Shown here piece after piece: positions 1 to 64,000 of a stretch of 64,000 nucleotides of DNA. The position numbers and the translations under genes are program-made. Under the pieces are notes generated by a model. It was not told the origin of the DNA, did no database searches, and worked only from the letters and a program-made list of their open reading frames with translations. The stretch is from NCBI RefSeq assembly GCF_020405205.1, contig NZ_CP084469.1, positions 4,092,001-4,156,000 of the forward strand, in the 5' to 3' direction. Source of the DNA: Natrinema salinisoli. GTDB lineage: Archaea > Halobacteriota > Halobacteria > Halobacteriales > Natrialbaceae. Numbering within the stretch: the stretch's first letter is position 1; each line of letters begins with the position of its first letter.

Positions 1-277
1 TCGGGTGTTCGACGTTGTCGTACGAGAGGTTCGCCACGATGGTCCCGTCGGTCGTCTCGGGAATCGAGACGCCGACGGCGAGTGACATCGTGTAGAGGCC
101 GTTGACGAGTCGCTCGCCGAACTCCGTGTCGGCCGCGAACTCGGCGTCGAGGTGGAGCGGCTGCTGGTTCATCGTCATGTCGCAAAAGCGCTGGTTGTCG
201 CTCTCGGAGATCGTCCGCCGGCGTTCGTGCTCGATGGTCTCGCCGACCTCGAACTCCTCGTAGTACAGTCCGGTCAT
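1..277 (-). CDS. MaoC family (R)-specific hydratase/dehydratase, C-terminus outside window
   Basis: The 92 visible residues start MTGLYYEEFEVG and carry the hot-dog hydratase signature: a TMNQQPLHLD segment (the QPLHLD box), then FAADTEFGERLVNGLYTM. MaoC-type enzymes reversibly hydrate enoyl-CoA thioesters in the cytoplasm. A full-length protein of this type is usually about 150-170 residues, so roughly half is missing past the left edge. A CitE-type CoA-ester lyase lies 4 kb away; hydratase plus CitE lyase pairs occur in mesaconyl-CoA or itaconyl-CoA routes, so a C4/C5 dicarboxylyl-CoA substrate is possible but not shown. The start is the ATG at 275-277, with an A/T-rich TATA-like stretch about 25 bases before it. 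Confidence 0.8.
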   Translation of the reverse strand, partial: MTGLYYEEFEVGETIEHERRRTISESDNQRFCDMTMNQQPLHLDAEFAADTEFGERLVNGLYTMSLAVGVSIPETTDGTIVANLSYDNVEHP

Positions 278-407
278 AGGTTCGGAGTCACGCAGTACGC
301 ACAAAAACGTGTCGTCTCTTCGAAAGGTATGTGGGAGGGGTCGGCGCTCGTTCGGTACTCGAGAGCAGACACCGCCGCAGACGCACTCTCGGGTGACCGA
401 TCCGACG

Positions 408-1808
408 TTATTCGACCATGTCAGGCTCTTCGCCGGCGTCCTGCTGGACCCAGATCGTCTTCGTGTTCACGAACTCCCGAATTCCCTGACGCGAGAGTTC
501 CCGTCCGTAGCCAGAGTCCTTCACGCCGCCGAAGGGGAGTCGGGGATCGGACTTGACGAGTTCGTTGACGAACGCGAGTCCCGACTCGAACTGGCGGGCG
601 ACCCGCTCGCCGCGCTCGAGGTCCTCCGTCCAGACGCTCGCGCCGAGCCCGAATCGGGTGTCGTTGGCTTTCTCGATGGCGGCTTCTTCGTCGGGCACCC
701 GGAACACTGTCGCAACCGGGCCGAACAGTTCCTCCTGGTCTGCGGGCGCGTTTTCGGGAACGTCCGTCATCACCGTGGGCGGGTAGAACGCGCCGTCGCG
801 GTCCATCGGCGCGCCGCCGAGTTCGATCTCGCCGCCCTGTTCGACCGTCTCTTCGACCTGCTCGTGGAGTTCCTCCATGAGGTCTTCGCGGGCTTGCGGT
901 CCGATGTCGGTCTCGTCGTCCATCGGATCGCCGACGGTCTGTGCGTCCATCTCGTCGACGAAGCGGTCGACGAACTCGTCGTAGACGTCGTCGACCACGA
1001 TGAACCGCTTGGCCGCGATACAGGACTGGCCGTTGTTGATGAGCCGCGCCTGGACCGCCGTCTCGACGGTCTGTTCCATCGGCGCGTCCTCGAGAACGAC
1101 GAAGGGATCGCTCCCGCCGAGCTCGAGGACGGTCTTCTTGAGCTGGCTCCCGGCGGACTCGGCGACTGCTCGACCGGCACCGTCGCTGCCGGTGATGGTG
1201 ACGGCCCGTACTCTGTCGTCCTCGATCACCTCGTCGATCTCGCTAGAGCTGATCAGCAGGGACGTGAACGCGCCCTCCGGGAAGCCCGCTTGCTCGAAGA
1301 CGTCCTCGATAGCCCGCGCACAGCCGGGGACGTTCGAGGCGTGTTTCAGCAGGCCGACGTTACCCGCTGCGAGGTTCGGGGCCGCAAAGCGGAACACTTG
1401 CCAGAAGGGGAAGTTCCACGGCATGATCGCGAGCACCGGGCCGATCGGCTGGTAGGCGACGACCGTCTTCGCGCGCTCGTCGCTCGCGACGACCTCGTCC
1501 TGGAGGTGTTCCGCGGCGGTCTCGGCGTAGTAGTCACAGACCCACGCGCACTTCTCGACCTCGGCGTGCGCCTGTCCGATGGGTTTCCCCATCTCTTCAG
1601 TCATTAGTTCCGCGTACTCGTCCTCGCTCTCCCGGAGGATGTCGGCGGCCTTCGCCAGCAGCCGCTGTCGCGTTTCGATCGGCGTCTCGCTCCACTCCTC
1701 GAAGGTCTCGGTCGCCCGCTCGAGGTGGTCGTCTCGCTCCTCGTCGGAGGTTTCCTCGAAGCTGTCGACGACGTCTCCCGTCGCCGGATTGGTACTCTCG
1801 ATGGACAT
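408..1808 (-). CDS. NAD(P)-dependent succinate-semialdehyde-type aldehyde dehydrogenase
   Basis: This 466-residue protein has all aldehyde dehydrogenase landmarks: PWNFP at about 130-134, the general-base Glu in LELGGSDP (about 229), and the catalytic Cys in NNGQSCIAAKRF (about 263). The SCIAAKRF context resembles the Sad/YneI group of succinate-semialdehyde dehydrogenases, which oxidise the semialdehyde to succinate. The chosen start is ATG 1806-1808 (MSIESTNPATG); a GTG/ATG five codons upstream adds nothing conserved. It ends about 130 bases beyond the divergent-side start of the MaoC gene and points the same way. The exact aldehyde is not determined by sequence. Confidence 0.88.
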   Translation of the reverse strand: MSIESTNPATGDVVDSFEETSDEERDDHLERATETFEEWSETPIETRQRLLAKAADILRESEDEYAELMTEEMGKPIGQAHAEVEKCAWVCDYYAETAAEHLQDEVVASDERAKTVVAYQPIGPVLAIMPWNFPFWQVFRFAAPNLAAGNVGLLKHASNVPGCARAIEDVFEQAGFPEGAFTSLLISSSEIDEVIEDDRVRAVTITGSDGAGRAVAESAGSQLKKTVLELGGSDPFVVLEDAPMEQTVETAVQARLINNGQSCIAAKRFIVVDDVYDEFVDRFVDEMDAQTVGDPMDDETDIGPQAREDLMEELHEQVEETVEQGGEIELGGAPMDRDGAFYPPTVMTDVPENAPADQEELFGPVATVFRVPDEEAAIEKANDTRFGLGASVWTEDLERGERVARQFESGLAFVNELVKSDPRLPFGGVKDSGYGRELSRQGIREFVNTKTIWVQQDAGEEPDMVE

Positions 1809-1929
1809 GCAGTGACCGACCACGACGAACTGCTTAGTACGCGGGGCTGCCTACCAAAGGCACGCCCCGGTCCGTCACGATAGTTCGTGCCGCACAACCC
1901 CTATCCCAGTCGAGTTCATAGCAGCGGCA

Positions 1930-2175
1930 ATGGCAATTCGCACGTACCACGACGATTCGCAGCCGCCGCCCGAGCGGGGAACGCACGACTCGCATCCACC
2001 GTCCGAACGACGAAAGACCGTCCTCTTCTGTCCGGAGTGTGGCCACGAGAGCCCGATCACCGACGACTGGGAGACGATGACGGCCGACGGCGATCGACTG
2101 CTCGTCTGTACCGACTGCGGCTCGGTCGTCGACCGCCGATCACGACGCCACTCCGAACTCGTCGAAGCTACCTAA
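1930..2175 (+). CDS. Small zinc-ribbon protein (haloarchaeal)
   Basis: An 81-residue protein with a hydrophilic His/Pro-rich start and two CxxC pairs: CPECGH near residue 34 and CTDCGS near residue 61. The spacing suits a single zinc ribbon. Proteins of this layout are common and uncharacterised in haloarchaea; a DNA, RNA or protein interaction role is usual for such folds but nothing here specifies it. Divergent from the aldehyde dehydrogenase with about 120 bases between starts. Confidence 0.75.
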   Translation: MAIRTYHDDSQPPPERGTHDSHPPSERRKTVLFCPECGHESPITDDWETMTADGDRLLVCTDCGSVVDRRSRRHSELVEAT

Positions 2176-2192
2176 ACCGAAGTTCGCGGTTT
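2174..2192 (+). terminator. Possible terminator hairpin after the zinc-ribbon gene
   Basis: AAACCG and CGGTTT flank a seven-base loop and the 3' arm ends in a short T run. It begins at the stop codon of the zinc-ribbon gene. Archaeal termination relies mainly on T tracts, so this is only suggestive. Confidence 0.35.
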
Positions 2193-2493
2193 TGGGTCGG
2201 TCGAATTTTCGTACCTGGACCAACCGTCTTTCGCTCAACACTCGTTTTCGGAGGACCCCCTCCCCCGATTCAGAGTGAAAGATCCGGAACGAGAGAATCG
2301 GGACGAAGTTGCTACTCTCTGCGCTAGCGATATTCACTGTCGCGCTCTTACCGCGTGATCTGGCAGATCCGACCTCACCTGCCGTTCCGGCCCTGCTCGG
2401 TGGTCACTACCTCCCGGCCTTCCGGGTGGTGGTCGAGATTTCTACGGCAAACCGCACTTCGAATCCTGAGTGGGCCGATCCACAGTCGAGACA
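2176..2493. other. Intergenic stretch, no gene seen
   Basis: About 320 bases between the zinc-ribbon gene and the promoter of the lipoprotein. Open frames here are short, lack a plausible start with promoter, and encode no recognisable motif. The hairpin at the left end is listed separately. Confidence 0.6.
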
Positions 2494-2505
2494 GTATATT
2501 TATAC
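2494..2505 (+). promoter_or_regulatory. TATA-box promoter for the short lipoprotein
   Basis: GTATATTTATAC lies 23-34 bases before the ATG at 2528, the spacing expected for a nearly leaderless haloarchaeal transcript. It is the most A/T-rich stretch of the local intergenic DNA. Confidence 0.6.
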
Positions 2506-2527
2506 TATGGTAAGACAGTCTGGCTGT

Positions 2528-2677
2528 ATGATCTATTCTGGACTTCGCCGACGGGACGTTCTCGTCGCGGTCTCGGGAACGTCCCTTCTGCTGGCAGGCT
2601 GTACGGAAAGTGAGTCGTCGGTCACTACCGACTATGGGGCCCAATACGGGCGCGAATACGGTGTCGGGAGTGAGTAA
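2528..2677 (+). CDS. Tat lipoprotein signal segment, 49 aa, probably the detached N-terminus of the next gene
   Basis: The product begins MIYSGLRRRDVLVAVSG and continues to a lipobox LLLAGC, a typical haloarchaeal Tat lipoprotein signal with acylated Cys near residue 24. Only about 25 residues follow before a stop at 2675-2677. A GTG start for the 500-residue beta-helix protein sits two bases after the stop, in another frame. Beta-helix proteins of this kind are exported, and the downstream reading frame has no signal of its own, so the simplest reading is one lipoprotein gene broken by a 1-base frameshift near 2671-2680. A genuine tiny lipoprotein translated in coupling with its neighbour is the alternative. 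Confidence 0.6.
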   Translation: MIYSGLRRRDVLVAVSGTSLLLAGCTESESSVTTDYGAQYGREYGVGSE

Positions 2678-2679
2678 CC

Positions 2680-4182
2680 GTGGGTGAGCGAACACCGCGA
2701 CTCGACCTGGGCACGTTCGAGGAAGGCGAGGAGTGGGACCATACCGACACGGTCGAGGCCGTCGACGAACACGCGATCGTTCGGGGACCGATCGGCGACC
2801 GCCCCGCCGAGGGCGAGTACGACGACGAACTCTACCACGCGACCGATCAGGGAATCACGTGGCGCTGGGACGCCTCAGACGAGGACTGGGTGTACTTCAG
2901 CGGACGGGGGAATTCTGATCAGCCGGTACCCGGAACGAGCCACTTCGAGGCGGCGGAGTTCGTCGACGCGCGCACCGCGGAAACGCCCGTCTGGAACGTC
3001 GAAGCCCACGGGATCGAGGGTGACGGCGAGACCGAGGTCGGTCGGGATGTCCACGACCTTCTCGCGCAAGTCGAGTCAGCTGGCGGCGGAATCGTCTACT
3101 TCCCGCCCGGACGGTACGTCTTCGAGCGGACGCCGTTGATCGGCGATGATACGATTCTGCTGGGCGCGGGTCGTTCGACGGTCTTCGAGGGATCGCGTCC
3201 CGACGGCGAAGAGGGACGAGCCCTGCTCTCCAACAGGGGCTACGACGGAGTCGAGTACGATGGCGCATCGAACTGGGGGATCTGCAACGTTCGAATCGAT
3301 TCGCCGGACACGAACGGCATCATGCTCGCACATGCGGAAAACGTTCGACTAGAAGACGTCTACGGCGACCGCATCTACTACCATCACATCGACGTCGTGT
3401 CGTCCAAGAACGTCACTATCGACGGCTATTGGGCGACTCGAGGGGGCGATGCCGGATCGAACGCGCCGATTCAGTTCGACAACCAGACGTCAGAGATTGC
3501 GTCGAACAGCATCTGGGACGGCACTGACGAGTTGTTGACCGGAAGCGACGGGACGCGGACGCGGAACTGTACGCTCGAGAACTTCGAGATCGATCCGGAG
3601 AACGGCCCCGATTACGGCGTCCACATGCACCGGAACGGCAACGAGTCGATTACGATCAGAGACGGCTACATCACCGGTTGCCTGTACGCGGCGATCAGGG
3701 GTGACACCGGTGACGAGATCGCAGATCTGACGATCGACTCCGTGTCGTGTATCGAGAACGCGAGGGGGATCTCGCTCGGACAGCTCGAGAGCGGCCGACG
3801 GGAGCTGACGATCACCAACGTCACGATCAGGACCGACAACCGTGGACTGGCCGCCGGATCGGGAATCTACGCGGCCGGGTTCGACGGAGCGGAAATATCG
3901 AACACCATCGTCGACGGGGAGTTCACGAACTCGATCCTCTTCGACGATATGGACGACCTGAAGCTGAGTACCGTGACGGCCAAGGGAGCGTCGAGTCAGG
4001 CGTTCCGGTTCCGAGAGAACGTCGATGCGACGCTGACGACCGCTCGAGCGGCGGACTGTGGCGACGCGGGCGTCTACGCGGGGCCGGGTAGCAGCGTCGC
4101 CTACGGTGGTGTCGCGTTCGAGGATGTCGGCAGCGACGTCGTCGTCGATGGTGAGTTGCGGGAGTGGAAGGCATCCTCGTAG
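2680..4182 (+). CDS. Right-handed parallel beta-helix protein (pectate-lyase-like fold), probably surface-anchored
   Basis: A 500-residue acidic protein with a GTG start. After an N-terminal region of about 120 residues comes GGGIVYFPPGRYVFE, the usual entry into a pectin-lyase-like beta helix, then repeated coils such as NCTLENFEID, SITIRDGYITG, IADLTIDSVSC and LTITNVTIRT. Such proteins bind or cleave polysaccharides outside the cell. No catalytic residues could be assigned. It lacks a signal peptide in its own frame but is directly preceded by a Tat lipoprotein signal in another frame, so the pair may be a frameshifted single gene. Confidence 0.75.
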   Translation: MGERTPRLDLGTFEEGEEWDHTDTVEAVDEHAIVRGPIGDRPAEGEYDDELYHATDQGITWRWDASDEDWVYFSGRGNSDQPVPGTSHFEAAEFVDARTAETPVWNVEAHGIEGDGETEVGRDVHDLLAQVESAGGGIVYFPPGRYVFERTPLIGDDTILLGAGRSTVFEGSRPDGEEGRALLSNRGYDGVEYDGASNWGICNVRIDSPDTNGIMLAHAENVRLEDVYGDRIYYHHIDVVSSKNVTIDGYWATRGGDAGSNAPIQFDNQTSEIASNSIWDGTDELLTGSDGTRTRNCTLENFEIDPENGPDYGVHMHRNGNESITIRDGYITGCLYAAIRGDTGDEIADLTIDSVSCIENARGISLGQLESGRRELTITNVTIRTDNRGLAAGSGIYAAGFDGAEISNTIVDGEFTNSILFDDMDDLKLSTVTAKGASSQAFRFRENVDATLTTARAADCGDAGVYAGPGSSVAYGGVAFEDVGSDVVVDGELREWKASS

Positions 4183-4383
4183 CGGTTTTCACTCGTCGTG
4201 AACGGTCGCGTTTCACTCTAAATCGGGGGTGCCCGTTCCCACGCTGTCGTACCTCTCTTGAGGCCGATCCGGCCGACACCGTCACCCTCGCAGTATCGCC
4301 GGGCGGAGAGATGCCGACGGAGCGGGCGGTGACGGCTCGCCGCCACACGGACGGTTTTGATCCTGGCTGTCCGACACACCACC

Positions 4384-5241
4384 ATGGTCCGTAGAAGCGT
4401 ACTCTTTACCCCCGGTGACCGACCCGAAATGTGCCGGAAAGCGCCCGACGCGGGAGCCGACGTGATCGTCTTCGATCTCGAGGACGCCGTCGCCCCGCGG
4501 CGCAAGACGGAGGCCCGCGAGGCGGTGCGGAACGTGCTTTCCGATCCCGAGTTCGATCCCGACTGTGAGGTGTGCGTTCGCGTCAACGCGACGGACGCGA
4601 CTCGAGCGGACGACCTGGACGCGCTGTTCGCCGATGACCACAGCGAGTCCCTCGAGAGCCTCATGCTTCCGAAAGTCGGGTCACCGGACGACGTTCGGAC
4701 ACTCGCCGACGAAGTGGGTAACTACGACGCGTCCCTGCCCGTCCTGGCTTTGCTCGAGAGCGCCGACGGCATCCTCGACGCGCCGGAGATCGCGGCCGTG
4801 CCCGAAACCGATGCGCTGGCGTTCGGCGCGGAGGACCTTTCGGCGGATATCGGAGCGACGCGGACCGCCGAGGGGACGGAAGTACTCTACGCGCGGGAAC
4901 GCGTCGTGCTCGCGGCGGCGGCGAACGAGTGTGCGGCGATCGACACCCTCGTCACCGACTTCGAGGACGAGGCCGCACTGCGGGAGGACGTCGACTTCGC
5001 GATCCAACTGGGCTACGACGGAAAGCTGGCGATTCATCCCGCGCAGATAGGTCCGATCAACGAGGCGTTCACACCTTCCGCCGAGGAACGCGAGTGGGCC
5101 GACCGCGTCCTCGAGGCCAAACGCGAGGCTGATGCAGAGGGGCGAGGGGTCTTCGCAGTCGACGGGGAGATGATCGACGCGCCGCTGATCGCACGTGCCG
5201 AACGGATTCGGGAACGGGCCGCGGCTGCCGACGAAAGCTGA
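4384..5241 (+). CDS. HpcH/HpaI-CitE family CoA-ester lyase (citrate lyase beta-like)
   Basis: A 285-residue TIM-barrel protein of the CitE group. Visible motifs are DLEDAV at about 31-36, LPKV at 95-98, a conserved Glu in LLESADG (about 125), GAEDLSADIG at 148-157 and GKLAIHPAQI at 213-222; these hold the Mg ion and CoA ester. Haloarchaea carry two main CitE paralogues tied to the methylaspartate cycle, where beta-methylmalyl-CoA is cleaved to glyoxylate and propionyl-CoA and malyl-CoA is made or hydrolysed; citramalyl-CoA lyase is another family activity. This short form resembles the thioesterase/CitE2-like type more than the longer lyase, but I cannot decide. Start ATG 4384 places VRRSVLFTPGDRPEM at the N-terminus, as in relatives. 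Confidence 0.85.
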   Translation: MVRRSVLFTPGDRPEMCRKAPDAGADVIVFDLEDAVAPRRKTEAREAVRNVLSDPEFDPDCEVCVRVNATDATRADDLDALFADDHSESLESLMLPKVGSPDDVRTLADEVGNYDASLPVLALLESADGILDAPEIAAVPETDALAFGAEDLSADIGATRTAEGTEVLYARERVVLAAAANECAAIDTLVTDFEDEAALREDVDFAIQLGYDGKLAIHPAQIGPINEAFTPSAEEREWADRVLEAKREADAEGRGVFAVDGEMIDAPLIARAERIRERAAAADES

Positions 5242-5349
5242 CCGAATGCCCAGTATACAAGGTAAATATCATAATTAAAGTGAACAGGTATCGCCTCCCA
5301 TGATAGATATTCGCTACGCTTATGCCCCGGGTGCCGGAACCAACCGAGT

Positions 5350-6606
5350 ATGAGCGAGGATACCAACCCGTTCGAAAGTCTCCAGTCACAGATCGACGAG
5401 GCCGCACAGTACCTCGACATCGGCGGCGACGTCATCGAGCGACTCAAACACCCCGAGCGAGTCCTCGAGACGAATCTCACGATCGAACGCGACGACGGCG
5501 ACCTCGAGCGGTTCAAAGCCTTCCGGTCCCAGTTCAACGGCGACCGCGGGCCCTACAAAGGCGGCATCCGCTACCACCCGGGGGTCTCCCGGGACGAGGT
5601 CAAGGCGCTGTCCGGTTGGATGACCTACAAGACCGCCATCGTCGACATTCCGCTCGGCGGCGGCAAGGGAGGGATCATCCTCGATCCGGACGACTACTCC
5701 GAGAGCGAACTCGAGCGACTCACGCGCTCGTTCGCGAAAGAGATCCGCCCGATGATCGGCGAGGACCGGGACGTTCCCGCGCCCGACGTGAACACGGGTC
5801 AGCGGGAGATGAACTGGATCAAAGACACCTACGAGACCCTCGAGAACACGACCGAGCCGGGAGTCATTACGGGCAAGGCGCTCGACTCGGGCGGCAGCGA
5901 GGGCCGCGTCGAGGCGACCGGCCGCTCGACCGTCCTCGCCGCGCGCGAGGCGTTCGACTACCTCGACAAGGACCTCGAGGGCGCGACCGTCGCCGTGCAG
6001 GGCTACGGGAACGCCGGCTGGATCGCCGCCAAACTGATCGAACAGATGGGCGCGACGGTCGTTGCCGCCAGCGACTCGAGCGGCGGCATCTACAACCCCG
6101 ACGGGTTCGATCCGGTCGCGGCGAAAGACCACAAGAACGAGACCGGCAGCGTCGTCGGCTTCGAGGGAAGCGAGGAGGAGCTCACCAACGAGGACGTCCT
6201 CACCCTCGACGTCGACCTGCTGATCCCGGCGGCGCTCGAGAACGCGATCGACGCTGACCTCGCCGAGGACGTCGAGGCTGACGTCATCTCGGAGGCCGCG
6301 AACGGGCCGCTGACGCCGACTGCCGACGCGGTGCTCGAGGACAAGGACGTCTTCGTCATCCCGGATATCCTCGCGAACGCGGGCGGTGTCACCGTCTCCT
6401 ACTTCGAGTGGGTCCAGAACCGCCAGCGGTTCTCCTGGTCGGAGGAACGCGTCAACGAGGAACTCGAGGGGGTCATCGTCGACGCCTTTGACGCACTCGT
6501 CGAGACCTACGAGAAACACGACCTCGAGAACCCGCGAACCGCGGCCTACGTCGTCGCGATCCAGCGCGTCGCCGACGCGTTCGAGGAAGCCGGCAGCTGG
6601 CCCTGA
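5350..6606 (+). CDS. gdhB: Glutamate dehydrogenase
   Basis: A 418-residue hexameric-type glutamate dehydrogenase interconverting 2-oxoglutarate plus ammonium and glutamate. The substrate-binding segments [24 protein letters not shown] and GGKGGI contain the conserved lysines, PAPDVNTG is the dinucleotide/substrate Asp region, and [14 protein letters not shown] is the Rossmann motif. Length and start ([11 protein letters not shown]) agree with haloarchaeal enzymes. It lies 108 bases after the CitE gene behind an A/T-rich spacer, so it probably has its own promoter. Glutamate is the entry compound of the methylaspartate cycle, which makes the CitE neighbour suggestive. Haloarchaea often have several paralogues, so the symbol is approximate. 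Confidence 0.93.
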
Positions 6607-6763
6607 CTCGAGGAGCGATCGATTCGGGCGACCCGACGGACGGTATCTTTCGAGCCATTGTTTCTCTCGGCGATTCCGTTTCGCACCACCGATTTCCTTC
6701 TCGTCTGACAGACAGTCGGCGTTCCAACAAACACTTACCAACTCCCCCGTCATTTGCAGGGAG

Positions 6764-7525
6764 ATGAAACGACGAACCCTCATCGCAGGCGTCGGCGCCG
6801 CTGGTTTCGCTGGGCTATCGGGTTGTCTGGGTATGCTCGGGCTGGCCGAACACGAGTCGTCCCCCGCCGGCGTCGAAGCCGCCGCTCGCGAGGAGACGGG
6901 CTACGAGCAGACCGCTATCGAAGCGCTCCCGGTCGAGCGGGACGTCGGACCGACGAACGAGACGGTCACCGTCACCAATCACATGACCAAACACGAGAAG
7001 ACGATCGACATGGGGCCGCTCGGCAGCCGACGCGGCGCCATCTTCAACGTGTTGACGACGCCGCAGGTGAGCATCGTCGGCAAGGAGCTCAACCCCGTCG
7101 GAGAGATGTCGACGCAGGAACTCATGGATCTCGTCAGGAGCAACTACGACGAAATCAGCAACATATCCCACGAGGAGGACTCCGACGTTACGATCCTCGA
7201 GCAAACGACGACTCGCTCCATGTTTACCGCGGACGCCGAGTTCGACGGGCGGAGCGTCGACGTCGACATCCACATCACCGAGGCCGTCGAGGCCGACGAA
7301 GACTTGCTCGTGACCATCGGCGTCTATCCGCAGTACGCGAGAGATCAGGAGGAGCCGAACATCGAGACGGTCACGGAGGCGGTGACGACGGAGGTTGATG
7401 AGGACGCCTCGACCGGCGATTCCGGGTCCGACGACGGCGGAAACGAAAGTAGTGACAACGAAACCGACGGAAGCAGTGACAACGAAACCGACGACAACGA
7501 GAGTGACGACGGCGTCCTCGGCTGA
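6764..7525 (+). CDS. Haloarchaeal Tat lipoprotein (DUF6517-like)
   Basis: A 253-residue protein starting MKRRTLIAGVGAAGFAGLSGC: an RR signal with lipobox and acylated Cys near residue 21. A globular middle of about 170 residues follows with no catalytic signature I recognise; it resembles the haloarchaeal lipoprotein family DUF6517. The C-terminus is a low-complexity Asp/Ser/Asn/Glu tail with NETD repeats, encoded by an exact 19-base duplication (7451-7469 and 7475-7493); the NET triplets are potential N-glycosylation sequons. Probably anchored on the outer face of the membrane; function unknown. Confidence 0.75.
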   Translation: MKRRTLIAGVGAAGFAGLSGCLGMLGLAEHESSPAGVEAAAREETGYEQTAIEALPVERDVGPTNETVTVTNHMTKHEKTIDMGPLGSRRGAIFNVLTTPQVSIVGKELNPVGEMSTQELMDLVRSNYDEISNISHEEDSDVTILEQTTTRSMFTADAEFDGRSVDVDIHITEAVEADEDLLVTIGVYPQYARDQEEPNIETVTEAVTTEVDEDASTGDSGSDDGGNESSDNETDGSSDNETDDNESDDGVLG

Positions 7526-7612
7526 GGCCGACCGAATTCGCGGAGAGTCACTTCGTCGCTCGGATTCGAACAGTTTTCAACTCCGGACCGTCTCCGAACG
7601 CGGCCGCGAACG

Positions 7613-8755
7613 TTAGAGTCCGAGTTCGCGACCGATGACCAGGTGCTGGATTTCGCTCGTTCCCTCGCCGATCTCCATGAGCTTCGCGTCGCGATAGAAC
7701 CGCTGCGGCGCGAAGTCGGTCGTATACCCGTAGCCGCCCAGCACCTGCACGGCGTCTTCGGCGACCTCGCGGGCGGCTTCGCTGGCGTCGAGTTTCGCGA
7801 GGGCGGACTCTCGCGTGACGGGGTCGCCTCGGTCGTATTTCCGCGCAGCGTCGTGGGTGAGCAGTCGCGCCCGCTCGGTCTTTCGGTGCATGTCGACGAT
7901 CGTATCCCGGATCGCGTCGAACTCGCAAATCGGCTGCCCGAACTGTTCGCGTTCCGTACTGTACTGCTTCGCGTGCTCGTAGGCTCCCTGCGCGAGCCCC
8001 GTGGAGAGCGCGGCGATCGAGATGCGACCGCCGTCGAGCGTCTTCTTCGTCTGGTCCCAGCCGTCGCCCTCCGCGCCGAGCAGGCGGTCTTCCGGTAGGC
8101 GCACGTTCTCGAGTGCGATTTCACAGGTCGGCGAGGCGTTGAGCCCCATCTTGTCCCAGATCGTCGTCACCTCGAAGCCGTCGTCTTCGGCCGGGTCGAC
8201 GATGAACGTCGAGATACCGTCGTAGCCCGCCTCGGGGACGGTGACGGCCTTCACGAGTATCGAGCCGGCTTCGGAAGCGTTCGTGATGAACTGCTTGGTC
8301 CCGTTGAGAACCCACTCGTCGCCGTCTCGCTCCGCGGTGGTGTCCATATCGGAGGCGTCGGAGCCGCTGCTCGGTTCGGTCAGCGCCCAGCCGCCGAGGT
8401 ACTCGCCCTCCGCGAGGGGCCGGAGCCAGCGTTCTTTCTGGGCTTCGCTGCCGAACAGTTCGATCGGCTTCGACGCGAGCGAGGTGTGTGCCACGTAGGA
8501 GAGCCCGATCGCGCCGGAGACGCGGCCGAGTTCCTCGGCGACGAGCGCGTACATGAGGGTATCGCCGCCCAGGCCGCCGTACTCCTCGGTGATCGGGACG
8601 CCCATCATATCGAGATCCGCGAGCTGGTCGAAGATCTCCGCGGGGAAGCGGTGCTCGTCTTCGATTTCCTGCGCGATCGGTTCGATCTCGGTTTCGCAGA
8701 AGTCCCTGACGGTCTTTCGAATCATCCGGTGTTCGTCGGATAGCTCGAGGGGCAT
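7613..8755 (-). CDS. Acyl-CoA dehydrogenase
   Basis: A 380-residue FAD flavoprotein that introduces the alpha,beta double bond into acyl-CoA in fatty-acid or branched-chain amino-acid breakdown. It shows WALTEPSSGSDASDM (FAD-contacting ALTEP box), the C-terminal QVLGGYGYT box and EGTSEIQ, whose first Glu is the catalytic base in the short/medium-chain group. The ATG at 8753-8755 (MPLELSDEHRMI) is preferred over a TTG two codons upstream. No electron-transfer flavoprotein genes are adjacent, so the substrate is open. Confidence 0.9.
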   Translation of the reverse strand: MPLELSDEHRMIRKTVRDFCETEIEPIAQEIEDEHRFPAEIFDQLADLDMMGVPITEEYGGLGGDTLMYALVAEELGRVSGAIGLSYVAHTSLASKPIELFGSEAQKERWLRPLAEGEYLGGWALTEPSSGSDASDMDTTAERDGDEWVLNGTKQFITNASEAGSILVKAVTVPEAGYDGISTFIVDPAEDDGFEVTTIWDKMGLNASPTCEIALENVRLPEDRLLGAEGDGWDQTKKTLDGGRISIAALSTGLAQGAYEHAKQYSTEREQFGQPICEFDAIRDTIVDMHRKTERARLLTHDAARKYDRGDPVTRESALAKLDASEAAREVAEDAVQVLGGYGYTTDFAPQRFYRDAKLMEIGEGTSEIQHLVIGRELGL

Positions 8756-8824
8756 ACGCAATACTTGCCGAGGCGCGAAATAAACGCACCGGAGAACTGC
8801 ATCGATCGGAGGGTGGTCGCGTCG

Positions 8825-9961
8825 CTACCGGCCGGATCGGTCGTCGTCGCGGTCGGTGTCCGAGTCGTCCTCATCGCTCGAGTCCCAGTGATCGGGGCCG
8901 CCCCAGGAATCGGTCCCGTCGTCACCGTCCTCGCCGGCGGGGCGGTCGTCGGGTCGGTCGTCGTCGGGCTGGCCGTCGTTCGAGTCCCAGTCGTCGGATC
9001 CGCTGGACTCCGTCGTTGCGTCGCCGCGAACCCTCGCTCGCTGGTCGGGAACGAGGTCGAGTTCCGCGTCCGTATCACCGAGCACCAACAGCGCGTAGTA
9101 GCGTAGATACACGACAAAAGGGACCTGGATCAGTGAAGAGAGCAGGAGAACGAACGGAATGGCGAGGAAAATGATGAAGATCCCGATGATTGGAATGAAA
9201 GCGATCAAAATGAGCGGGATGGCGAGAATGAAGAACCCGATGAAAAAGATGACTCCGAGCGCGATGCCGAATCCTAACTGTACCACCCAGACCAGCAGGA
9301 GGTAGACGAGATACTCCTTCCAGTTGGCGGTCAGCGTCCGCCGGAACCGCTTCCAGGCGGCGACGACTCCCGCGTCCTCTTGGAGCATGGTCGGCGCGAC
9401 GAAGACGGTCGTGAACCGATTGACGACGGCGTAGACGAGATATATCGGGATCGCGAGAAGTGCTAGTGCCCCGATGAACGCCGCCGAATCGGTCTCCATC
9501 GTCGTATACAAGGCGTACGCGGGGACGCCGAACACGAGGAGCGCGATCAGGCCCAGCGCGAGTCGGAATCCGAAGAGTCGAACCCCGAGCTCGAGATTAC
9601 GCTTCGTGTACCGACGGACGTGAACCTCGCCGGAGCGCAGCGACTCGAGCAGCGCGAACTCGAGGAGCGAGCCACTGAAGGCGAACACGAGGTAGATCGT
9701 CAGGCCGATGGCCGCGATGACGATGAGTGCCGGCAGCATTTCGCCGAAACCGACTGCCGCTCCGGGGTCAGTACCGGTACCGGGTGTCGGCTCGCCGCCG
9801 AATTCGCCGCCACCGCCGCCGGGGGTCGGCGGTCCTCCGGACACGACGCCGCCCACGAAAAAGACGATGATTGCCAGTTTGATCCACGTCCAGAAACTGG
9901 CCCCCGCCAGGAACCCACGAGTCACGTCGATCGCGTCACTCAGGTCTTTTGTCGCATACAT
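8825..9961 (-). CDS. Multi-pass membrane protein (DUF7544-like) with acidic tail
   Basis: A 378-residue protein with about six to seven membrane segments: one near residue 25-45 before a Gly/Pro-rich loop, several between 75 and 190, and a very hydrophobic pair rich in Ile/Phe near 220-285. The last 70 residues are almost only Asp, Ser, Gly, Arg and Trp, a cytoplasmic or exposed disordered tail (DDWDS-like repeats). It matches the uncharacterised haloarchaeal family DUF7544. Function unknown. It is monocistronic with its own promoter. Confidence 0.75.
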   Translation of the reverse strand: MYATKDLSDAIDVTRGFLAGASFWTWIKLAIIVFFVGGVVSGGPPTPGGGGGEFGGEPTPGTGTDPGAAVGFGEMLPALIVIAAIGLTIYLVFAFSGSLLEFALLESLRSGEVHVRRYTKRNLELGVRLFGFRLALGLIALLVFGVPAYALYTTMETDSAAFIGALALLAIPIYLVYAVVNRFTTVFVAPTMLQEDAGVVAAWKRFRRTLTANWKEYLVYLLLVWVVQLGFGIALGVIFFIGFFILAIPLILIAFIPIIGIFIIFLAIPFVLLLSSLIQVPFVVYLRYYALLVLGDTDAELDLVPDQRARVRGDATTESSGSDDWDSNDGQPDDDRPDDRPAGEDGDDGTDSWGGPDHWDSSDEDDSDTDRDDDRSGR

Positions 9962-9985
9962 GTTTTCGGATAGAAATCGTTCCCT

Positions 9986-9997
9986 GTTAATATTATC
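9986..9997 (-). promoter_or_regulatory. TATA-box region for the DUF7544-like membrane gene
   Basis: On the minus strand GATAATATTAAC lies 25-36 bases before the ATG at 9961, consistent with a near-leaderless transcript. Confidence 0.5.
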
Positions 9998-10142
9998 TAT
10001 TTACGTATCAGTCAGTTTTAGATACGGTAGTATTTGCTAGTACTAACGGAACGAATCGGTGGATACGACGCTCGCCGGACGTGATCTCTCTCCCCGGTAA
10101 CACTTCGAGGAGCATTTAACGCCAACCGGCGATACGTTCGGT

Positions 10143-10952
10143 ATGGACATCCGCCGGCTCGCACGAGGATCCATCGAGTGGAGCCGCATCGAGCGTGTCG
10201 TCCGCACGCTGGCGGATCGCTACGACCGCGAGGAAGTCCGCGTCGAGTTCCTCGAGGCGGACAACTGGCTCTCGACGCCCTGTGTCATCGACGACGAGTG
10301 GTTCGTCAAGATCGTCTCCCGACAGAACGCCCTGGTTCACGCCGTGTTGACGACCGGCCGGAACGTCGGCGCGTTCTCCTCGGGGACCGAGGGCTTTTTC
10401 GATCGGTTCGATACCCCCCGCGAGATGGTCGAACACGAGTACGAGGCGACCGAGCGAATGCAGGAGATCGGCATCAACGCCCCGCGGCCGATCGACGCCT
10501 TCGAGGTCAACGGGCTCGGCGTCCTCGTCCTCGAGTACCTGCCGGAGTTCCGGTCGCTCGGCGACGTCTCCGACGACGTCGTGACGGAGCGAGCGCCGGA
10601 ACTCTTCTCGATGCTCGCAACCCTTCACGACCACGGGCTCGCTCACGGCGATCTGCGGGCGGAGAACATCCTGCTCTGTGACGGCGAGTTCTATTTCATC
10701 GACGCGACCAGCGTTCACGACGACCGAGTCGACGAGACGACGGCCTACGACCTGGCCTGCGCGCTGGCCGTCCTCGAGCCCCGCATCGGGCCGCGGGAGG
10801 CCGTCAACGCGGCTGCAACGGCCTACGATCCCGACGCGTTGCTCTCCGCGCGGGAGTTTCTCGACTTCGTCCGGCTCCGCCCCGATCACGAGTTCGATTC
10901 GACGACGTTGCGCAGCGAACTCGAGAAGGCGGCCGATTTGGGCGGAGGGTAG
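10143..10952 (+). CDS. RIO-type protein kinase-like protein
   Basis: A 269-residue protein with an N-terminal winged-helix-like part and a compact kinase fold. Candidate ATP Lys in DDEWFVKIVSR (about 56), Glu in EHEYEAT (about 98), catalytic loop AHGDLRAENILL with Asp170 and Asn175, and metal Asp in FIDATS (about 187), the RIO/Bud32-style replacement for DFG. RIO-like kinases act in ribosome maturation or as small regulatory kinases. It is shorter than canonical Rio1 and Rio2, so it is probably a haloarchaeal RIO paralogue; target unknown. A long A/T-rich intergenic region precedes it. Confidence 0.75.
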   Translation: MDIRRLARGSIEWSRIERVVRTLADRYDREEVRVEFLEADNWLSTPCVIDDEWFVKIVSRQNALVHAVLTTGRNVGAFSSGTEGFFDRFDTPREMVEHEYEATERMQEIGINAPRPIDAFEVNGLGVLVLEYLPEFRSLGDVSDDVVTERAPELFSMLATLHDHGLAHGDLRAENILLCDGEFYFIDATSVHDDRVDETTAYDLACALAVLEPRIGPREAVNAAATAYDPDALLSAREFLDFVRLRPDHEFDSTTLRSELEKAADLGGG

Positions 10953-11001
10953 CCGGAATCGGACGGCGATCGGTCACCGTCCGACAGGCCAGTGCAGGCA
11001 C

Positions 11002-11038
11002 CATGCGCTTTCGCGAGGGAGCGCTACGCTCGCGCATG
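11002..11038. repeat. Imperfect palindrome over the start of the PRC-barrel gene
   Basis: CATGCGC at 11002-11008 pairs with GCGCATG at 11032-11038, and inside them CGCGAG (11012-11017) pairs with CTCGCG (11029-11034). The right arm contains the ATG at 11036. It could be a regulatory hairpin or a decayed palindromic repeat. Confidence 0.4.
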
Positions 11039-11557
11039 TGCCCACCGTTCACCGACGACGACGTCGGCAAGCGGGTCGAAACCGCGAGCGGCGACCTCCT
11101 CGGGACCATCAAACTGACCGAGCCGCACACGGCGTACGTCGACGTGAACGACGACACGAGGGACACGATACGGGCGATCCTCGAGTGGGAGACCGACGAG
11201 GATATCGTCCCGATGGACGCGAGCGCCGTGAGCGAGCGTACCGAGACCGCAATCCGGCTCGAGGACGACCGTTCGTCGCCGGACGAACCGGCCGAGGCGG
11301 GTACCGATTCCGTCATCGAGCGAACCGAGAGCACCGAAGATCGGGACGACAGCGACGAGCAGCGGACCATGGGTCCACCGTCGGGGACGCCCGACGAACC
11401 GGCCGCGGATGCGGAGGGGCGGACGGGAGAGGGACTCGAGCCGTCGGAGGAAGAGATGACCGAGTCAGGTGGGGAGCGCCACCCGGATACCGAGCAGGCC
11501 CCGCCGGAGGGCGACCGGACCGTGACGAAAGACCGCGGTGAGGAGGAGGATCGATAG
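11036..11557 (+). CDS. PRC-barrel-like domain protein with long acidic tail
   Basis: A 173-residue protein. Residues 1-70 (MCPPFTDDDVGKRVETASG...) look like a PRC-barrel beta domain, a small fold used in RNA maturation and membrane-associated proteins; the GKRVETASGDLLGTI segment is typical. The remaining 100 residues are Glu/Asp/Pro/Ser/Thr rich and probably disordered. ATG 11036 is chosen because upstream residues (from ATG 11003) come from a palindrome and are basic, unlike relatives. Function unknown. Confidence 0.65.
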   Translation: MCPPFTDDDVGKRVETASGDLLGTIKLTEPHTAYVDVNDDTRDTIRAILEWETDEDIVPMDASAVSERTETAIRLEDDRSSPDEPAEAGTDSVIERTESTEDRDDSDEQRTMGPPSGTPDEPAADAEGRTGEGLEPSEEEMTESGGERHPDTEQAPPEGDRTVTKDRGEEEDR

Positions 11558-11711
11558 GACAACGCGGCTCACCTCCGCATTCGTACATACGTCGACCGGT
11601 CAGCGGTGTCGATGAACGAATCGGCTGACACAGTGTCACAAACTCGGTAATTCACTCGAAATCTGTAAACGACCAGTATGATTTTTCACAGTTCCCGTCG
11701 TCCGTCCGAGT

Positions 11712-13247
11712 ATGAGTCAGCAAATCACCGAACAGGTACACGGCCACTACATCGGCGGCGAGTGGACCGACGCTGCGGAAGAGACGTTCGAGAGCGAGAA
11801 CCCCGCGACGGGTAAAACGCTGGCGACCTTCCAGCGCGGGACGGAGGCCGACGTCGACGCGGCCCTCGAGGCGGCGGAGGACGCCTTCGACGAGTGGCGC
11901 TCCCTGTCGTACATCGACCGCGCGGAGTACCTCTGGGACATCTATCACGAGTTGCGGGAGCGACACGAGGAACTCGGAGAGATCGTCTCGAAGGAGTGCG
12001 GCAAGGAGATTTCGGAGGGGAAAGCCGACGTCACCGAGGCCTGGCACATGGTCGAGTGGGCGGCGGGCAACGCCCGTCACCCCCACGGAGACCTGGTCCC
12101 CTCCGAGGTCGCGGGCAAAGACGCGTACATGCGGCGTAAACCGCGGGGCGTCGTCGGCTGCATCACGCCCTGGAACTTCCCGGTCGCGATTCCCTTTTGG
12201 CACATGGCGATCGCCCTCGTCGAGGGGAACACGGTCGTCTGGAAGCCGGCGGAACAGACGCCGTGGTGCGGCCAGATCATCGCCGAGATGTTCGAGGACG
12301 CCGGCATCCCGGACGGCGTCTTCAACATGGTTCAGGGCTTCGGCGACGCCGGCGCGGCGCTCTCGGACGACGGACGCGTCGACACCGTCCTCTTTACCGG
12401 CTCCGCGGAGGTTGGACACGAAATCGCGAGCAAGGTCGGCGGCGAACCCGGCAAGCTCGCAGCCTGCGAGATGGGCGGCAAAAACGGGATCGTCATCACC
12501 GAGGAAGCCGACCTGGACCTCGCCGTCCACTCGGCGGTGATGTCGAGCTTCAAGACGACCGGCCAGCGCTGCGTCTCGAGCGAGCGCCTGATCGTCCACG
12601 AGGACGTCTACGACGAGTTCAAAGAGCGCTTCGTCGATATCGCCGAGGACATCGCCGTCGGCGATCCGCTCGAGGAGGACACGTTCATGGGGCCGGCGAT
12701 CGAGGCCGAGCACGTCGAGAAGATCCGCCAGCACAACGACCTCGCCCGCGAGGAGGGTGCAAACGTCCTCGTCGATCGGTTCGAACTCGAGGACAGCGAG
12801 ATCCCCGACGACCACGACGACGGCCACTGGGTCGGCCCGTTCGTCTACGAGATCGACTACGAGTCCGACCTGCGCTGTCTGAACGAGGAGTGTTTCGGCC
12901 CCCACGTCGCCCTGATCGAATACGAGGGCGATATCGAGGACGCGGTCGACATTCACAACGATACGCCGTACGGACTCGCCGGGGCGATCATCTCCGAAGA
13001 CTACCGCCAGATCAATTACTTCCGCGACCGCGCCGACCTCGGACTCGCGTACGGGAACCTGCCGTGTATCGGCGCGGAGGTCCAGCTCCCCTTCGGCGGC
13101 GTCAAGAAGTCCGGTAACGGCTACCCCAGCGCGCGCGAGGCCATCGAAGCAGTCACCGAACGCACCGCCTGGACGCTGAACAACTCGAAAGAGATCGAGA
13201 TGGCACAGGGGCTGTCGGCGGATATCAAGACCTCGAGCGAGGACTGA
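11712..13247 (+). CDS. Aldehyde dehydrogenase family protein
   Basis: A 511-residue NAD(P)-linked aldehyde dehydrogenase: TPWNFP at about 152-157, Glu in CEMGGKNG (about 253), catalytic Cys in TTGQRCVSSER (about 287), and FGPHV near the C-terminal third. The group around CEMGGKNG and GQRCVSSERLIV includes semialdehyde dehydrogenases acting on amino-acid or sugar-acid products, but the substrate cannot be read from sequence. It is about 20 residues longer than average because of a loop near 355-375 rich in Asp/His. Own promoter likely in the A/T-rich stretch just upstream. Confidence 0.9.
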   Translation: MSQQITEQVHGHYIGGEWTDAAEETFESENPATGKTLATFQRGTEADVDAALEAAEDAFDEWRSLSYIDRAEYLWDIYHELRERHEELGEIVSKECGKEISEGKADVTEAWHMVEWAAGNARHPHGDLVPSEVAGKDAYMRRKPRGVVGCITPWNFPVAIPFWHMAIALVEGNTVVWKPAEQTPWCGQIIAEMFEDAGIPDGVFNMVQGFGDAGAALSDDGRVDTVLFTGSAEVGHEIASKVGGEPGKLAACEMGGKNGIVITEEADLDLAVHSAVMSSFKTTGQRCVSSERLIVHEDVYDEFKERFVDIAEDIAVGDPLEEDTFMGPAIEAEHVEKIRQHNDLAREEGANVLVDRFELEDSEIPDDHDDGHWVGPFVYEIDYESDLRCLNEECFGPHVALIEYEGDIEDAVDIHNDTPYGLAGAIISEDYRQINYFRDRADLGLAYGNLPCIGAEVQLPFGGVKKSGNGYPSAREAIEAVTERTAWTLNNSKEIEMAQGLSADIKTSSED

Positions 13248-13349
13248 CCGGCGCCGTCGGGTCAGCGACGAAGCTGCGGTCCCGCTCGAGTGACGGCCAG
13301 GACTGACCGGCTAGGATCCCACGAACGACCGAGTCTCGGTCCCGCTCGA
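13240..13349. repeat. Imperfect ~60-base duplication after the aldehyde dehydrogenase
   Basis: AGGACTGACCGGC occurs at 13240-13252 and 13299-13311, and CGGTCCCGCTCGA at 13277-13289 and 13337-13349, giving two copies about 60 bases apart. The first copy overlaps the stop codon of the dehydrogenase. It looks like an old local duplication of the 3' end. Confidence 0.55.
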
Positions 13350-13480
13350 CTCACCCGCGAAGTGACGACGAACGGTGACAGTCGTGTCGAACTCCGAATC
13401 AGTACCGTCGTGTCGATCGAGTCTCAGTTTCTACTCGCGAACGAATCGCTTATCCGACGATTCGTGGAAGGGGCGAGTAC

Positions 13481-14671
13481 ATGAAGGCAGTCGTTCTCGC
13501 GGCGGGCCAGGGGACACGGATGCGACCACTGTCGGAATCGGTCCCGAAGCCGATGCTCCCGGTCGCCGATCGACCGCTCGTGGCGCACACCGTCGACGCG
13601 GCGGTCACCGCCGGGGCCGACGAGGTCGTCCTCGTGATCGGCTACGAAGGCGAGACGGTTCGTGACTACTTCGGTTCGGAGTACCGGGGCGTTCCCGTCT
13701 CCTACGCCGTGCAGGAGGAGCAGGCCGGAACCGCCGACGCCGTCAACGCCGCTCGATCCCACCTCGACGGTCCGTTCGCCGTCCTGAACGGTGACAACCT
13801 CTACGATCAGGCCGCTATCGATCGGCTGTTCGAGGCGTGCCCGGCCGTCTGCGCGATCGAGGTCGACGAGCCGAGCAATTACGGCGTTCTCAGCACCGAC
13901 GAGAGCGGCGGCGACTACGTAACGGGAATCGTCGAGAAACCCGCCGAACCGCCGACGAACCTCGCCAACGCCGGCGCGTACGCGTTCCCGGCCGAGGCCC
14001 GCGAGTGGCTCGAGGTGCCCGCGAGCGAGCGCGGCGAACACGAGATCACCGACGTCGTCGCGCGGGTCATCGAGGCGTACGAGATGACCCCCGTCACCCT
14101 CGAGCGATGGCTCGACATCGGCCGCCCCTGGGAATTACTCGAAGCCAACGAGTGGAAACTCGCCGACCTCGACCGGCGAATCGACGGCGACGTGAGCGAA
14201 GACGCGACGCTCGAGGGTGGCGTCGTCGTCGAGGACGGCGCGACGGTCGAACCGGGCGTCGTGATCGAGGGACCGGCGCTGATCCGCGAGGGCGCGGAAG
14301 TCGGTCCGAACGCCTACGTGCGTGGCGCGACGCTGGTCGGACGTGATGCCGAAGTCGGTCACGCCGTCGAGATCAAGAACAGCGTCGTTTCGCGCGGGAC
14401 GTCGGTCAGTCACCTCTCCTACGTCGGCGACAGCGTCCTCGGGCGAGACGTCAACCTCGGTGCGGGGACGAACGTCGCGAATCTGCGACACGACGATGCG
14501 GCTATCAAATTCACCGTCAAGGGCGAGCGCGTCACCACTGGCCGCCGGAAGTTCGGCGTCGTCGCCGGTGACGGGGCGAAGACCGGTATCAACACGAGTC
14601 TGACGCCCGGCCTGAAACTCGAGCCCGGTGCGACAACTCGCCCCGGCGAAACCGTCGAGCGCGATCGGTAA
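13481..14671 (+). CDS. glmU: Bifunctional sugar-1-phosphate nucleotidylyltransferase/acetyltransferase (GlmU-like)
   Basis: A 396-residue protein with an N-terminal nucleotidyltransferase domain (MKAVVLAAGQGTRMRPL with the GxGTRxxPLT-type loop, VPKPMLPVADRPL, and LNGDNLYD for the metal site) and, from about residue 235, a left-handed beta helix of hexapeptide repeats (ATLEGGVVVEDGATVEPGVV and following). Archaeal enzymes of this shape make UDP-GlcNAc or other NDP-sugars for glycan and S-layer glycoprotein synthesis. The specific sugar is inferred only from family. No glycosyltransferase is adjacent. Confidence 0.85.
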   Translation: MKAVVLAAGQGTRMRPLSESVPKPMLPVADRPLVAHTVDAAVTAGADEVVLVIGYEGETVRDYFGSEYRGVPVSYAVQEEQAGTADAVNAARSHLDGPFAVLNGDNLYDQAAIDRLFEACPAVCAIEVDEPSNYGVLSTDESGGDYVTGIVEKPAEPPTNLANAGAYAFPAEAREWLEVPASERGEHEITDVVARVIEAYEMTPVTLERWLDIGRPWELLEANEWKLADLDRRIDGDVSEDATLEGGVVVEDGATVEPGVVIEGPALIREGAEVGPNAYVRGATLVGRDAEVGHAVEIKNSVVSRGTSVSHLSYVGDSVLGRDVNLGAGTNVANLRHDDAAIKFTVKGERVTTGRRKFGVVAGDGAKTGINTSLTPGLKLEPGATTRPGETVERDR

Positions 14672-14798
14672 GGATTCGAGGAGAATGGAACTTCCTCGAG
14701 CACTGGAGTAGCTCGTTACTGGCACACTGAGGGTCATCAGGTCGCAGCTACTCGACGGCCGTCATCTATTTGTCAGTGGTAAAGTCTAACACGCATAC

Positions 14799-15557
14799 AT
14801 GTCGACGGCGACCGTTCGCGGAACGATCAGGGGAATGGGTGAGCAGGCGAATCCGGCCTTCGCCGTGGCCGTCGTGTTGCTTCCGGTGGCCGCACTCGGC
14901 TACGCACTGACGATCGCAACGGTCGAGCAACACACCTACATCCACGTGATGGCGGGGATTCTCTGGACGGGCATCGATATCTTCATCGGGACCGTACTCG
15001 GGCCGGTCATCGGCGGGCTCGACGACGAACAGAGCTCGGCCGTCTTCCAGCGTCTCACGCCGAAGACGGCGTTTCTGCTCCCGTCACTGGCGTTCGTCAC
15101 CATCGCCGGCGGCATCACGCTTGCCCAGCGGATCGAAATTTTTCCGCACGCCGAACCGTGGTTGGCACTGTTCACCGCGGCGAACCTGATTCCGATCCTC
15201 CTGCTCCTCGGGTGGCGATTGAACGCGTGGGACGATCGGCGCTGGCAGGTCCCCTTCGCACTCGCGACCGTCGGCTCGCTGGTCTGGGTCGCGTCCACCG
15301 TCGGCGAGTTCGCGATGACCGAACCGACGGTCGCCGTCGCGCTCGGCATCGTGACGATCCTCTCCGTGCAAGGCTTCGGCTTCCTGCTGCCCGGCGAACT
15401 CCGAATGTACAGGGAAATGCGCTCGGCGAACCCGGATCACTCGGTCATCGCCGCGATCGGTCAGCAGAACGCGATGCTCGGGGGCGTTCAGGGGTTCTTC
15501 CAGCTACTCTTGATTCTCGACATGGTCTATCTCCGCTACGGGGGCTTTCCGTTTTAG
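14799..15557 (+). CDS. Polytopic membrane protein, unknown function
   Basis: A 252-residue protein with seven or eight predicted membrane helices, starting near residues 22-45 and including HVMAGILWTGIDIFIG, whose His and Trp resemble the CopD/DUF2269-type membrane families. The C-terminal helices contain QQNAMLGGVQGFFQ. I cannot assign a function. An ATG at 14799 gives the longest sensible product; ATG 14835 (MGEQANPAF) is an alternative. Confidence 0.7.
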   Translation: MSTATVRGTIRGMGEQANPAFAVAVVLLPVAALGYALTIATVEQHTYIHVMAGILWTGIDIFIGTVLGPVIGGLDDEQSSAVFQRLTPKTAFLLPSLAFVTIAGGITLAQRIEIFPHAEPWLALFTAANLIPILLLLGWRLNAWDDRRWQVPFALATVGSLVWVASTVGEFAMTEPTVAVALGIVTILSVQGFGFLLPGELRMYREMRSANPDHSVIAAIGQQNAMLGGVQGFFQLLLILDMVYLRYGGFPF

Positions 15558-15656
15558 AACGAGTGAGGCCTCCGAGGAGGAGAAGCTCTCTCGGCAATCT
15601 GGCACGGAATCGAACTGAAAAGTGGGACGAGGCGAGGAGACGGGCGCGGGCGTGGT

Positions 15657-15680
15657 CGCTCGGTTCCCGGGAACCGAGCG
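15657..15680. repeat. Perfect 24-base palindrome
   Basis: CGCTCGGTTCCC is followed immediately by its exact reverse complement. It lies between two convergently ending genes, 100 bases after the membrane gene stop and 130 bases after the nitrilase stop, so a bidirectional terminator or a protein-binding site is possible. Confidence 0.6.
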
Positions 15681-15809
15681 CGCGACGGGCCGGAGCGACG
15701 CGCTATGCCGGGTAGACGTGAAAAGCGCCTGTACCGGCATCAGCAACAAAGACGTGGCGAAGTAAAAAGTCAGCGGTCGGCGTCGGGACGGGCCGCGGTA
15801 CCGCGGGTA

Positions 15810-16655
15810 CTACAGCCGCCTATCCCGTAGCGCCGGGAATTCCTCGCGGACGTCCCCGACCGTTTCCGGCTCGAGCTCGGCCGTGACCAGCGCTGGCTCG
15901 TCGCCGCTCGAGGCCAGCGAGACGCCCCACGGATCGTAGACGCTCGAGCGACCGAGTAGCGTGGCGTCCTCGAACTCACCGGAGCCGTTGATCGTCGCCA
16001 CGTACGCCTGATTCTCGATCGCGCGGGCTCGCGAAAGCGTCTTCCAGTGCTCGATGCGCGGATAGGGCCACGCGCTCGGGACGAGGACCAGTTCGACGCC
16101 GTCGTCGACCAATCGTCGGTAGAGCTCCGGGAATCGCAGGTCGTAGCAGGTCGTCACGCCGACGGTGAAGTCCCCGATCGTCGCCGTCTCGAGTCGTTCG
16201 CCGGGGACGAGCAGCTGGGATTCCGCGGATTCGTAGCCGAACAGGTGCTGTTTGCGATAGACGAGGCGACACTCGCCCTCGGCGTCGAACAGCGCAGCGG
16301 TGTTCGCGAGCCCCTCGTCCCCGGGCGTCGCGACCGTTTCGGTCGCCGCGAGGTCTTCGACGATGCTGCCCGCGAGGACGGCGATGTCGTGATCGGCCGC
16401 CGCCTCACGGATCCTGGTGAAGGTCTCGCCGCCGAACGGCTCCGCGTTGCGCGCGTAGAGGTCGAACGCGAAGTAGCCCACGTTGAACAGTTCCGGCAGC
16501 GCGACCAGGTCCGCGCCGCGGTCGGCAGCCCGCGATATCGCCTCGAGCGCCCGGTCGACGTTCGCCTCGACCTCGCCGGCCTCCACCCCGATCTGTGCGA
16601 GCGCGAGCGTGAGCGGGTCGCCAGCGTTGCGTTCGGTATTCGCGGTGTCATTCAT
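15810..16655 (-). CDS. Nitrilase-family carbon-nitrogen hydrolase
   Basis: A 281-residue amidohydrolase with the Glu-Lys-Cys triad: Glu55 in LVALPELFNVG, Lys135 in LVYRKQHLFG and Cys170 in VGVTTCYDLRFPELYR. The family hydrolyses omega-amides, N-carbamoyl compounds or deaminated glutathione; the DLRFPELYR context fits the Nit2/omega-amidase-like branch. The ATG at 16655 is chosen; a GTG two codons upstream is possible. It overlaps no neighbour and is followed by an SRPBCC gene on the same strand just upstream. Confidence 0.88.
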   Translation of the reverse strand: MNDTANTERNAGDPLTLALAQIGVEAGEVEANVDRALEAISRAADRGADLVALPELFNVGYFAFDLYARNAEPFGGETFTRIREAAADHDIAVLAGSIVEDLAATETVATPGDEGLANTAALFDAEGECRLVYRKQHLFGYESAESQLLVPGERLETATIGDFTVGVTTCYDLRFPELYRRLVDDGVELVLVPSAWPYPRIEHWKTLSRARAIENQAYVATINGSGEFEDATLLGRSSVYDPWGVSLASSGDEPALVTAELEPETVGDVREEFPALRDRRL

Positions 16656-16682
16656 CGTCACACTGTCGCCACCCCACCACCG

Positions 16683-17117
16683 TTACTGTGTCGTCTGCAA
16701 GTCCCGCTCGAGCGCGCGCTGGAGGTTGTCGAGTTCCGAATCGAGATTGCGTTTGAAGAACTTCTCGACGCCCGGCAGCTTACCGTCGACGACGAAGTGA
16801 TTCTCGAGGCGGGTTCCGTCGTCGGTCTCGACGATCTCGTGCTCGCCGGTGACGGTCATGACTTTGGATTTCCCGACGAATTTGACGTACTCCGGGGGTC
16901 TCCGCGTGACGTCCTCCGTATTTACGGTCACCGTCTTTCGGACGAGCGGAATCGGGAGTTTCACCTGCCAGGTTACGCGCCGTCCCTCCGGATCGTCCAC
17001 CGAGAACTCCTGAACGACACTGATCGCCCGGGCGCGGTTTTCCGGATCGGCGATGAACTCCCAGACCCGCTCGGGCGGCGCCGCCACGTCGAACGACCGG
17101 TCGACCCGTACAGTCAT
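16683..17117 (-). CDS. SRPBCC (START-like) domain protein
   Basis: A 144-residue protein beginning MTVRVDRSFDVAAPPERVWEF, the standard opening of the START/Bet v1-like fold, followed by a FIADPEN helix and the strand-rich GEHEIVETDDGTRLENHF region. These small cytoplasmic proteins bind hydrophobic ligands. Start ATG 17115-17117 aligns with the family. It ends 27 bases before the start of the nitrilase gene and may be cotranscribed with it. Confidence 0.78.
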   Translation of the reverse strand: MTVRVDRSFDVAAPPERVWEFIADPENRARAISVVQEFSVDDPEGRRVTWQVKLPIPLVRKTVTVNTEDVTRRPPEYVKFVGKSKVMTVTGEHEIVETDDGTRLENHFVVDGKLPGVEKFFKRNLDSELDNLQRALERDLQTTQ

Positions 17118-17248
17118 GCCCGTACGTGAGCGATTGTCGGATAAAAAGACCGTGGACCGCGGGCGATAGCCCGTTTCGTTCGAGCGGCGCTGATCGGGGT
17201 ACAGACTGGACGGGGAGAAGGTGCGGGCGACCACGACGTCGATGTCGA

Positions 17249-17473
17249 TCAACTGATCGTTACTTTCCAGGTCGTCGACCGTGCTCGGCCCCACTTTTCG
17301 ATGTCGACTTCGTCCGTCTTCTCCGCGAGATGGGGGAGACGAACGCCGACCTGTTTCGACGAGAGTCCGATCGCGTCCGCGATGTTTTTCGACCGGAAGT
17401 ACTGCTCGCCGCGGGCGGCACTCTCGCGGAGATACGAGAGAATTCGCTGCTCTTCGTCGGAGTAGTCGGTCAT
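17249..17473 (-). CDS. Small winged-helix protein (DUF7123-like)
   Basis: A 74-residue protein, EEQRILSYLRESAARGEQYFRSKNIADAIGLSSKQVGVRLPHLAEK, with the helix-turn-helix IADAIGLSSKQVGVRL and a C-terminal WGRARSTTWKVT wing. It is a widespread haloarchaeal small protein, probably DNA binding; targets unknown. Start ATG 17471-17473. Confidence 0.72.
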   Translation of the reverse strand: MTDYSDEEQRILSYLRESAARGEQYFRSKNIADAIGLSSKQVGVRLPHLAEKTDEVDIEKWGRARSTTWKVTIS

Positions 17474-17574
17474 CGTCCGTGCGTCCGCCTAGGTGGTCAG
17501 TGGTCTTAACTCTTAACGGCCGGTACGGGCGCGGTCCGACGCGGATCGGCGGTCATCCGTGACCCTGCTCGTCG

Positions 17575-17760
17575 TTACTCCCAGTAGAGATGGATACCGA
17601 CGACCGCCAGCGAGCTAAAGAGAACGGCCGCGGCGAAGCCCCACGCAGCCGTCACGTCCGGTGCGCCAGTTAGCATCAACAGTGCGCCGATCACCGCGAG
17701 CACGCTCAGTGCGAGCGTCAGTCCGACGCCCTTGTCCGTCGCCTCGGATTCAGTAGCCAT
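17575..17760 (-). CDS. Small two-helix membrane protein
   Basis: A 61-residue product, MATESEATDKGVGLTLALSVLAVIGALL followed by AAWGFAAAVLFSSLAVVGIHLYW: two membrane segments with a short turn. Conserved small proteins of this form are found in haloarchaea (DUF7525-like), function unknown. The ATG at 17760 is preferred to one 13 codons upstream. Confidence 0.62.
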   Translation of the reverse strand: MATESEATDKGVGLTLALSVLAVIGALLMLTGAPDVTAAWGFAAAVLFSSLAVVGIHLYWE

Positions 17761-17889
17761 GCTCGAGCGTTGTGTGTGGGGTGTCTTAACTTCGTTCATT
17801 CCTGAGCGAACTGCCGGGCGACGACCCGGCTCTCTGCACTCTCTCGGTGGCCGCGGACTATCGCTGTGACCCGGCTCTCGACGCCTCTG

Positions 17890-18921
17890 TCACTTGATCG
17901 TCGTGTGCTCGGACTCCTCGTTGAGCGCCAGATTCGCCGCAATTTCGGCGTTTCGCATCGCGTACTGTGCCGTCTGCTGCAGACTGACGAGCACTTCCCG
18001 GACCCGGAGCAGGTCCTCGTTGTCCATCTCCGGGAGCCCCGAGAGGATCTCCTGCTCGAGGTCGGAAATCTCGTGGAACAGTGCTCGGACCTCGTTGGAC
18101 TTGTCGTAATCGCGTTCGACGGCTGCCTCGACGGCTCGAGACGTGATCTCGTCGACCAGTTCGTTCAGCTCTCGGATCTGGCGCATGACGGAGCTGTCGA
18201 CGTTGAGGCTGTGGCCCTCGGTCTCGATGACGATATCGGCGATGTCCTCGCCGTTGTCGGCGGTCAACTCGAGGTTCTTCGCGATCGAGCGGTAGCCGAT
18301 CAGCGGGAAGCCGGTGTTGAGGCCGACCGCTCGCGCGAGGTTGGGGTTCTGGTAGGCCGTGAAGATCAGTCGCAGGAGGAGGACGAAGATCTTGTTCGCC
18401 TGTCGTTCGCGGTTCAGGGCGCGCTGGGCCAGATCGGGGTTGCCGTGGGCCAGCGCCTTGATACCCTCGCCGCGCATCGTCTGCCCGGTTCGCTCGAGGC
18501 GCTCGAGTAAGTTGTCGAGCGTGAAGTCCTCGGGATCGACCGAACAGCGGATCGAGATGCTCTCGGGCGTCTCCTCGATGACGCCCAGTCCCATCAGCTG
18601 CGTTTCGGCCTGGTAGACCGCGTTGATGTGGTCGGACTCGAGCGCGCCGTCCTCGCGTTCGATGCGGATGATGCGCCGTCCGAGGACGTACTGGGCGACG
18701 ATCGCGCGTTCGACGGCGTCGGCGTCGAGATCGTCGGTGTGAATGATCGCTTCGGTCTCCTCCGAGCTCGCGGACTCGGGCATGACGGTCAGAGTCCCCT
18801 TCCCGCTGGTCCGGAGCGAGACCTCGTCACCTTTCTCGACGCCGTGTTCGGACGCCCATTCCGCGGGGAGCGTCATGGCGAGCGTCGACGGACCGAGTCG
18901 TTGCACTTTCCGCGTTTCCAT
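17890..18921 (-). CDS. Phosphate-uptake-regulator-like protein, AbrB-PhoU fusion
   Basis: A 343-residue protein with an N-terminal SpoVT/AbrB-type DNA-binding domain (METRKVQRLGPSTLAMTLPAEWA, GVEKGDEVSLR) followed by two PhoU-like helical repeats. In haloarchaea such AbrB-PhoU proteins (often called PhoU2) are thought to couple phosphate or metal status to transcription. No Pst transporter genes are adjacent. A TATA-like box lies about 25 bases before the start. Confidence 0.85.
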   Translation of the reverse strand: METRKVQRLGPSTLAMTLPAEWASEHGVEKGDEVSLRTSGKGTLTVMPESASSEETEAIIHTDDLDADAVERAIVAQYVLGRRIIRIEREDGALESDHINAVYQAETQLMGLGVIEETPESISIRCSVDPEDFTLDNLLERLERTGQTMRGEGIKALAHGNPDLAQRALNRERQANKIFVLLLRLIFTAYQNPNLARAVGLNTGFPLIGYRSIAKNLELTADNGEDIADIVIETEGHSLNVDSSVMRQIRELNELVDEITSRAVEAAVERDYDKSNEVRALFHEISDLEQEILSGLPEMDNEDLLRVREVLVSLQQTAQYAMRNAEIAANLALNEESEHTTIK

Positions 18922-18943
18922 GCGAGGCTCTAGGATCGACCCG

Positions 18944-18951
18944 ACCTTAAT
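18944..18951 (-). promoter_or_regulatory. TATA box for the AbrB-PhoU gene
   Basis: ATTAAGG on the minus strand sits about 25-30 bases upstream of the ATG at 18921, inside an A/T-rich intergenic region. Confidence 0.45.
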
Positions 18952-19040
18952 CTTGACTATATGGTCATTATCAAAGAACGAATCGTTATATGGTTGATTT
19001 CAGTGACGGTCTTGAACGTCTCCTTAAATAATTAGGTCTA

Positions 19041-19054
19041 TAGGGTAGTCCCTA
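19041..19054 (-). terminator. Hairpin after the ATP-NAD kinase gene
   Basis: TAGGG and CCCTA flank a four-base loop about 17 bases past the stop codon of the kinase gene, followed on the minus strand by an A/T-rich run. A plausible terminator. Confidence 0.35.
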
Positions 19055-19070
19055 GATCGTCCGGACCGCC

Positions 19071-20219
19071 TCAGACGACGTTGACGAGTCGGGTAGTAAA
19101 GCGGCCCGTCCTGACCTGCAGCCAGCCTCGGAGTCGGTCGTCGATCTCCTCGTCGTCGGTATCGACGCGCAACGAATCGATGTCGTCGAGTTTCTCGCCG
19201 GCAGCGACGACCGCGATATCGTCCGCCCGCCGGATCACTGCGGGGGAAATCTGGTGATTGCCGCGGCCGAAAATGAACCCCTGTCCGCCGATCGGCGACA
19301 CGACGATCGTTACCGGGTCGGTGAGCGCCTCGAGAATCTCCGATTCGGCGGCGTCGCGGGCGAGCAGTTCTCCGCGCCCCGCTGTCCCGCCGTCGTCCGG
19401 TTCGGAACGCGCGCGCCAGACGTCTACACCGAGGGGCGACGGGTCGAGTCCCAGCACCGTCTCGATCGCGCCGACCGTACTGCCGGGTCCGAAGACGTAG
19501 GTTCGACCGGGTTCGACCTCGCGTGCGAACCCCGCGGCCAACGAGTCGACGCTGCCGCTCGAGACCTGTTTCCCGGACTGGACCGCCGGTGCGACCGGGA
19601 CGCTGACGACCGCCTGAAGCTCCGTCCTGACCTCCCCCTCGCGATACGCGTCCTCGTCGATGTCGTTGACTTCGCGGGGTTCGACGCGATCGAACTCGGC
19701 GACGATTCGGCCGGCGTCGGCCGGCGTCACGCCGAACACCGACGAGTAGATCTTGACGCCGGCCGGGACGCCGAGCATCGGGGTCTCGTCGTCGTTCTCC
19801 TCTATGACCGTGGCGACGTCGACCGCAGTTCCGTCGCCGCCGACGAAGAAGACGAGGTCGACGTCGTGCTCGAGCAGCGCCTCGACGGCTGCCCGCGTAT
19901 CGGCTGCCGTCGTGTCCGCGGTCGCGGGGTCGGTGGTGGTCGGGGATGACTGGTCCGTTCGATCCGTGGGATCGTAGACGACGGTCGGCTCGTAGCCGGC
20001 GTCTCGAGCCGCGTGTTCGCCCATTACGCCCGCAGCCGTGTAGACGGTGACGTCGGGTGCGCGACGGTGCAGCGATCGCAGCGCCTCGCGCGCCCGATCC
20101 GGCGCTCTCGGTTCGGCACCGCGCCGGCGGGCCTCCTCGAGTTTTCCGTCGGTTCCCTTCAGTCCGACCCGACCGCCCATCCCCGCGATCGGGTTCACGA
20201 CGACACCGATGGACTCCAT
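19071..20219 (-). CDS. ATP-NAD kinase family protein
   Basis: A 382-residue NAD-kinase-like protein. The N-terminus ESIGVVVNPIAGMGGRVGLKG is the family opening and FFVGGDGTAVDVA (GGDG at about 127-130) is the diagnostic phosphate-donor motif. Members phosphorylate NAD to NADP, although this long archaeal branch (COG3199) is less well characterised than classical NAD kinase and may act on another diphosphate or acetoin-like substrate. ATG 20219 is chosen over an upstream ATG encoding a hydrophobic non-conserved leader. Confidence 0.85.
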   Translation of the reverse strand: MESIGVVVNPIAGMGGRVGLKGTDGKLEEARRRGAEPRAPDRAREALRSLHRRAPDVTVYTAAGVMGEHAARDAGYEPTVVYDPTDRTDQSSPTTTDPATADTTAADTRAAVEALLEHDVDLVFFVGGDGTAVDVATVIEENDDETPMLGVPAGVKIYSSVFGVTPADAGRIVAEFDRVEPREVNDIDEDAYREGEVRTELQAVVSVPVAPAVQSGKQVSSGSVDSLAAGFAREVEPGRTYVFGPGSTVGAIETVLGLDPSPLGVDVWRARSEPDDGGTAGRGELLARDAAESEILEALTDPVTIVVSPIGGQGFIFGRGNHQISPAVIRRADDIAVVAAGEKLDDIDSLRVDTDDEEIDDRLRGWLQVRTGRFTTRLVNVV

Positions 20220-20378
20220 GGCGGGATATGAGGACGCCAGTGGCAAAGCCATATCGCAGCGCGTTCGCGGGCCTCGGCTCCGGAACGCGCGATCGACTCG
20301 TCGTCGGCCGGGGGTGGGTCTGCCAGCGACTCACTCGGTTTCTGAAAGACTAAGAGGGACGCGAACTGAGCCCCGAGC

Positions 20379-20507
20379 ATGAACGAACTGATCGACGCTG
20401 CGGTTCTCGCGACGGAAACTGAGTTGCCGATGAGCGCCGTCGGCTGGGGAACGCTCCTTCTCGCGGTGGCGGTGACGGTGGCCTGGGCGGCCTCCCTCTA
20501 CCGCTGA
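20379..20507 (+). CDS. 42-aa single-helix membrane miniprotein
   Basis: ATG at 20379, stop TGA at 20505. The product is MNELIDAAVLATETELPM then a single membrane helix WGTLLLAVAVTVAWAASLY and a terminal Arg. It fills the divergent gap between the ATP-NAD kinase and the CinA-like gene, and ends 10 bases before the latter's stop. Its amphipathic start plus one helix suggests a real small membrane protein; no function is known. Confidence 0.55.
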   Translation: MNELIDAAVLATETELPMSAVGWGTLLLAVAVTVAWAASLYR

Positions 20508-20517
20508 GCGCCCCACG

Positions 20518-21201
20518 TTACGGGGATTCGACACGCTCGCGGAGCCACGCGGTCGCTTCCGTGACGGTCGCCTCGTCGGTTCCCTTCAGTTCGATCCGGA
20601 CCGACTCGCCTGGATAGCTTCCGACCGAGACGTCGAACCGCTCGCGGAGTTCGGCGATCCGATCGAGTAGTGCGCTTTCGGGCTCGTCTGCAACGACCGC
20701 GTCCCGATAGGTCGCGGTGCCGGTGAACTCCTCGGCGATCGACTCGAACATCGCTTTCATTTCCGAGGGGACGCCGGGAAGGACGTAGACGCCCTCGAGG
20801 ACCGCACCGGGTGCGACGCCCGCCTCGTTGTGCAACGCTCGTGCGCCCGCCGGCAGGTCCGCCGTCCCCGATGCGAGGTCGTCGCGGGTGTAGCCGTCCT
20901 CCTCGAGCCAGGCGAGGGCGGCGTCGTGTTCTTCGACTGATCGACCGAGCGCGGCCGCGACGCCGTCCATGGTCACGTCGTCGTGGGTCGGCCCGAGCCC
21001 GCCGGTGACGACGACGGCGTCGTACTCGGCGCGGTACTCGTTGACGACGCGAGCGATGTCGGCGACCCGATCCGGGACGGTGGTCACGCGGTCGACGGTG
21101 ACGCCGCGATCGGCGAGCCGTTCGCAGAGCCACGTGGCGTTCGTATCCGTCGTCCGTCCGGCGAGCAGTTCGTCCCCGACAGTCACGACCGCGACGTTCA
21201 T
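20518..21201 (-). CDS. CinA/MoaB-like molybdopterin-binding-domain protein
   Basis: A 227-residue protein with MNVAVVTVGDELLAGRTTDTNATWL and VVVTGGLGPTHDDVT, the two hallmark segments of the CinA N-terminal (MoaB-like) domain, and LPGVPSEMKAMF, the CinA-specific loop. It lacks the C-terminal NMN deamidase domain of bacterial CinA, as is usual in archaea. Family members have ADP-ribose pyrophosphatase-like or pterin-binding roles; the actual activity here is not known. Start ATG 21199-21201. Confidence 0.82.
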   Translation of the reverse strand: MNVAVVTVGDELLAGRTTDTNATWLCERLADRGVTVDRVTTVPDRVADIARVVNEYRAEYDAVVVTGGLGPTHDDVTMDGVAAALGRSVEEHDAALAWLEEDGYTRDDLASGTADLPAGARALHNEAGVAPGAVLEGVYVLPGVPSEMKAMFESIAEEFTGTATYRDAVVADEPESALLDRIAELRERFDVSVGSYPGESVRIELKGTDEATVTEATAWLRERVESP

Positions 21202-21385
21202 ACCGATTCGTTCGAGCCGGGACCTCAAATGCGTCTCGCCATCGGTGGTGTCGATACGATTCCATCCCAATCTCCGGCCGCCGATCTATACGTCAAATAT
21301 ATTAACAGCTTTGGCGGACTATCATATAAAGTAGTACTCTCGGTAACCATAAGATTCAATTCTGATAATTGGTAACGGAGACAGT

Positions 21386-21742
21386 ATGTCTCGGAGTCGG
21401 ACAGAACACGACGACGCAGATTCGGCGACGGTTCTCTCTGCATTGGGCAGTAAATACAGCGCGGAGATTCTCTGTGCGGCTGGAACGCCGAAGTCGGCAC
21501 AGGCGCTGAGCGACGATATCGAGATTCCGATCGCGACCTGCTATCGCCGGATCGAAGAACTCGTCGACGCCGGCCTGTTGACCTGCGAAGGTCGCCAGCT
21601 CTCCGACGAAGGCCGACGAACGAATATCTATCGACGAACGCTCGATAAGATAGAAGTCGACTTTTCAGACGAGGTCCCCACGTTCTCGCGGAAACGCCGC
21701 ACCGAGGCCAAGAACAGGTTGCAGGATCAACTCGAGGACTGA
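21386..21742 (+). CDS. Winged helix-turn-helix transcriptional regulator (ArsR-like)
   Basis: A 118-residue protein with a winged HTH: SALGSKYSAEILCAA, AQALSDDIEIPIATCYRRI as helix-turn-helix, then ELVDAGLLTCEGRQ as wing. The C-terminus is basic (FSRKRRTEAKNRL). No metal-site cysteines beyond two isolated ones. Many haloarchaeal regulators of this kind control a neighbouring gene; the next gene is queD, 217 bases downstream on the same strand with its own promoter dyad. Confidence 0.8.
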   Translation: MSRSRTEHDDADSATVLSALGSKYSAEILCAAGTPKSAQALSDDIEIPIATCYRRIEELVDAGLLTCEGRQLSDEGRRTNIYRRTLDKIEVDFSDEVPTFSRKRRTEAKNRLQDQLED

Positions 21743-21928
21743 GTCCGAATCCGAACCCCGCGTGGTCGCCCCTCCGTGCGGTCCTCCGTCTGTCGAAGTC
21801 GTGTTCGAACGAACTGCACTACCTCGCTGATTCTGGCATAAGATCCTCTGCGCAAACAGAAACCCGACTAACCAGATCCGGTAGGACGGATCGACACGGC
21901 TCGGACATCCCCGTGCTCGATCCTCCAG

Positions 21929-21936
21929 CTTTAAGT
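21929..21936 (+). promoter_or_regulatory. TATA box of the queDEC operon
   Basis: CTTTAAGT lies 23-30 bases before the ATG of queD, so transcription should start almost at the start codon. Confidence 0.55.
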
Positions 21937-21953
21937 ATTCTCGAAGGAATACT
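21934..21953. promoter_or_regulatory. Inverted repeat between TATA box and queD start, candidate operator
   Basis: AGTATTC and GAATACT are exact inverted copies separated by TCGAAG. The dyad overlaps the end of the TATA box and ends six bases before the ATG, so a bound protein would block initiation. The gene just upstream encodes an HTH regulator, a candidate binder. Confidence 0.5.
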
Positions 21954-21958
21954 CCAGT

Positions 21959-22447
21959 ATGACTGAACGCATCGGAAGCCAGGCGACCGAAGAGACAGTC
22001 GACGCCAGTTCCGTCGACGGATCGGTCGTCGGAACCCGACGAATCCTCCACGTCGGACGCGACCGACCGATACGGATCAGCGCCGGCCATCGGATCCAGC
22101 ACCACGACGGCAAGTGTTCGCGCCCCCACGGCCACAACTACGAGATCGCCGTCACCGTCGCGGGCGAGCTGACGGAGGAAGGGTGGGTCGCGGACAAGGG
22201 TGATATTACCGACGTGATCTCCGAGTGGGACCATATGTTTCTCCTCGAGGCCGACGACCCCCTTGTCGAGGCCTTCGAAGCGGCGGGGGACGACGATGGC
22301 GTGGTCGTCCTCGAGCACCCACCGACGGCCGAGGTGATGAGCGTGCTTCTGGAACGAAAACTCGAGGCGGCGCTGCCCGAGACCGTTACCGACGTCGCAG
22401 TACAGGTCAGCGAGACGAGCGAACTCTGCGGCGGGAGCGAGATCTGA
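21959..22447 (+). CDS. queD: 6-carboxytetrahydropterin synthase (QueD)
   Basis: A 162-residue member of the 6-pyruvoyltetrahydropterin synthase family, converting 7,8-dihydroneopterin triphosphate to 6-carboxy-5,6,7,8-tetrahydropterin for preQ0. Zinc His residues lie in SAGHRI (about 44) and SRPHGHNY (57 and 59), the catalytic Cys in DGKCSRP (53) and the Asp-His pair in EWDHMFLLE (91-92). First gene of a queD-queE-queC operon; one base separates it from queE. Confidence 0.93.
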   Translation: MTERIGSQATEETVDASSVDGSVVGTRRILHVGRDRPIRISAGHRIQHHDGKCSRPHGHNYEIAVTVAGELTEEGWVADKGDITDVISEWDHMFLLEADDPLVEAFEAAGDDDGVVVLEHPPTAEVMSVLLERKLEAALPETVTDVAVQVSETSELCGGSEI

Positions 22448-22448
22448 G

Positions 22449-23237
22449 ATGCCCGTCTCCGATTCCGTCGATCGCGAGTCCGGATCCGACAGCGATGCTG
22501 AGGACGGTGACTCGCCCGCGGGACTGCCGATCAACGAACTGTTCTACTCCCTGCAGGGCGAGGGAACCCTCGCCGGCGTTCCCTCGGTCTTCGTCCGCAC
22601 GAGCGGCTGTAACCTCCGGTGTTGGTTCTGCGACTCCTATCACACCTCTTGGGAGCCGACCCACGCGTGGCTGGGGCTCGAGGAGATCCTCGCCGAGATC
22701 GAGTCCCACGACGCCGATCACGTGGTCCTCACGGGCGGGGAGCCGCTGCTCCACGAGGAGAGCGTCGGCCTGCTCGAAGCCCTCGACGAACGGGGGTATC
22801 ACACGACGGTCGAGACCAACGGCACGATCTACCGAGACGCGCCGATCGACCTCGCCTCCGTGAGCCCGAAATTGGAGAGCAGTACGCCGACGGCCGAGCG
22901 CGATCCCAAGGGCGACGGCGAGTGGGAAGCGCGCCACGAGCGCGACCGGATCGATATGGATTCGCTCGCTCGGCTGGTCGAGACCTACGAGTTCCAGCTG
23001 AAGTTCGTCGTGACCGACGACGAAGACATGCCGGAGATCCTCGACCTGCTCGCGGACCTCCGCGACGTCGCAGACGGCCCGGTCAGCGACGACGACGTCC
23101 TGTTGATGCCCGAGGGCGCGACCCGGGAGCGCCTCGAAGAGACCCGCAACCGCGTCGCCGAGCTGGCGATGGAGTACGGCTTCCGGTACACGCCGCGGCT
23201 CCACGTCGACCTCTGGAACGACGCGCCCGAAACGTAA
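22449..23237 (+). CDS. queE: 7-carboxy-7-deazaguanine synthase (QueE), radical SAM
   Basis: A 262-residue radical SAM enzyme that rearranges carboxytetrahydropterin to 7-carboxy-7-deazaguanine. The cluster motif is TSGCNLRCWFCDSYHTSW (Cys 54, 58, 61), the usual CxxxCxxC, with SAM-binding LTGGEPLLH near 95. The first 25 residues are an acidic extension. Middle gene of the archaeosine precursor operon. Confidence 0.93.
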   Translation: MPVSDSVDRESGSDSDAEDGDSPAGLPINELFYSLQGEGTLAGVPSVFVRTSGCNLRCWFCDSYHTSWEPTHAWLGLEEILAEIESHDADHVVLTGGEPLLHEESVGLLEALDERGYHTTVETNGTIYRDAPIDLASVSPKLESSTPTAERDPKGDGEWEARHERDRIDMDSLARLVETYEFQLKFVVTDDEDMPEILDLLADLRDVADGPVSDDDVLLMPEGATRERLEETRNRVAELAMEYGFRYTPRLHVDLWNDAPET

Positions 23238-23254
23238 CCACCGCTCGATCTACG

Positions 23255-23992
23255 ATGACCGATACCACCACGACCACCGATTCCGCGACCGACGAACAGA
23301 CTTCTAAACGCGCCGTCGTCCTCCTGTCGGGCGGCATGGACAGCGCCACCGCCGCCGCCGTGGCCCGCGACCGGGGATACGAAATCTACGCCCTGCACAC
23401 CTCCTACGGCCAGCGCACCGAGGACCGCGAACTCGAGTGCGCTCGCCGGCTGGCGGACGAGTTCGACGCCGCCGATTTCCTGCGGATCGAGACGGGACAC
23501 CTCTCGGCGATCGGTGCCTCGAGTCTGACCGACGACGAGATGGCCGTCGCGGACGCCGACATGGAGAGCGACGAGATCCCCACTTCCTACGTCCCGTTCC
23601 GGAACGCGAACCTGCTCTCGATGGCGGTCTCCTACGCCGAGGCCAACGACTGCGAGGCGGTCTTCATCGGTGCCCACAGCGAGGACTTCTCGGGGTATCC
23701 CGACTGCCGCCCGGAATTTTTCGACGCCTTCGAACGGGTGGTCGACGTCGGAACGAAACCCGAGACCGATATTTCGATCGAAGCGCCCTTCGTCGAGTGG
23801 TCGAAGACCGACATCGCCGACCGCGGAGTGGACCTCGAGGTCCCCTACGAACACACCTGGAGTTGCTACCGCGAGAACGAGCCCGCCTGCGGCACCTGCG
23901 ACGCGTGTGCGTTCCGGCTGCAGGCGTTCCAGAACATCGGCGTCCGCGATCCGATCGAGTACGCCGAGCGGCCGTCGTACGTCGACGAGTAG
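23255..23992 (+). CDS. queC: 7-cyano-7-deazaguanine synthase (QueC)
   Basis: A 245-residue PP-loop ATPase that turns 7-carboxy-7-deazaguanine and ammonia into preQ0, the precursor of archaeosine at tRNA position 15. The PP-loop is LLSGGMDSATA (about 24-34) and the zinc site is the C-terminal SCYRENEPACGTCDACAFR. Start ATG 23255, 17 bases after queE, follows the family's usual position once the Thr-rich haloarchaeal leader is allowed. The tRNA transglycosylase and archaeosine synthase are not in the window. Confidence 0.93.
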   Translation: MTDTTTTTDSATDEQTSKRAVVLLSGGMDSATAAAVARDRGYEIYALHTSYGQRTEDRELECARRLADEFDAADFLRIETGHLSAIGASSLTDDEMAVADADMESDEIPTSYVPFRNANLLSMAVSYAEANDCEAVFIGAHSEDFSGYPDCRPEFFDAFERVVDVGTKPETDISIEAPFVEWSKTDIADRGVDLEVPYEHTWSCYRENEPACGTCDACAFRLQAFQNIGVRDPIEYAERPSYVDE

Positions 23993-24025
23993 CGCCGGCG
24001 TCGTGGGCGTCGCCTCGCGACCGTT

Positions 24026-24499
24026 TCAGGCCGCGTCCACCGCCGACAAGAGGTCGTCGTAGTCCGGCTCGTTCGTCGGGTCGTCGGCGACCCAGCTATA
24101 CGTGATCGTGCCGTCGTCGCCGAGGACGAACACGGCGCGGTTGGCGATCCCGTGCAGGCCGAGGTCCGGGATCTCGATCTCGAGCTCGTACGCCTCGATC
24201 GCCTCGCGGTCCATGTCGCTGACCAGTTCGAACTCGAGACCGTGTTCCTCTCGGAACGCGCCGAGCGAGAACGGTGAGTCCGCGCTGACGCCGATAATCC
24301 TCGCGCCGGCCTCTCGGAACTCGTCGAGTCGCTCCTGAAACGCCACCATCTCGTTGGTACACGGCGGCGTGAACGCCCCCGGGAAGAACGCGAGGACGAC
24401 CGGGCCGTCGCCCAACCGATCCTCGAGGTCGAACGATTCGTGATCGCTCGTGCCGACGGTCGCGGTGAACCGCGGCGCGGTGTCGCCGTTGGAGACCAT
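24026..24499 (-). CDS. Peroxiredoxin (AhpC/TSA family, 1-Cys type)
   Basis: A 157-residue thioredoxin-fold peroxidase. The peroxidatic Cys is in PGAFTPPCTNEM (about 47), with the preceding Thr and Pro conserved. No second Cys is present, so it is a 1-Cys type or uses an external thiol for regeneration. It reduces hydrogen or organic peroxides in the cytoplasm. ATG 24499 (MVSNGDTAPRFTA) is chosen; an ATG six codons upstream at 24517 is possible. Confidence 0.87.
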   Translation of the reverse strand: MVSNGDTAPRFTATVGTSDHESFDLEDRLGDGPVVLAFFPGAFTPPCTNEMVAFQERLDEFREAGARIIGVSADSPFSLGAFREEHGLEFELVSDMDREAIEAYELEIEIPDLGLHGIANRAVFVLGDDGTITYSWVADDPTNEPDYDDLLSAVDAA

Positions 24500-24635
24500 C
24501 GGATAGATGTCTGTCACGAACCGGATAAAGCTACGTGCTAATATAGTCGGTTTGCGCTCCGAACGGACGATTCTACGGCGTACCGATCGAACAGGTGATG
24601 AGTCACTCGCGCATCGCGACGGCGTCCCCCCGCGG

Positions 24636-24920
24636 TCACGCGTCGCGAACGCGGAGATACGTCGTGTAAACCGTCGTCAGCAGGCCGGTACGTTCGCTCT
24701 CGATCCCGAGCAGTTCGTGAGGAGTCTGTGCCGCCAGCTGCGGGTACTCTCGCTTCGCCCGCTTGTCCGTACTCCGGATCTCGAGGACGGCCTCGTCGGG
24801 TAGATCCTCGAGCGCCCGCTGGACGGCGGCAATGCCGTTGGCACAGCCGCGCCCGCGGTTGTCGACGGTCCGGTCGGGATCGACGTCCGGCAGCTCCGTC
24901 GGCACGGCCGCGTCAGTCAT
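24636..24920 (-). CDS. TusA/SirA-like sulfur-carrier protein
   Basis: A 94-residue protein with the TusA-like core TVDNRGRGCANGIAAVQRALEDL; Cys26 takes the place of the sulfur-accepting Cys of the CPxP motif, though the following Pro residues are missing. The C-terminal half resembles the GHEL segment (QTPHELLGIE). TusA family proteins carry persulfide sulfur to tRNA thiolation, molybdopterin or sulfur oxidation. Its start overlaps the 3' end of the membrane gene by eight bases, so the two are translated as a pair. Confidence 0.68.
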   Translation of the reverse strand: MTDAAVPTELPDVDPDRTVDNRGRGCANGIAAVQRALEDLPDEAVLEIRSTDKRAKREYPQLAAQTPHELLGIESERTGLLTTVYTTYLRVRDA

Positions 24921-25920
24921 CGCCGGCCCCCTCCGTCGGCGTCGGATCGGCGGCGTCGGTCGTCGGTCCGTCCCGTTGACCGCCCACCTCCTCGAGATCG
25001 CAGACGCCGTCGATCGGCGAACACGCCCGCCACATCGGGCAGAGCTTGAAGATGACCACGAGGACGCCGATCGAGCCGAGTTTCGCCGCGACTGCGAGCC
25101 CGAGGAACGATCCCAGATAGGTCGGGACGTCCGTGCCGAGGGCGTCGACGGCCTGATAGAGCCCCGTCGCGATTAGCGTCGGAATGATGACCCGGACGGC
25201 CCACCGGAACCGCTCGAGCTGCTGGCCGGCGGCCCGGATCACGGCCGTCGTCGGGTACTCCTGGCCGGTCGGGACGGCGACGAAGATGTTCCAGACGGCC
25301 CCGCCGACCCACACCGCGAATGCCAGCAGATGCAGGACCCGGACCCCGACCGCGAGGCCGTCGCCGGCCCGGACCGCGACCTCGAGCGCGGCCGTCAGGA
25401 CGATGGCACCCAGCGCCAGTCCGAGCGCCGCCAGCCCGAGCGGGCCGCGGAACCGGGCGTCGACCGATGCGGAACGCAGCGCTTGGATGCCGGCGGTCGC
25501 GACGAGTCCGAGGACCGCCGCCCCGAGAACGAGCACGGGGAGCGGCCGCGAGACGACTACGGCGTACCGGTCGATCGCGACGGCGGCCCCGGGGACGAGG
25601 ACGACCAGCGATCCGATCGCGACCCGATCGAACCGGTCGTACATCCGCGCGCAGTAGGCGTCGGACCCGGTCTCGAGGTCGTCCGGGCGGACGAAGCCGT
25701 GCTTCCAGAGAAGGCCGCCGGCCAGCACGCCGAGGGCGACGAAGTAACCCCACTTGGCGAGCGCCACCGCCAGGCCCCCGTGGCCGGCGAGTCGGCTGGT
25801 CACCACCGTGCCGAGAAGTGACGCGGCCAGGATGATCGAGAGCGCGATTTTCGGAAGCGTGTACTTGTCGAAGAGGTCGTCCGCGGTCGTCTCGACGGAC
25901 CGTCGCGTGGAGCCGGCCAT
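24913..25920 (-). CDS. CopD-like polytopic membrane protein with Cys-rich tail
   Basis: A 335-residue protein with eight or nine membrane helices and RVLHLLAFAVWVGGAVWN, the His/Trp-containing helix typical of CopD-like membrane proteins. The cytoplasmic end contains LCPMWRACSPIDGVC, three Cys in 14 residues, before an acidic tail. The overlap with the TusA-like gene suggests joint function in sulfur or metal handling, but that is inference. It is not a YeeE/YedE thiosulfate transporter by motif. Confidence 0.72.
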   Translation of the reverse strand: MAGSTRRSVETTADDLFDKYTLPKIALSIILAASLLGTVVTSRLAGHGGLAVALAKWGYFVALGVLAGGLLWKHGFVRPDDLETGSDAYCARMYDRFDRVAIGSLVVLVPGAAVAIDRYAVVVSRPLPVLVLGAAVLGLVATAGIQALRSASVDARFRGPLGLAALGLALGAIVLTAALEVAVRAGDGLAVGVRVLHLLAFAVWVGGAVWNIFVAVPTGQEYPTTAVIRAAGQQLERFRWAVRVIIPTLIATGLYQAVDALGTDVPTYLGSFLGLAVAAKLGSIGVLVVIFKLCPMWRACSPIDGVCDLEEVGGQRDGPTTDAADPTPTEGAGDD

Positions 25921-26005
25921 ACTGTGGGGTCACCCGTCCGGTCGTTGGGCCGATCGCCACTAAGGGCTGATCGCGGACATATTCGCTCTCGAGCCGCCTG
26001 CTGGC

Positions 26006-26089
26006 CGAACAGGTTCGGTTCCGCAACGGGCTGGCTGGCCCGACACCCGGTCCGCTTCGGACCCGCACGGACGAACCAGTTCGGCTCCG
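26006..26089. repeat. Two 18-base near-identical direct repeats
   Basis: CGAACAGGTTCGGTTCCG at 26006-26023 and CGAACCAGTTCGGCTCCG at 26072-26089 differ at three positions, spaced 66 bases apart in the divergent gap between the CopD-like gene and the next. Possible paired operator sites; equally possible chance in GC-rich DNA. Confidence 0.3.
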
Positions 26090-26129
26090 AACCTTAGCGT
26101 CCCGGCCGCCTACGGTCGCCCGAACCGCC

Positions 26130-27044
26130 ATGACCGGAACCGACACTCGAGACACAACGACGCCGATTTCGTGGACGAGGGGGCGACGGGATCGCCCCGC
26201 TCCCATCGCGGAACGGGTGCCGTACGTCGAACTCCGCCTCGAGCATCCGTCGCCCGAGGCCGATCGGTTCGGCGACGCGTTCTTCCCGGACGCGGTCCCC
26301 TACGAGTACCGGGACGACCGGCGCGTGTTCTACTGGCGGTCGGTGCTCCCTCCCGACGGGCCGGCACCCGCCGACTGGACCGGCGTCTGCGCGACGACCC
26401 ACGGCCTCCGCGCGCTCACCGGCGACGGTGCTCGATCGCCGCCGCTGTGGACGCGGGACGTGACGACCGGCGACGGGAGCGTCTCCGGTATCGATGCCGT
26501 CCGCGAAATCGTCGTCGACGGGACGGTCGGGGGCGACTCGACACTCGCCGCAGTCCGTGACTATTCGGAGCCCTCGATTGCGGTCCGGTCCGTCGACGCC
26601 GACGGGGTCGCCCTCGAGACGCCCGCCGGCTCGAGGACGGTGGCCCCCGGCGAGCGGACGACGGTCGAGTTGCCGCCCCAGTCCGTCCGCTTGGCGACCG
26701 ACGGCGAGTCCCGAACCGTGACGCCGCGGCTTCGCGTCCGCTACCCCGGTCGTCGAACGGTGTATCACCCCGCTCGCGGTGCCGACGCCGCCGTCTTTCC
26801 CTCGTTCGGGCTCGGCCTCGAGACCCTGTCGAACCCCGTTCCTGTGCCGACCGCGACCGGCGAACTGGACGACCGCAGCCTGGCGGCCGCCCTTGGCGTC
26901 GACCTCTCGGAACGCCCCTATCCCGAGCGCGTCCTCTGGCAGGCCTTCGCGTACGGCGCGTTCGATCCCCACCGGGAGACGGAGCCGCGGCTGTCGCAGC
27001 CGAATGACGACCTGCTTCGGCTCGAGAACCCGGCGACGGCGTGA
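26130..27044 (+). CDS. Haloarchaeal conserved protein, unknown
   Basis: A 304-residue acidic soluble protein. It has no signal, membrane helix or cysteine cluster. The middle (IDAVREIVVDGTV to RLRVRYPGRRTVYHPA) is beta-rich with many short Val/Thr strands; a C-terminal part RPYPERVLWQAFAYGAFDPH looks helical and conserved. I do not recognise the family. It is followed on the same strand by the DUF2249 gene 117 bases away. Confidence 0.6.
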   Translation: MTGTDTRDTTTPISWTRGRRDRPAPIAERVPYVELRLEHPSPEADRFGDAFFPDAVPYEYRDDRRVFYWRSVLPPDGPAPADWTGVCATTHGLRALTGDGARSPPLWTRDVTTGDGSVSGIDAVREIVVDGTVGGDSTLAAVRDYSEPSIAVRSVDADGVALETPAGSRTVAPGERTTVELPPQSVRLATDGESRTVTPRLRVRYPGRRTVYHPARGADAAVFPSFGLGLETLSNPVPVPTATGELDDRSLAAALGVDLSERPYPERVLWQAFAYGAFDPHRETEPRLSQPNDDLLRLENPATA

Positions 27045-27160
27045 TACCGTCGCCGTCGATCACCGTCGCGAGCCCGGCCGTCGACGCTCCACGACGGTTA
27101 TGAGAGGCCGAATAAATTCGGGAGAGCCCCTATTCGAATTCGGTCCGTCGATTCGTTCCG

Positions 27161-28216
27161 ATGGGAGACCTTCTCGACGTCCGCGACCAGCCTCGAGCCG
27201 AGCGACGAGACAGCGTGTTCGACCGCCTCGACCGGGCCGATCCCGGCAAGACGGTGGCGATCACCGCCGATACCGACGTCCGCCCGACCGTGGCCCAGTA
27301 CCGCATCGAACGCGAGACGGCCCTCGAGTGGACGGTCGAGCGGGACGGCCCCGACGCGTGGGAGGTCCGCGTGACGATACGGGACGCGTCGGCGGCGGAA
27401 TCGCCCGACTTCGACGTCCGGGAGATTTCGCCCAAGCGCCGACACGAGGTCCTGACCGACACGTTCGATCGCCTCGAGCCGGGCCAGGGGTTCGTCCTGG
27501 TCAACGACCACGATCCAGAGCCGCTGTATCACGAACTGCGATCGACCCACGGCGACATCGTCGGCTGGACGTACGAGAGCCGCGAGTCGGGCGAGTGGCG
27601 CGTCGAAATCGCGAAAACGGGCGAAAGCGAGGGCGAATCCGCCGACGGCGTCGCCGCGACCTTCGACGTCCGCGAGATCCCCAAGCCGGACTGGCATCCG
27701 ACGATCCACCACCGGTACGGCAACCTCGAGGCGGGCGACGCGATGGAGATCGTCGCCCCCCACGAGCCCAAGCCGCTCCACCAGGAGTTCCAACAGCAGT
27801 ACGGCGACGCCTTCGAGTGGGCGGTGATGGACCGATCGCCCGGCGAGGTCCGGGTCCGCATCACCAAGGAACCGGGCGCGGCCGACGGGGCCGACGCGGA
27901 CGGGGCCGATCTCGCGGTGACGACCGAACTGGACGTCCGCGACCGGCCGCCGGCCGAGCGCCATGAGCGCATCTTCGACTCCTACGCCGACCTCGAGGCC
28001 GGCGAGGGGTTCGTGCTGGTAAACGACCACGATCCGAAGCCGCTGTACCACCAGTTCGACGCCGATGCCGGCCCGGCGTTCCGCTGGGAGTACCTGGTAC
28101 GAGAACCCGGCGAGTTCCGCGTGCTGATCGGGAAAGCCGACTCCGGAGATCCGACGTCGACGGGCGATTCCTTGAGGGGATCGACTGAGACCAGCGGCCC
28201 TCGTGCGCCGTTCTGA
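27161..28216 (+). CDS. Protein with four tandem DUF2249 domains
   Basis: A 351-residue protein made of four copies of the same roughly 75-residue unit, starting near residues 5, 86, 168 and 255. Each opens with LDVR/FDVR, contains an H/R-rich helix, and copies 2 and 4 contain LVNDHDPxPLYH, copy 3 the variant PHEPKPLHQEF; copy 1 has lost the DHDP box. Each ends with W-x-V-x-I. DUF2249 proteins are common in denitrifying and haloarchaeal genomes near redox and sulfur genes, with unknown biochemistry. The conserved His/Asp may bind metal or a cofactor. No signal peptide. Confidence 0.8.
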   Translation: MGDLLDVRDQPRAERRDSVFDRLDRADPGKTVAITADTDVRPTVAQYRIERETALEWTVERDGPDAWEVRVTIRDASAAESPDFDVREISPKRRHEVLTDTFDRLEPGQGFVLVNDHDPEPLYHELRSTHGDIVGWTYESRESGEWRVEIAKTGESEGESADGVAATFDVREIPKPDWHPTIHHRYGNLEAGDAMEIVAPHEPKPLHQEFQQQYGDAFEWAVMDRSPGEVRVRITKEPGAADGADADGADLAVTTELDVRDRPPAERHERIFDSYADLEAGEGFVLVNDHDPKPLYHQFDADAGPAFRWEYLVREPGEFRVLIGKADSGDPTSTGDSLRGSTETSGPRAPF

Positions 28217-28279
28217 TCCGGAGACCGGTGTCGGATCTGACGGAAAGATTCACTTTCCGGGGGCATGAATTGAAAACCG

Positions 28280-28768
28280 ATGGCCCGCCGGCATCGGCTA
28301 CTCGAGTGGTTTCGAGACGAGGACGGAAGCTGGCAGTCGCCGGAGGGACGTCGCGGCGAACTCGTCGCGCTGGGTATTTGCCTCCCGGCGCTCGCCGTAT
28401 ACGTCCATTTCGATGTGGGACTTCCGCGGATCGCCGAGAACCGGCCGGCGGCGATCCTCGGCGTCTGGTGTGGCTTCCTCTACGCGACCTCCTATCGAAC
28501 CGCGCTCGTCGAGCGGATTCCCGAGTGGGCCTCTATCGGGCAGGTCGTCTCCCTCCTGGCCGGCGGGTTCGGTTTCACGGTTCTCAAGGCCATCCACGTC
28601 GCCGATCCGACGGTCCTGTTCGTCCTCACTGCCGGCGGAACGGTCCTGCTGATTTACCTCGTCAGGCTCTGCTCGCCGCTTCACCCCGGTCTCGAGCCGC
28701 CTCGGCGCGGCGGGTCCCCGCCGACAGCCGTCGAGACCAACGCACCGGCCAGCGGAGGCGACGGCTGA
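28280..28768 (+). CDS. Small polytopic membrane protein
   Basis: A 162-residue protein with a soluble N-terminus (RRHRLLEWFRDEDGSWQSPEG), about four membrane helices from residue 32 to 135 and a disordered Pro/Gly tail. No known family recognised. Convergent with the iron alcohol dehydrogenase gene; the two ends are 10 bases apart. Confidence 0.6.
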   Translation: MARRHRLLEWFRDEDGSWQSPEGRRGELVALGICLPALAVYVHFDVGLPRIAENRPAAILGVWCGFLYATSYRTALVERIPEWASIGQVVSLLAGGFGFTVLKAIHVADPTVLFVLTAGGTVLLIYLVRLCSPLHPGLEPPRRGGSPPTAVETNAPASGGDG

Positions 28769-28777
28769 GCGATCGGG

Positions 28778-30004
28778 CTACCACGCCGCCTCGAGGACGC
28801 CCTCGATTTCGCCGACGGTGGGGTCCAGCCCCGGCGGGGCGTTCGCCATAAACGGGTCGGCGAGGATGGCCTCCGCGACCGCGCTGAACTCCTCGGGTTC
28901 CGGTCCGTCGACGTCCCGCAGGCGCGACGGGAGCCCGAGTCCGTCCCGGATCTCGGTGACCGCGTCGACGACCGCAGCCTCGCGATCCGCGGCGTCGTCG
29001 ACGCCGAGCGCGTTCGCGAGCAGCCCCGACCGTGCGTCTACCTCCTCCTGTTCGAAGCAGTACTCGAGGACGTGCGGGACGACGACGCCGTGGGCGGCCC
29101 CCTGCTGGACGTCGTACGTCCGTGTCAGGCCGTGGCCGAACGCGTGGACGATCGAGAGCGTCGTCTCGCCGGGTCGCGAGATGCCGTACTGGACGAGCAC
29201 GATGCCCTCGAGGATCGTCTCGAAGGTCTCGGTATCGCGGTCGCCGTCGCCGTAGGCCCGGAGGCCGTCCGCGAGTTTCTCGAGACCGTGTCTCGCCGTC
29301 GCGTCGGTCACCGGCGTCGCGTTGCTCGCGTAGACGGTCTCGAGGCCCTTGTCGAAGCCGTTCATCGCCGAGCCCGCGAGCACAGATTCGGGCGTGGTCG
29401 CGACCAGTTCCGGATCGTAGACCGCAGCATCGGGCATCAGTCCCGGGTCGGAGACGCCGCCGCCGATTTCCTCGTCGACCAGTCCCGACTCGGGCGCGGC
29501 GGTGACCCCGGCGACGGTCGAGAGGTCGGCACCCGCGAGCGTGGTCGGGATCGCGACGATCGGAATCAGGCCGTCCTCGGGGACAGAAATCGTCCCCGTT
29601 TCGGCGAACTCGGCGGCCACCTCCCCAGCCGTGCGGTCGCTGGCCGCGAGGGTGCTGATGATTTTCGCGACGTCGAGGCTGCTGCCGCCGCCGAGGCTGA
29701 CGAGGACGTCGGCCCCCTCCGTCCGCAGCCGCTCGCGCCCGTCGATCGCCGTCGCGAGTCGCTTTTTCGGCGTCGTCTCGTCGAACACGCCGGCCAGCCG
29801 ATCGCCCAGTCCCGTCCTGACCGGGTCGATCACCTCGGGCGTGCTGCCGACCGTCGAGCCACAGACGACCAGGGCTCGCTCGAGATTCCGTTCCTCGAGT
29901 TCGGCCTCGAGGTCGGCGACGCAGCCGGTACCGAATCGGATCGTCGCGGGCTCGTACTCGAATCGAAACGCGGGGTCGCGGTCGCTCGACTCGGATCGTG
30001 TCAT
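28778..30004 (-). CDS. Iron-containing alcohol dehydrogenase family protein
   Basis: A 408-residue group III dehydrogenase. The NAD motif VSLGGGSSLDVAK lies near 105-117, and metal residues are expected in NGFDKGLETVYA and IVHAFGHGLTRTYDVQQGAAHG, where the His residues stand in the canonical places. Members oxidise alcohols or act as glycerol-1-phosphate-type or hydroxybutyrate dehydrogenases, so the substrate is open. Start ATG 30002-30004. Confidence 0.87.
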   Translation of the reverse strand: MTRSESSDRDPAFRFEYEPATIRFGTGCVADLEAELEERNLERALVVCGSTVGSTPEVIDPVRTGLGDRLAGVFDETTPKKRLATAIDGRERLRTEGADVLVSLGGGSSLDVAKIISTLAASDRTAGEVAAEFAETGTISVPEDGLIPIVAIPTTLAGADLSTVAGVTAAPESGLVDEEIGGGVSDPGLMPDAAVYDPELVATTPESVLAGSAMNGFDKGLETVYASNATPVTDATARHGLEKLADGLRAYGDGDRDTETFETILEGIVLVQYGISRPGETTLSIVHAFGHGLTRTYDVQQGAAHGVVVPHVLEYCFEQEEVDARSGLLANALGVDDAADREAAVVDAVTEIRDGLGLPSRLRDVDGPEPEEFSAVAEAILADPFMANAPPGLDPTVGEIEGVLEAAW

Positions 30005-30102
30005 GGACTCCCGTACGGATCGCCGCGTGTTAAAAGCGCGATCTGCGGCGATTCGCTCACGGCCGCGGTCACCGTCATCAGCGCCGGCGAATCGGAGCCG
30101 AT

Positions 30103-31026
30103 CTATTGCTCGTTCCGGTCGGCCCACGGACGGAGAATCGCGTGAACCGCTTCGTTCATCGGCACGTCGACGCCGACGTCGTCCGCGTGCCGAACGACGG
30201 AGCCGTGGAGGGCCTCGAGTTCCAGCCGCTTGTCGTGCGTCAGGTCGTAGTGCAGCGACGAGTACATTTCCGGATCGAGCTCCCGCGCGAACGTGAGCCA
30301 CTCGTCGACGGTGTCGTCGGGGAGGTCGACCTCCTCCGCTCGAGCGACGGTACAGACCTCCTCCACGATCCGGCGGTACATCGCCCACGACGCGTCGCTC
30401 TCGCGAATCTCACCGATCGGAAGCCGACTCGCGGCGGTCATCCCCGCCTGCGCACAGATGAACGCGAACTTCCGCCAGAGCTCGACGCGGATGTCCTCGG
30501 CGAGCACCGCGTCGATCCCTTCGCTCTCCGAGAGAGCGGCGTCGAGCGCTTCGACTCGATCCGACCGTTCGCCGTCGAGTTCACCGTAAATGAATCTGGC
30601 CGGGCCGCCGGTGTGTTCGACGACGCCGGGGTCGCCGATGGTCGAGAAGATGTAGGCCACGCCGCCGACGACGTGTTCCTCGCCGATCTCCTCGGCGAGC
30701 CATCGTTCGTTGTCCACACCGTTCTGGAACGAGACGACGACCGTCTCGTCGCCGAGCAGCGGCTCGATATCCGCCGCTGCGTCTCGCGTATCGTGGGCCT
30801 TCACGCAGAACAGGACGTAATCACAGGGACCGATGTCGGCCGGATCGTCGGTCGCGGGCAATTCGACATTCGTGTCCCCGTGGATGCTCTCGACGCGCAT
30901 TCCGTTGGACTCGAGCGCAGCGAGGTGGTCGCCCCTCGCGACGAGGTGGACATCGTGGCCCGCGTCGGCGAGTCGCGCACCGAGATAGCCCCCGACGCCG
31001 CCGGCACCGAAGACAGCGAATTTCAT
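30103..31026 (-). CDS. panE: 2-dehydropantoate 2-reductase family protein
   Basis: A 307-residue NADPH reductase of the ApbA/PanE family, converting 2-dehydropantoate to pantoate for coenzyme A. MKFAVFGAGGVGGYLGARLADAG is the Rossmann motif, LFCVKAHDT the substrate lysine (Lys in VKA), and WRKFAFICAQAGMTA the helical catalytic segment with the second Lys. The family also contains other ketoacid reductases, so the CoA role is likely but not proven. The start is ATG 31024-31026. Confidence 0.83.
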   Translation of the reverse strand: MKFAVFGAGGVGGYLGARLADAGHDVHLVARGDHLAALESNGMRVESIHGDTNVELPATDDPADIGPCDYVLFCVKAHDTRDAAADIEPLLGDETVVVSFQNGVDNERWLAEEIGEEHVVGGVAYIFSTIGDPGVVEHTGGPARFIYGELDGERSDRVEALDAALSESEGIDAVLAEDIRVELWRKFAFICAQAGMTAASRLPIGEIRESDASWAMYRRIVEEVCTVARAEEVDLPDDTVDEWLTFARELDPEMYSSLHYDLTHDKRLELEALHGSVVRHADDVGVDVPMNEAVHAILRPWADRNEQ

Positions 31027-31085
31027 ACGCGTCGTACGGATAGATCGGTCAAAGAGGTTGTGGCGGGGGATCTCGACGACGCGAG

Positions 31086-32048
31086 TCAGTCCTCGCTCGA
31101 GCCGACGGGCGGGCCGTCGAACGCCGGTAGTTTCGCTTCGATCTCCTCGCGCTCGTCCTCGAGCCACTCGGGAAGGGCGAGCCGCTCACCCAGTTCGTCG
31201 AGCGCCTCGTCTTCCGTGAATCCGGGCCCGGTCGTCGCCATCTCGAAGAGGATTCCGCCGGGTTCGCGGGTGTAGATCGACTGGAAGTACTTCCGGTCGA
31301 TGACCTCCGAGGGGGACAGTCCCGCCTCGGCGTAGGCCGCTCGCCACTGTTCCTGTTCCTCGACGCTCTCGGCGACGAACGCGACGTGATGGACCGTTCC
31401 GACGCCCATTCGCCCGCGCCCGGCGTCGGTTTCGACCAGATCGACGATCGAGCCGGGACCACCGGTCGCGCTCCGGTAGCGACGCCGGCCGTCGATCCCG
31501 CCCTCGCGCTCGTACCCGAGCACGTCGGTCAGAATCGTCTCGGTGGGACCGAACCCGTCGACGGCCAGCGTCACGTTGTAGAACCCGCGCAGCTGGTGTT
31601 CGGTCGGAACCGGCCCGCCCTCCCACGGCGTGGCGTCGAATTCGGCGTCGTCGGCCGCGACGAGCTCGAGTTCGATCCCGTCCGGATCCGCGAATCGGAG
31701 GACCGTCTCGTCGAATCGGGCTTCCGACTCGACGTCGACTCCCTCGGACTCGAGGCGGTCGCGCCAGTAGTCGACCGACTCCGGCGGAATCGCGTAGGCG
31801 GTCGTCTGCGTCTGGCCGGCACCGAATCGGCCCTCCCGCCCCTGGTCCGTCCACGGGAAGAAGGTGATGTTCGTGCCGGGAGAGCCCTCCCCGTCGCCGA
31901 AGTAGAAGTGATAGGTGCCCGTGTCGTCGTGGTTGACCGTTTTCTTCACGAATCGGAGTCCGAGCGTGCCGACGTAGAAGTCGGCGTTCGCCTGCGGGTC
32001 GCCGGCGATCGCGGTGACGTGATGGAGCCCGGGCGTGTGCAGTGACAT
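31086..32048 (-). CDS. VOC family ring-cleaving dioxygenase-like protein
   Basis: A 320-residue protein with two glyoxalase-like halves. The first begins with TPGLHHVTAIAGDPQANADFYVGTLGLRFVKKTVN (metal His in GLHHVT), the second with GFYNVTLAVDG and HHVAFVAESVEEQEQW; a metal Glu lies in ILFEMATT. Proteins of this type are annotated as extradiol ring-cleaving dioxygenases (PcpA/LinE-like) or glyoxalases. No aromatic catabolism genes surround it. Start ATG 32046-32048. Confidence 0.83.
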   Translation of the reverse strand: MSLHTPGLHHVTAIAGDPQANADFYVGTLGLRFVKKTVNHDDTGTYHFYFGDGEGSPGTNITFFPWTDQGREGRFGAGQTQTTAYAIPPESVDYWRDRLESEGVDVESEARFDETVLRFADPDGIELELVAADDAEFDATPWEGGPVPTEHQLRGFYNVTLAVDGFGPTETILTDVLGYEREGGIDGRRRYRSATGGPGSIVDLVETDAGRGRMGVGTVHHVAFVAESVEEQEQWRAAYAEAGLSPSEVIDRKYFQSIYTREPGGILFEMATTGPGFTEDEALDELGERLALPEWLEDEREEIEAKLPAFDGPPVGSSED

Positions 32049-32375
32049 AGCTGTTCTAGGGAGGCACCGCTTGAATCGTTTGCTCGCGTTCGCGTCACCG
32101 GGGGACGCGCGGGTTACCACGGTAGTGGTGTCGCCATCGCCCCGAGGGCTCCGAGTCCGCTTCGCCGTCCGCCGCGACGCTGACGACGTCAGTATCCAGA
32201 TCACTGAACCGGACCGACCACCTCACCAGCGAGAACACCAACACCCTCGTCGAACGCGTCGTCCGGGTCCTCGAGGAATCGGGCAGGGACATCGCGACGC
32301 CGGTCCCAGCGACCGGAAACGCAGCGTCCGAGAAGGCTCGAGCTCGGGCCGACCGTCGTTCCGGAGAGCAACTGG
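32049..32375. other. Intergenic stretch with possible coding remnant
   Basis: Between the VOC gene and the fructosyltransferase promoter. No gene with start and promoter is seen. A plus-strand frame ending in a TAG near 32380 encodes a helical acidic segment (LTSENTNTLVERVVRVLEE and onward) that looks gene-like in composition but lacks a start and a match I recognise; it may be the tail of a decayed gene. Confidence 0.35.
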
Positions 32376-32383
32376 TATAGTTA
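32376..32383 (+). promoter_or_regulatory. TATA box for the GH68 gene
   Basis: TATAGTTA lies 21-28 bases before the ATG at 32404, implying a leaderless transcript. Confidence 0.5.
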
Positions 32384-32403
32384 CTCAATTCGGAGTGAAC
32401 GTC

Positions 32404-33786
32404 ATGCGTCGAAGTGAATCAGTCTCGGTGACGGGTTTCGGCACCCGATCGGGATGGAGCCGAATACAGGCCGAACGTATCGAACGGACGGCGGCGACGA
32501 CTGCCCCCATCATCTACCCGCCGTCGGTCGATCCGGCACCGGACGTCCACGTCTGGGACACGTGGTTTCTCCGCAACCGCGACGGTTCGATCGCCGAGAT
32601 CGACGGCTGGCGGGTCGTCTTCTCGCTGACGGCCCCCGCCGACCGCCTGCCCGGGAAGCGACACGACGTCGCCACGATCCGGTACTTTTACTCTCGAGAC
32701 GGGAAGCGATGGCACGACGGCGGGCCGGTTTTCGAGGCGGGGAACCCCCTCGGATCTCGGCAGTGGGCCGGCTCGGCACTGTACGACGGCGCGGGCGAGG
32801 CGGGCGACGGCTCCCGGTCCGGCGGCGAGATCTATCTGTTCTACACCGCCGCCGGCCACCGCGGCGAGTCGGAGCTTTCCTACCGGCAGCGTATCGCTGC
32901 GGCCTCCGGCGGCCGGGTTCGCGTCACCGACGACGAGTTCGGGATCGCCGGCCCCTTCGACCACGAGATCCTGTTGACGCCCGACGGCGACCGCTACGAA
33001 ACCGAAGCGCAGTCCCGCGGTCCGATCTACACCTTCCGGGACCCCTGGTTCTTCGAGGACCCCGAGACCGGACGGACGCACCTCCTCTTCGAAGCGAACA
33101 CCCCCGTTCGCGACCGAGCGGATCTCGAGGACGACGACCCGTCGAGTCTCGAGTTCAACGGGTCGATCGGTCTCGCGACCTCGCCCACCGGCGATCCGAC
33201 CGACTGGGAGTTCGAACGCCCGCTCGTCGACGCCGTCCGCGTCAACCAGGAGCTCGAGCGCCCGCACGTGATCTACCGCGACGGCCGCTATCACCTGTTC
33301 TTCTCGAGCCATCGGCACACGTTCGCGCCGGGACTGGACGGCCCCGACGGGCTCTACGGATTCGTCGCCGATTCCCTCCAGGGCGAGTACCGGCCGCTCA
33401 ACGATTCGGGGCTCGTTCTCACGAACCCCGAGAGCGCGCCTTACCAGGCGTATTCGTGGCTCGCCTACCCCCACGACGGGGAGATCCTCGTCTCGAGTTT
33501 CTTCAACTACTACGACCTCGGGTCGTTGCACATCGACGACGTCGGATCACTTCCCGCCGAGGAACAGTTCAGCCGGTTCGGCGGGACGCTCGCGCCGACG
33601 GTTCGGCTCGCGCTCGAGGGCGATCGCACCCGCGTGAGGGGCACGCTCGACCACTGGCAGCTTCCGGCGGGTGACGACGCGTTGCCGCCGCTGTTGACCG
33701 ATTTAGTCGACGCGACGGACGAACAGGAGGACGGGACGGAGGGCTACGATACCGGCGCGGACTCGCCGGCGGCGTCCGCGGAGTAA
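32404..33786 (+). CDS. GH68 fructosyltransferase (levansucrase/inulosucrase type)
   Basis: A 460-residue five-bladed beta-propeller enzyme that splits sucrose and transfers fructose to make levan, inulin or water (invertase). Motifs: HVWDTWFLRNRD with nucleophile Asp52, TFRDPWFFEDP with stabiliser Asp213, and NQELERPHVIYRDGRYHLFF with the acid/base Glu. GKRHDVATIRYFYSRDGKRWHDGG is the sucrose-box context. There is no Sec or Tat signal although the enzyme is normally secreted, so either it works intracellularly or leaves by an unknown route. Convergent with the GH32 hydrolase 23 bases away: a make-and-use fructan pair. Confidence 0.88.
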   Translation: MRRSESVSVTGFGTRSGWSRIQAERIERTAATTAPIIYPPSVDPAPDVHVWDTWFLRNRDGSIAEIDGWRVVFSLTAPADRLPGKRHDVATIRYFYSRDGKRWHDGGPVFEAGNPLGSRQWAGSALYDGAGEAGDGSRSGGEIYLFYTAAGHRGESELSYRQRIAAASGGRVRVTDDEFGIAGPFDHEILLTPDGDRYETEAQSRGPIYTFRDPWFFEDPETGRTHLLFEANTPVRDRADLEDDDPSSLEFNGSIGLATSPTGDPTDWEFERPLVDAVRVNQELERPHVIYRDGRYHLFFSSHRHTFAPGLDGPDGLYGFVADSLQGEYRPLNDSGLVLTNPESAPYQAYSWLAYPHDGEILVSSFFNYYDLGSLHIDDVGSLPAEEQFSRFGGTLAPTVRLALEGDRTRVRGTLDHWQLPAGDDALPPLLTDLVDATDEQEDGTEGYDTGADSPAASAE

Positions 33787-33809
33787 CCGTCCCGATACGT
33801 GGCCGCTCG

Positions 33810-36008
33810 TTACTCCCAGGCCGATCCCATCTCCCAGCACGACCACTCGACGCGTGCGGCTCCCTCGTGTGCCGCCAGCGACGCGCCGGTCGCGTCCTCC
33901 CGAGTCGGGTAGACGCGACCGGTCAGACACCGCCGCTCGTTCGCGAAGAGTTCTATCGCGGAGCCGTCGAGGAAAACGCGCAACGAGAGCGGCCCCGGTT
34001 CGTCGATCGGCATCGACAGCTCCTCACTTGCCGCGTCGGGGTCGAGACTCGAGTCGGTTCGGTCGATCGCGACCGAGTCGCCGTCGTAGCGGACCGTCGT
34101 CCGCTCCTCGCCGTCCGGCGTCTCGAGCAGCCGCAGTTCGACGGCGTCGGCGTCGGCGAGGTCGAGTTCCAGGTCGAGTTCGAGCGCCCTCCCGTCGGCG
34201 ATCGAGACGGCGTCGGGTCCCTCGAGCGCGACTGTTTCGGTGCCGAGGCGGTCGGCCCGTCGGTCGACGAGTTCGTCGGCCGGCCGCTGGCGGAGCGTTC
34301 CGTCCTCGGCGAGGGTGAGTTCCCGCGGCACGGAGAGCGACCCCGACCAGCCCGCGTCCCACTGGGCCTCGGCCGTCCGCGTTTCGGGGAGCCACCCCCA
34401 CGTGAGGGTCCGCCCGTCGGAGAGGTCCATGGACTGGGGCGCGTAGAAGTCGCCGTAGTCGAGGATCCCGGTCGCGTCCGACTCGAACGAGCCCGTCTCG
34501 AGGTCGAGCTCTCCGAGGAAGTAGAGGACGGTATCGTAGTTGGAGACGTGCAAGAGACGCTTCTCGCCCAGGTCGAGCAGTTCGGGACACTCCCAGACGT
34601 CGCCGGCCCCCTCCCAGTCACCCACGAGCAGCGAGCCGACGTACTCCCACTCCGTCAGCTCGTCGGCGACGTAGAGTAAGGCCGTTCCACCGACGTCCTG
34701 GACGCCGGAGCCGATGACGTGGTACCAGCGATCGTCCTCGGACCAGATGCAGTGGTCCCTGAACTCGGCCTCCCAGTGCTCCGTCTCGAGGATCGGCGGA
34801 TCGACCGGAGCGCTTTCGATGACCGGGTTTTCGACGTGTTTCGTCCACGTTCGGAGCTCCTCGTCGCCCGCGGTCGCGAGACAGGGGAGCTGTCGCCGGC
34901 CGCGGCCGCCCGTATACAACAGCGTCGGCGTACCGTCGTCGACGACGGTACACCCCGACCAGCAGCCGCTGCGATCGGGACCGTTGGGCGAGGGCGTCAA
35001 CGCGACGGGTTCGTCGCGCCAGTGGACGAGATCGTCGCTCACGGCGTGGCCCCAGTGGATCGCGTGGTGGTAGGGGCCGCCGGGATTGTACTGGTAGAAG
35101 ACGTGGTACCGGCCGTTCCACTCGACGAGCCCGTTCGGGTCGTTGAGCCAGTTCGCGGGCGGGCTGATGTGATAGCGCGGCCGGTGTGGGTCGCTCGAGA
35201 GGGCCTCGCGATGCGCGGCGAGTTCGTCGGCGGACTTCGGTCGGCCGGTTAGCAGGTCGTCACTCGAGCCCGGACGTGAATCCGGGTTCGTGGTCGCGTT
35301 CGTCCCCGTTTCGCTGCCGGAACTCGCGAGATAACCGAGGGCGTTTTCGACGAGCCGCGTCGTGGTCTCGGTGAACTCGTCGGTCTCGTCCGCGTCCGGA
35401 GAACCGTCGAACGAGAGTGCAACACCGGCGCCGAGTACGGTTCCGTCGCCGATGGCCCACGAGAGGAGCGACGCCTCGTCGGGAACGTCGGCATCGTCGA
35501 CGACGGTCGAACCGAGGACGTCCGCACGCTCGGGTAACAGTTCCTGATACCGTGCGAACGGTGCCGGGCGCGACGGACCGTGAGTGAGCAGCCGGCGACC
35601 GTCGAGTCCGTCGAACAGCGGATGGGAGGCGTAGATGGATTTCCGAAGGTAGCCGCCGGACCCCGGTGGCTCGTCGACGCCGGTGTGCTCCGGTGGAACC
35701 TGATCGATCCCCCATGCCGCGACCGCAGCGAGCGCATGAACGCTCAGTAACAATCCGCCGCCGTCGCGGACGAACGGTTCGATCGATTCCCTACAATCGG
35801 CGACCCGCTCCGTGATCGCAAGCCGTTCGTTGCGATGCCACCAGCAGACGTCGTAGTCGTCCAGCTCGACGTCACCCGTTCGAACCGCCGCCATCGAAAT
35901 CAGGTCGACGGTGCCGACGTCGGCCGTCCGCGCCCAGTCGTAGGCCGTCCGCTGCCTCGGCGAGCACTGCTCGAGGTAGAGACATGCGATCCGCGGTGCG
36001 TCGCTCAT
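33810..36008 (-). CDS. GH32 fructosidase with N-terminal glutamine-amidotransferase-like domain
   Basis: A 732-residue protein in two parts. Residues about 5-230 look like a class-I amidotransferase/ThuA-like flavodoxin-type domain (DDYDVCWWHRNE, VRDGGGLLLSVHALAAVAAWG), without a clear catalytic Cys-His pair. From about 277 it is a GH32 hydrolase: WLNDPNG with nucleophile Asp290, FRDHCIW at 416-422 in place of the usual FRDP, and VWECPEL with acid/base Glu473; a C-terminal beta-sandwich (SLRVFLDGSAIELFANE) follows. GH32 cleaves terminal fructose from sucrose or fructans. No signal peptide. Start ATG 36008, with TATA-like AGTAAAAAC about 25 bases upstream. Confidence 0.85.
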   Translation of the reverse strand: MSDAPRIACLYLEQCSPRQRTAYDWARTADVGTVDLISMAAVRTGDVELDDYDVCWWHRNERLAITERVADCRESIEPFVRDGGGLLLSVHALAAVAAWGIDQVPPEHTGVDEPPGSGGYLRKSIYASHPLFDGLDGRRLLTHGPSRPAPFARYQELLPERADVLGSTVVDDADVPDEASLLSWAIGDGTVLGAGVALSFDGSPDADETDEFTETTTRLVENALGYLASSGSETGTNATTNPDSRPGSSDDLLTGRPKSADELAAHREALSSDPHRPRYHISPPANWLNDPNGLVEWNGRYHVFYQYNPGGPYHHAIHWGHAVSDDLVHWRDEPVALTPSPNGPDRSGCWSGCTVVDDGTPTLLYTGGRGRRQLPCLATAGDEELRTWTKHVENPVIESAPVDPPILETEHWEAEFRDHCIWSEDDRWYHVIGSGVQDVGGTALLYVADELTEWEYVGSLLVGDWEGAGDVWECPELLDLGEKRLLHVSNYDTVLYFLGELDLETGSFESDATGILDYGDFYAPQSMDLSDGRTLTWGWLPETRTAEAQWDAGWSGSLSVPRELTLAEDGTLRQRPADELVDRRADRLGTETVALEGPDAVSIADGRALELDLELDLADADAVELRLLETPDGEERTTVRYDGDSVAIDRTDSSLDPDAASEELSMPIDEPGPLSLRVFLDGSAIELFANERRCLTGRVYPTREDATGASLAAHEGAARVEWSCWEMGSAWE

Positions 36009-36031
36009 TTCCTCATATTTCTTGTGTTGCG

Positions 36032-36040
36032 AGTAAAAAC
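36032..36040 (-). promoter_or_regulatory. TATA-like box for the GH32 gene
   Basis: A GTTTTTACT-type stretch on the minus strand 24-32 bases before the ATG at 36008. Confidence 0.45.
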
Positions 36041-36120
36041 TCTCCCGGTGCGAGGCGGCGGAGTCGCCGACATCACCGAAACTGGCTCGATGAACTCGTT
36101 GAAACCGCCTTCGCCGGGTC

Positions 36121-36435
36121 TCCGTCACGGCCGAGTCGGACGAGCGATACCGCGGCGGACCCAAAGGATTAGCGCCTGTCCCCGGCTGCGAACGCGGCGA
36201 GACGATCCGACCCGAGGACGTGGCTCCCGTGCTCGCGAGCGAGCGAGGCGGGTTGAAAGGCGTTCCCGACGGCGCGACCGTCGTCCCGCTGCTCAACTAG
36301 GTCGACGACGCCGCCCGACGGGCCGTCGCTGAAGAGATCGCGACGGCGCTTCTCGAGCGAGCGCCGGCCGTGAGGCGCGTCGTGCTGGCGCGGATGGTCG
36401 CCGACGAACCGATGGTCGACGTGCTCGAATCCTAG
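36121..36435 (+). pseudogene. Truncated, nonsense-mutated yqeC (selenium/molybdenum hydroxylase accessory) remnant
   Basis: Read on the plus strand, the frame with first bases at 36157 gives PKGLAPVPGCERGETIRPED, then VLASERGGLKGVPDGATVVPLLN, an in-frame TAG at 36298-36300, then VDDAARRAVAEEIATALLE, ARMVADEPMVDVLES and a natural stop at 36433. This is the C-terminal half of a YqeC-type protein, whose genes usually sit next to MobA/MocA-like genes. An AAG or ATG to TAG change would explain the premature stop. The 5' half is missing and the DNA there gives way to the GH32 promoter, so the gene is dead. Its stop overlaps that of the convergent MobA-like gene. Confidence 0.72.
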
Positions 36436-37079
36436 CTGGATCGCTCCCCCTCGAGCCGCTCGGTCGCGTCCTCGAACTCCTCGCGGGTGTTGACGTTCTC
36501 GAAGGTCTCGAGCGCGGCGTGGTCGCGGATTTCGTCCTCGTCGACGACGACGTAGTCGAGCTCGAACAGCGGCTCGACGACTCGCCGCTCGTCTCGCTCG
36601 AGGGCGCGTTCGCAGGCCTCGATCATCGGTTCGGTACGGTAGACAGCCTGAGTCGTCTGGAACCACTGATCGTCGAGCCGCGGGACCGCGGCCTCGTGGC
36701 CCGCCGCTCGGTCGAAGAGGTGCTCGACGAGGGCGGGATCGACGAACGGCATGTCGCAGGCGACGACGAACGCGTACTCCCCGGCGGCCGCTCGGAACCC
36801 GGTCATGATCCCTGCCATCGGCCCGCGGTCAGGAACCGGATCGACTGCGAAGGACGTGGTCGGTCCGCCTTCGAGCGCGTCTCGGATCGCCGGAACCTGC
36901 TCCTCCCGGCAGTTGACGACGATCTCGTCGACGACTGGCTCGATCCGGTCGACAACGCGACGAATCATGGGCGTCCCGGCGAGGTCGGCGACGGCCTTGT
37001 CCTCCGCGCCGAAGCGGGTCGAGTGGCCGCCCGCGAGGACCACGCCCGTACGCATCCCTCCGCCGGTTTCGTGGGACAT
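36432..37079 (-). CDS. mobA: MobA/MocA-like molybdenum-cofactor nucleotidyltransferase
   Basis: A 215-residue protein with the MobA loop TGVVLAGGHSTRFGAEDKAV (LAGGxSxRFGxDK), DPVPDRGPMAGIMTGF and CDMPFVDP for the metal Asp. MobA guanylylates molybdopterin; related MocA makes cytosine dinucleotide. A formate dehydrogenase 0.8 kb away needs such a cofactor, and a decayed yqeC lies on the other side. ATG 37079 is used; ATG 37055 (MRTGVV) is the alternative and equally likely. Confidence 0.85.
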   Translation of the reverse strand: MSHETGGGMRTGVVLAGGHSTRFGAEDKAVADLAGTPMIRRVVDRIEPVVDEIVVNCREEQVPAIRDALEGGPTTSFAVDPVPDRGPMAGIMTGFRAAAGEYAFVVACDMPFVDPALVEHLFDRAAGHEAAVPRLDDQWFQTTQAVYRTEPMIEACERALERDERRVVEPLFELDYVVVDEDEIRDHAALETFENVNTREEFEDATERLEGERSS

Positions 37080-37148
37080 GAACGACCGTTCGTGGACCGA
37101 TGGGAAAAATACCCGGTCGAAGTCCCAGCGGGAACGGGTGACGGCGGC

Positions 37149-37703
37149 TCATTTCGACAGCCGCCAGAGCGCTCGATAGAGGGTCCACAGGTCGCACTCG
37201 AGACGGCCGGCGAGCGATCGGCAGCGCTCGAGGTAGGTCTCGTACTCGGAAACCGACGGTGGATCGGGATAGTCCCGGGCGAGTTCCCCGGCCTCCCGGA
37301 GCGCCGCCCACTCGCGGGGGCCGACGACGACGAATTCCTCGGGGTCGACGAACATGAGAAACGCTGACGCGACGGGGACGTCGACTGCCTCGAGATCGGT
37401 CAGCGGGTCGATTCCGTCGGCAGCGTCAGTCGCGCCGACGGCGCCAGCGATGGCGTCCCGGACGGCTTCGAAGTCGTTGCTCCAGAAGCGTTCCTCCGCG
37501 TCCCGTCGATCCCTGTCCGGATAGGCACCCAGGAACCGGCGGTAGTACCACCGAACGACCCAGGCCGCGTCTCGCCGGCCGTACTCGCCCGACGCGAACG
37601 CGGCCGGGAGGGTCTCGAGTTGCTCCCGTTCGACCGCGTACAGAGGTTCTTCCTTCCGATACTCGCGGGCCCGGGAGTCCACGAGCGAAGGCGTAAGCTC
37701 CAT
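37149..37703 (-). CDS. Haloarchaeal conserved protein, unknown
   Basis: A 184-residue helical, soluble protein. MELTPSLVDSRAREYRKEEP, AAWVVRWYYRRFLGAYPD and ASAFLMFVDPEEFVVVGPREW are the most distinctive stretches. No catalytic motif or known family. Divergent from the formate dehydrogenase and preceded by a small palindrome. Confidence 0.6.
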   Translation of the reverse strand: MELTPSLVDSRAREYRKEEPLYAVEREQLETLPAAFASGEYGRRDAAWVVRWYYRRFLGAYPDRDRRDAEERFWSNDFEAVRDAIAGAVGATDAADGIDPLTDLEAVDVPVASAFLMFVDPEEFVVVGPREWAALREAGELARDYPDPPSVSEYETYLERCRSLAGRLECDLWTLYRALWRLSK

Positions 37704-37712
37704 CGTGCGGAC

Positions 37713-37728
37713 GTTTCACACGTGAAAC
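37713..37728. promoter_or_regulatory. Palindrome upstream of the 184-aa protein gene
   Basis: GTTTCAC and GTGAAAC are exact inverted copies separated by two bases. The site starts ten bases before the ATG at 37703, where a repressor would overlap transcription initiation. Confidence 0.4.
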
Positions 37729-37908
37729 CGTCAGCGTTTCCCCGTCGATGGGGGACGACCGAGATCGGTTTCACCGGGTCCTGTGGACACGCGCCGCCGC
37801 TCGTTCGCTTCCTCGATCGATCTCTCGCTCGATACTACTTACAGTTTGTATGGTAGAAAACCTCATGCACGCACAGGTCGTGGGGTTAGCCTAACGGGTG
37901 CGACACCT

Positions 37909-37914
37909 GGAGGG
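37909..37914 (+). promoter_or_regulatory. Shine-Dalgarno sequence before the formate dehydrogenase gene
   Basis: GGAGGG eight bases before the ATG at 37923. A TATA-like TTTGTATGG near 37845 would give a leader of about 45-50 bases, unlike most genes here. The leader also contains GTTAGCCTAAC (37885-37895), a palindrome. This may be a regulated leader. Confidence 0.5.
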
Positions 37915-37922
37915 ACGACACA

Positions 37923-40106
37923 ATGTCCAGTGATCAACGAGAGCCGGTCAAGACGATCTGTCCGTACTGCGGTGTCGGGTGCGGAATCAAGGTACAGCCC
38001 GGCGAAGAACCCGGCGACGTCCAGTTCATGCCCTGGGGCGACGCCCCGGTCAACGAGGGACGCATCTGTATCAAAGGCGGGGCCGCGACAGAGGTGGTCG
38101 ACCACGAGGACCGACTCACCGACCCGCTGATCAAGGAAGACGGCGAGTTCCGCGAGGCCTCGTGGGAAGAGGCCTACGAGTACATCGTCGGCGAGCTCGA
38201 GCGGATTCGCGACGAGTACGGCCCGGACGCGATGGGCTTTTTCGGCTCTTCGAAGGTGATGAACGAGGAGAACTACCTCCTCCAGAAGCTGGCTCGTCGC
38301 TACGGCACGAACAACGTCGACAACTGCACGCGGATGTGCCACGCCTCGACGGTCTGGGCGCTGCGCACGAGTCTCGGTGCGGGAGCGATGACGAACAGCA
38401 TGCGGGACCTCCGCGAGGAGGCCGACGTGTTCTGGATTCAGGGGGCGAACCCCGGCGAGCAACATCCCATCGCCAACAGCCAGTACTTCCGGCAGGCGGT
38501 GCTGGAGGGTGCGACCGTCATCCAGGTCGATCCCCACGCGAACAAGACGACGCGGTCGTTCCAGATCGACGATACCGACCGCCATCAGCACCTGCAGTTG
38601 AATCCGGGTACGGATATCCCGCTGCTGAACATCGTCCTCAAGACGATCCTCGAGCACCACGAGGTGAACCCCGAGGACGGCTGGATCGACGAGGAATTCA
38701 TCGAGGAACGGACCGAGGGGTTCGACCACCTCAAAGGGACGCTCGAGGAGTTCGACAAAGAAGCGGCGGCCGAGGAGTGTGGCGTCCCGCTCGAGGAGAT
38801 CGAACTGGCGGCGGAGAAGTACGCGACGGCGGACAACGCGGCCATCTTCACCGGGATGGGGATGAGCCAGCACACGTGCGGCGTCGACAACGTGCAAAAC
38901 GAGATCAACCTGGCGCTGATCACGGGCAATCTCGGGCGACCCGGAACGGGCGTGAACCCGCTGCGGGGCCAGAACAACGTTCAGGGGACCTGTGACGTCG
39001 GCGCGATGCCGAACGTCCTGCCGGGCTACCAGCTGGTCGACGACGACGAGGCCCGGGAGTCGGTCGAGGAAGTCTGGGGCTTCGAAATCCCGGCCGAGCC
39101 CGGCCTGACGAACGTCGAGATCTCCTACGAGGCCGGCGACTCGATCAAGGGACTCTACGTCATGGGCGAGAACCCCGTGATGAGCGAGCCCGACGCCAAC
39201 GCCGTCGCCGAACGCCTGAAAGAACTCGAGTTCACGGTCGTTCAGGACATATTCATGACCGAGACGGCGGACTACGCGGACGTCATCCTGCCCGCGACGA
39301 CCTGGGCCGAGCGCGGCGGCACCGTCACGAACACCGATCGTCGGGTCCAGCGGATGCGCGGCGTGGGGAAAGTCCACGAGAACACGAAGCACGATCGCGA
39401 GATCCTGAGTGAAATCGGAACGCGTCTGTTCGGCAGCGAGGAGCGGAGCTCCTCGGAGAGCCGGACGGAGTCCGGCGGGAAATTCGACTTCGAGGACCCC
39501 GAGGAGATATTCGAGGAGCTCCGGCAAGTCTGCCCGAGCTACCACGGGATGACCTACGACCTGCTCGGCGAGGAGGGACTCCACTGGCCCTGCTACGAAC
39601 CCGGCGACGAGGGCGATCCCTTCCTCTACGAACACGAGTTCGACACCGAGAGCGGGCGCGGCCACATCGAGGGCGTCGACCACCAGCCGCCCGCCGAGAC
39701 GCCGGACGACGAGTACCCGCTGATCCTCACGACGGCCCGGCTCGAGGAACACTACAACACCGGGACGATGAGCACGCGATCGCCGACGCTCAACCGGCAG
39801 ACGCCAGAGAACTTCGTCGACGTCCATCCCGCCGACGCCGAGCGCTACGGCATCGAGGACGGCGAGTCCGTCCAACTCCGCTCGCGACGCGGGGAGATCA
39901 CGCTCGAGGCACAGGTCACCGAGGACACCAAGGAGGGCGTCGTCTGGACGACGCCGCACTTCGCCGCCGCATCGGCGAACAAGCTCACGAACCACGTGCT
40001 CGACGAGCGGGCGAAGATCCCCGAGTACAAGGCCGCCGCCGCGGAGATCGACGTCGATATCGAACCGCTCGACGAGACCGCCGATCCCGCGGCCGACGAC
40101 GACTGA
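37923..40106 (+). CDS. fdhF: Molybdopterin formate dehydrogenase alpha subunit, Cys type
   Basis: A 727-residue molybdopterin oxidoreductase that oxidises formate to CO2. CPYCGVGC (Cys 13, 16, 20) plus Cys49 in GRICIKGG ligate the N-terminal 4Fe-4S cluster. In NNVDNCTRMCHAST, Cys139 stands where E. coli FdhF has selenocysteine. AMTNSMRD and ADYADVILPATTWAERGGT are molybdopterin guanine dinucleotide-binding stretches; a C-terminal MGD domain follows (LILTTARLEEHYNTGTMS, HPADAERYGI). No Tat signal, so cytoplasmic. No adjacent beta or gamma subunit, so its electron acceptor is unknown. A C-terminal Asp/Ala tail replaces further domains. Confidence 0.88.
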   Translation: MSSDQREPVKTICPYCGVGCGIKVQPGEEPGDVQFMPWGDAPVNEGRICIKGGAATEVVDHEDRLTDPLIKEDGEFREASWEEAYEYIVGELERIRDEYGPDAMGFFGSSKVMNEENYLLQKLARRYGTNNVDNCTRMCHASTVWALRTSLGAGAMTNSMRDLREEADVFWIQGANPGEQHPIANSQYFRQAVLEGATVIQVDPHANKTTRSFQIDDTDRHQHLQLNPGTDIPLLNIVLKTILEHHEVNPEDGWIDEEFIEERTEGFDHLKGTLEEFDKEAAAEECGVPLEEIELAAEKYATADNAAIFTGMGMSQHTCGVDNVQNEINLALITGNLGRPGTGVNPLRGQNNVQGTCDVGAMPNVLPGYQLVDDDEARESVEEVWGFEIPAEPGLTNVEISYEAGDSIKGLYVMGENPVMSEPDANAVAERLKELEFTVVQDIFMTETADYADVILPATTWAERGGTVTNTDRRVQRMRGVGKVHENTKHDREILSEIGTRLFGSEERSSSESRTESGGKFDFEDPEEIFEELRQVCPSYHGMTYDLLGEEGLHWPCYEPGDEGDPFLYEHEFDTESGRGHIEGVDHQPPAETPDDEYPLILTTARLEEHYNTGTMSTRSPTLNRQTPENFVDVHPADAERYGIEDGESVQLRSRRGEITLEAQVTEDTKEGVVWTTPHFAAASANKLTNHVLDERAKIPEYKAAAAEIDVDIEPLDETADPAADDD

Positions 40107-40126
40107 CGCCTCGTCGCGCCTCCGTT

Positions 40127-40984
40127 TCACAGGTCGTCAGTTACACCGGCCAGCTCGAGCCACGGGTCGGCGCTCGATTCGGACGCGACGAGTTCGACCA
40201 GCGGGTGGTCACACCCCGCACAGACCGAGCGAATCCCGATCCGGGGCCGCCGACAGCAGTGCTCGAGGCGCTCCGCCGTCGTCCTCACCCCGTTCCCACA
40301 GCCCGGACAGCGCTCGCGGAGCAGTCGTGACCCCGTCAGGAGGTCGCGGCGCTCGTCGACCGCGAGGTCGTCCCAGCCGTCGATCCTGGGTCGAAGCTCG
40401 GCGGCTGCGGTCACGTCGGCGGCGAGCGCCGCGGTCGATTCCCATCGAACCCGCTTGGAGCCGTCAATAACGAAGGATGTGTCGTCGAGACAGTCGACCT
40501 CGTCCGCACCGAGCATCGATCGTACCTCGTCGGGACTCGGCTCCGCTGCGCCCTCGCTCGAGAGTCGTTCGTCCCATCGGGTTTCGAAGGCGGGGCTCAG
40601 GCGGATGGACTCGCCTCGAGCGGTCGCGACGCCGGCGGCGGTGAGAACGGTCGCCAGCTCGTCGGGCGACACCGTCTCGATCGTCGGACCCGTTTCCGGC
40701 GACTTGTCGAACAACTCGAGCGCGCGCTCGGGGAGATAGCGCCGGGTGAGCGTCGGCGTCCCTGGGACCAGATAGCCCCGAACGCGGATGAGGAGGAGCG
40801 ACGCTGCAAGCGCGAGAGCGCCGACGGGGGCGGAGACTGCGACGCCGAGACCGACCGCCAGAGCGAACCCGAGGACGACGTTGACCGCCGTACACGGCCA
40901 ACACCGATTTTCACCGGTGTATTCGGGTTCCTCGAGGCGTGCGAGCACGTTGGGGGAGTCGATCACCGATGACCACTGCGGCAC
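40127..40984 (-). CDS. Membrane-anchored zinc-finger protein, unknown
   Basis: A 285-residue protein with a GTG start. After an N-terminal CWPC motif come two close membrane helices (VVLGFALAVGLGVAVSAPV and ALALAASLLLIRV), then a soluble region of about 150 residues, and a C-terminal cysteine cluster (RCPGCGNGV, HCCRRPR, CAGCDHPL) that fits two zinc ribbons. The role is unknown. Convergent with the formate dehydrogenase gene, 20 bases apart. Confidence 0.65.
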   Translation of the reverse strand: MPQWSSVIDSPNVLARLEEPEYTGENRCWPCTAVNVVLGFALAVGLGVAVSAPVGALALAASLLLIRVRGYLVPGTPTLTRRYLPERALELFDKSPETGPTIETVSPDELATVLTAAGVATARGESIRLSPAFETRWDERLSSEGAAEPSPDEVRSMLGADEVDCLDDTSFVIDGSKRVRWESTAALAADVTAAAELRPRIDGWDDLAVDERRDLLTGSRLLRERCPGCGNGVRTTAERLEHCCRRPRIGIRSVCAGCDHPLVELVASESSADPWLELAGVTDDL

Positions 40985-41032
40985 GGTACGTGGGGATGGA
41001 CCAAAAAACGCCTTCGCCCGGCGACGCCCGCC

Positions 41033-41102
41033 GATCGGTGGTCCGAACGCAGTGGTACGATCCCGCCGACCGGTGGTCCGAACGCGCCGATACGATCTCG
41101 CT
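41033..41102. repeat. Two adjacent 35-base tandem repeats
   Basis: Copy 1 (41033-41067) and copy 2 (41068-41102) share CGGTGGTCCGAACGC, TACGATC and CGC with about 75-80 percent identity overall. They lie upstream of the aldehyde ferredoxin oxidoreductase gene in the divergent gap. Function unknown; a regulatory array is one option. Confidence 0.6.
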
Positions 41103-41278
41103 GATCCGAGTTCCGCGCCGCTGACGATCGGTTACCGTGTCTCGCGTTGCTTTATGACTCGGTACCGTCAAACGAATGTCTCAAATATAGTAGTATTAGT
41201 GAACGAATCAGTAGGCTATTATTGGCTTGTGGTAACAATTAACATAGTACGGAATCAAGTGTCCGAGTCAGAGGAACC

Positions 41279-43207
41279 ATGACTGAACTCGGCGGTTTCC
41301 AGGACCGCGTCGCACGAATCGATCTCTCAGACGGGGACGTCGCCTACGAATCGATCCCGGACGAGGACGCGAAGAAGTATATCGGGGCACGGGGACTCGG
41401 GGTGAAGTACGTCTTCGATCAGGGACCGGACGTCGATCCGCTCGGGCCCGACAACCTGCTCGCCTTCATGAACGGCCCGTTGTCGGGGACGCAGGTAACG
41501 ATGAGCGGTCGGATCGCCATCTGTACGAAGTCGCCGCTGACCGGCACGGTCACCGACAGCCACCACGGCGGCTGGTCCGGTGCCCGGCTCAAGTGGGCCG
41601 GCTTCGACGGGTTGCTGTTCGAAGGGCAAGCCGACGAGCCGGTCTACGCCTACGTCGAGGACGGGGAAGTGGAACTCCGAGACGCCTCCCACCTCTGGGG
41701 GAAGGGATTCCACGAGACCCGAGATGCGATCGAAGAGGAGGTCGAGGGCTCATACGGCAAGAACCTGAGCATCATGGGGATCGGGACCGCGGGCGAGAAC
41801 CTGGTCCGCTACGGCAACATCATGAACGAGGACGACCGCGCCTCGGGACGCGGCGGCACGGGCTGTGTCGCCGGGTCGAAGAAGCTCAAGGCGGTCGTCG
41901 TCAAATCGGGCACCAGAATGCCCAAACCGGCCGATCAGGAGACGTTCAAAGAGGGGCACATGCAGGCGATGCAGGCCATCCAGGAGTCGGAGGTCACCGC
42001 ACCCAACGAGGGCGGGCTTTCGATGTACGGAACGAACGTGCTCATGAACATCACCGAGGAGATGGACGGCCATCCGACGAAAAACGGCGTCTATACCTCC
42101 GGCGATTCCTACAACGAGGGCGAAGCGGATCGACCGCACGACCTCGATGCGGAACGCATCAGCGGCGAGAACGTCCGCGAGAACATCCTCGTCGACGAGC
42201 CGACCTGTCACTCCTGTCCGGTCGCCTGCAAGAAGGAAGTCGAAGTCGACGTGATGCACAAGGGCGAGGAGATGAACGTCCGCATGGAGTCGTTCGAGTA
42301 CGAGTCCGCCTGGGCGCTCGGGACCAACTCCGCGAACGACGACCGCGACAAGATCGCCGTCATGATCGACCGGTGTAACGACTTCGGGATGGACACCATC
42401 GATACGGGCAACATCCTCGCGATGGCCATGGAGATGAGCGAGAACGGGGACATCGACGAGGACATCGACTGGGGCGACACCGAGCAGATGCTCGACATGA
42501 TCGAGCGGATCGCCCATCGCGAGGACGACCTCGCCCACACGCTCGGTGAGGGTGCGGAACGGATCGGCGAGGCGTTCGACGCTCACGACTCCCGACTGGA
42601 CGTGAAAGGCGAGACCATCGCCGCGTACGATCCCCGTTGCATGAAGGGGATGGGCATCGGCTACGCCACCTCGAACCGCGGGGCCTGCCACCTGCGCGGC
42701 TACACGCCCGCCGCGGAGATCCTCGGCATCCCGGAGAAGGTCGATCCGTACGAGTGGGAGGGCAAGGGCGAACTCACCGCCCAGTTCCAGGACCTCCACG
42801 CGATCAGCGACTCCTTCGACATCTGCAAGTTCAACGCCTTCGCGGAAGGGATCGAGGAGTACGTCCTCCAGTACAACGGCATGACCGGACTGGACGTGTC
42901 CGAAGACGAACTCATGGAAGCGGGCGAACGCGTCTACAACCTCGAGCGCTACTACAACAACCTCGTCGGCTTCGACGGGAGCGACGACTCGCTGCCCGAG
43001 CGCTTCCTAGAGGACGGCATCCGCGGCCAGGGTGCCAGCGAGGGCGAGTACTGCGAACTCGAGGAGATGAAAGACGAGTACTACGAGTACCGGGGCTGGG
43101 TCGACGGCGTCGTCCCCGACGAGAAACTCGACGACCTCGGGATCGAGGTCGGACCCGGAACCGGCGTCAGCAGCGAGGGTGGTGTGACTGCATCGGGCGA
43201 CGACTGA
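41279..43207 (+). CDS. aor: Aldehyde:ferredoxin oxidoreductase
   Basis: A 642-residue tungsto- (or molybdo-) pterin enzyme that oxidises aldehydes to acids with ferredoxin as acceptor. The N-terminal domain has YIGARGLGVKYVF and GRIAICTKSPLTGTVTDSHHGG (first pterin region); the 4Fe-4S ligands are CHSCPVAC (310, 313, 317) and Cys515 in DSFDICKFNAF; the second pterin region is DPRCMKGMGIGYATSNRGACH. Acidic tail. ATG 41279 is preceded by AGAGG. Cytoplasmic. It sits directly upstream of the PQQ-dehydrogenase gene group on the same strand, but a 212-base A/T-rich gap suggests separate transcription. Confidence 0.9.
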   Translation: MTELGGFQDRVARIDLSDGDVAYESIPDEDAKKYIGARGLGVKYVFDQGPDVDPLGPDNLLAFMNGPLSGTQVTMSGRIAICTKSPLTGTVTDSHHGGWSGARLKWAGFDGLLFEGQADEPVYAYVEDGEVELRDASHLWGKGFHETRDAIEEEVEGSYGKNLSIMGIGTAGENLVRYGNIMNEDDRASGRGGTGCVAGSKKLKAVVVKSGTRMPKPADQETFKEGHMQAMQAIQESEVTAPNEGGLSMYGTNVLMNITEEMDGHPTKNGVYTSGDSYNEGEADRPHDLDAERISGENVRENILVDEPTCHSCPVACKKEVEVDVMHKGEEMNVRMESFEYESAWALGTNSANDDRDKIAVMIDRCNDFGMDTIDTGNILAMAMEMSENGDIDEDIDWGDTEQMLDMIERIAHREDDLAHTLGEGAERIGEAFDAHDSRLDVKGETIAAYDPRCMKGMGIGYATSNRGACHLRGYTPAAEILGIPEKVDPYEWEGKGELTAQFQDLHAISDSFDICKFNAFAEGIEEYVLQYNGMTGLDVSEDELMEAGERVYNLERYYNNLVGFDGSDDSLPERFLEDGIRGQGASEGEYCELEEMKDEYYEYRGWVDGVVPDEKLDDLGIEVGPGTGVSSEGGVTASGDD

Positions 43208-43267
43208 CTCCGCGGCGGCGAGCTCGCGTCGGAGCGGACGGCAGACGGCGGACGCGACCGCCGCTCT

Positions 43268-43288
43268 CTAGACAAATTTGATTTCTAG
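43268..43288 (+). promoter_or_regulatory. A/T-rich dyad at the end of the AOR gene/start of the next promoter region
   Basis: CTAGA and TCTAG flank an 11-base A/T-rich centre containing CAAATTTG. The 212-base gap up to 43419 is A/T rich and probably carries the terminator of aor and the promoter of the following three genes. Confidence 0.35.
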
Positions 43289-43419
43289 CGCATCTCTATA
43301 CACTTTTCCTGAGTTTCATTTCTGTTTCAAGCATATCGGTTTAGATATCGTATCTGAATGCGGGTATCATTGGTAAGTATTATCAAATCTGCCACTGGAG
43401 TAGCACGTGGTCCTACACC

Positions 43420-44319
43420 ATGGTAGAATACACCATACCAGACGCGACGAGCACGGAACACCGTGATCTGGCGACGACGCTCGGCGTCGACGCGCCCGAA
43501 AGCGGGGACGTAACGTGGGACCTGCTCGCGGGGCAGGTCGAACCGCGGACCGACTCGGCGTTCGGCTCGCGGGGCGAGGCGATTCGGACCGATCTGGCCG
43601 GCCGACTCGATCGCGACGTACTCGAGCGAGAACGCGAGAACATCGCGGACGAAATCGGTCGCCTGCCAGCCGTGCGTGATGTCGGGGTACCGGACGGGCC
43701 GGACGGGCTGTATACGACGGTTTCCGAACCGGGGTGGCGTCTCTACGACCACCTGCTCGAGATCGGTTTTTTCCAGAGTCTCGACGAGAACCTGCCGCGG
43801 TTCACGGCGGACCAGATCGAGACCACGACGCGCGAACTGATCCTCGCAGACCCCCTGTCGTCGGCGCTCGACGACGTCGGGTTCGACGAGTCAGAGAAGA
43901 CGGCGCTGCTGACGGCGGTCGCGAACAACGACGAGCGCCTCGCCCGCTGGGTGCCGTCGAACCAGATTCCGGACGGGGTCGAGTTCGAGACCGAAACCGT
44001 CCCGCCGCTCCATCAGCGCGCGATGGGCGGGGCGTTGCTGTGGATCCACGGACTCGACAGGCACCTCTGGCAGAACGAGGTGATGATAACCGATGCAATC
44101 CTCGACGACGCGGTCAGGTACGTGAAAGCGATGTTGGGTGGATTGTTCGTCTCTGCGACCGCTGCGTGCGACCTTGCCGGGGACGGCCGGTTCACGGACG
44201 AACAGTTGACCGCCGCGTTCACGGCCGGCGCAGCCGTTCAGATCGTGAGTCAGGAAGACCTGCTGCACGACGTCTTCTACATCACGGACGACATGCGCGC
44301 GCCGAGCGAACTGAGGTGA
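43420..44319 (+). CDS. Unrecognised 299-aa protein, first gene of the PQQ-dehydrogenase group
   Basis: A soluble, acidic protein without signal peptide or membrane helix. The second half is helical: LLEIGFFQSLDENLPRF, HQRAMGGALLWIHGLDRHLW, and AMLGGLFVSATAACDLAGDG. There is no CxxC or other obvious cofactor motif, only isolated His and Trp. I know no family for it. Six bases separate its stop from the PQQ dehydrogenase start, so the two are almost certainly cotranscribed. Roles worth testing are a dehydrogenase chaperone, subunit, or PQQ-handling protein. Confidence 0.75.
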   Translation: MVEYTIPDATSTEHRDLATTLGVDAPESGDVTWDLLAGQVEPRTDSAFGSRGEAIRTDLAGRLDRDVLERERENIADEIGRLPAVRDVGVPDGPDGLYTTVSEPGWRLYDHLLEIGFFQSLDENLPRFTADQIETTTRELILADPLSSALDDVGFDESEKTALLTAVANNDERLARWVPSNQIPDGVEFETETVPPLHQRAMGGALLWIHGLDRHLWQNEVMITDAILDDAVRYVKAMLGGLFVSATAACDLAGDGRFTDEQLTAAFTAGAAVQIVSQEDLLHDVFYITDDMRAPSELR

Positions 44320-44325
44320 TCCTCC

Positions 44326-46035
44326 ATGGCACTACGCAACGACAGGGCCGTTCAGGCCGCACGCGATATCGAACTGAAAGAGATCGAAGACGGCTACACG
44401 CTGGTCGGGGGGCCGGAGGAATCGATTACCGAACAACACGACACCGACCGGATTCCGGAGATCGACGTCAATCAGGAGATGCTGAGCAACACGGGCGACG
44501 ATCCCGAATCCTGGCTCATGTACGGCGGGAACTACGAACAGCACCGCGCGACGCCCGCCGACACCATCACGCCCGAGAACGTCGGTGACCTCGAGCTCGA
44601 GTACGAGCTGTCGGTCGGGACGGGCTCGAGCATGGAGGGGACGCCGATCGTCGTTCCGGGCGACCCGCCGGTCATGTACCAGACGAACGGGCCGAACCAC
44701 ATGAAGGCGATCGACCCCCGCGAGGGAGAGGTCCTCTGGAGTTACACATACGCGCCCCCGATCGGGGTCGAACTCTGTTGTGACGACAACAACCGCGGGG
44801 CGGCCGTTCTCGGCGACAAGGTGTACATGACGACGCTCGATTCGGGTGTCGTCGCGCTAGACCGGTACACCGGCGAGGAGGTCTGGCACACGAGCACGGC
44901 CGACCACGAAGAGGGCTACTCCGCGACGTGGGCACCGGTGATCCACGACGGGACGATCTACACGGGCAGCGCCGGCGGCGAGTACGGCGTTCTGGGATTC
45001 ATCGCCAGTCTCGACGCCGAAAGCGGCGAGATGGGGTGGAAGACGGCGACGCTCCCCGAAGACGAGTGGATCGGTTCGAGCCGGGAACACGGCTGCGGGA
45101 CGAGCTGGATGACGCCGACGATCGACGAGGAGCGAGGGGTGCTCCACTCGCCGGTGGCCAACCCCGGTCCCGACTTCGACGGGACGGTGCGGCCGGGGCC
45201 GAACTTCCCCACCTGCGGGACGATCACGATGAATCTCGAGGACGGCAGTGTCGAGTGGGGATTCCAGAGCAGTCCCCACGACGTCTGGGACTACGACGCG
45301 GCCGCGCCGCGGGTTCTGGTCCGCGACGTGGAAGTCGACGGCGAGTCGATGGACATGGTCGTCGGCTCCGACAAGGCCGGTTGGGTCTACATGTTGGACG
45401 CCGAGTCCGGCCAACTCCACGAGCGCAGTCAGGAGATCTGCCAGCATATCAATATGTGGCAGATGATACCTCACATTAGCCAGGACGAACGGACGCCATT
45501 CGTTCCCGGCGCGCCGGGCGGCAACGACTGGCAGCCGCCGTCGTACAATCCGGCGACGGGGCTGGTGTACGTCGTTCACCAGAACTACCCGCAGGATCTC
45601 TACTGGCGCTACGAGGAGTACGATCAAGGGCACCCCTACTGGGGCGGCGGACTGGACGACCCGGCCAGCGAGTTCCCCGACGAGTGGAACGGCGCGATCA
45701 CCGCCTTTGCGGCGGTCGATCCCGCGACGGGCGAACGCGTCTGGCGCGACTGGATCGAGAGCGAGGAGGAACGCTACATGTGGGGCGGCTCGCTGTCGAC
45801 CGCGACGGGACTCGTGTTCAACGGCACGCAGAACGGCAATTTCGTCGCCTACGACGGCGAGAGCGGCGAGCGCCTCTGGGAACACCAGTTCGACGTGCCG
45901 ATCAGCGCCTCGCCGATGAGCTGGTACGATCCCGGCGAGGAGAAACAGTACGTCGCCGTCCAGGTCGGCGGCAGCGGCTGGCTCCGCCAGGGGCCACGCG
46001 GCGACACGCTCGCCGTGTTCTCGATGGAGAACTGA
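44326..46035 (+). CDS. PQQ-dependent alcohol dehydrogenase (XoxF/ExaA-like propeller)
   Basis: A 569-residue eight-bladed beta-propeller quinoprotein. Active-site parts align with methanol/ethanol dehydrogenases: the vicinal disulfide Cys151-Cys152 (GVELCCDDNNRG), metal Glu219 (GSAGGEYGVLGF), stacking Trp261 (GCGTSW), metal Asn279 (ANPGPDFD) and PHDVWDYD at 318-324, where Asp322 is catalytic and Asp324 is the extra Asp found in lanthanide-dependent enzymes. Lys350 replaces the usual Arg. About 60 residues precede the first propeller blade, yet there is no Sec or Tat signal, which is odd for a family that acts outside the cell. A Tat-exported cupredoxin is encoded 30 bases downstream and is a likely electron acceptor. 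Substrate undefined. Confidence 0.88.
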   Translation: MALRNDRAVQAARDIELKEIEDGYTLVGGPEESITEQHDTDRIPEIDVNQEMLSNTGDDPESWLMYGGNYEQHRATPADTITPENVGDLELEYELSVGTGSSMEGTPIVVPGDPPVMYQTNGPNHMKAIDPREGEVLWSYTYAPPIGVELCCDDNNRGAAVLGDKVYMTTLDSGVVALDRYTGEEVWHTSTADHEEGYSATWAPVIHDGTIYTGSAGGEYGVLGFIASLDAESGEMGWKTATLPEDEWIGSSREHGCGTSWMTPTIDEERGVLHSPVANPGPDFDGTVRPGPNFPTCGTITMNLEDGSVEWGFQSSPHDVWDYDAAAPRVLVRDVEVDGESMDMVVGSDKAGWVYMLDAESGQLHERSQEICQHINMWQMIPHISQDERTPFVPGAPGGNDWQPPSYNPATGLVYVVHQNYPQDLYWRYEEYDQGHPYWGGGLDDPASEFPDEWNGAITAFAAVDPATGERVWRDWIESEEERYMWGGSLSTATGLVFNGTQNGNFVAYDGESGERLWEHQFDVPISASPMSWYDPGEEKQYVAVQVGGSGWLRQGPRGDTLAVFSMEN

Positions 46036-46065
46036 GAGACGACCAACCGAATACACGATACAACC

Positions 46066-47406
46066 ATGACGAACGAACAACGTTCACGCGACGACGTCTC
46101 GCGCCGTAGGCTGTTGCAAGGGACGGCGGCGCTCGCCGGAACAGCTGCCGTCGGCAACGCGAGCGCGTACCGCGACGAGATCGACTTCCTGCTTCCGACG
46201 ACGCAGAACGACGGCGAGGGGCGAACGTTCCAGATGCTCGGCATCGTCGGCGGGTGGGTCGGCGTCGCACCTCACGAGATCGACGCCAAGTCCAACCCCT
46301 CGCTCCGGCTGATCGAGGGCGAACAACACGAGGTCATCTGGACGAACGGCGACGGCGCGACGCACAACTTCAACATCACCGCGGGCAGCGCGGTCGACGA
46401 TGACGCCGAGATACTCGAGACCACGGAATCGCTGACCGAACAGGGCGAGACGACCTCTCTCCAGTTCACCGCGAGCGAGGAGATGGAGGAGTACTTCTGC
46501 ATGCCCCATCCGGCCCAGATGCGCGGCCCGATCGAGCTGATTCAGCCCGACGAGGTCCACGAACTGGTAGTCCACGTCGAGAACGAAGCGGGCGAACCCC
46601 TCGGTGCGGAGGTCTACATCGACGGGATGCACTCGTTCTCGAACATCGCCGCTCGGCCGGACCCGACGGAGCAGGCGGAAGACGAGATGGCGGTCGCCCG
46701 ATTCGACATGCTCGAGGACGGCGAGTACGAACTCGAGGCCTGGACGTACGGCCACGAACGGGTTACGGACACGGTAACGATCGACGGCGACGATCAGGAA
46801 GTCACCGTCACGGTGCCGACCACCGATCCGGGCGAACCGACCGCCACCTACTCGATGCGCCTCGAGGAGGGCCAGTGGGTCGGTCAGCATCCCGACGCGA
46901 TCGCCGACGAGACGAATCCGACGCTCGAACTCGAGGCGGGCGAATCCTACGCCGTCGAGTGGGAGAACACGATCGGTCGCCTCGAGCCGGAGGGAGAGAA
47001 TAGACACTACGAACCGCTCCCCGGACACAACTTCGTGATCGCCACCGGCGGCGACACCAACGAGTGGAACACGTACCTCCGATCGGACTTCACCGACGCG
47101 GTTGGCGAGACACAGACCGTCACGTTCGTCGCGAAAGAGGAGATGGCCGTCTATCTCGATCAGGCGCAACTCGATGCCGTCGGCGAGATCTCCGTCAGCG
47201 GCGAGTCGACGACCGACGCGGGCGACGTGACAGTCGAGACGGACGGTGCGGACGGCAACGAGACAGACGAAGTGGGTGACAACGAGACGGATGGAGTAGG
47301 TGGCAACGAGACAGTCGCGGCGGACGGCAACGAGACGGACGAAGTGGGTGACAACGAGACGATCACGGCGGACGGCAACGAGACGAGCGGTAACGAGACA
47401 GGCTAG
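46066..47406 (+). CDS. Tat-exported cupredoxin-domain protein, putative electron acceptor
   Basis: A 446-residue protein with Tat signal SRDDVSRRRLLQGTAAL cleaved near Ala34. Residues about 50-160 form a cupredoxin with type-1 copper ligands His100 (GATHNFNI) and Cys145, His148, Met152 (YFCMPHPAQM). A carboxypeptidase-regulatory-like beta domain spans about 163-255, then a second cupredoxin-like domain from 262 to 375 that keeps a His (PGHNFVIA) but lacks the Cys-His-Met loop. The tail has seven NET sequons, suggesting N-glycosylation. It has no lipobox or C-terminal anchor. Position right behind the PQQ dehydrogenase fits a blue-copper electron carrier. Confidence 0.85.
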   Translation: MTNEQRSRDDVSRRRLLQGTAALAGTAAVGNASAYRDEIDFLLPTTQNDGEGRTFQMLGIVGGWVGVAPHEIDAKSNPSLRLIEGEQHEVIWTNGDGATHNFNITAGSAVDDDAEILETTESLTEQGETTSLQFTASEEMEEYFCMPHPAQMRGPIELIQPDEVHELVVHVENEAGEPLGAEVYIDGMHSFSNIAARPDPTEQAEDEMAVARFDMLEDGEYELEAWTYGHERVTDTVTIDGDDQEVTVTVPTTDPGEPTATYSMRLEEGQWVGQHPDAIADETNPTLELEAGESYAVEWENTIGRLEPEGENRHYEPLPGHNFVIATGGDTNEWNTYLRSDFTDAVGETQTVTFVAKEEMAVYLDQAQLDAVGEISVSGESTTDAGDVTVETDGADGNETDEVGDNETDGVGGNETVAADGNETDEVGDNETITADGNETSGNETG

Positions 47407-47473
47407 CCGAAGCGAAACAGAAACGGCCGGTCGCGACTACTCCGGGGATCGGATCTCCGGATCGATTTCCCGT

Positions 47474-47773
47474 TTATTCACCCTGGAGGGGCTCCCCTCG
47501 CCGATCGATTCGCGTCGCGGGGAGGCCGGCCCGATCCGCGTGTTCGCGGATCGTCTCCTCGTCGTCTGCCTCGTAGTGACAGAACGTCCCCGTTACGTGC
47601 CCGTCTTCGTTCGTCATCACCTCGGACTCGACCCAGCGGATCCCGAATCCCTCGTCTCGTAGCTCTTCCAGGGCCCGTCCGGACTGTTCGCCCGCGGCCT
47701 CGAGTTCGTCCTCGGTAATCGGTTCGTCGAGCGATCGCAGTATCAGGAAGTCGGTCAGCTCCTGGTTGGACAT
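47474..47773 (-). CDS. DUF4242/SCO4226-like small metal-binding-type protein
   Basis: A 99-residue protein, LTDFLILRSLDEPITEDELEAAG then IRWVESEVMTNEDGHVTGTFCHYEADDEETIREHADRAGLPATRI. It matches the DUF4242 family, one member of which is called nickel-binding; the Cys-His of FCHYEA and the His of REHADRAG are candidate ligands. Function unknown. ATG 47773 is chosen over an ATG four codons upstream. Confidence 0.75.
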   Translation of the reverse strand: MSNQELTDFLILRSLDEPITEDELEAAGEQSGRALEELRDEGFGIRWVESEVMTNEDGHVTGTFCHYEADDEETIREHADRAGLPATRIDRRGEPLQGE

Positions 47774-47873
47774 TGGCTCCACCACCCATGTCTTCAGTCC
47801 CCATGGTAATGAAAGTGGGACGAACGACTATCACCGCTGTCAGGAACGGCTCGCTCGATCCCGTTCAGGCCCC

Positions 47874-48776
47874 TCAGTCCACCGCCTCGCCGCGACGCTC
47901 CCGCTCGAGCGTCGTCACGGCGACGCCGACGATCACGACGAGACCGCCGACGACCGTGATCGCGTCGGGAACCTCCGCGAGCAAGACGAGCGCGAGCAGG
48001 GTCGCGCCCACCGGCTCGCCGAGCCAGGCGACGCTGACGACGACCGACTCGAGGTGTTCGAGGGCCCAGTTGCTCACCGTGTGACCGAGGACGCCCGGAC
48101 CGACGGCCAGCCCGAGGAAGAGGAGCCACTCTCGAGGGGGGTAGCCGACGTAGGAGTGACCCTGCACACCCACGAGGAGGAACAGCGTGAACACGCAGGC
48201 ACCGTAGACGACGGTCACGTAGGGAAAGACCGGGACGCGCTGGCGGATCGAGCGGCCGGCGAGCGTGTAGCAGGCGATGGTCCCTGCACCCAGCAATGCG
48301 AGCGAATTGCCGTACACCGTCGCGCCGGAGAGGGCCGCGTGATCCGCACCGCCCAGCGACATCGCGGCGGCCCCCGTGATCGCGACGGCGATGCCGACCA
48401 CCGTCGCGCGACTGATCCGTTCGCCCAGAAAGAGGCCCGCGCCGAGCGCCACGAAGACCGGCTGGACCTGGACGATCGTAACGCTCGCGGCGACGCTGGT
48501 GTGCGAGAGGCTCTCGAACCAGGCGGCGAAGTGGATTGCCAGCGCGACGCCGGCGACGACGGCACCGGCGAGGTCACGTTGCGACAGCCGCGCGAAGGCT
48601 GCACGATGCCGAGTCAGGGCGATCGGCGCGACGAGCACCGTCGTGAAGAGCACGCGGTAGAAGGCCGCCACCGAACTCGGTGCCGCGCTCCAGCGCACGA
48701 GAACAGCGCTGGTGCTCGCCGCGAAGACCGCGAACGCGAGCGCGAGCGTCGGCGTGACCTCGTGGTCGACGTTCAC
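47874..48776 (-). CDS. EamA/DMT-family transporter
   Basis: A 300-residue protein with ten predicted membrane helices in two EamA halves. The first half opens with LALAFAVFAASTSAVLVRWS and carries AAFYRVLFTT; the second contains YTLAGRSIRQRVP and ends with VSVAWLGEPVGATLLALVLLAEVP, the usual EamA closing repeat. DMT exporters move amino acids, metabolites or drugs; substrate unknown. GTG start at 48776. Confidence 0.85.
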   Translation of the reverse strand: MNVDHEVTPTLALAFAVFAASTSAVLVRWSAAPSSVAAFYRVLFTTVLVAPIALTRHRAAFARLSQRDLAGAVVAGVALAIHFAAWFESLSHTSVAASVTIVQVQPVFVALGAGLFLGERISRATVVGIAVAITGAAAMSLGGADHAALSGATVYGNSLALLGAGTIACYTLAGRSIRQRVPVFPYVTVVYGACVFTLFLLVGVQGHSYVGYPPREWLLFLGLAVGPGVLGHTVSNWALEHLESVVVSVAWLGEPVGATLLALVLLAEVPDAITVVGGLVVIVGVAVTTLERERRGEAVD

Positions 48777-48893
48777 GTCCTATCGCACTCGTTCGCGTGG
48801 TCAAACTGGTTCCGGTACCGCTCGAGGAGGGCCCGTGGCGCTGGCCGCTGTTCTGGCCGAGGCTGCCGGCCGCGACGCCGGTCGGAGTCCGTT

Positions 48894-49502
48894 CTACTCG
48901 TCCGGCAGGCGCGTTCCGCGGTAGATCGAGGCGAGCTCGAGATCGACCTCGTCGAGTCCGACGACGATGTCCTCCTCGGGGGAGAGGTCCTCGGCCTCCC
49001 ACTCTTCGAGAAAGGCCACTGCATCCTCGCGGTCGGCGTACGGCCGCGGATCGATCCCCATCGGATCCTCGGCGGCCTCTTTGTCGGTGATGAGAACGAA
49101 GTGAGCTTCGGTGGCGTCGACCAGGTCGCCCGTTTCGTAATCGGTTATCCAGGCACCGGTGACCGGCGAGTCGGGCGTCGAAGAGACGACGTAGGCGAAC
49201 AGACAGCCCGGCGAGTCGAAGGCCGCCCCCAAGCCGTTCTCGTGGACGAGCTGTCCTTTGCCGAAGTAGTTGTTTACAGTCATCCCACAGACTGCACACC
49301 GATGTCCGTCGGGGATCTCGACGGGGGGCTCGTCGACGTCCTCGAGCGTCGGCTCGTACACCTGTGCCGGAGGTTCGTCGTCAGTGTCGTCCTCGTCGCT
49401 TCCGGACTGGGTACCGCCGAGACAGCCCGCGATACCGGTGGCGATCCCCACGCCCAGCGTGCCCAGCAGCCCCCGCCGCTCGAGCCCCTCGCGTTCAGTC
49501 AT
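48894..49502 (-). CDS. nosL: NosL-like copper-binding lipoprotein
   Basis: A 202-residue lipoprotein: MTEREGLERRGLLGTLGVGIATGIAGC with lipobox Cys27, then an acidic linker and RCAVCGMTVNNYFGKGQLV, where CAVCGM (69-74) is the Cu(I)-binding motif of NosL. NosL delivers copper to nitrous oxide reductase, but related haloarchaeal proteins sit in varied copper contexts. No nosZ or nosDFY is in the window. A cupredoxin protein is encoded 1.5 kb away, so it might be the client. Start ATG 49502. Confidence 0.83.
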   Translation of the reverse strand: MTEREGLERRGLLGTLGVGIATGIAGCLGGTQSGSDEDDTDDEPPAQVYEPTLEDVDEPPVEIPDGHRCAVCGMTVNNYFGKGQLVHENGLGAAFDSPGCLFAYVVSSTPDSPVTGAWITDYETGDLVDATEAHFVLITDKEAAEDPMGIDPRPYADREDAVAFLEEWEAEDLSPEEDIVVGLDEVDLELASIYRGTRLPDE

Positions 49503-49590
49503 ACACTCCGTTAGCGGCCCACCGATCAAAACGACCGTGGTACACCTCTCGAATTCGACGGCTGCTGCTCGTCGGCTCGCCAGGCCGCCG

Positions 49591-50073
49591 TCATCCTTCC
49601 AACCGTGCCTTCGCCAGCCGGTGGCGCGCTCGGAACATGGCTTCGAACCCGATTTTCGAAACGGGCGCGACCGCATCGCCGAGCCCGCCCAGCGGGAGTT
49701 CGTACTCGACGCGGTCCCGGAGCCTCGTCCGCTCGCCGTCGGCGTGGAAGGTGTGGGTGTGCTCCCAGTGATCGAACGGGCCGTGAACCATCTCGTCGCG
49801 AAAGTACGCCGAGCCGTCCTCGCGCTCGCGAGCCGTGATCACCGAGGTCCAGTGCTGGCGCGGTCCCACACCGAAGGGCCGCATCGACAGGGCGATCTCC
49901 GAGCCGGGCTCGAGCACGTCCGGGTCCGGCTCGCCGTCCGGCCCGATCACGCGTTCGACGCGCAGGTTCATCCAGTCGGGGGTCACCGCCTCGAGTCCGG
50001 AAATCCGCGAGTTGAATTCCCAGACGTCTTCGAACGGGGAATCGACGGTCGTTTCGCGTTCGTACGTCTGCAT
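49591..50073 (-). CDS. SRPBCC domain protein
   Basis: A 160-residue START/Bet v1-like protein, MQTYERETTVDSPFEDVWEFNSR at the N-terminus and DHWEHTHTFHADGERTRLRDRVEYELPLG as the conserved strand pair, ending in a long amphipathic helix. Ligand unknown. Start ATG 50071-50073; the upstream extension of 15 residues is not conserved. Confidence 0.75.
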   Translation of the reverse strand: MQTYERETTVDSPFEDVWEFNSRISGLEAVTPDWMNLRVERVIGPDGEPDPDVLEPGSEIALSMRPFGVGPRQHWTSVITAREREDGSAYFRDEMVHGPFDHWEHTHTFHADGERTRLRDRVEYELPLGGLGDAVAPVSKIGFEAMFRARHRLAKARLEG

Positions 50074-50151
50074 CTGTATCTCTCCGTACGAGGGCCAGCC
50101 GGAAAACGTGAATCCCACCGATGGGTGACGACGGATCGGTTCCGTGCGAGA

Positions 50152-50580
50152 CTACTTCAGGCGCTCCTGCAGGAAGGACGGATGCGCGGCGGTGACGCCC
50201 TCGATCTCGAGGATTTCCTCGGAGATCGTTTCGCCGAGGGCGTCGCCGTCCTCGGCGCGCACTTCGGCCATCAGCATGTGATCACCGCTGGAGCTGTACA
50301 GCGCCTCGACCTCGTCGAGATCCTTCAGGGCCTTCGTCGCCTTGACGTAGCGCTCGCTCGCCACGTCGATTCCGACCAGCGCAATCGTCTGACTCGAGAG
50401 CTTCTTGGGGTCGACGTCGGCGGAATAGCCGACGATGACGCCCTCCTCCTCGAGTTGGTTGATATACTTTCGGACGGTCGGTTTCGAGACGTTCGCCCGC
50501 TCCGCGATCTCCGCATAGGACGCCTGAGCGTCCTCTTCGAGAACATCGAGAATACGATCTTCCGTCGCCTGGGTACTCAT
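50152..50580 (-). CDS. Lrp/AsnC family transcriptional regulator
   Basis: A 142-residue Lrp-type regulator: N-terminal HTH (EDAQASYAEIAERANVSKPTVRKYINQLEEEGVI), then an ASNC/RAM ligand domain with a YSADVDPKKL linker and TIALVGIDVAS. Haloarchaeal Lrp proteins respond to amino acids or redox state and often regulate themselves or a neighbour. A TATA-like box on the minus strand lies about 25-30 bases before the start. Confidence 0.88.
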   Translation of the reverse strand: MSTQATEDRILDVLEEDAQASYAEIAERANVSKPTVRKYINQLEEEGVIVGYSADVDPKKLSSQTIALVGIDVASERYVKATKALKDLDEVEALYSSSGDHMLMAEVRAEDGDALGETISEEILEIEGVTAAHPSFLQERLK

Positions 50581-50603
50581 GAGAGTATGTTTTGCTCGGG
50601 CGG

Positions 50604-50612
50604 AAAAATATC
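50604..50612 (-). promoter_or_regulatory. TATA-like box for the Lrp-type regulator gene
   Basis: GATATTTTT on the minus strand, 24-32 bases upstream of the ATG at 50580; A/T-rich in an otherwise GC-rich region. Confidence 0.45.
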
Positions 50613-50736
50613 TTTTGTATACGAAAACGACGGATATCCGAACGGTAGGCGGCCGAGTGGCGCGCTCGAAAATCGAGGATTTGGGTCGCGTAACCGCCGG
50701 ACTTATTCTCCCGCTGGGCACAGATTCGGCACCGGA

Positions 50737-51051
50737 ATGGTCGATCCAAACCTCATTAGCGGTTCCGTCTGGATCGTGTGCGGCCTCGCGATTCTGGGTC
50801 TGGGCTACCTGATCGCGTTTCGCGGGCGGGCGGACCTGCACGCGAACTACGACGAGTCGGTCGACCCGGCACACGTTTCGCGGTGGGCCGGCGGCACGGC
50901 CCTACTCATGGGACTGCTCGTCGTCGCCTACGGCGTCCGCGAGACGATTTACGGGTTCCAGCCCCGTCTGCTCGCCGGGTTGGTCGTCGTCTTGCTCGTC
51001 CTGAGTTACCTCTCGAAGCTATTCGCCGGCGGATTGGGTGCCGGTGAGTGA
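50737..51051 (+). CDS. Small three-helix membrane protein
   Basis: A 104-residue protein, MVDPNLISGSVWIVCGLAILGLGYLIAF then a loop with Asp/His and two further helices (TALLMGLLVVAYGV and LLAGLVVVLLVLSYLSKLF). It resembles DUF3784-type small membrane proteins. Function unknown. ATG at 50737 is preceded by a G/A-rich stretch. Divergent from the Lrp-type gene. Confidence 0.65.
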   Translation: MVDPNLISGSVWIVCGLAILGLGYLIAFRGRADLHANYDESVDPAHVSRWAGGTALLMGLLVVAYGVRETIYGFQPRLLAGLVVVLLVLSYLSKLFAGGLGAGE

Positions 51052-51225
51052 CTGGGCCGGGTCGCTCCTCACAGGACGCTGATGGAGCGACGCGCTCACA
51101 GAACCGAACGCACCGCTCAACTCTCCGAACCGGTGCATCGAAAACGAAATCCGAACCGCTGAGACGATCGGCGGCCGCGTCGCCGACCGTCGGCTATGGG
51201 ACGGCTGGAACGCGGGTCGGCCTGC

Positions 51226-52161
51226 TCAGGTGTGGCGCTCGAGCAGGTCGTAGCTGCGCTCCCACTCGGCGTCCTCGTCGAAGTACCGCTCGGCCAGCGG
51301 CTGCTCGGGCAGCTCGCCGACGGCCGACTTCTCTTCCTGGTAGGACGGCCGATCCTCGTCGACGTAGTAGCGGCCGGTCAGGACGGTGCCCTCGTTGAGC
51401 ACGTCTTCGGTCTCGTGCATCATCTCGGCGGCCTCGCGCCGGTCGGTGACGTCGTGGTCGTAGTCGTCGGACTCCTGAATGTCGATGTAGGGGACGTACT
51501 GCCGCGCGTCCTTGTTCCAGGTCGGACACTGGGTCAGGAAGTCGACGTGAGCGAAGCCGTCGTGTTCGATGGCCTCCGCGATGATCTCCTTCGCCTGATT
51601 CGGGTTGACCGCAGCGGTGCGGGCGACGTAGCTCGCACCGGCGGTCAGCGACAGCGAGAGCGGCCGTAGCGGCGTCTTCGCGCTGCCCGAAGGCTGGGTC
51701 TTGGACTTGTGACCTTTCGGGCTCGTGGGCGAGGTCTGGCCCTTCGTCAGGCCGAAGATCTCGTTGTTGAACACGATGTAGGTCATGTCGTGGTTCTCCC
51801 GAGCCGTGTGGATGAAGTGGTTTCCACCGATGCCGTAGCCGTCGCCGTCACCGCCGGCGGCGATGACCTCGAGGTCCGTGTTCGCCAGCTTGGCGGCGCG
51901 GGCCACGGGCAGCGAGCGGCCGTGGATCGTGTGGAAGCCGTACGTGTCGAGGTAGCTGTTCAGTTTACCGGAACAGCCGATTCCGGTGACGGTCAGCACT
52001 TCTTCGGGCGTCTTGCCGACTTCCGGCAGGGCCTGTTTGAGCGACTTCAGGACGCCGAAGTCGCCACAGCCAGGACACCATGTCGGCTGCGGTTCGACGC
52101 CGGGCGTGAACTCGTCCCGGTCGATCTCCCGTTCCTCTCCGATGGCGTTGAATGCACTCAT
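51226..52161 (-). CDS. korB: 2-oxoacid:ferredoxin oxidoreductase, beta subunit
   Basis: A 311-residue thiamine-diphosphate subunit. GDGDGYGIGGNHFIHTARENHDMTYIVFNNEIFGLTKGQTSPT is the TPP and Mg site; CPGCGDFG and GIGCSGKL provide the cluster cysteines. With the alpha subunit it decarboxylates 2-oxoglutarate (or pyruvate) to the acyl-CoA and reduces ferredoxin. Second gene of the korAB operon, 3 bases after korA. Confidence 0.9.
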   Translation of the reverse strand: MSAFNAIGEEREIDRDEFTPGVEPQPTWCPGCGDFGVLKSLKQALPEVGKTPEEVLTVTGIGCSGKLNSYLDTYGFHTIHGRSLPVARAAKLANTDLEVIAAGGDGDGYGIGGNHFIHTARENHDMTYIVFNNEIFGLTKGQTSPTSPKGHKSKTQPSGSAKTPLRPLSLSLTAGASYVARTAAVNPNQAKEIIAEAIEHDGFAHVDFLTQCPTWNKDARQYVPYIDIQESDDYDHDVTDRREAAEMMHETEDVLNEGTVLTGRYYVDEDRPSYQEEKSAVGELPEQPLAERYFDEDAEWERSYDLLERHT

Positions 52162-52164
52162 AGT

Positions 52165-54066
52165 TCAGTCACCTGCAGCGGGTTCGATTCGCACCTGTGC
52201 GGTCGGCTGGCGGTCCTCGTCGGCGACGTTGACCTCGTAGCCCTCGACGATCTCGGCGGGCTCGAAGGGGTTGCCGTTGTACTTCAGCAGACTGGTCATC
52301 TTCTCGCCGTACCGGCCCAGTTCCTTCTGGATCAGGCCGCGGAACTGCGCGGTGGCGTTCATCTCGACGACCATCGCCTCGTCGACGCTCTCGAGGAACT
52401 CGGTCATCTCGGCCTCGGGGAACGGCATCATGTCGGAGACGCTGACCCCCTTGACGGAGTGGCCGTTCTCGTTGAGCCGTTCGACGGCTTCGTTGACGGC
52501 ACCGTGGGACGAGCCCCACGTGATGATACCGTAGTCGGCCGTCTCGTCGCCGTAGTAGGTCTGATTGGAGTCGCGTTCCTCGTCGAGCTCCTCCCGGATG
52601 GAGTCGAGCTTCTCGATGCGCCGCGTCATCTGTGCGACGCGGTTGTCGGGGTCCTCGCTGATATGGCCGACGGGCGAGTGTTCGTTCCCGGTCGCGAGGT
52701 AGCGCCCGTCCTTCTGGCCGGGCAGCGACCGCGGGGCGACGTTGTTCTCGGCGTCCTCGTAGTTGAACCGCTTGAACTTGCCGCTCGCGTCGTGAGCGGC
52801 CTCCGCGAGTTCGTCCTCCGTCAGCGTCGAGCCCAGATCCGGCTTCGGTTGGCGGTCGAAGAACTCGACGTCGACGTTCTTGTTCTCGCCCGAGAGCTTC
52901 TGATCGTAGATGACGATCGCCGGAAGCTGGTAGTCCCACGCGATTTCGAAGGCGAGCCTGGTCTGCTCGTAGGCTTCCTCGATGCTGCTGGGAGCGAAGA
53001 CGACCCGCGAGGAGTCGCCCTGGCTCGTGTAGAGGACGAACTCGAGGTCGCCCTGTTCGGGTTTCGTCGGCATCCCGGTCGAGGGGCCGGCCCGCATCGA
53101 TTCGACGAGGACGAGCGGCGTCTCGGTCATCTCCGCCAGTCCGAGCGGTTCGCTCATAAGCGCGAAGCCACCGCCGGAGGAGCCGGACATGGCCTTCGCA
53201 CCTGCGTGGCTCGCACCGAGCGCGAGCGCCGCGGCGGCGATCTCGTCTTCGACCTGCTCGGAGACGCCGCCCATGTCGGGGAAGTTCTGGGCGAGGATGG
53301 TGAACACGTCCGTCCACGGCGTCATCGGGTAGCCGGCGATGAACCGACAGCCGGCGTCGATGGCACCGTAGGCGATCGCGTTCGAACCCGACAGGAGCGC
53401 CTGTTCGGTCTCGTGAGAGCCTTCGGGGGCGCGCAGTTCGTGTTCGAACTCGTACTCCTCGTTGACCGTATCGTAGGCCTCGTGGAGGATCTCGAGGTTC
53501 GCCTCGAGGACGTCGCCGCCCATGGCGTCCGACATCAGGTCCTCGATGTGCTCGAGGTCCATGTCGAGCAGCGCCGCCGTCACGCCGACGCCGGCGGTGT
53601 TGCGCATGACCTCGCGGCCGTGTTCCCGAGCGAGTCCGCGGAGGTCCATCGGGAAGACGTGCCAGTCGTTCTCCTCGGCACGGGCCTCGAGATCGATCGC
53701 TTCGACGTCCTCCTCGCTGACGAGACCTTCGTCGTAGACGATGATCCCGCCCTCGCGGAGATCGTCGAGGTTCTCTGACAGGGGTTTGATCTCTTCGTTC
53801 CCGTAGTAGGCCTCTTCCTGAGGGTTGCGGGCGAAGGAGTCGCCCAGCGAGAGCAGGAAGTTGTAGCCGTCACCGCGTGACTGTACCTCGTGGTCTGCGG
53901 CTCGGATCTCGACGTACGTGTGGCCACCGCGGATCCGCGACGGATAGTGGCGGTGTGTGAATACGTCGAGCCCCGAGCGCATCAGCGCCTTGGCAAAGTT
54001 CTGGCTCGTCGAGTCGATCCCGTCGCCGGAACCGCCCGCGATTCGCCAGATGAGTTCGTCGCTCAT
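52165..54066 (-). CDS. korA: 2-oxoacid:ferredoxin oxidoreductase, alpha subunit (gamma-alpha fusion)
   Basis: A 633-residue protein in which a gamma domain (IAGGSGDGIDSTSQNFAKAL, HRHYPSRIRGGHTYVEIR, residues 1 to about 190) is fused to the alpha domain (GSNAIAYGAIDAGCRFIAGYPMTPWTDV and TSGGGFALMSEPLGLAEMTETP-like region SSGGGFAL). Such fused subunits are normal in haloarchaea. Cytoplasmic; product ferredoxin could be shared with the aldehyde ferredoxin oxidoreductase. Start ATG 54066. Confidence 0.92.
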   Translation of the reverse strand: MSDELIWRIAGGSGDGIDSTSQNFAKALMRSGLDVFTHRHYPSRIRGGHTYVEIRAADHEVQSRGDGYNFLLSLGDSFARNPQEEAYYGNEEIKPLSENLDDLREGGIIVYDEGLVSEEDVEAIDLEARAEENDWHVFPMDLRGLAREHGREVMRNTAGVGVTAALLDMDLEHIEDLMSDAMGGDVLEANLEILHEAYDTVNEEYEFEHELRAPEGSHETEQALLSGSNAIAYGAIDAGCRFIAGYPMTPWTDVFTILAQNFPDMGGVSEQVEDEIAAAALALGASHAGAKAMSGSSGGGFALMSEPLGLAEMTETPLVLVESMRAGPSTGMPTKPEQGDLEFVLYTSQGDSSRVVFAPSSIEEAYEQTRLAFEIAWDYQLPAIVIYDQKLSGENKNVDVEFFDRQPKPDLGSTLTEDELAEAAHDASGKFKRFNYEDAENNVAPRSLPGQKDGRYLATGNEHSPVGHISEDPDNRVAQMTRRIEKLDSIREELDEERDSNQTYYGDETADYGIITWGSSHGAVNEAVERLNENGHSVKGVSVSDMMPFPEAEMTEFLESVDEAMVVEMNATAQFRGLIQKELGRYGEKMTSLLKYNGNPFEPAEIVEGYEVNVADEDRQPTAQVRIEPAAGD

Positions 54067-54304
54067 AGATGGATCAGTGGCCGATGGGCCAACCGTACCC
54101 GGAATTTCGGACTACCGTGCCTAAAGCCTTTGCTATAGATTACCAAGGATCTTTCGTGAAGAATGGACATCCATTGAAGAATATGTATGAAAGATCATTA
54201 CTATTGGAGGGAAACGCGTTCATAATTGTCTACAACTGTGGGGAACCGACGGCCCGTTTCTCCCTCGCGAAGGGTGAAATACGCCTCCAAAATTCCTGAG
54301 ATGA
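54067..54304. other. A/T-rich divergent spacer
   Basis: A 238-base region between korA and the PHP gene, noticeably richer in A and T than its surroundings. A plus-strand frame (54069-54299) of 76 residues is open through it but has no promoter or recognised motif and is probably chance. Expected to hold the korAB promoter; no clear gene. Confidence 0.5.
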
Positions 54305-55081
54305 TCACTTCAGGCCGTCGGGTGCAGCCGGCTCGAGCCCGGTTTCGTCGAAGAATTCGGTGAGAAAGTCGACGCGCTCGGGGATTTCGGTCGGGTCGTG
54401 GGAATCCGTCCCGGCAGTCACGGCGACGTCGTGTTCGCGGAGGACGGTCAGGAACGACTCGGACGGATGGACGACGGCGGAGTCGGCCAGCGCTCGTCCG
54501 GCGTTGACCTCCGGAACCGTCCGCGAGTCGGCAACTGCCTGTGCCACTCGCCGGTAGTGGTCCTCGGTCGCCCGTCCCCGTAACGGCGGCGTCCGCTCGA
54601 GCAAGTCCACGTGCGCCGCGATATCGAACAGTTCCGATTCGACGAGCGCGACGAGCTGCTCGAAGTACCCATCGACGACCGCATCGCGTTCGGCCTCGGA
54701 CATGTCTTCGAAGTGCGAGGCGATCTGTACGTTGTGTCCGTCGACGTCGTGAACGCTCCCGATCGCGTAGTCGAAGCCCGCCTCCGAGAGAAAACCATCG
54801 ATGGCCGCCTCGTCGCGGGGATCGTAGTCCATCTCGACGGCGTCGTAGATCTCGATATCGAAGTCGTCCCGCAGCCGTTCGATTCCCCGTCTGCGCCGTT
54901 CGTAGGTGAGGTCGAGATTGAACCCGTAGACGCTCCGCATCGATTCCGGGCGCTCGCGTCGGGCGACGTTGCAGTGGTCTGCGAAGCCGACGCCCTCGAG
55001 ACCGGCCGATTCCGCGGCCCGAACCATCGATCTAAGAAAGTCGCCGTCCGAGTAGTTCGAGTGCACGTGAAAATCCCGCAT
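54305..55081 (-). CDS. PHP-domain phosphoesterase
   Basis: A 258-residue PHP protein with metal-binding HVHSNYSDG, FADHCN, EMDY and AHVDLL motifs, and GTDSHDPTEI near the end. It resembles HisK-type histidinol-phosphate phosphatases and related PHP phosphoesterases; the exact substrate is not determined. Start ATG 55079-55081. Confidence 0.82.
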   Translation of the reverse strand: MRDFHVHSNYSDGDFLRSMVRAAESAGLEGVGFADHCNVARRERPESMRSVYGFNLDLTYERRRRGIERLRDDFDIEIYDAVEMDYDPRDEAAIDGFLSEAGFDYAIGSVHDVDGHNVQIASHFEDMSEAERDAVVDGYFEQLVALVESELFDIAAHVDLLERTPPLRGRATEDHYRRVAQAVADSRTVPEVNAGRALADSAVVHPSESFLTVLREHDVAVTAGTDSHDPTEIPERVDFLTEFFDETGLEPAAPDGLK

Positions 55082-55298
55082 ACGTCGTCGACCACGGGCG
55101 ACGTGTTAGTCGTTTTGCTCGCGGAACAAGTCCGAATCGTGGGATCCGCGGGCGGTGAGACGGTGTTTTTCGTTCCCGTCAGACGATGCGGATAGCTCGC
55201 TGAATGGACGGAGTAACACCGGAGTAATCAGCTAACCCCGGTATCCGCGAGCGCTTAAGTCGGTCTCTCCCCCAGACGAACGTACAGATACATCCGAA

Positions 55299-55955
55299 AT
55301 GTCACAACAGAAATCAGATTACGTCGCCGATACAGAAATCGACGCAGGGCTCGACGATCTTCCGACCGATGCGGCCATCGAGGAAACCGTCGAAAACCTC
55401 GAGGCCAACGGCTTCGACGTCGTCGTCGCCGACTCGGCCGAAGAGGCCCTCGAAACGGTCCAGTCACAGATTCCCACCGGCGCGTCGGTGATGAACGGCC
55501 ACTCCACGACGCTCGAAGAGATCGGCTTCGCCGAGTACCTCTCCGAGGGCGATCACGAGTGGGAGAGCCTGGCGGACGAGATCTGGAGTATCGACGACGA
55601 TGCGAAGCGTCAGGCCGCTCGTCGCGAGTCACAGACTGCCGACTACTTCCTCGGCGGCATCAACGCGATCGCCCAGACCGGTGAACTCGTCGCGGCCGAT
55701 CGCTCCGGCAGTCGAATCGGCGCGTATCCCTTTGCTGCGAGCAACCTCGTTATCGTCAGTGGCGTCAACAAGATCGTACCGACGCTCGACGATGCGCTCG
55801 AGCGCCTCGAGTCGGTTGCCTACCCCCTCGAGAACGAGCGAGCGCAGGAGGCCTATGGGGTCGATTCCGCTATCGCCAAGCAACTCATCTTCCGACAGGA
55901 ACTCGAAGAGGGGCGCACGACCGTCGTCTTGATCCGCGATCAGCTGGGATACTAA
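55299..55955 (+). CDS. LUD-domain lactate-utilization-like protein
   Basis: A 218-residue LutC/LUD-type protein. The core segments are ETVQSQIPTGASVMNGHSTTLEEIGF, IWSIDDDAKRQAARRESQTADYFLGGINAIAQTGEL and VIVSGVNKIVPTLDDALERL. LUD proteins work in L-lactate oxidation complexes, but this stand-alone archaeal form has unknown partners. Start ATG 55299. Confidence 0.8.
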   Translation: MSQQKSDYVADTEIDAGLDDLPTDAAIEETVENLEANGFDVVVADSAEEALETVQSQIPTGASVMNGHSTTLEEIGFAEYLSEGDHEWESLADEIWSIDDDAKRQAARRESQTADYFLGGINAIAQTGELVAADRSGSRIGAYPFAASNLVIVSGVNKIVPTLDDALERLESVAYPLENERAQEAYGVDSAIAKQLIFRQELEEGRTTVVLIRDQLGY

Positions 55956-56019
55956 CTCGGTCGGGCTCAGGACGCAGGCTCGTCGAATACAGAAACCGAA
56001 CAGCGCACTGACTTGCGAA

Positions 56020-57171
56020 TTATTCGTTGCGCGGATTTCTCGGGTGGTAGTCAGTGTCGTACTCGCCGGGCTGGTCGTCGACGCGGTCGGGGTTGATCCG
56101 ACCGGATAGCAGCATGAAGTCGACCAGCGTCAGCGCGAGCATCGCCTCGACGACGGGGACCCCCCGCGGCGGCAGGACGGGGTCGTGCCGGCCGATGACT
56201 TTCTCTTCTTTGAGTTCGCCCGTCTCCCAGTCGGCGGTCTGCTGGGACTTGGGGATCGAGGTCGGCGCGTGGAGCGTCACTTCGCCGTAGATCGGCTCGC
56301 CGGAGCTGATACCGCCCTGGATACCGCCGTGGTCGTTTTCGACGGGAACTGGGTTGCCATCGTCGTCGAACTCCCAGTCGTCGTTTCGCTCCTTGCCGGT
56401 CCATTCGGCGGCGTCCGTTCCGAGGCCGAACTCGAAGGCCGTCGTCGCCGGCACCGACATCATCGCCTGCCCCAGCCGAGCCGACAGCGAGTCGAACCGA
56501 GGTGCGCCGAGGCCGACGGGAACGCCCTGCGCCTCGAAGTAGATGCTGCCACCGATGGAGTCGCCTTCCTCCTGGTACTCCGCGATCCGCTCTTGCATCC
56601 GCTCGGCGGTTTCGGGATGTGCACAGCGGACGTCGTTCTCCTCGCTGTGTTCTTTGATCTCCTCGAAACTCACGTCCGGCGCTTCGATGTCGCCGATCTG
56701 GTTGACGTGGGCCTTGAGTTCGATCCCCTCTCGAGCAAGGATTTTCTTCGCGATCGCGCCGGCCGCGACCCAGTTGACGGTCTCGCGGGCCGACGAGCGG
56801 CCGCCGCCGCCCCAGTTACGAGTGCCGAACTTTGCGGAGTAGGTGAAGTCGCCGTGACTGGGCCGGGGCGCGGTGATGAAGGGCTCGTACTTGCCCGAAC
56901 GGGCGTCCTTGTTCTGGATGATCAACCCGATCGGCGTCCCCGTCGTGTAGCCGTCCTGAACCCCCGACTTGATCGAGACGGCGTCGGGTTCGCCGCGGCT
57001 GGTCGTGATCATCGACTGGCCCGGCTTTCGCCGGTCGAGATCCTCCTGAATGTCCTCCTCGGAGAGCTCGAGGCCGGCGGGACAGCCCGAGACCGTACAG
57101 CCCATCGCCTCCCCGTGGCTCTCGCCGAACGTGGTCACCTGAAAGAGGCGACCGAAGCGGTTGCCGTTCAT
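56020..57171 (-). CDS. aroC: Chorismate synthase
   Basis: A 383-residue enzyme for the last shikimate step, converting EPSP to chorismate using reduced FMN. NRFGRLFQVTTFGESHGEAMGC and GRSSARETVNWVAAGAIAKKIL are signature regions, and GGIQGGISSGEPIYGEV is the third. Length is typical. Start ATG 57169-57171. Confidence 0.94.
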   Translation of the reverse strand: MNGNRFGRLFQVTTFGESHGEAMGCTVSGCPAGLELSEEDIQEDLDRRKPGQSMITTSRGEPDAVSIKSGVQDGYTTGTPIGLIIQNKDARSGKYEPFITAPRPSHGDFTYSAKFGTRNWGGGGRSSARETVNWVAAGAIAKKILAREGIELKAHVNQIGDIEAPDVSFEEIKEHSEENDVRCAHPETAERMQERIAEYQEEGDSIGGSIYFEAQGVPVGLGAPRFDSLSARLGQAMMSVPATTAFEFGLGTDAAEWTGKERNDDWEFDDDGNPVPVENDHGGIQGGISSGEPIYGEVTLHAPTSIPKSQQTADWETGELKEEKVIGRHDPVLPPRGVPVVEAMLALTLVDFMLLSGRINPDRVDDQPGEYDTDYHPRNPRNE

Positions 57172-57301
57172 TACCACGTCCTCTGGGACGCGGACACTTA
57201 GCGGTGCAGGATTCGTGCGAGAACCGCGAGCGGCCCGCCGTCGGCTCCTCGAGCGACTCCGACACCCTCCACATCGGCAAACGGTACCGACGAGAAGAGC
57301 G

Positions 57302-58087
57302 CTATCCGAACGATCCGAGCGACGACTGGAGGTTCCGGTCCGTCGCTCCCGTCTCGAGGTCGTAGCCGACGAGGTCGCGCATGTCGACGGCGTAGGTCGT
57401 CCCGCCGTTCGCGAGGACGAGAAGTCGGCCCTTCACGCCGACCACGGTTCCTGATGCCATCGTCTCTCGGACCGGTCGGGCCTCGAGATCGATCCCGTAA
57501 TCGAACTCGTAGCGGTCGATGACGTCGAACTCTGCGAGGGCGGATTCCCAGGCGTCGTCGTCGACTGCGGCCGCGAGCGACGCGACCTTCGGGCCGGTTC
57601 GAACGCGATCGACCAGTCGATTCGCGATCTCGGCCTCGAGCTCGCGGGCGATTTTGCCGTTCGGGACCGTATGAACGTGGGTACCGCGGTCGGCTCCCTG
57701 TTCGCGCAGGCGGGTCTCGAGGCGCCGGCGCTTCGTGACGCCCACTTTGAACGTGTCGGGGGCGAAGGCGGCGATGTAGACGGCGTGCTCCTCGTGGCAG
57801 TCCATCTCGTCTTTCAGGCAGGTGCCGGTACAGCGCGCGCACACCCACGTGCTGGTGTGGAAGTCGCAGTACGGCGTCGACTGTCGGTCGCAGGAGACGT
57901 GTCCGCCGTCGTCGATGGTGCCGGCACAGTGGCGGTCGCCCAGCGAGTAGGCGAGCTCGTCGCCGGGCTCGAGCGGGCGCGCCTCGACGTCGCCGCCGTC
58001 GCTCACGAGCAGCGCCGACCCCCGTCCGCTCGGCTGGTAGCCGACCAGTTGCACGGGTTCGAGTTCGAGTTGGGCGCAAATAGGCAT
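57302..58087 (-). CDS. DUF2797 zinc-binding domain protein
   Basis: A 261-residue protein with a zinc-type N-terminal part (HCAGTIDDGGHVSCDRQSTPYCDFH, CARCTGTCLKDEMDCHEEH) and a later VYIAAFAPDTFKVGVTKRRRLETRLREQGA region that resembles a GIY-YIG nuclease-like fold. Matches DUF2797; function unknown. Start ATG 58085-58087. Confidence 0.78.
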   Translation of the reverse strand: MPICAQLELEPVQLVGYQPSGRGSALLVSDGGDVEARPLEPGDELAYSLGDRHCAGTIDDGGHVSCDRQSTPYCDFHTSTWVCARCTGTCLKDEMDCHEEHAVYIAAFAPDTFKVGVTKRRRLETRLREQGADRGTHVHTVPNGKIARELEAEIANRLVDRVRTGPKVASLAAAVDDDAWESALAEFDVIDRYEFDYGIDLEARPVRETMASGTVVGVKGRLLVLANGGTTYAVDMRDLVGYDLETGATDRNLQSSLGSFG

Positions 58088-58230
58088 AGCGCTCTCGGCA
58101 CCGAGGGAGCGATCGGTCGCTCGCTACCGAGATGTCTCTCCAGCTCGAGCCGGATACGACGACCGAGTCGATTCTTTCGCCGCCAGCGAACGGAAAAGAC
58201 CTATCAGCGAGCGGGTCGAACCACGGACCC

Positions 58231-58575
58231 ATGAGCCTCGAGGGAGCACTCGAGACGGCGGCAGACGGCGGCAGAGACGCGGTGATGTTCGTGTTCACCG
58301 TCACCAATACGAGCGACGAGGCGGTCGACCTCCAGTTTTCGGACTCGTGTAAGGCGGAGTTCGTGGTCGAAGACGACGCGGACGAGGTCTGGCGCTTTAC
58401 CGAGGGCCGCATGTTCGCCCAGGTACTCAGTTCGAAGACGCTCGGTCCCGGAGAAGCGGCGACGTACGAAGCCGAGTGGTCCGATCCGGACCCCGGCGAG
58501 TACACCGCGATCGCGGAGTTGCGGGCACAGGATACGACCTGTGACGCCCGGACCGACGTGTCGGTCTCCCCCTGA
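58231..58575 (+). CDS. BsuPI-type domain protein
   Basis: A 114-residue beta-sandwich protein with FVFTVTNTSDEAVDLQFSDSCKAEF, VWRFTEGRMFAQVL and LGPGEAATYEAEW, the pattern of the BsuPI intracellular proteinase inhibitor family. No signal peptide. ATG 58231 (MSLEGALE) is favoured; an upstream ATG at 58132 would add a low-complexity leader. Confidence 0.7.
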   Translation: MSLEGALETAADGGRDAVMFVFTVTNTSDEAVDLQFSDSCKAEFVVEDDADEVWRFTEGRMFAQVLSSKTLGPGEAATYEAEWSDPDPGEYTAIAELRAQDTTCDARTDVSVSP

Positions 58576-58670
58576 TCGGCCCCGATCGGCGCTCGCCCCG
58601 CGCCTCACCGGACCCGGCGACGCGAACCGGCAGCGAAGTCCATATACCGTCTCCATCCTAAGCGCCGTCC

Positions 58671-59570
58671 ATGCAAGCGCTGGTCATCGCGGCACACGGA
58701 TCGCACCTGAATCCGGACGCCTCGGATCCGACCTACGCCCACGCGGATACCATCCGCGAGACGGGCGCGTTCGACGAGGTCCGCGAGGCGTTCTGGAAGG
58801 AAGAACCGCACTTCCGCGAGGTGATCCGCACCCTCGAGTCCGACGAAGTGTTCGTCGTCCCTCTCTTCATCAGCGAGGGCTACTTCACCGAGGAGGTCAT
58901 TCCCCGGGAACTGCGCCTCGAGGACTGGGACCCCGACAAGTGGGAGTCCGACGGTACCAGCGCGTCACAGGCTACACTCGAGGCCGAAGACGTCGGGAAG
59001 ACGATCCACTACTGCGGACCGGTCGGGACCCACGACGCGATGACCGACGTGATCGTCCAGCGCGCCGAGACCGCGACCGAGGATCCGGACGTCGGCGAGG
59101 GGTTCGGCCTCTCCGTCGTCGGCCACGGAACCGACCGAAACGAGAACTCCGCGAAGGCCATCGAGTACCACAGCGACCGCATCGCCGAGCGCGACCGCTT
59201 CGACGAGGTGAAAGCCCTGTTCATGGACGAGGAGCCGGAGGTCGACGACGTCACCGACTACTTCGAGAGCGAGGACATCGTCGTCGTGCCGCTCTTCATC
59301 GCCGACGGCTACCACACCCAGGAGGACATCCCCGAAGACATGGGCCTGACCGAGGACTACCGGCTCGGATGGGACGTACCGGCCGAGGTCGACGGCCACC
59401 GAGTCTGGTACACGGGCGCAGTCGGTACCGAGGACCTGATGGCGGACGTCGTCCTCGAGCGGGCGGCCGACGCCGGTGCCGACATCGGCGACGCTCGCGA
59501 GGCGGTTCGCGAACTGGCCGCCTCGGTCGCCGATCCGGAACCGAGCGCGGGAGCGGGTGCGGGGGACTAA
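58671..59570 (+). CDS. cbiX: CbiX-type sirohydrochlorin cobaltochelatase, two-domain
   Basis: A 299-residue protein of two CbiX repeats, the first opening with MQALVIAAHGSHLNPDA and VVPLFISEGYFTEEVIPREL, the second with LSVVGHGTDRNENS and VVPLFIADGYHTQEDIPEDM. Each has a chelatase His pair. It inserts cobalt into sirohydrochlorin in anaerobic cobalamin synthesis. Followed by DR2241 with a 3-base gap, a known haloarchaeal pairing. Confidence 0.86.
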   Translation: MQALVIAAHGSHLNPDASDPTYAHADTIRETGAFDEVREAFWKEEPHFREVIRTLESDEVFVVPLFISEGYFTEEVIPRELRLEDWDPDKWESDGTSASQATLEAEDVGKTIHYCGPVGTHDAMTDVIVQRAETATEDPDVGEGFGLSVVGHGTDRNENSAKAIEYHSDRIAERDRFDEVKALFMDEEPEVDDVTDYFESEDIVVVPLFIADGYHTQEDIPEDMGLTEDYRLGWDVPAEVDGHRVWYTGAVGTEDLMADVVLERAADAGADIGDAREAVRELAASVADPEPSAGAGAGD

Positions 59571-59573
59571 CGC

Positions 59574-60746
59574 GTGACTGTGGCGACGGACGACCTCGAG
59601 ACGCTGCTCGACCACGCATCTTCGGGGATCGCGTTCGACGGCCTGCACGTCGACGAATCGGACGACGGATACCGCCTCGAGACGCCGGCGAACGAGTGGA
59701 CCGGCCTCGATGAAGACGAACTGCGGCGCGCGCTCGACGCGGCCGGTGAGTACGCCACGAACTGGCGCTACTGGCAGGAGCGAATCGGCGGGGAGGGGAC
59801 TGCTCGCCGCGCGTTCCTCCGCTGGTGCGAGCGAGCGCCGCTCGCGGACGCCGAGACTGACGAAGCAACGACCGGTCCCTGGAGCGAGAGCGGGGAGGGC
59901 GATGCGGACGCCGGTGACGCTCCCCTCGCAGTGCCCGAACGCTACGACGCGCTCCGCGACGGCATCGACCGCGAGTGGGGCCAATTGTCTATCACGGCCC
60001 GCTTCGTCGACGTCGACGATCCGGACGGCGAACGCGTCTACGACCTGTGGCACGTCGACGACGCCGACAGCGACATCGCGGACCTCGAGGTCTACGACGA
60101 CCCCCGCGATGCGCGCGACCTCGCGACCTACGACGACGACGGCCGCTATCGGCCGCTGAAGACCGCGCCGACGCTCCCCGCCGGCTGGGCGTTCACCGGG
60201 CTCTCGGGAGCCGACCTCGTCGAGACGGTCGAGTTCTTCTATCCCGCGACGGTCGCCAACTGGCACCGCGAACTGCAGGGGACCCTCGACGTCGACCACT
60301 GGCTCGAGACGGCCGAGCGACAGACGGGGATCTACGACGTGATCGACGAACTCCCGCGGGAGGCGGTCGAGTGGATGGCCGAAGCCTGCTGCGCCGATTC
60401 GCAGTGTCTCCGCCGCCGGGAGTGGCAGTACGAGGAGGGCGACGAGCTCGACGCCGACGGCGGTGACGGCCCCTTCCCCTGTCGCGAACCGTGCTCGCTC
60501 GTGGTCGCCGCCGCTCGCAAGTGTACGACCCTCGAGTCCGAGACCGAACACACGTACGAACTCGAGTTGACGACCAGCGAGCTGAATCAGCTCGAGGAGC
60601 TGATCGACGCGGTCGCGGACGGTCGCATCGACGAGATCCGCGAGGCCGACGTGTACGACGGTGCAAACCGCTACCGTGCGCGTTACCTCCGAGCCAAGCG
60701 GTTCGACGACGACGGCAGCCTCGAAGCGACGCGGGTCGACGAGTAG
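59574..60746 (+). CDS. DR2241-family protein with cysteine cluster
   Basis: A 390-residue protein with a GTG start. The C-terminal part has ACCADSQCLRRREWQYEEGD, CREPCSLVVAAARKC, arranged like a metal or Fe-S site. DR2241-type proteins are linked with CbiX; the role may be in cobalamin or iron-sulfur handling but is unproven. N-terminal two thirds are alpha/beta with a Asp/Glu-rich loop. Confidence 0.78.
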   Translation: MTVATDDLETLLDHASSGIAFDGLHVDESDDGYRLETPANEWTGLDEDELRRALDAAGEYATNWRYWQERIGGEGTARRAFLRWCERAPLADAETDEATTGPWSESGEGDADAGDAPLAVPERYDALRDGIDREWGQLSITARFVDVDDPDGERVYDLWHVDDADSDIADLEVYDDPRDARDLATYDDDGRYRPLKTAPTLPAGWAFTGLSGADLVETVEFFYPATVANWHRELQGTLDVDHWLETAERQTGIYDVIDELPREAVEWMAEACCADSQCLRRREWQYEEGDELDADGGDGPFPCREPCSLVVAAARKCTTLESETEHTYELELTTSELNQLEELIDAVADGRIDEIREADVYDGANRYRARYLRAKRFDDDGSLEATRVDE

Positions 60747-60838
60747 CCGTCGTCTCGTCGGTTCCGGTCGGCAGGTCGACCACGAGGATTCGCCCGCCGG
60801 CCACAACCTTGGTAGTCCGGTAGACACGTGTTCGGTTC

Positions 60839-61246
60839 GTGAAGCGTCGCACATTTCTCACGACCGCGACGGCGACGACGTCTCTCCCGGCGATTGCCGG
60901 GTGCTCGAGCGACGAGGACGACACGAGAGGCTACACGTATACGCTCACCTTCTCCGAGACCGACGACGACGTGGTGGCTGACCGACTCGATTTCGACAGA
61001 ATGGGACTGGCACCCAGTCAGGAAAATATCGTCGCAGAAGCGGCTCGAACCGGATCCTACAGCGAAGAAAACGTCACCTGGGACTCCCTTCCGGGGCAAC
61101 AGGGAATCACGATGGCGTTTCGAATGGTCATCCAGCTGATCGCCCGCCACGTCGATCGGGATCCGAAGGTCGACAGCGAAACGTCGTTTGAAACGCCGAG
61201 CCGGTACGACGGTCGCCGCTATCGGGCGGTCGTCGACGTCGCCTGA
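60839..61246 (+). CDS. Small Tat lipoprotein
   Basis: A 135-residue protein with GTG start, MKRRTFLTTATATTSLPAIAGC, an RR signal and lipobox Cys at residue 22. The mature domain is small, with strands YTYTLTFSETDDD and a helical AFRMVIQLIARHV. Unknown family. TATA-like A/T stretch is weak. Confidence 0.65.
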   Translation: MKRRTFLTTATATTSLPAIAGCSSDEDDTRGYTYTLTFSETDDDVVADRLDFDRMGLAPSQENIVAEAARTGSYSEENVTWDSLPGQQGITMAFRMVIQLIARHVDRDPKVDSETSFETPSRYDGRRYRAVVDVA

Positions 61247-61298
61247 GTGCGGGCGACGTCATCCGACTCCCGGCGACACCGCCGACGTCGGCGATGCG

Positions 61299-61889
61299 CT
61301 ACCGGAGTAGCAGAACCAGCGCGACGAGAACGCCGCCGGCGACGACTCCTAACCCCACCGTGGCGATCGGGCCGCCGATCGTCGCCGTCGTCACCGTCGC
61401 GATACCGATCGCCACCAGTCCGAGCGCGAGGACCACGAGCGTCCCCGGATCGAACCCGCCCGCTGTGGCCACCGGGCCGACCAGTCGCTCGAGCATCGTC
61501 GGGTCGGGCTCCGACCGAGCCGGTTCGGCGAGCGACTCGTCGACGTCGACGTTCGGCGTCCCGGGGACGGCGGTGACGGCGATCGAAACCGATTCGGACC
61601 CGTAGCCGGTCACGACCTCGAGATCGCCGGCGACGGGGCGGTCGAGACTGTCGGTCGTGACGGTGACCGGAACGGCGGTGACGCTGTCCGGTTCGACGTA
61701 GTAGTTCGTCTCCCCGAGCGTTGCGACCTGCTCGAGATCGCCGGCGAGGCGACAGTGAACGTGCGCGGGCGTCTCGTGGCCCTCCAAGAGGAGTGCGAAC
61801 GAGTCGCTCGTCTCGAGCGACTCGCTCGTCGCCTCGAGTGGGGTGGCGGTCCCGCGGTTGACGTGGACGGTAACCTCTGTTCCGGGCAC
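61299..61889 (-). CDS. DUF7524-like membrane-anchored protein
   Basis: A 196-residue protein with GTG start at 61889. The N-terminal 130 residues are beta-rich and the C-terminus has two membrane helices (LVVLALGLVAIGIATVT and IATVGLGVVAGGVLVALVLLL). Known haloarchaeal family of unknown function. It is followed closely by the Trm112-like gene. Confidence 0.65.
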   Translation of the reverse strand: MPGTEVTVHVNRGTATPLEATSESLETSDSFALLLEGHETPAHVHCRLAGDLEQVATLGETNYYVEPDSVTAVPVTVTTDSLDRPVAGDLEVVTGYGSESVSIAVTAVPGTPNVDVDESLAEPARSEPDPTMLERLVGPVATAGGFDPGTLVVLALGLVAIGIATVTTATIGGPIATVGLGVVAGGVLVALVLLLR

Positions 61890-61904
61890 GATCTGTCAGG
61901 CCGA

Positions 61905-62099
61905 TTAGGCCGGGGTCTCCTCGCGCATATCCGGCGGCAGCAGGTTCGGAATCCCGTCTTCGATCGGGTACGCCTCGCCGCACTCGGTACAGACGAGTTC
62001 GCCGCCGACGACCTCGTCGTCGTCGTACTCGGCGTCCTCGAGTTCCAGGTCGTGTTTGTCGAGCGGGCAGCAGAGAATGTCCAGCAACGACTCCTTCAT
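61905..62099 (-). CDS. Trm112-family methyltransferase-activator protein
   Basis: A 64-residue zinc protein, MKESLLDILCCPLDKHDLEL with CC and ELVCTECGEAYPIEDGIPNLLP. Trm112 activates several methyltransferases acting on tRNA, rRNA and translation factors. Start ATG 62097-62099. Same strand as the DUF7524-like gene. Confidence 0.85.
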   Translation of the reverse strand: MKESLLDILCCPLDKHDLELEDAEYDDDEVVGGELVCTECGEAYPIEDGIPNLLPPDMREETPA

Positions 62100-62176
62100 A
62101 CTACGTAGGCTTGCCGCCTGCAGCAAAAGGTTTCGGGAACGGCGCGAGCGGGTCGCCCGCGACCGCGTGTGATCGC

Positions 62177-63541
62177 CTATTCGTACGGGTTCTCGACGAC
62201 GACGGTTTCCCCGCGGCCGGGACCGACGCCGACGGCGTAGATCGGCGCGTCGAGTTCGTCGCTGATGTACTCGAGGTAGGTGCGGGCGTTCTCGGGGATC
62301 GCCTCGTAGCCCTCCTCGGCAACTGCGGCCCAGTCGACCTCGGGCCAGCCGTCGAACGATTTGAACGTCGCTTCGCACCGGCCCCACTGTTCGGTCGTCG
62401 GGGGCATCGTGAAGATTTCCTCCTCGTCGAACTCGTAGCTGTGTCCGACCTCGACAGTTTCGAGGCCAGCCAGCACGTCGATGTGATTTACTGCGAGACC
62501 TGTAAAGCCGTTCGCGCGGGCCGCGTGGCGCAACATGGGCATGTCGAGCCAGCCGACCCGTCGCGGGCGGCCGGTGACGGTGCCGTACTCCCCGCCCTCG
62601 TCGCGGATGTACGTGGCGAGTTCCTCATCGTCGTCGCTTTCGGGCTGGTCGACGTCGTAACCGGGCGTCTGATCCTCGACACCGCCCAGTTCGGTCGGCA
62701 GCGGGCCGGTTCCGACTCGAGAGAGGTAGGCCTTGACGATGCCGATGACTTCGCCGTCGCCGATAACGGTCGGGCCGAGGCCGGTGCCGACGGTCGCGCC
62801 GCCCGCGGTCGGGTTCGAGGACGTGACGTAGGGGTAGACGCCGTGGTCGATGTCGAGGGACGTTCCCTGCGCGCCCTCGAGCATGACGTTGTCGCCGGCG
62901 TCGATTCGCTCCTGAAGGAAGGTGCCGCAGTCGACGGTCATGTCCTCTTCCGCGAGGCGCTCGCCGTACTCACGGTAGGTTTCGTAGAGGTGATCGATAT
63001 CGAACTCCTCGCCGGTCTCCTTGTCGAAGACCTCCTCGGCGAGGGCTTTCTTCTGGGGAACGACGTACTCGAGGCGCTCGCGGAGCGTGTCGGGGTCGAG
63101 TAAGTCGCCTACCCGAACGCCGCGCCGGCCGGCCTTGTCCTCGTACGTCGGTCCGATGCCGCGTTTGGTCGTGCCGGCGGCGAGATCCTCCTTCTCTTCC
63201 TCTTCGATGCCGTCAAGCGCGCGGTGATAGGGGAGAATAACGTGTGCGCGCTCGGCGACGCGGACGTCGGGCTCGAGGCCGCGTTCGCGGAGGGTATCGA
63301 TCTCATCGAACAGCGTCTCGGGGTTGACGACGCAGCCGTTGCCGAGTACGCCGACTTTTCCTCGGACGGCGCCCGACGGGACGAGTGACAGTTTGTACTT
63401 CGTACCGTCGTGGACGACGGTATGTCCGGCGTTGTCCCCGCCCTGATAGCGGGCGACGACGTCGGCGGCGTCGCCGTAGAGGTCGACGACACCACCCTTG
63501 CCTTCGTCGCCGAGTTGCGACCCGACGATAGTGACGGTCAT
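62177..63541 (-). CDS. purA: Adenylosuccinate synthetase
   Basis: A 454-residue enzyme joining IMP and aspartate with GTP in AMP synthesis. TIVGSQLGDEGKGGVVDLYG is the P-loop region, GDNAGHTVVHDGTKYKLSLVPSG and GIGPTYEDKAGRRGVRVGDL carry catalytic residues, and VLEGAQGTSLDIDHGVYPYVTSSN is the substrate region (written here as LEGAQGTSLDIDHG). Length is slightly above the bacterial norm. Start ATG 63539-63541. Confidence 0.95.
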   Translation of the reverse strand: MTVTIVGSQLGDEGKGGVVDLYGDAADVVARYQGGDNAGHTVVHDGTKYKLSLVPSGAVRGKVGVLGNGCVVNPETLFDEIDTLRERGLEPDVRVAERAHVILPYHRALDGIEEEEKEDLAAGTTKRGIGPTYEDKAGRRGVRVGDLLDPDTLRERLEYVVPQKKALAEEVFDKETGEEFDIDHLYETYREYGERLAEEDMTVDCGTFLQERIDAGDNVMLEGAQGTSLDIDHGVYPYVTSSNPTAGGATVGTGLGPTVIGDGEVIGIVKAYLSRVGTGPLPTELGGVEDQTPGYDVDQPESDDDEELATYIRDEGGEYGTVTGRPRRVGWLDMPMLRHAARANGFTGLAVNHIDVLAGLETVEVGHSYEFDEEEIFTMPPTTEQWGRCEATFKSFDGWPEVDWAAVAEEGYEAIPENARTYLEYISDELDAPIYAVGVGPGRGETVVVENPYE

Positions 63542-64000
63542 AACAGCGGCGGATTCTTGCCGGGCCGATAAACAGATTTCGGTATACGGGTGGCCGCCAC
63601 CACCGACCGAGTCGACGGATGGCGATCGAATCTCACCTCTCAGCGGGGCTGGCGATCCGCTGGCTCCGGGGCTCGACGGCCGGCGGAGGGAAACGATTCA
63701 CCACGAACGGCGGCGGGCATGGCTACCAATATTTATACGAGCAGGGAGAACGGTCAATGAAGACGGCTCCGACGACCCGTTTCCGAGTCCCGGACTGAGG
63801 GATGATCGACGAAATGACCTCTCTCGGGCTGGCGCGCGGTTCACGTCACTGTCCGAATCCGACGCCTCCGACGTCCCCGTCGATCGCCGCGATCGGAAGC
63901 GTTAACTACTGACAGGAACTGACATCTAGTTGAGAGTGGACTACTCAGCCGCCGAGGGTAACTTTTAAAGGGTCCAACGACAAGTTAACAAATGCCATGA
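63542..64000. other. Intergenic region at the right edge
   Basis: No full gene seen. A strong TATA-like ATTTATA (63731-63737) precedes an ATG at 63757 that opens only 13 codons (MKTAPTTRFRVPD, stop at 63796-63798). A second TATA-like CTTTTAAAG at 63962-63970 precedes ATGs at 63992 (stops after two codons) and 63997, where a gene leaving the window may start. Confidence 0.5.
63962..63970 (+). promoter_or_regulatory. TATA-like promoter for a gene starting at the window edge
   Basis: CTTTTAAAG lies about 27-35 bases before the last ATG (63997). Confidence 0.45.

Follow-up and report, generated by a model that had tools for sequence, protein, structure and literature searches.

A GH68 gene and a GH32 gene that face each other in Natrinema salinisoli form a class-wide conserved module of haloarchaea rather than a local curiosity, and the gene remnants on either side of them indicate that the pair was acquired laterally in this genome. 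Within the 64,000-nucleotide stretch analysed (the window), the two genes lie tail to tail with 23 bases between their stops, and our analysis confirmed the coordinates and families that an earlier note on this DNA had given them (Table 1). That note had missed the DUF4960 domain of the GH32 protein, the existence of a second, Tat-exported GH68 clade, and the insertion of the pair between gene remnants. In our judgment there is an even chance that the whole is a laterally inserted, conserved haloarchaeal module for inulin-type sucrose and fructan metabolism whose GH32 and GH68 enzymes run a cytosolic cycle. GH68 would split sucrose, free glucose and add the fructose to a beta-2,1 (inulin-type) chain, and GH32 would take fructose off that chain, which the DUF4960 N-domain ahead of the propeller would hold; synthesis and hydrolysis in one compartment would then amount to a sucrose-splitting, fructose-buffering cycle. 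The combination of an intracellular inulin cycle, chain binding by GH32 in the manner of the levan-binding SGBP, overlapping convergent 3' ends through which the two transcripts would restrain each other, and movement of the module between lineages as a unit appears doubtful.

Table 1. Features of the GH68/GH32 pair and its flanks (positions within the window)
Feature	Positions	Strand	Details
Flanking glyoxalase-fold gene	31086..32048	-	Named by eye, weak NCBIfam match; beside mobA/yqeC in relatives
Gene remnant	32209..32301	+	Presumably of BKACE (beta-keto acid cleavage enzyme) type; intact in relatives G302, G028 and G304; frame reads DHLTSENTNTLVERVVRVLEESGRDIATP
Inserted stretch with the pair	32302..36178 (approximate ends)	.	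Absent at this locus in genus relatives
TATA-like box of GH68	32374..32384	+	AT-rich, about -28
GH68 gene	32404..33786	+	460 aa, leaderless clade; profile match PF02435
GH32 gene	33810..36008	-	732 aa; PF00251 + PF08244
GH32 C-terminal sandwich	33840..34217	-	PF08244, residues 598-723
GH32 five-bladed propeller	34281..35171	-	PF00251, residues 280-576
DUF4960 / levan-SGBP-like N-terminal domain	35313..36008	-	ThuA/GATase-like fold, GH32 residues ~1-232
TATA-like box of GH32	36032..36039	-	TTTTTACT; AT-rich, -31 to -24
yqeC C-terminal remnant	36179..36435	+	In-frame TAG; selenium cofactor biosynthesis; TIGR03172 in relative G298
Flanking mobA-like gene	36432..37079	-	Conserved in 29/29 genus genomes

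The GH68 protein matched PF02435 at E 2.8e-78 (264.2 bits against a cut-off of 27). In phmmer it matched PDB 7bj4 at E 1.4e-180, an entry which, like 7bj5 and 7bjc, we take to be the GH68 enzyme of Halalkalicoccus jeotgali. The predicted catalytic triad consists of D52 (VWDTW), D213 (FRDPW) and E285 (ELERPH), the roles of the WD, RDP and ERP motifs being described in part in the accessible text of PMC8066391. Residues 303-306 read HRHT and contain HXHT, the published inulosucrase motif, and D378 occupies, at a constant offset of 13, the position of D365 in HmcIsc, the acceptor-groove Asp given as a further mark of haloarchaeal inulosucrases in the accessible text of PMC8066391. Because of the HRHT motif, inulin is more likely than levan to be the product, so that the earlier description of a fructan synthase paired with a fructose-removing enzyme holds for the families and gives way for levan. 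The archaeal inulosucrases, HmcIsc of Halomicrobium sp. IBSBa (accessible text of PMC8066391) and the enzyme of 7bj4/7bj5/7bjc, share the leaderless clade type, HXHT and the Asp with the window's GH68 but differ from it in cysteine, which it lacks; in the accessible parts of the papers on them, neither the GH32 partner nor its tail-to-tail linkage nor a second, Tat-bearing clade is discussed.

The GH32 protein matched PF00251 (E 3.8e-77, 260.3 bits against 22.1) and PF08244 (E 5.2e-22, 79 bits against 21.9), and its predicted triad, D290 (NWLNDPNG), D418 (EFRDH) and E473 (WECPE), was invariant across 44 aligned relatives. In the propeller, the sandwich and all three catalytic residues it resembles the GH32 beta-fructosidases and the ScrB family (7vco, 1uyp). 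It differs from these in its extra N-domain, in FRDH, where H replaces the P of the usual RDP in 104/104 GH32s, and in its scores of 278.8 and 224.4, which fall below the NCBIfam curated cut-offs of the ScrB (356.4) and BfrA (900) equivalogs, respectively.

Upstream of the homologues, the AT fraction peaked at 0.87-0.94 at positions -28 to -26 for GH68 (108/113 genes with ATG) and at 0.84-0.95 at -29 to -26 for GH32 (96/104 with ATG), against a background of roughly 0.2-0.6 at most other upstream positions. Since these peaks lie near -27 over the homologues, they support both start codons and leaderless transcripts, as had been proposed from the TATA-like boxes. Our scan found no terminator between the two genes.

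Both families were present in 102 of 292 Halobacteria genomes, in 84 of which the genes converge within 6 kb; GH32-bearing genomes numbered 110 rather than 112 because we left out the 7 weakest rows, most of them GH68 frames (E 1.8e-4 to 9.5e-4), as well as repeated fragments of individual GH68 genes. The tail-to-tail pair with an N-domain-bearing GH32 occurred in 80 of 139 fetched regions, with a stop-to-stop gap of -16 to 97 bases in 60 of the 80. Haloarcula vallismortis (locus L202) is one culturable carrier of the pair. Over 84 loci, GH68 and GH32 distances correlated with r = 0.80, while permutation gave 0.09 at most; shared relatedness may contribute to the observed value. Linkage of the two families is also described for the levansucrase operon of Zymomonas mobilis in the accessible text of PMC8066391, but there the genes form a same-strand operon and are not tail to tail. 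Conserved neighbours were rejected as proof of a pathway, as ABC, TrmB, PfkB and GH13 genes lie near a minority of pairs only.

With regard to cellular location, neither GH68 nor GH32 carries a signal peptide, as had been reported, and when every start within 80 codons is considered, neither has a Tat motif followed by a hydrophobic stretch. The GH68 tree (113 rows minus 2 short fragments) revealed two haloarchaeal clades, one of 12 rows, all Tat-bearing and mostly with HxFT, and one of 99 leaderless rows, nearly all with HxHT, to which the window's GH68 belongs; the motif count covers 101 non-Tat entries, short fragments included. A Tat leader was absent from the 104 N-type GH32s, among which one RR match occurred without a leader, and Tat motifs were present on some GH32s lacking the N-domain. 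At one locus (L133), the N-type GH32 is flanked by a TrmB-ketohexokinase fusion on one side and by a binding-protein ABC importer on the other. By these sequence features GH32 is probably cytosolic, and the balance tips slightly toward a cytosolic GH68 too. A signal-less synthase-hydrolase pair beside a Tat-exported GH68 clade makes the site of archaeal fructan turnover directly testable.

Archaeal fructan synthesis is thought to be extracellular, and signal-independent export is a feature of Zymomonas and other Gram-negative levansucrases, that of Zymomonas mobilis reportedly being secreted without a signal. A split arrangement, in which GH68 would be exported independently of a signal, inulin would be made outside and the leaderless GH32 would digest imported short chains in the cytosol, is a real contender, albeit with a somewhat less than even prospect. 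It is favoured by a finding that also counts against a cytosolic GH68, the inulin-type fructan purified from the sucrose-supplemented medium of Halomicrobium sp. IBSBa, whose GH68 has a signal predicted by PRED-TAT and not by SignalP (accessible text of PMC8066391). It is further favoured by a co-varying cysteine pair near residues 242 and 279 of the leaderless GH68s (both present in 63/99, a single one in 19 and none in 17), which could be a disulphide and a mark of export, by a sugar ABC ATPase in 28 of the 88 regions with both genes, and by the 10 solute-binding proteins of family PF01547 in this genome. On the other hand, the separate haloarchaeal clade uses Tat, so that the leaderless clade alone would require an unknown export route; no importer gene adjoins this pair; and most leaderless GH68s carry reduced-type cysteines (at least one in 98/99 rows) that are absent from the exported clade (none in 11/12), although the window's cysteine-free GH68 sides with the latter. 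This contrast was not made a main argument on location, being a single comparison of two clades with our own enzyme as an exception and a possible disulphide involved. Cysteine content was likewise rejected as a location test, because, among proteins encoded in the fetched regions, its distributions in 37 Tat-type and 875 cytosolic-like ones overlapped too much for a single protein to be placed. Several observations run counter to the cytosolic cycle that we prefer, namely the possible disulphide, the cysteine-free GH68 of the window, an ABC ATPase of the tested type missing from 60 of the 88 loci with both genes, and the absence from this genome of a ketohexokinase of family PF25270.

Roughly a third of the length of the GH32 protein is taken up by a distinct N-terminal domain of ~230 residues, which begins at residue 5 of the leaderless protein and matches PF16324 (DUF4960) at E 3.9e-8 (33.7 bits against 29.2); PF16324 was matched at E 0.01 by the N-domains of 36 of 44 aligned relatives. 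The fusion was found in 105 of 126 haloarchaeal GH32 frames and in 0 of the 52 nearest bacterial GH32 loci, and we know of no DUF4960 domain in the Zymomonas mobilis operon. By profile, the N-domain matched the levan-binding SGBP of PDB 8a9y_T/8aa2_T at E 9e-14; its predicted structure matched the levan SGBP in Foldseek (E 4.6e-15), and VIA-align against 8aa2_G gave Z 24.9 (rmsd 2.7, 221 residues; next family Z 18.7), making the levan-binding protein of the Bacteroides levan utilisome the best fold match. On Pfam, profile and fold evidence, the C-terminal levan-binding domain of SGBP-lev (Bt1761, B. thetaiotaomicron) and the DUF4960 domain Lev-Lev5 fall into one family with the haloarchaeal domain and share the WWH motif with it; in the haloarchaeal domain, W57, H58 and W184 were unchanged in 44 diverse copies. 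However, SGBP-lev stands alone as a surface lipoprotein and has two Ig-like domains, whereas the haloarchaeal domain is fused ahead of GH32 without an export signal.

The N-domain is thus most likely a non-catalytic, built-in binding module that would hold the fructan chain. That it is instead a structural or oligomerisation domain seems improbable to us, though such a role is held by the GATase-like middle domain of GH42 beta-galactosidases, and GH42 domains are among its fold matches. The N-domain is also packed in the predicted full-length GH32 model, whose overall confidence is high (pTM 0.90), and counterparts of the levan-stacking W297 and W359 of SGBP-lev are not evident: the profile alignment stops just short of W297 (numbering offset 23, inferred), the N-domain has no Trp beyond, and W359 found no place in the alignment. 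Against a purely structural role stand the invariant W57, H58 and W184 and the rank of the levan SGBP as top match by both sequence profile and fold, well clear of the family that follows. A binding role is also favoured by the demonstration that DUF4960 binds levan, and inulin more weakly (accessible text of PMC10076258). SGBP-lev had little affinity for inulin (accessible text of PMC7618045), which, like the lack of a Trp where W297 should fall, weighs against our preferred reading. DUF4960 and GH32 occur together in 5 of 103 Pfam sequences (accessible text of PMC10076258); within the accessible open-licence literature, that paper alone mentions the two together, and its accessible text names no archaea. 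Through the fused domain, the fructan hydrolases of archaea are linked to a levan-binding protein of gut Bacteroides, and the domain itself is a candidate salt-tolerant fructan-binding module.

The earlier suspicion of horizontal acquisition was borne out for this genome. The yqeC gene is intact at the locus in relatives, and here its 3' part alone, with a stop, abuts the insert. Composition, proposed as a check, did not reveal the transfer, as the GC and GC3 of the pair were not distinct from those of its neighbours (GC3 0.855 and 0.843; four neighbours span 0.73-0.89). Direct repeats were not found at the insert ends, where the longest common word was 10 bases, inverted and likely a chance match. 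Because the flanking yqeC and BKACE-type genes left as remnants here are intact in relatives and just one of the 29 genus genomes has a leaderless GH68, the gene layout indicates lateral acquisition; of the alternative raised earlier, a widespread and vertically inherited pair, the first part is correct (102/292 genomes) and the second does not apply to this genome. That the pair was ancestral in the genus and lost elsewhere is very improbable in view of the broken yqeC joined to the insert and the single occurrence in the genus, even though the pair has a long history and a wide distribution within the class and members of a family stay partly grouped in the GH68 tree (16 changes, as compared with 49.5 on average after shuffling).

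The fructan genes of the 4.7 Mb haloarchaeal source genome (window G000:C1:4092001-4156000), which has one GH68 and one GH32, are convergent, with 23 bases from stop to stop. This spacing and the Pfam matches (see table) confirmed the tail-to-tail pair that the earlier note had read from the sequence. The catalytic residues of GH68 (D52, D213, E285) and GH32 (D290, D418, E473) are present. Across the class, PF00251 (GH32) was found in 112 of 292 genomes (37 of 77 genera) and PF02435 (GH68) in 107 (35 of 77 genera), with both families together in 102. The two genes are convergent within 6 kb in 84 of these 102 genomes and lie on separate contigs in seven. GH68 meets a GH32 bearing an N-terminal levan-binding-like domain (N-type GH32) tail to tail in 80 of 139 regions compared; the stop codons lie -16 to 97 bases apart in 60 pairs, and the remaining 20 have gaps of 138 to 3006 bases. 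Across 84 loci, the distances among the GH68 proteins correlated with those among the GH32 proteins (r = 0.80, with no permuted value above 0.09), indicating that the genes largely travel together; common descent of the host genomes adds to this correlation. The pair is a class-wide module. Both enzyme families, as well as archaeal inulosucrases of bacterial origin, are already known; as far as the literature searched shows, the conserved tail-to-tail pair, the levan-SGBP-type domain fused to an archaeal hydrolase, the division of GH68 into Tat and leaderless types with the accompanying motif, and the scar left by insertion in the source genome are new. A decayed pair was seen in one region (L188 of G263, 7304-12511), where GH68 is disrupted into two frames and the N-domain of GH32 is separated from the catalytic part. 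In another (L118 of G132, 7141-9428), the N-domain and GH32 catalytic part occupy different overlapping frames beside an intact GH68, through either a frameshift or a sequencing error.

Features of the pair and its flanks (window positions)
Feature	Position	Strand	Description
Gene remnant	32209-32301		93 bases; whole gene in G302, G028, G304
GH68 gene	32404-33786	+	PF02435, E 2.8e-78 (Pfam)
GH32 gene	33810-36008	-	PF00251, E 3.8e-77; PF08244, E 5.2e-22 (Pfam)
yqeC remnant	36179-36435		last part only, in-frame stop

The pair was acquired in the source genome. Among 29 genomes of the genus, mobA is present in all and GH68 in two; because the second GH68 (G301) belongs to the Tat group and has SHEFT, the leaderless enzyme occurs in one of 29. 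In nine of ten relatives compared at the locus, the left flank aligns to about 32118-32123 and the right flank from about 36179-36450; the stretch compared from the tenth (G118) contains the mobA side only. yqeC is intact or nearly so there in G298, G297, G293, G028, and G301 (TIGR03172, E 6.6e-55 for G298). The remnants on both sides, together with the flank alignments, therefore indicate that the insert comprises the pair and little else. Thus, the horizontal acquisition suspected in the earlier note is upheld by the two remnants and by the single leaderless GH68 in the genus, although the composition analysis it proposed gave no foreign signature and the pair does not stand out. Of the wide occurrence and vertical inheritance that it had set against acquisition, the former holds (102 of 292 class genomes carry both families), whereas the latter is contradicted for the source genome by the insertion scar. 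Between mobA and a glyoxalase-fold gene, three genus members (L287, L289, L291) carry other, different inserts, as if this site were an insertion hot spot. With yqeC lost beside a retained mobA and a formate-dehydrogenase-like gene, the source strain may handle its molybdenum or selenium cofactor differently.

Residues 1 to ~232 of the GH32 protein form a separate domain, which the earlier note had missed. Pfam assigned DUF4960 to 36 of 44 aligned copies (E 0.01), and the top PDB match of the 44-copy profile was the protein that binds levan in the Bacteroides levan utilisome (8a9y_T, E 8.7e-14). The AlphaFold model (pLDDT 92.5) likewise ranked this protein first in Foldseek (8aa2_G, E 4.6e-15) and in VIA-align (Z 24.9, 221 residues, rmsd 2.7; followed by ThuA-like 1t0b at 18.7 and glutamine amidotransferases near 16). 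A model of the full-length GH32 reached pTM 0.90. Of 126 haloarchaeal GH32 frames, 105 contain the domain as part of the same protein. The 80 best GH32 loci from the genome collection comprise 28 haloarchaeal ones, all with the domain, and 52 bacterial ones, none with it; the fusion is therefore a haloarchaeal trait among the nearest GH32s. One study showed a DUF4960 domain to bind levan strongly and inulin weakly (PMC10076258), and another attributes levan binding in Bt1761, the B. thetaiotaomicron SGBP, to W297 and W359, with inulin hardly bound (PMC7618045). W57, H58, and W184 are invariant in the haloarchaeal family, whereas the position equivalent to W297 seemingly lacks Trp. Five copies, including those adjoining Tat-type GH68s, have a longer loop in this region, with Trp in four, so ligand preference may differ between N-domain types. 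All 104 N-type GH32s, across all loci compared, carry FRDH in place of FRDP as the second catalytic motif.

Leaderless haloarchaeal promoters typically show an AT peak shortly before the start codon, and homologues of both genes have a sharp AT maximum ~27 bases 5' of the chosen ATG (GH68, 0.87-0.94 at -28 to -26 in the 108 of 113 genes with ATG; N-type GH32, 0.84-0.95 at -29 to -26 in the 96 of 104 with ATG). This fixes the start codons of both genes and supports the leaderless starts predicted earlier. From these starts, no export signal was found in GH68 or GH32, in agreement with the earlier note. Longer starts are impossible in 57 of 110 GH68 frames, since these have ≤25 open codons upstream of the N. 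salinisoli-type start. One of 104 N-type GH32s has an RR motif within its first 45 residues, with no leader behind it. In a quickly built tree, 111 GH68 proteins separated with full support into groups of 12 and 99 rows; long branches meet in places. The small clade has a twin-arginine leader in 12/12 and SHxFT in 11/12; the large clade has no such leader and SHxHT in 96 of 101 entries. The N. salinisoli GH68 (HRHT) falls in the large clade beside L170, from the same family (72.5% identical). Section 3.2 of PMC8066391 gives HXHT as a mark of archaeal inulosucrases. Twin-arginine leaders in the small clade alone, together with the tail-to-tail linkage, therefore distinguish a Tat-exported GH68 type from a leaderless type that partners the N-type GH32.

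GH32 likely works in the cytosol, because the N-type lacks a leader, several GH32s without the N-domain have Tat leaders, and the L133 region encodes a TrmB-ketohexokinase fusion, an N-type GH32, an ABC ATPase, a binding protein, and two permeases. The fusion (L133, 4925-7159; PF01978, PF11495, PF25270) joins a TrmB regulator to a prokaryotic ketohexokinase and adjoins the GH32 and ABC importer genes. The evidence on GH68 is mixed. A cytosolic location is favored by the absent leader, with the Tat clade as contrast, and by cysteines, found in 98 of 99 leaderless rows versus 1 of 12 Tat rows. Counting against it are a co-varying cysteine pair, both present in 63 of 99 leaderless GH68s, which could form a disulphide, and the N. 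salinisoli enzyme itself, which has zero cysteines. The account of Halomicrobium in PMC8066391, where inulin was recovered from the medium and PRED-TAT called a signal, also points against the cytosol. Several haloarchaeal isolates are described in PMC9726719 as growing on levan or inulin. Two regions (L139 and L151, from G180 and G191) contain ~1420-aa frames that combine a Tat motif with two GH32 domains, clustered with more GH32 and GH68 genes.

Follow-up and report, generated by a model that had tools for sequence, protein, structure and literature searches.

A haloarchaeal quinoprotein with a predicted lanthanide-type metal site and an orphan helical partner in Natrinema salinisoli

The window, by which we mean the whole 64,000-nucleotide stretch of DNA that was analysed (positions 4,092,001 to 4,156,000 of contig NZ_CP084469.1, forward strand), belongs to the 4.7 Mb, three-contig genome of Natrinema salinisoli, which groups with Natrinema. 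It encodes a protein with the fold of PQQ alcohol dehydrogenases, hereafter Q, whose nearest named relatives, both 91% identical, are found in N. versiforme and N. salsiterrestre. The same genome has three copies in all, the other two being located on a 400 kb contig and sharing 62% and 58% identity with Q. Immediately upstream of Q is a gene for an uncharacterised protein, hereafter X. The features of the locus are the following.

41279..43207, + strand: aldehyde:ferredoxin oxidoreductase (PF01314/PF02730), upstream of X
43420..44319, + strand: X, uncharacterised all-helical protein of 299 residues, 6 bases upstream of Q
44326..46035, + strand: Q, PQQ alcohol dehydrogenase fold, 569 residues, no signal peptide (PF01011, E 2.5e-52)
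44776..44781, + strand: Cys151-Cys152 of Q, vicinal pair over PQQ, equivalent to Cys104-105 of 4MAE
44980..44982, + strand: Glu219 of Q, metal ligand, equivalent to Glu172 of 4MAE
45160..45162, + strand: Asn279 of Q, metal ligand, equivalent to Asn256 of 4MAE
45277..45297, + strand: metal motif H318-D-V-W-D322-Y-D324 of Q, with the catalytic Asp and the lanthanide-type extra Asp
46066..47406, + strand: cupredoxin with a twin-arginine signal peptide (PF00127, E 1.2e-11), 30 bases downstream of Q

As for the metal site, codons 45280-45300 (GAC GTC TGG GAC TAC GAC GCG) encode D319-V-W-D322-Y-D324-A325, which places a second Asp two positions past the catalytic one. The first-pass annotation of this DNA had singled out this Asp within a PHDVWDYD motif, and only its numbering needs a trivial correction, from 318-324 to 317-324. 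When Q was aligned with XoxF (4MAE) using HMMER, the alignment was ungapped near the ligands, and E219, N279, D322 and D324 of Q correspond to Glu172, Asn256, Asp299 and Asp301, which are the lanthanide ligands tabulated for 4MAE (PMC11845868). Glu219 and Asn279, which the annotation had named as the other ligands, are where it placed them. The last position of the motif is Asp in the lanthanide enzymes PedH (6zcw, WDFD) and XoxF (4mae, WDYD), whereas the calcium enzymes compared have Ala in MxaF (1h4i, WDYA), Ser in ExaA (1flg, WDFS) and Thr in the quinohaemoprotein 1kb0 (WDYT), which bears out the contrast between XoxF and MxaF on which the annotation had relied. As in XoxF, where Gly171 precedes the Glu ligand that follows Ala in MxaF (PMC11845868), Glu219 of Q is preceded by a Gly (Gly218). 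Downstream of D324, Q has AAAPR in place of the GVNE of XoxF and PedH, so second-shell support of the metal may differ.

The motif is conserved among relatives. In an alignment of 66 haloarchaeal rows (the Q of the window among them) and 15 actinobacterial rows, D324 is kept in 66/66 and 15/15, down to ~35% identity, which shows that the extra Asp is no chance occurrence. D322, D324, N279, R157, W261 and K350 are invariant across the 81 rows, and E219 occurs in 80 of them. The pocket residues E104, C151-152, R157, T201, W261 and K350 agree with 4MAE or its relatives; the Cys-Cys pair is present in 46 of the 66 haloarchaeal proteins and missing from a clade ~40% identical. In two haloarchaeal genomes (L113 and L115) Q is divergent, with D-R-D, and the X-like gene, itself divergent, lies on the other strand.

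The AF2 model of Q (pLDDT 87) is an eight-bladed PQQ propeller that best matches PedH (6zcw, Z 46, rmsd 1.9, 505 residues aligned), followed by XoxF (6dam, Z 44), but also by the calcium enzyme 1flg (Z 44); the model informs on fold, not on metal preference. PedH/ExaF, a lanthanide-dependent ethanol dehydrogenase, is also the best sequence match of Q, yet at only ~31% identity. It shares with Q the four ligands and the vicinal Cys pair but is periplasmic, while Q has no signal peptide and comes with an obligate X. XoxF (4MAE, 6DAM) has the same four ligands and the Gly before Glu, but features of XoxF proper are absent from Q, which has Pro282 for Thr259 and Lys350 for Arg326. Q scores 370.5 bits against TIGR03075 (PQQ-dependent dehydrogenase, methanol/ethanol family), under the curated cut-off of 480, whereas an actinobacterial relative scores 622 bits. 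The nearest bacterial relatives that we found (34-36% identity) are such actinobacterial TIGR03075 quinoproteins, encoded beside MSMEG_3727-family proteins; like Q, they have D-Y-D, no signal peptide and a small gene just upstream. Ligand set, conservation and fold together make a lanthanide-type metal site in Q a well-supported prediction.

The partner X was modelled by AF2 as an all-helical protein (pLDDT 93). A Pfam search gave no match at E<10, and comparison with PDB folds returned nothing significant by Foldseek and unrelated helical bundles by VIA-align (Z <=7.2). A PqqC-like identity for X was considered and set aside, there being no Pfam match at E 10 and no significant Foldseek match; PqqC-like folds are missing from the structure matches, an absence that falls short of excluding such a fold. 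Despite its anonymity, X is tightly tied to Q. Of 391 haloarchaeal genomes, 69 carry Q and exactly these carry X, while a 70th has fragments of both; co-occurring in 69/70 genomes, the X-Q pairing is obligate. At 62 of the 66 haloarchaeal loci X lies upstream of Q on the same strand, and among 295 genomes sampled across the phylum X occurs in only five, all from the window's own family. In a Natrinema-group genome (G192 C1:1281353-1282341), fragments of X and Q are adjacent, as though decayed together. X was not found at the actinobacterial Q loci, which have a different small partner: directly upstream of Q, where haloarchaea have X, lies a gene for an MSMEG_3727-family PQQ-associated protein (TIGR04339), at 7464-7919 of L125 and in the equivalent spot of 14 other loci.

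A possible role for X comes from its N-terminus. No Q of the set has a hydrophobic N-terminus, whereas the start of X at 24 of the 66 haloarchaeal loci combines an RRxFLK-like twin-arginine motif with a hydrophobic stretch behind it (median KD 1.64 vs 0.15). Moreover, three partner Q (L102, L103, L123) end in archaeosortase-type tails; searched alone, the tail of L123 scores above the PGF-CTERM cut-off, and the similar tails of L102/L103 score below it. Since many X carry Tat signals while signal-less Q can bear surface-anchor tails, X looks like a Tat escort for Q, the two forming a putative hitchhiker export pair. The logic would be that of FAD glucose dehydrogenase, whose signal-bearing small subunit exports the signal-less catalytic subunit (PMC6719666), although X differs from such a subunit in showing neither sequence similarity nor a significant fold match to the solved proteins retrieved.

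The X of the window lacks the Tat signal present in relatives, and 42 of the 66 labelled rows keep X without the motif. On a tree built by a quick method and rooted on actinobacteria, the Tat state changes about 3-4 times, most deep haloarchaeal branches carry the Tat form, and the signal is lost once in a 38-row clade that includes the window and once in the L110-L112 clade. With the signal lost in the window's clade, X-Q would be either cytoplasmic or exported by another carrier. The neighbouring genes point both ways. No-Tat loci have [2Fe-2S] ferredoxin (19/40) and CDC48-like ATPase (18/40) neighbours that are seen at 0/24 Tat loci, a comparison whose significance is overstated by the relatedness of the no-Tat loci, and these neighbours suggest a cytoplasmic enzyme. 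The window's sub-clade, on the other hand, retains the Tat cupredoxin gene 30 bases after Q, which speaks for a site outside the cell. The clade of the two own-genome paralogues has a CDC48-like AAA ATPase gene adjoining X-Q (L038 5150-7351 and 12122-14311; L069, L079, L090).

This cupredoxin, whose N-terminus reads SRRRLLQGTAALAGTAAVGNASA, is a candidate electron acceptor of Q. Upstream, the aldehyde:ferredoxin oxidoreductase could oxidise the aldehyde product of Q, and a route from alcohol through aldehyde to acid is plausible at this locus, but the oxidoreductase gene is close to Q in only some relatives. Genes of the Na+/Ca2+ exchanger family (PF01699) occur near Q at 17 of 66 haloarchaeal loci, vs ~2 expected in a rough count, within 8 kb and often as a tandem pair (L061, L086, L090, L104, L109, L114 and 11 others). 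They are also seen near actinobacterial Q (L124, L134, L135, L137), and their products are candidate calcium or lanthanide transporters.

The supply of PQQ sets haloarchaea apart from the actinobacteria. PqqC (TIGR02111) had no match over cut-off in 391 haloarchaeal genomes, and among genomes carrying Q it was over cut-off in 0/30 haloarchaea vs 14/14 actinobacteria, which served as positive control. In the subset searched for PqqB and PqqD, both were over cut-off in 0/13 haloarchaea vs 3/3 actinobacteria, the best haloarchaeal PqqB match, from Halorientalis marina, staying below cut-off at 113 of 245 bits. The window's own genome is likewise without PqqB, PqqC or PqqD over cut-off. The PqqE-like matches of the own genome were set aside, as they are radical SAM proteins below cut-off and like matches recur in all 14 control genomes, which makes them uninformative on PQQ synthesis. 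The absence of PqqC, PqqB and PqqD indicates that the canonical PQQ pathway is missing in haloarchaea, and hence that PQQ is scavenged or made another way. Scavenging appears to be the simplest source, since organisms that need PQQ yet do not make it are common (PMC12124388), and the PQQ of Q is probably obtained in this manner. Among the recurrent neighbours of Q are genes of NMT1/THI5-like ABC transporters (L061, L067, L070, L073 and others); PQQ or a precursor is conceivable as their substrate.

The explanation that we favour as a whole, and to which we give about an even chance, combines a Q of the PedH/XoxF kind, a lanthanide, an obligate X, ancestral Tat export and scavenged PQQ. Q would be an active PQQ alcohol dehydrogenase, its metal held by Glu219, Asn279, Asp322 and Asp324; in the cell this metal would most likely be a light lanthanide, with Ca2+ possibly a poorer substitute. 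Q would work with X as its obligate partner. Where haloarchaea keep the older form, the Tat signal of X would carry the folded, signal-less Q outside the cell, where blue copper proteins would accept its electrons. In the window's clade, from which the Tat signal is gone, X-Q may be cytoplasmic or may travel with another carrier, perhaps the adjacent Tat cupredoxin, and PQQ would come not from the canonical route but probably from scavenging. It is improbable, to our mind, that Q has instead returned to the cytoplasm to work with a lanthanide and imported PQQ, handing its aldehyde to the neighbouring oxidoreductase, with X as a metal or cofactor loader.

The identity of the metal is where this explanation is most directly contested. 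Within the XoxF/ExaF/PedH branch, the extra Asp is an accepted lanthanide signature, reported to be essential (review, PMC11845868). Membrane glucose dehydrogenase (m-GDH), however, also has D-x-D, and the metals it complexes are Ca, Mg, Zn and Sr (PMC11996626), so the extra Asp falls short of proving lanthanide use. The suggestion of the first-pass annotation that the enzyme may need rare earths is thus reasonable, with all four ligands conserved and PedH as the nearest solved structure, but the motif that m-GDH shares does not carry it as far as a need. Q could be active with PQQ but use Ca2+ or be promiscuous, D324 being an extra, non-discriminating residue as in m-GDH. The Na+/Ca2+ exchanger-family genes at 17/66 loci fit this possibility, and Ca2+ can be abundant in hypersaline brines. 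Against it, Q is closest to the very branch in which the extra Asp marks lanthanide enzymes (PMC11845868), and the calcium alcohol dehydrogenases compared carry Ala, Ser or Thr. We consider the use of Ca2+ the less likely outcome and favour a lanthanide as the metal in the cell, a reading for which the chances seem to us evenly balanced. A more radical alternative is that Q is "empty" or differently loaded, haloarchaea having no PQQ and the propeller holding another cofactor or none. The Pqq searches (PqqC 0/391; PqqB/PqqD 0/13) are in keeping with it, and acidobacterial non-PQQ relatives do form a named family, TIGR04528 (acido-empty quinoprotein), but Q scores far under the cut-off of that family (279 of 650 bits), and the PQQ and metal pocket, which drift would erase, is conserved in the window's clade. 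With PQQ-requiring non-producers common (PMC12124388), we regard an empty Q as unlikely. Whatever the metal, X might be an activase, a cofactor loader or a structural subunit, its RRxFLK being incidental. Its retention in the 42/66 rows in which the Tat motif is gone makes a second role of X probable, and the CDC48-like ATPase and ferredoxin neighbours of the no-Tat clade are compatible with such a role, but the motif is N-terminal and followed by a hydrophobic core, and three partner Q have surface-anchor-like tails despite the lack of a signal on Q. A purely non-export X is accordingly a possibility to which we lend only limited credence, and export remains our preferred ancestral role for X.

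In the titles and abstracts searched in the open-access literature on haloarchaea or Natrinema and lanthanide, XoxF or PQQ, no such enzyme is described. The fold and motif of Q are already known, as are archaeal D-Y-D quinoproteins in marine thaumarchaea, where heterotrophic Thaumarchaeota have the motif in 4 of 21 quinoproteins (PMC7300363). Unlike Q, these have no Cys-Cys pair and mostly have signal peptides, and the genomes reportedly encode a PQQ synthase (PMC7300363). New relative to the literature searched are the haloarchaeal clade, the orphan partner X, the pattern of Tat signal retention and loss and the missing PQQ pathway. Q is carried by about a sixth of the haloarchaeal genomes sampled. 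To our knowledge, lanthanide enzymes have so far been characterised only from bacteria; if Q is indeed one, rare-earth biology would reach into an archaeal class that is large, culturable and genetically tractable. The missing pathway and the orphan X raise the questions of where archaeal PQQ comes from and whether X is an exporter or a loader of Q. Elsewhere in the window, at 32035-36296, lie two neighbouring genes of opposite orientation that by eye look like a levansucrase and a GH32 levanase.
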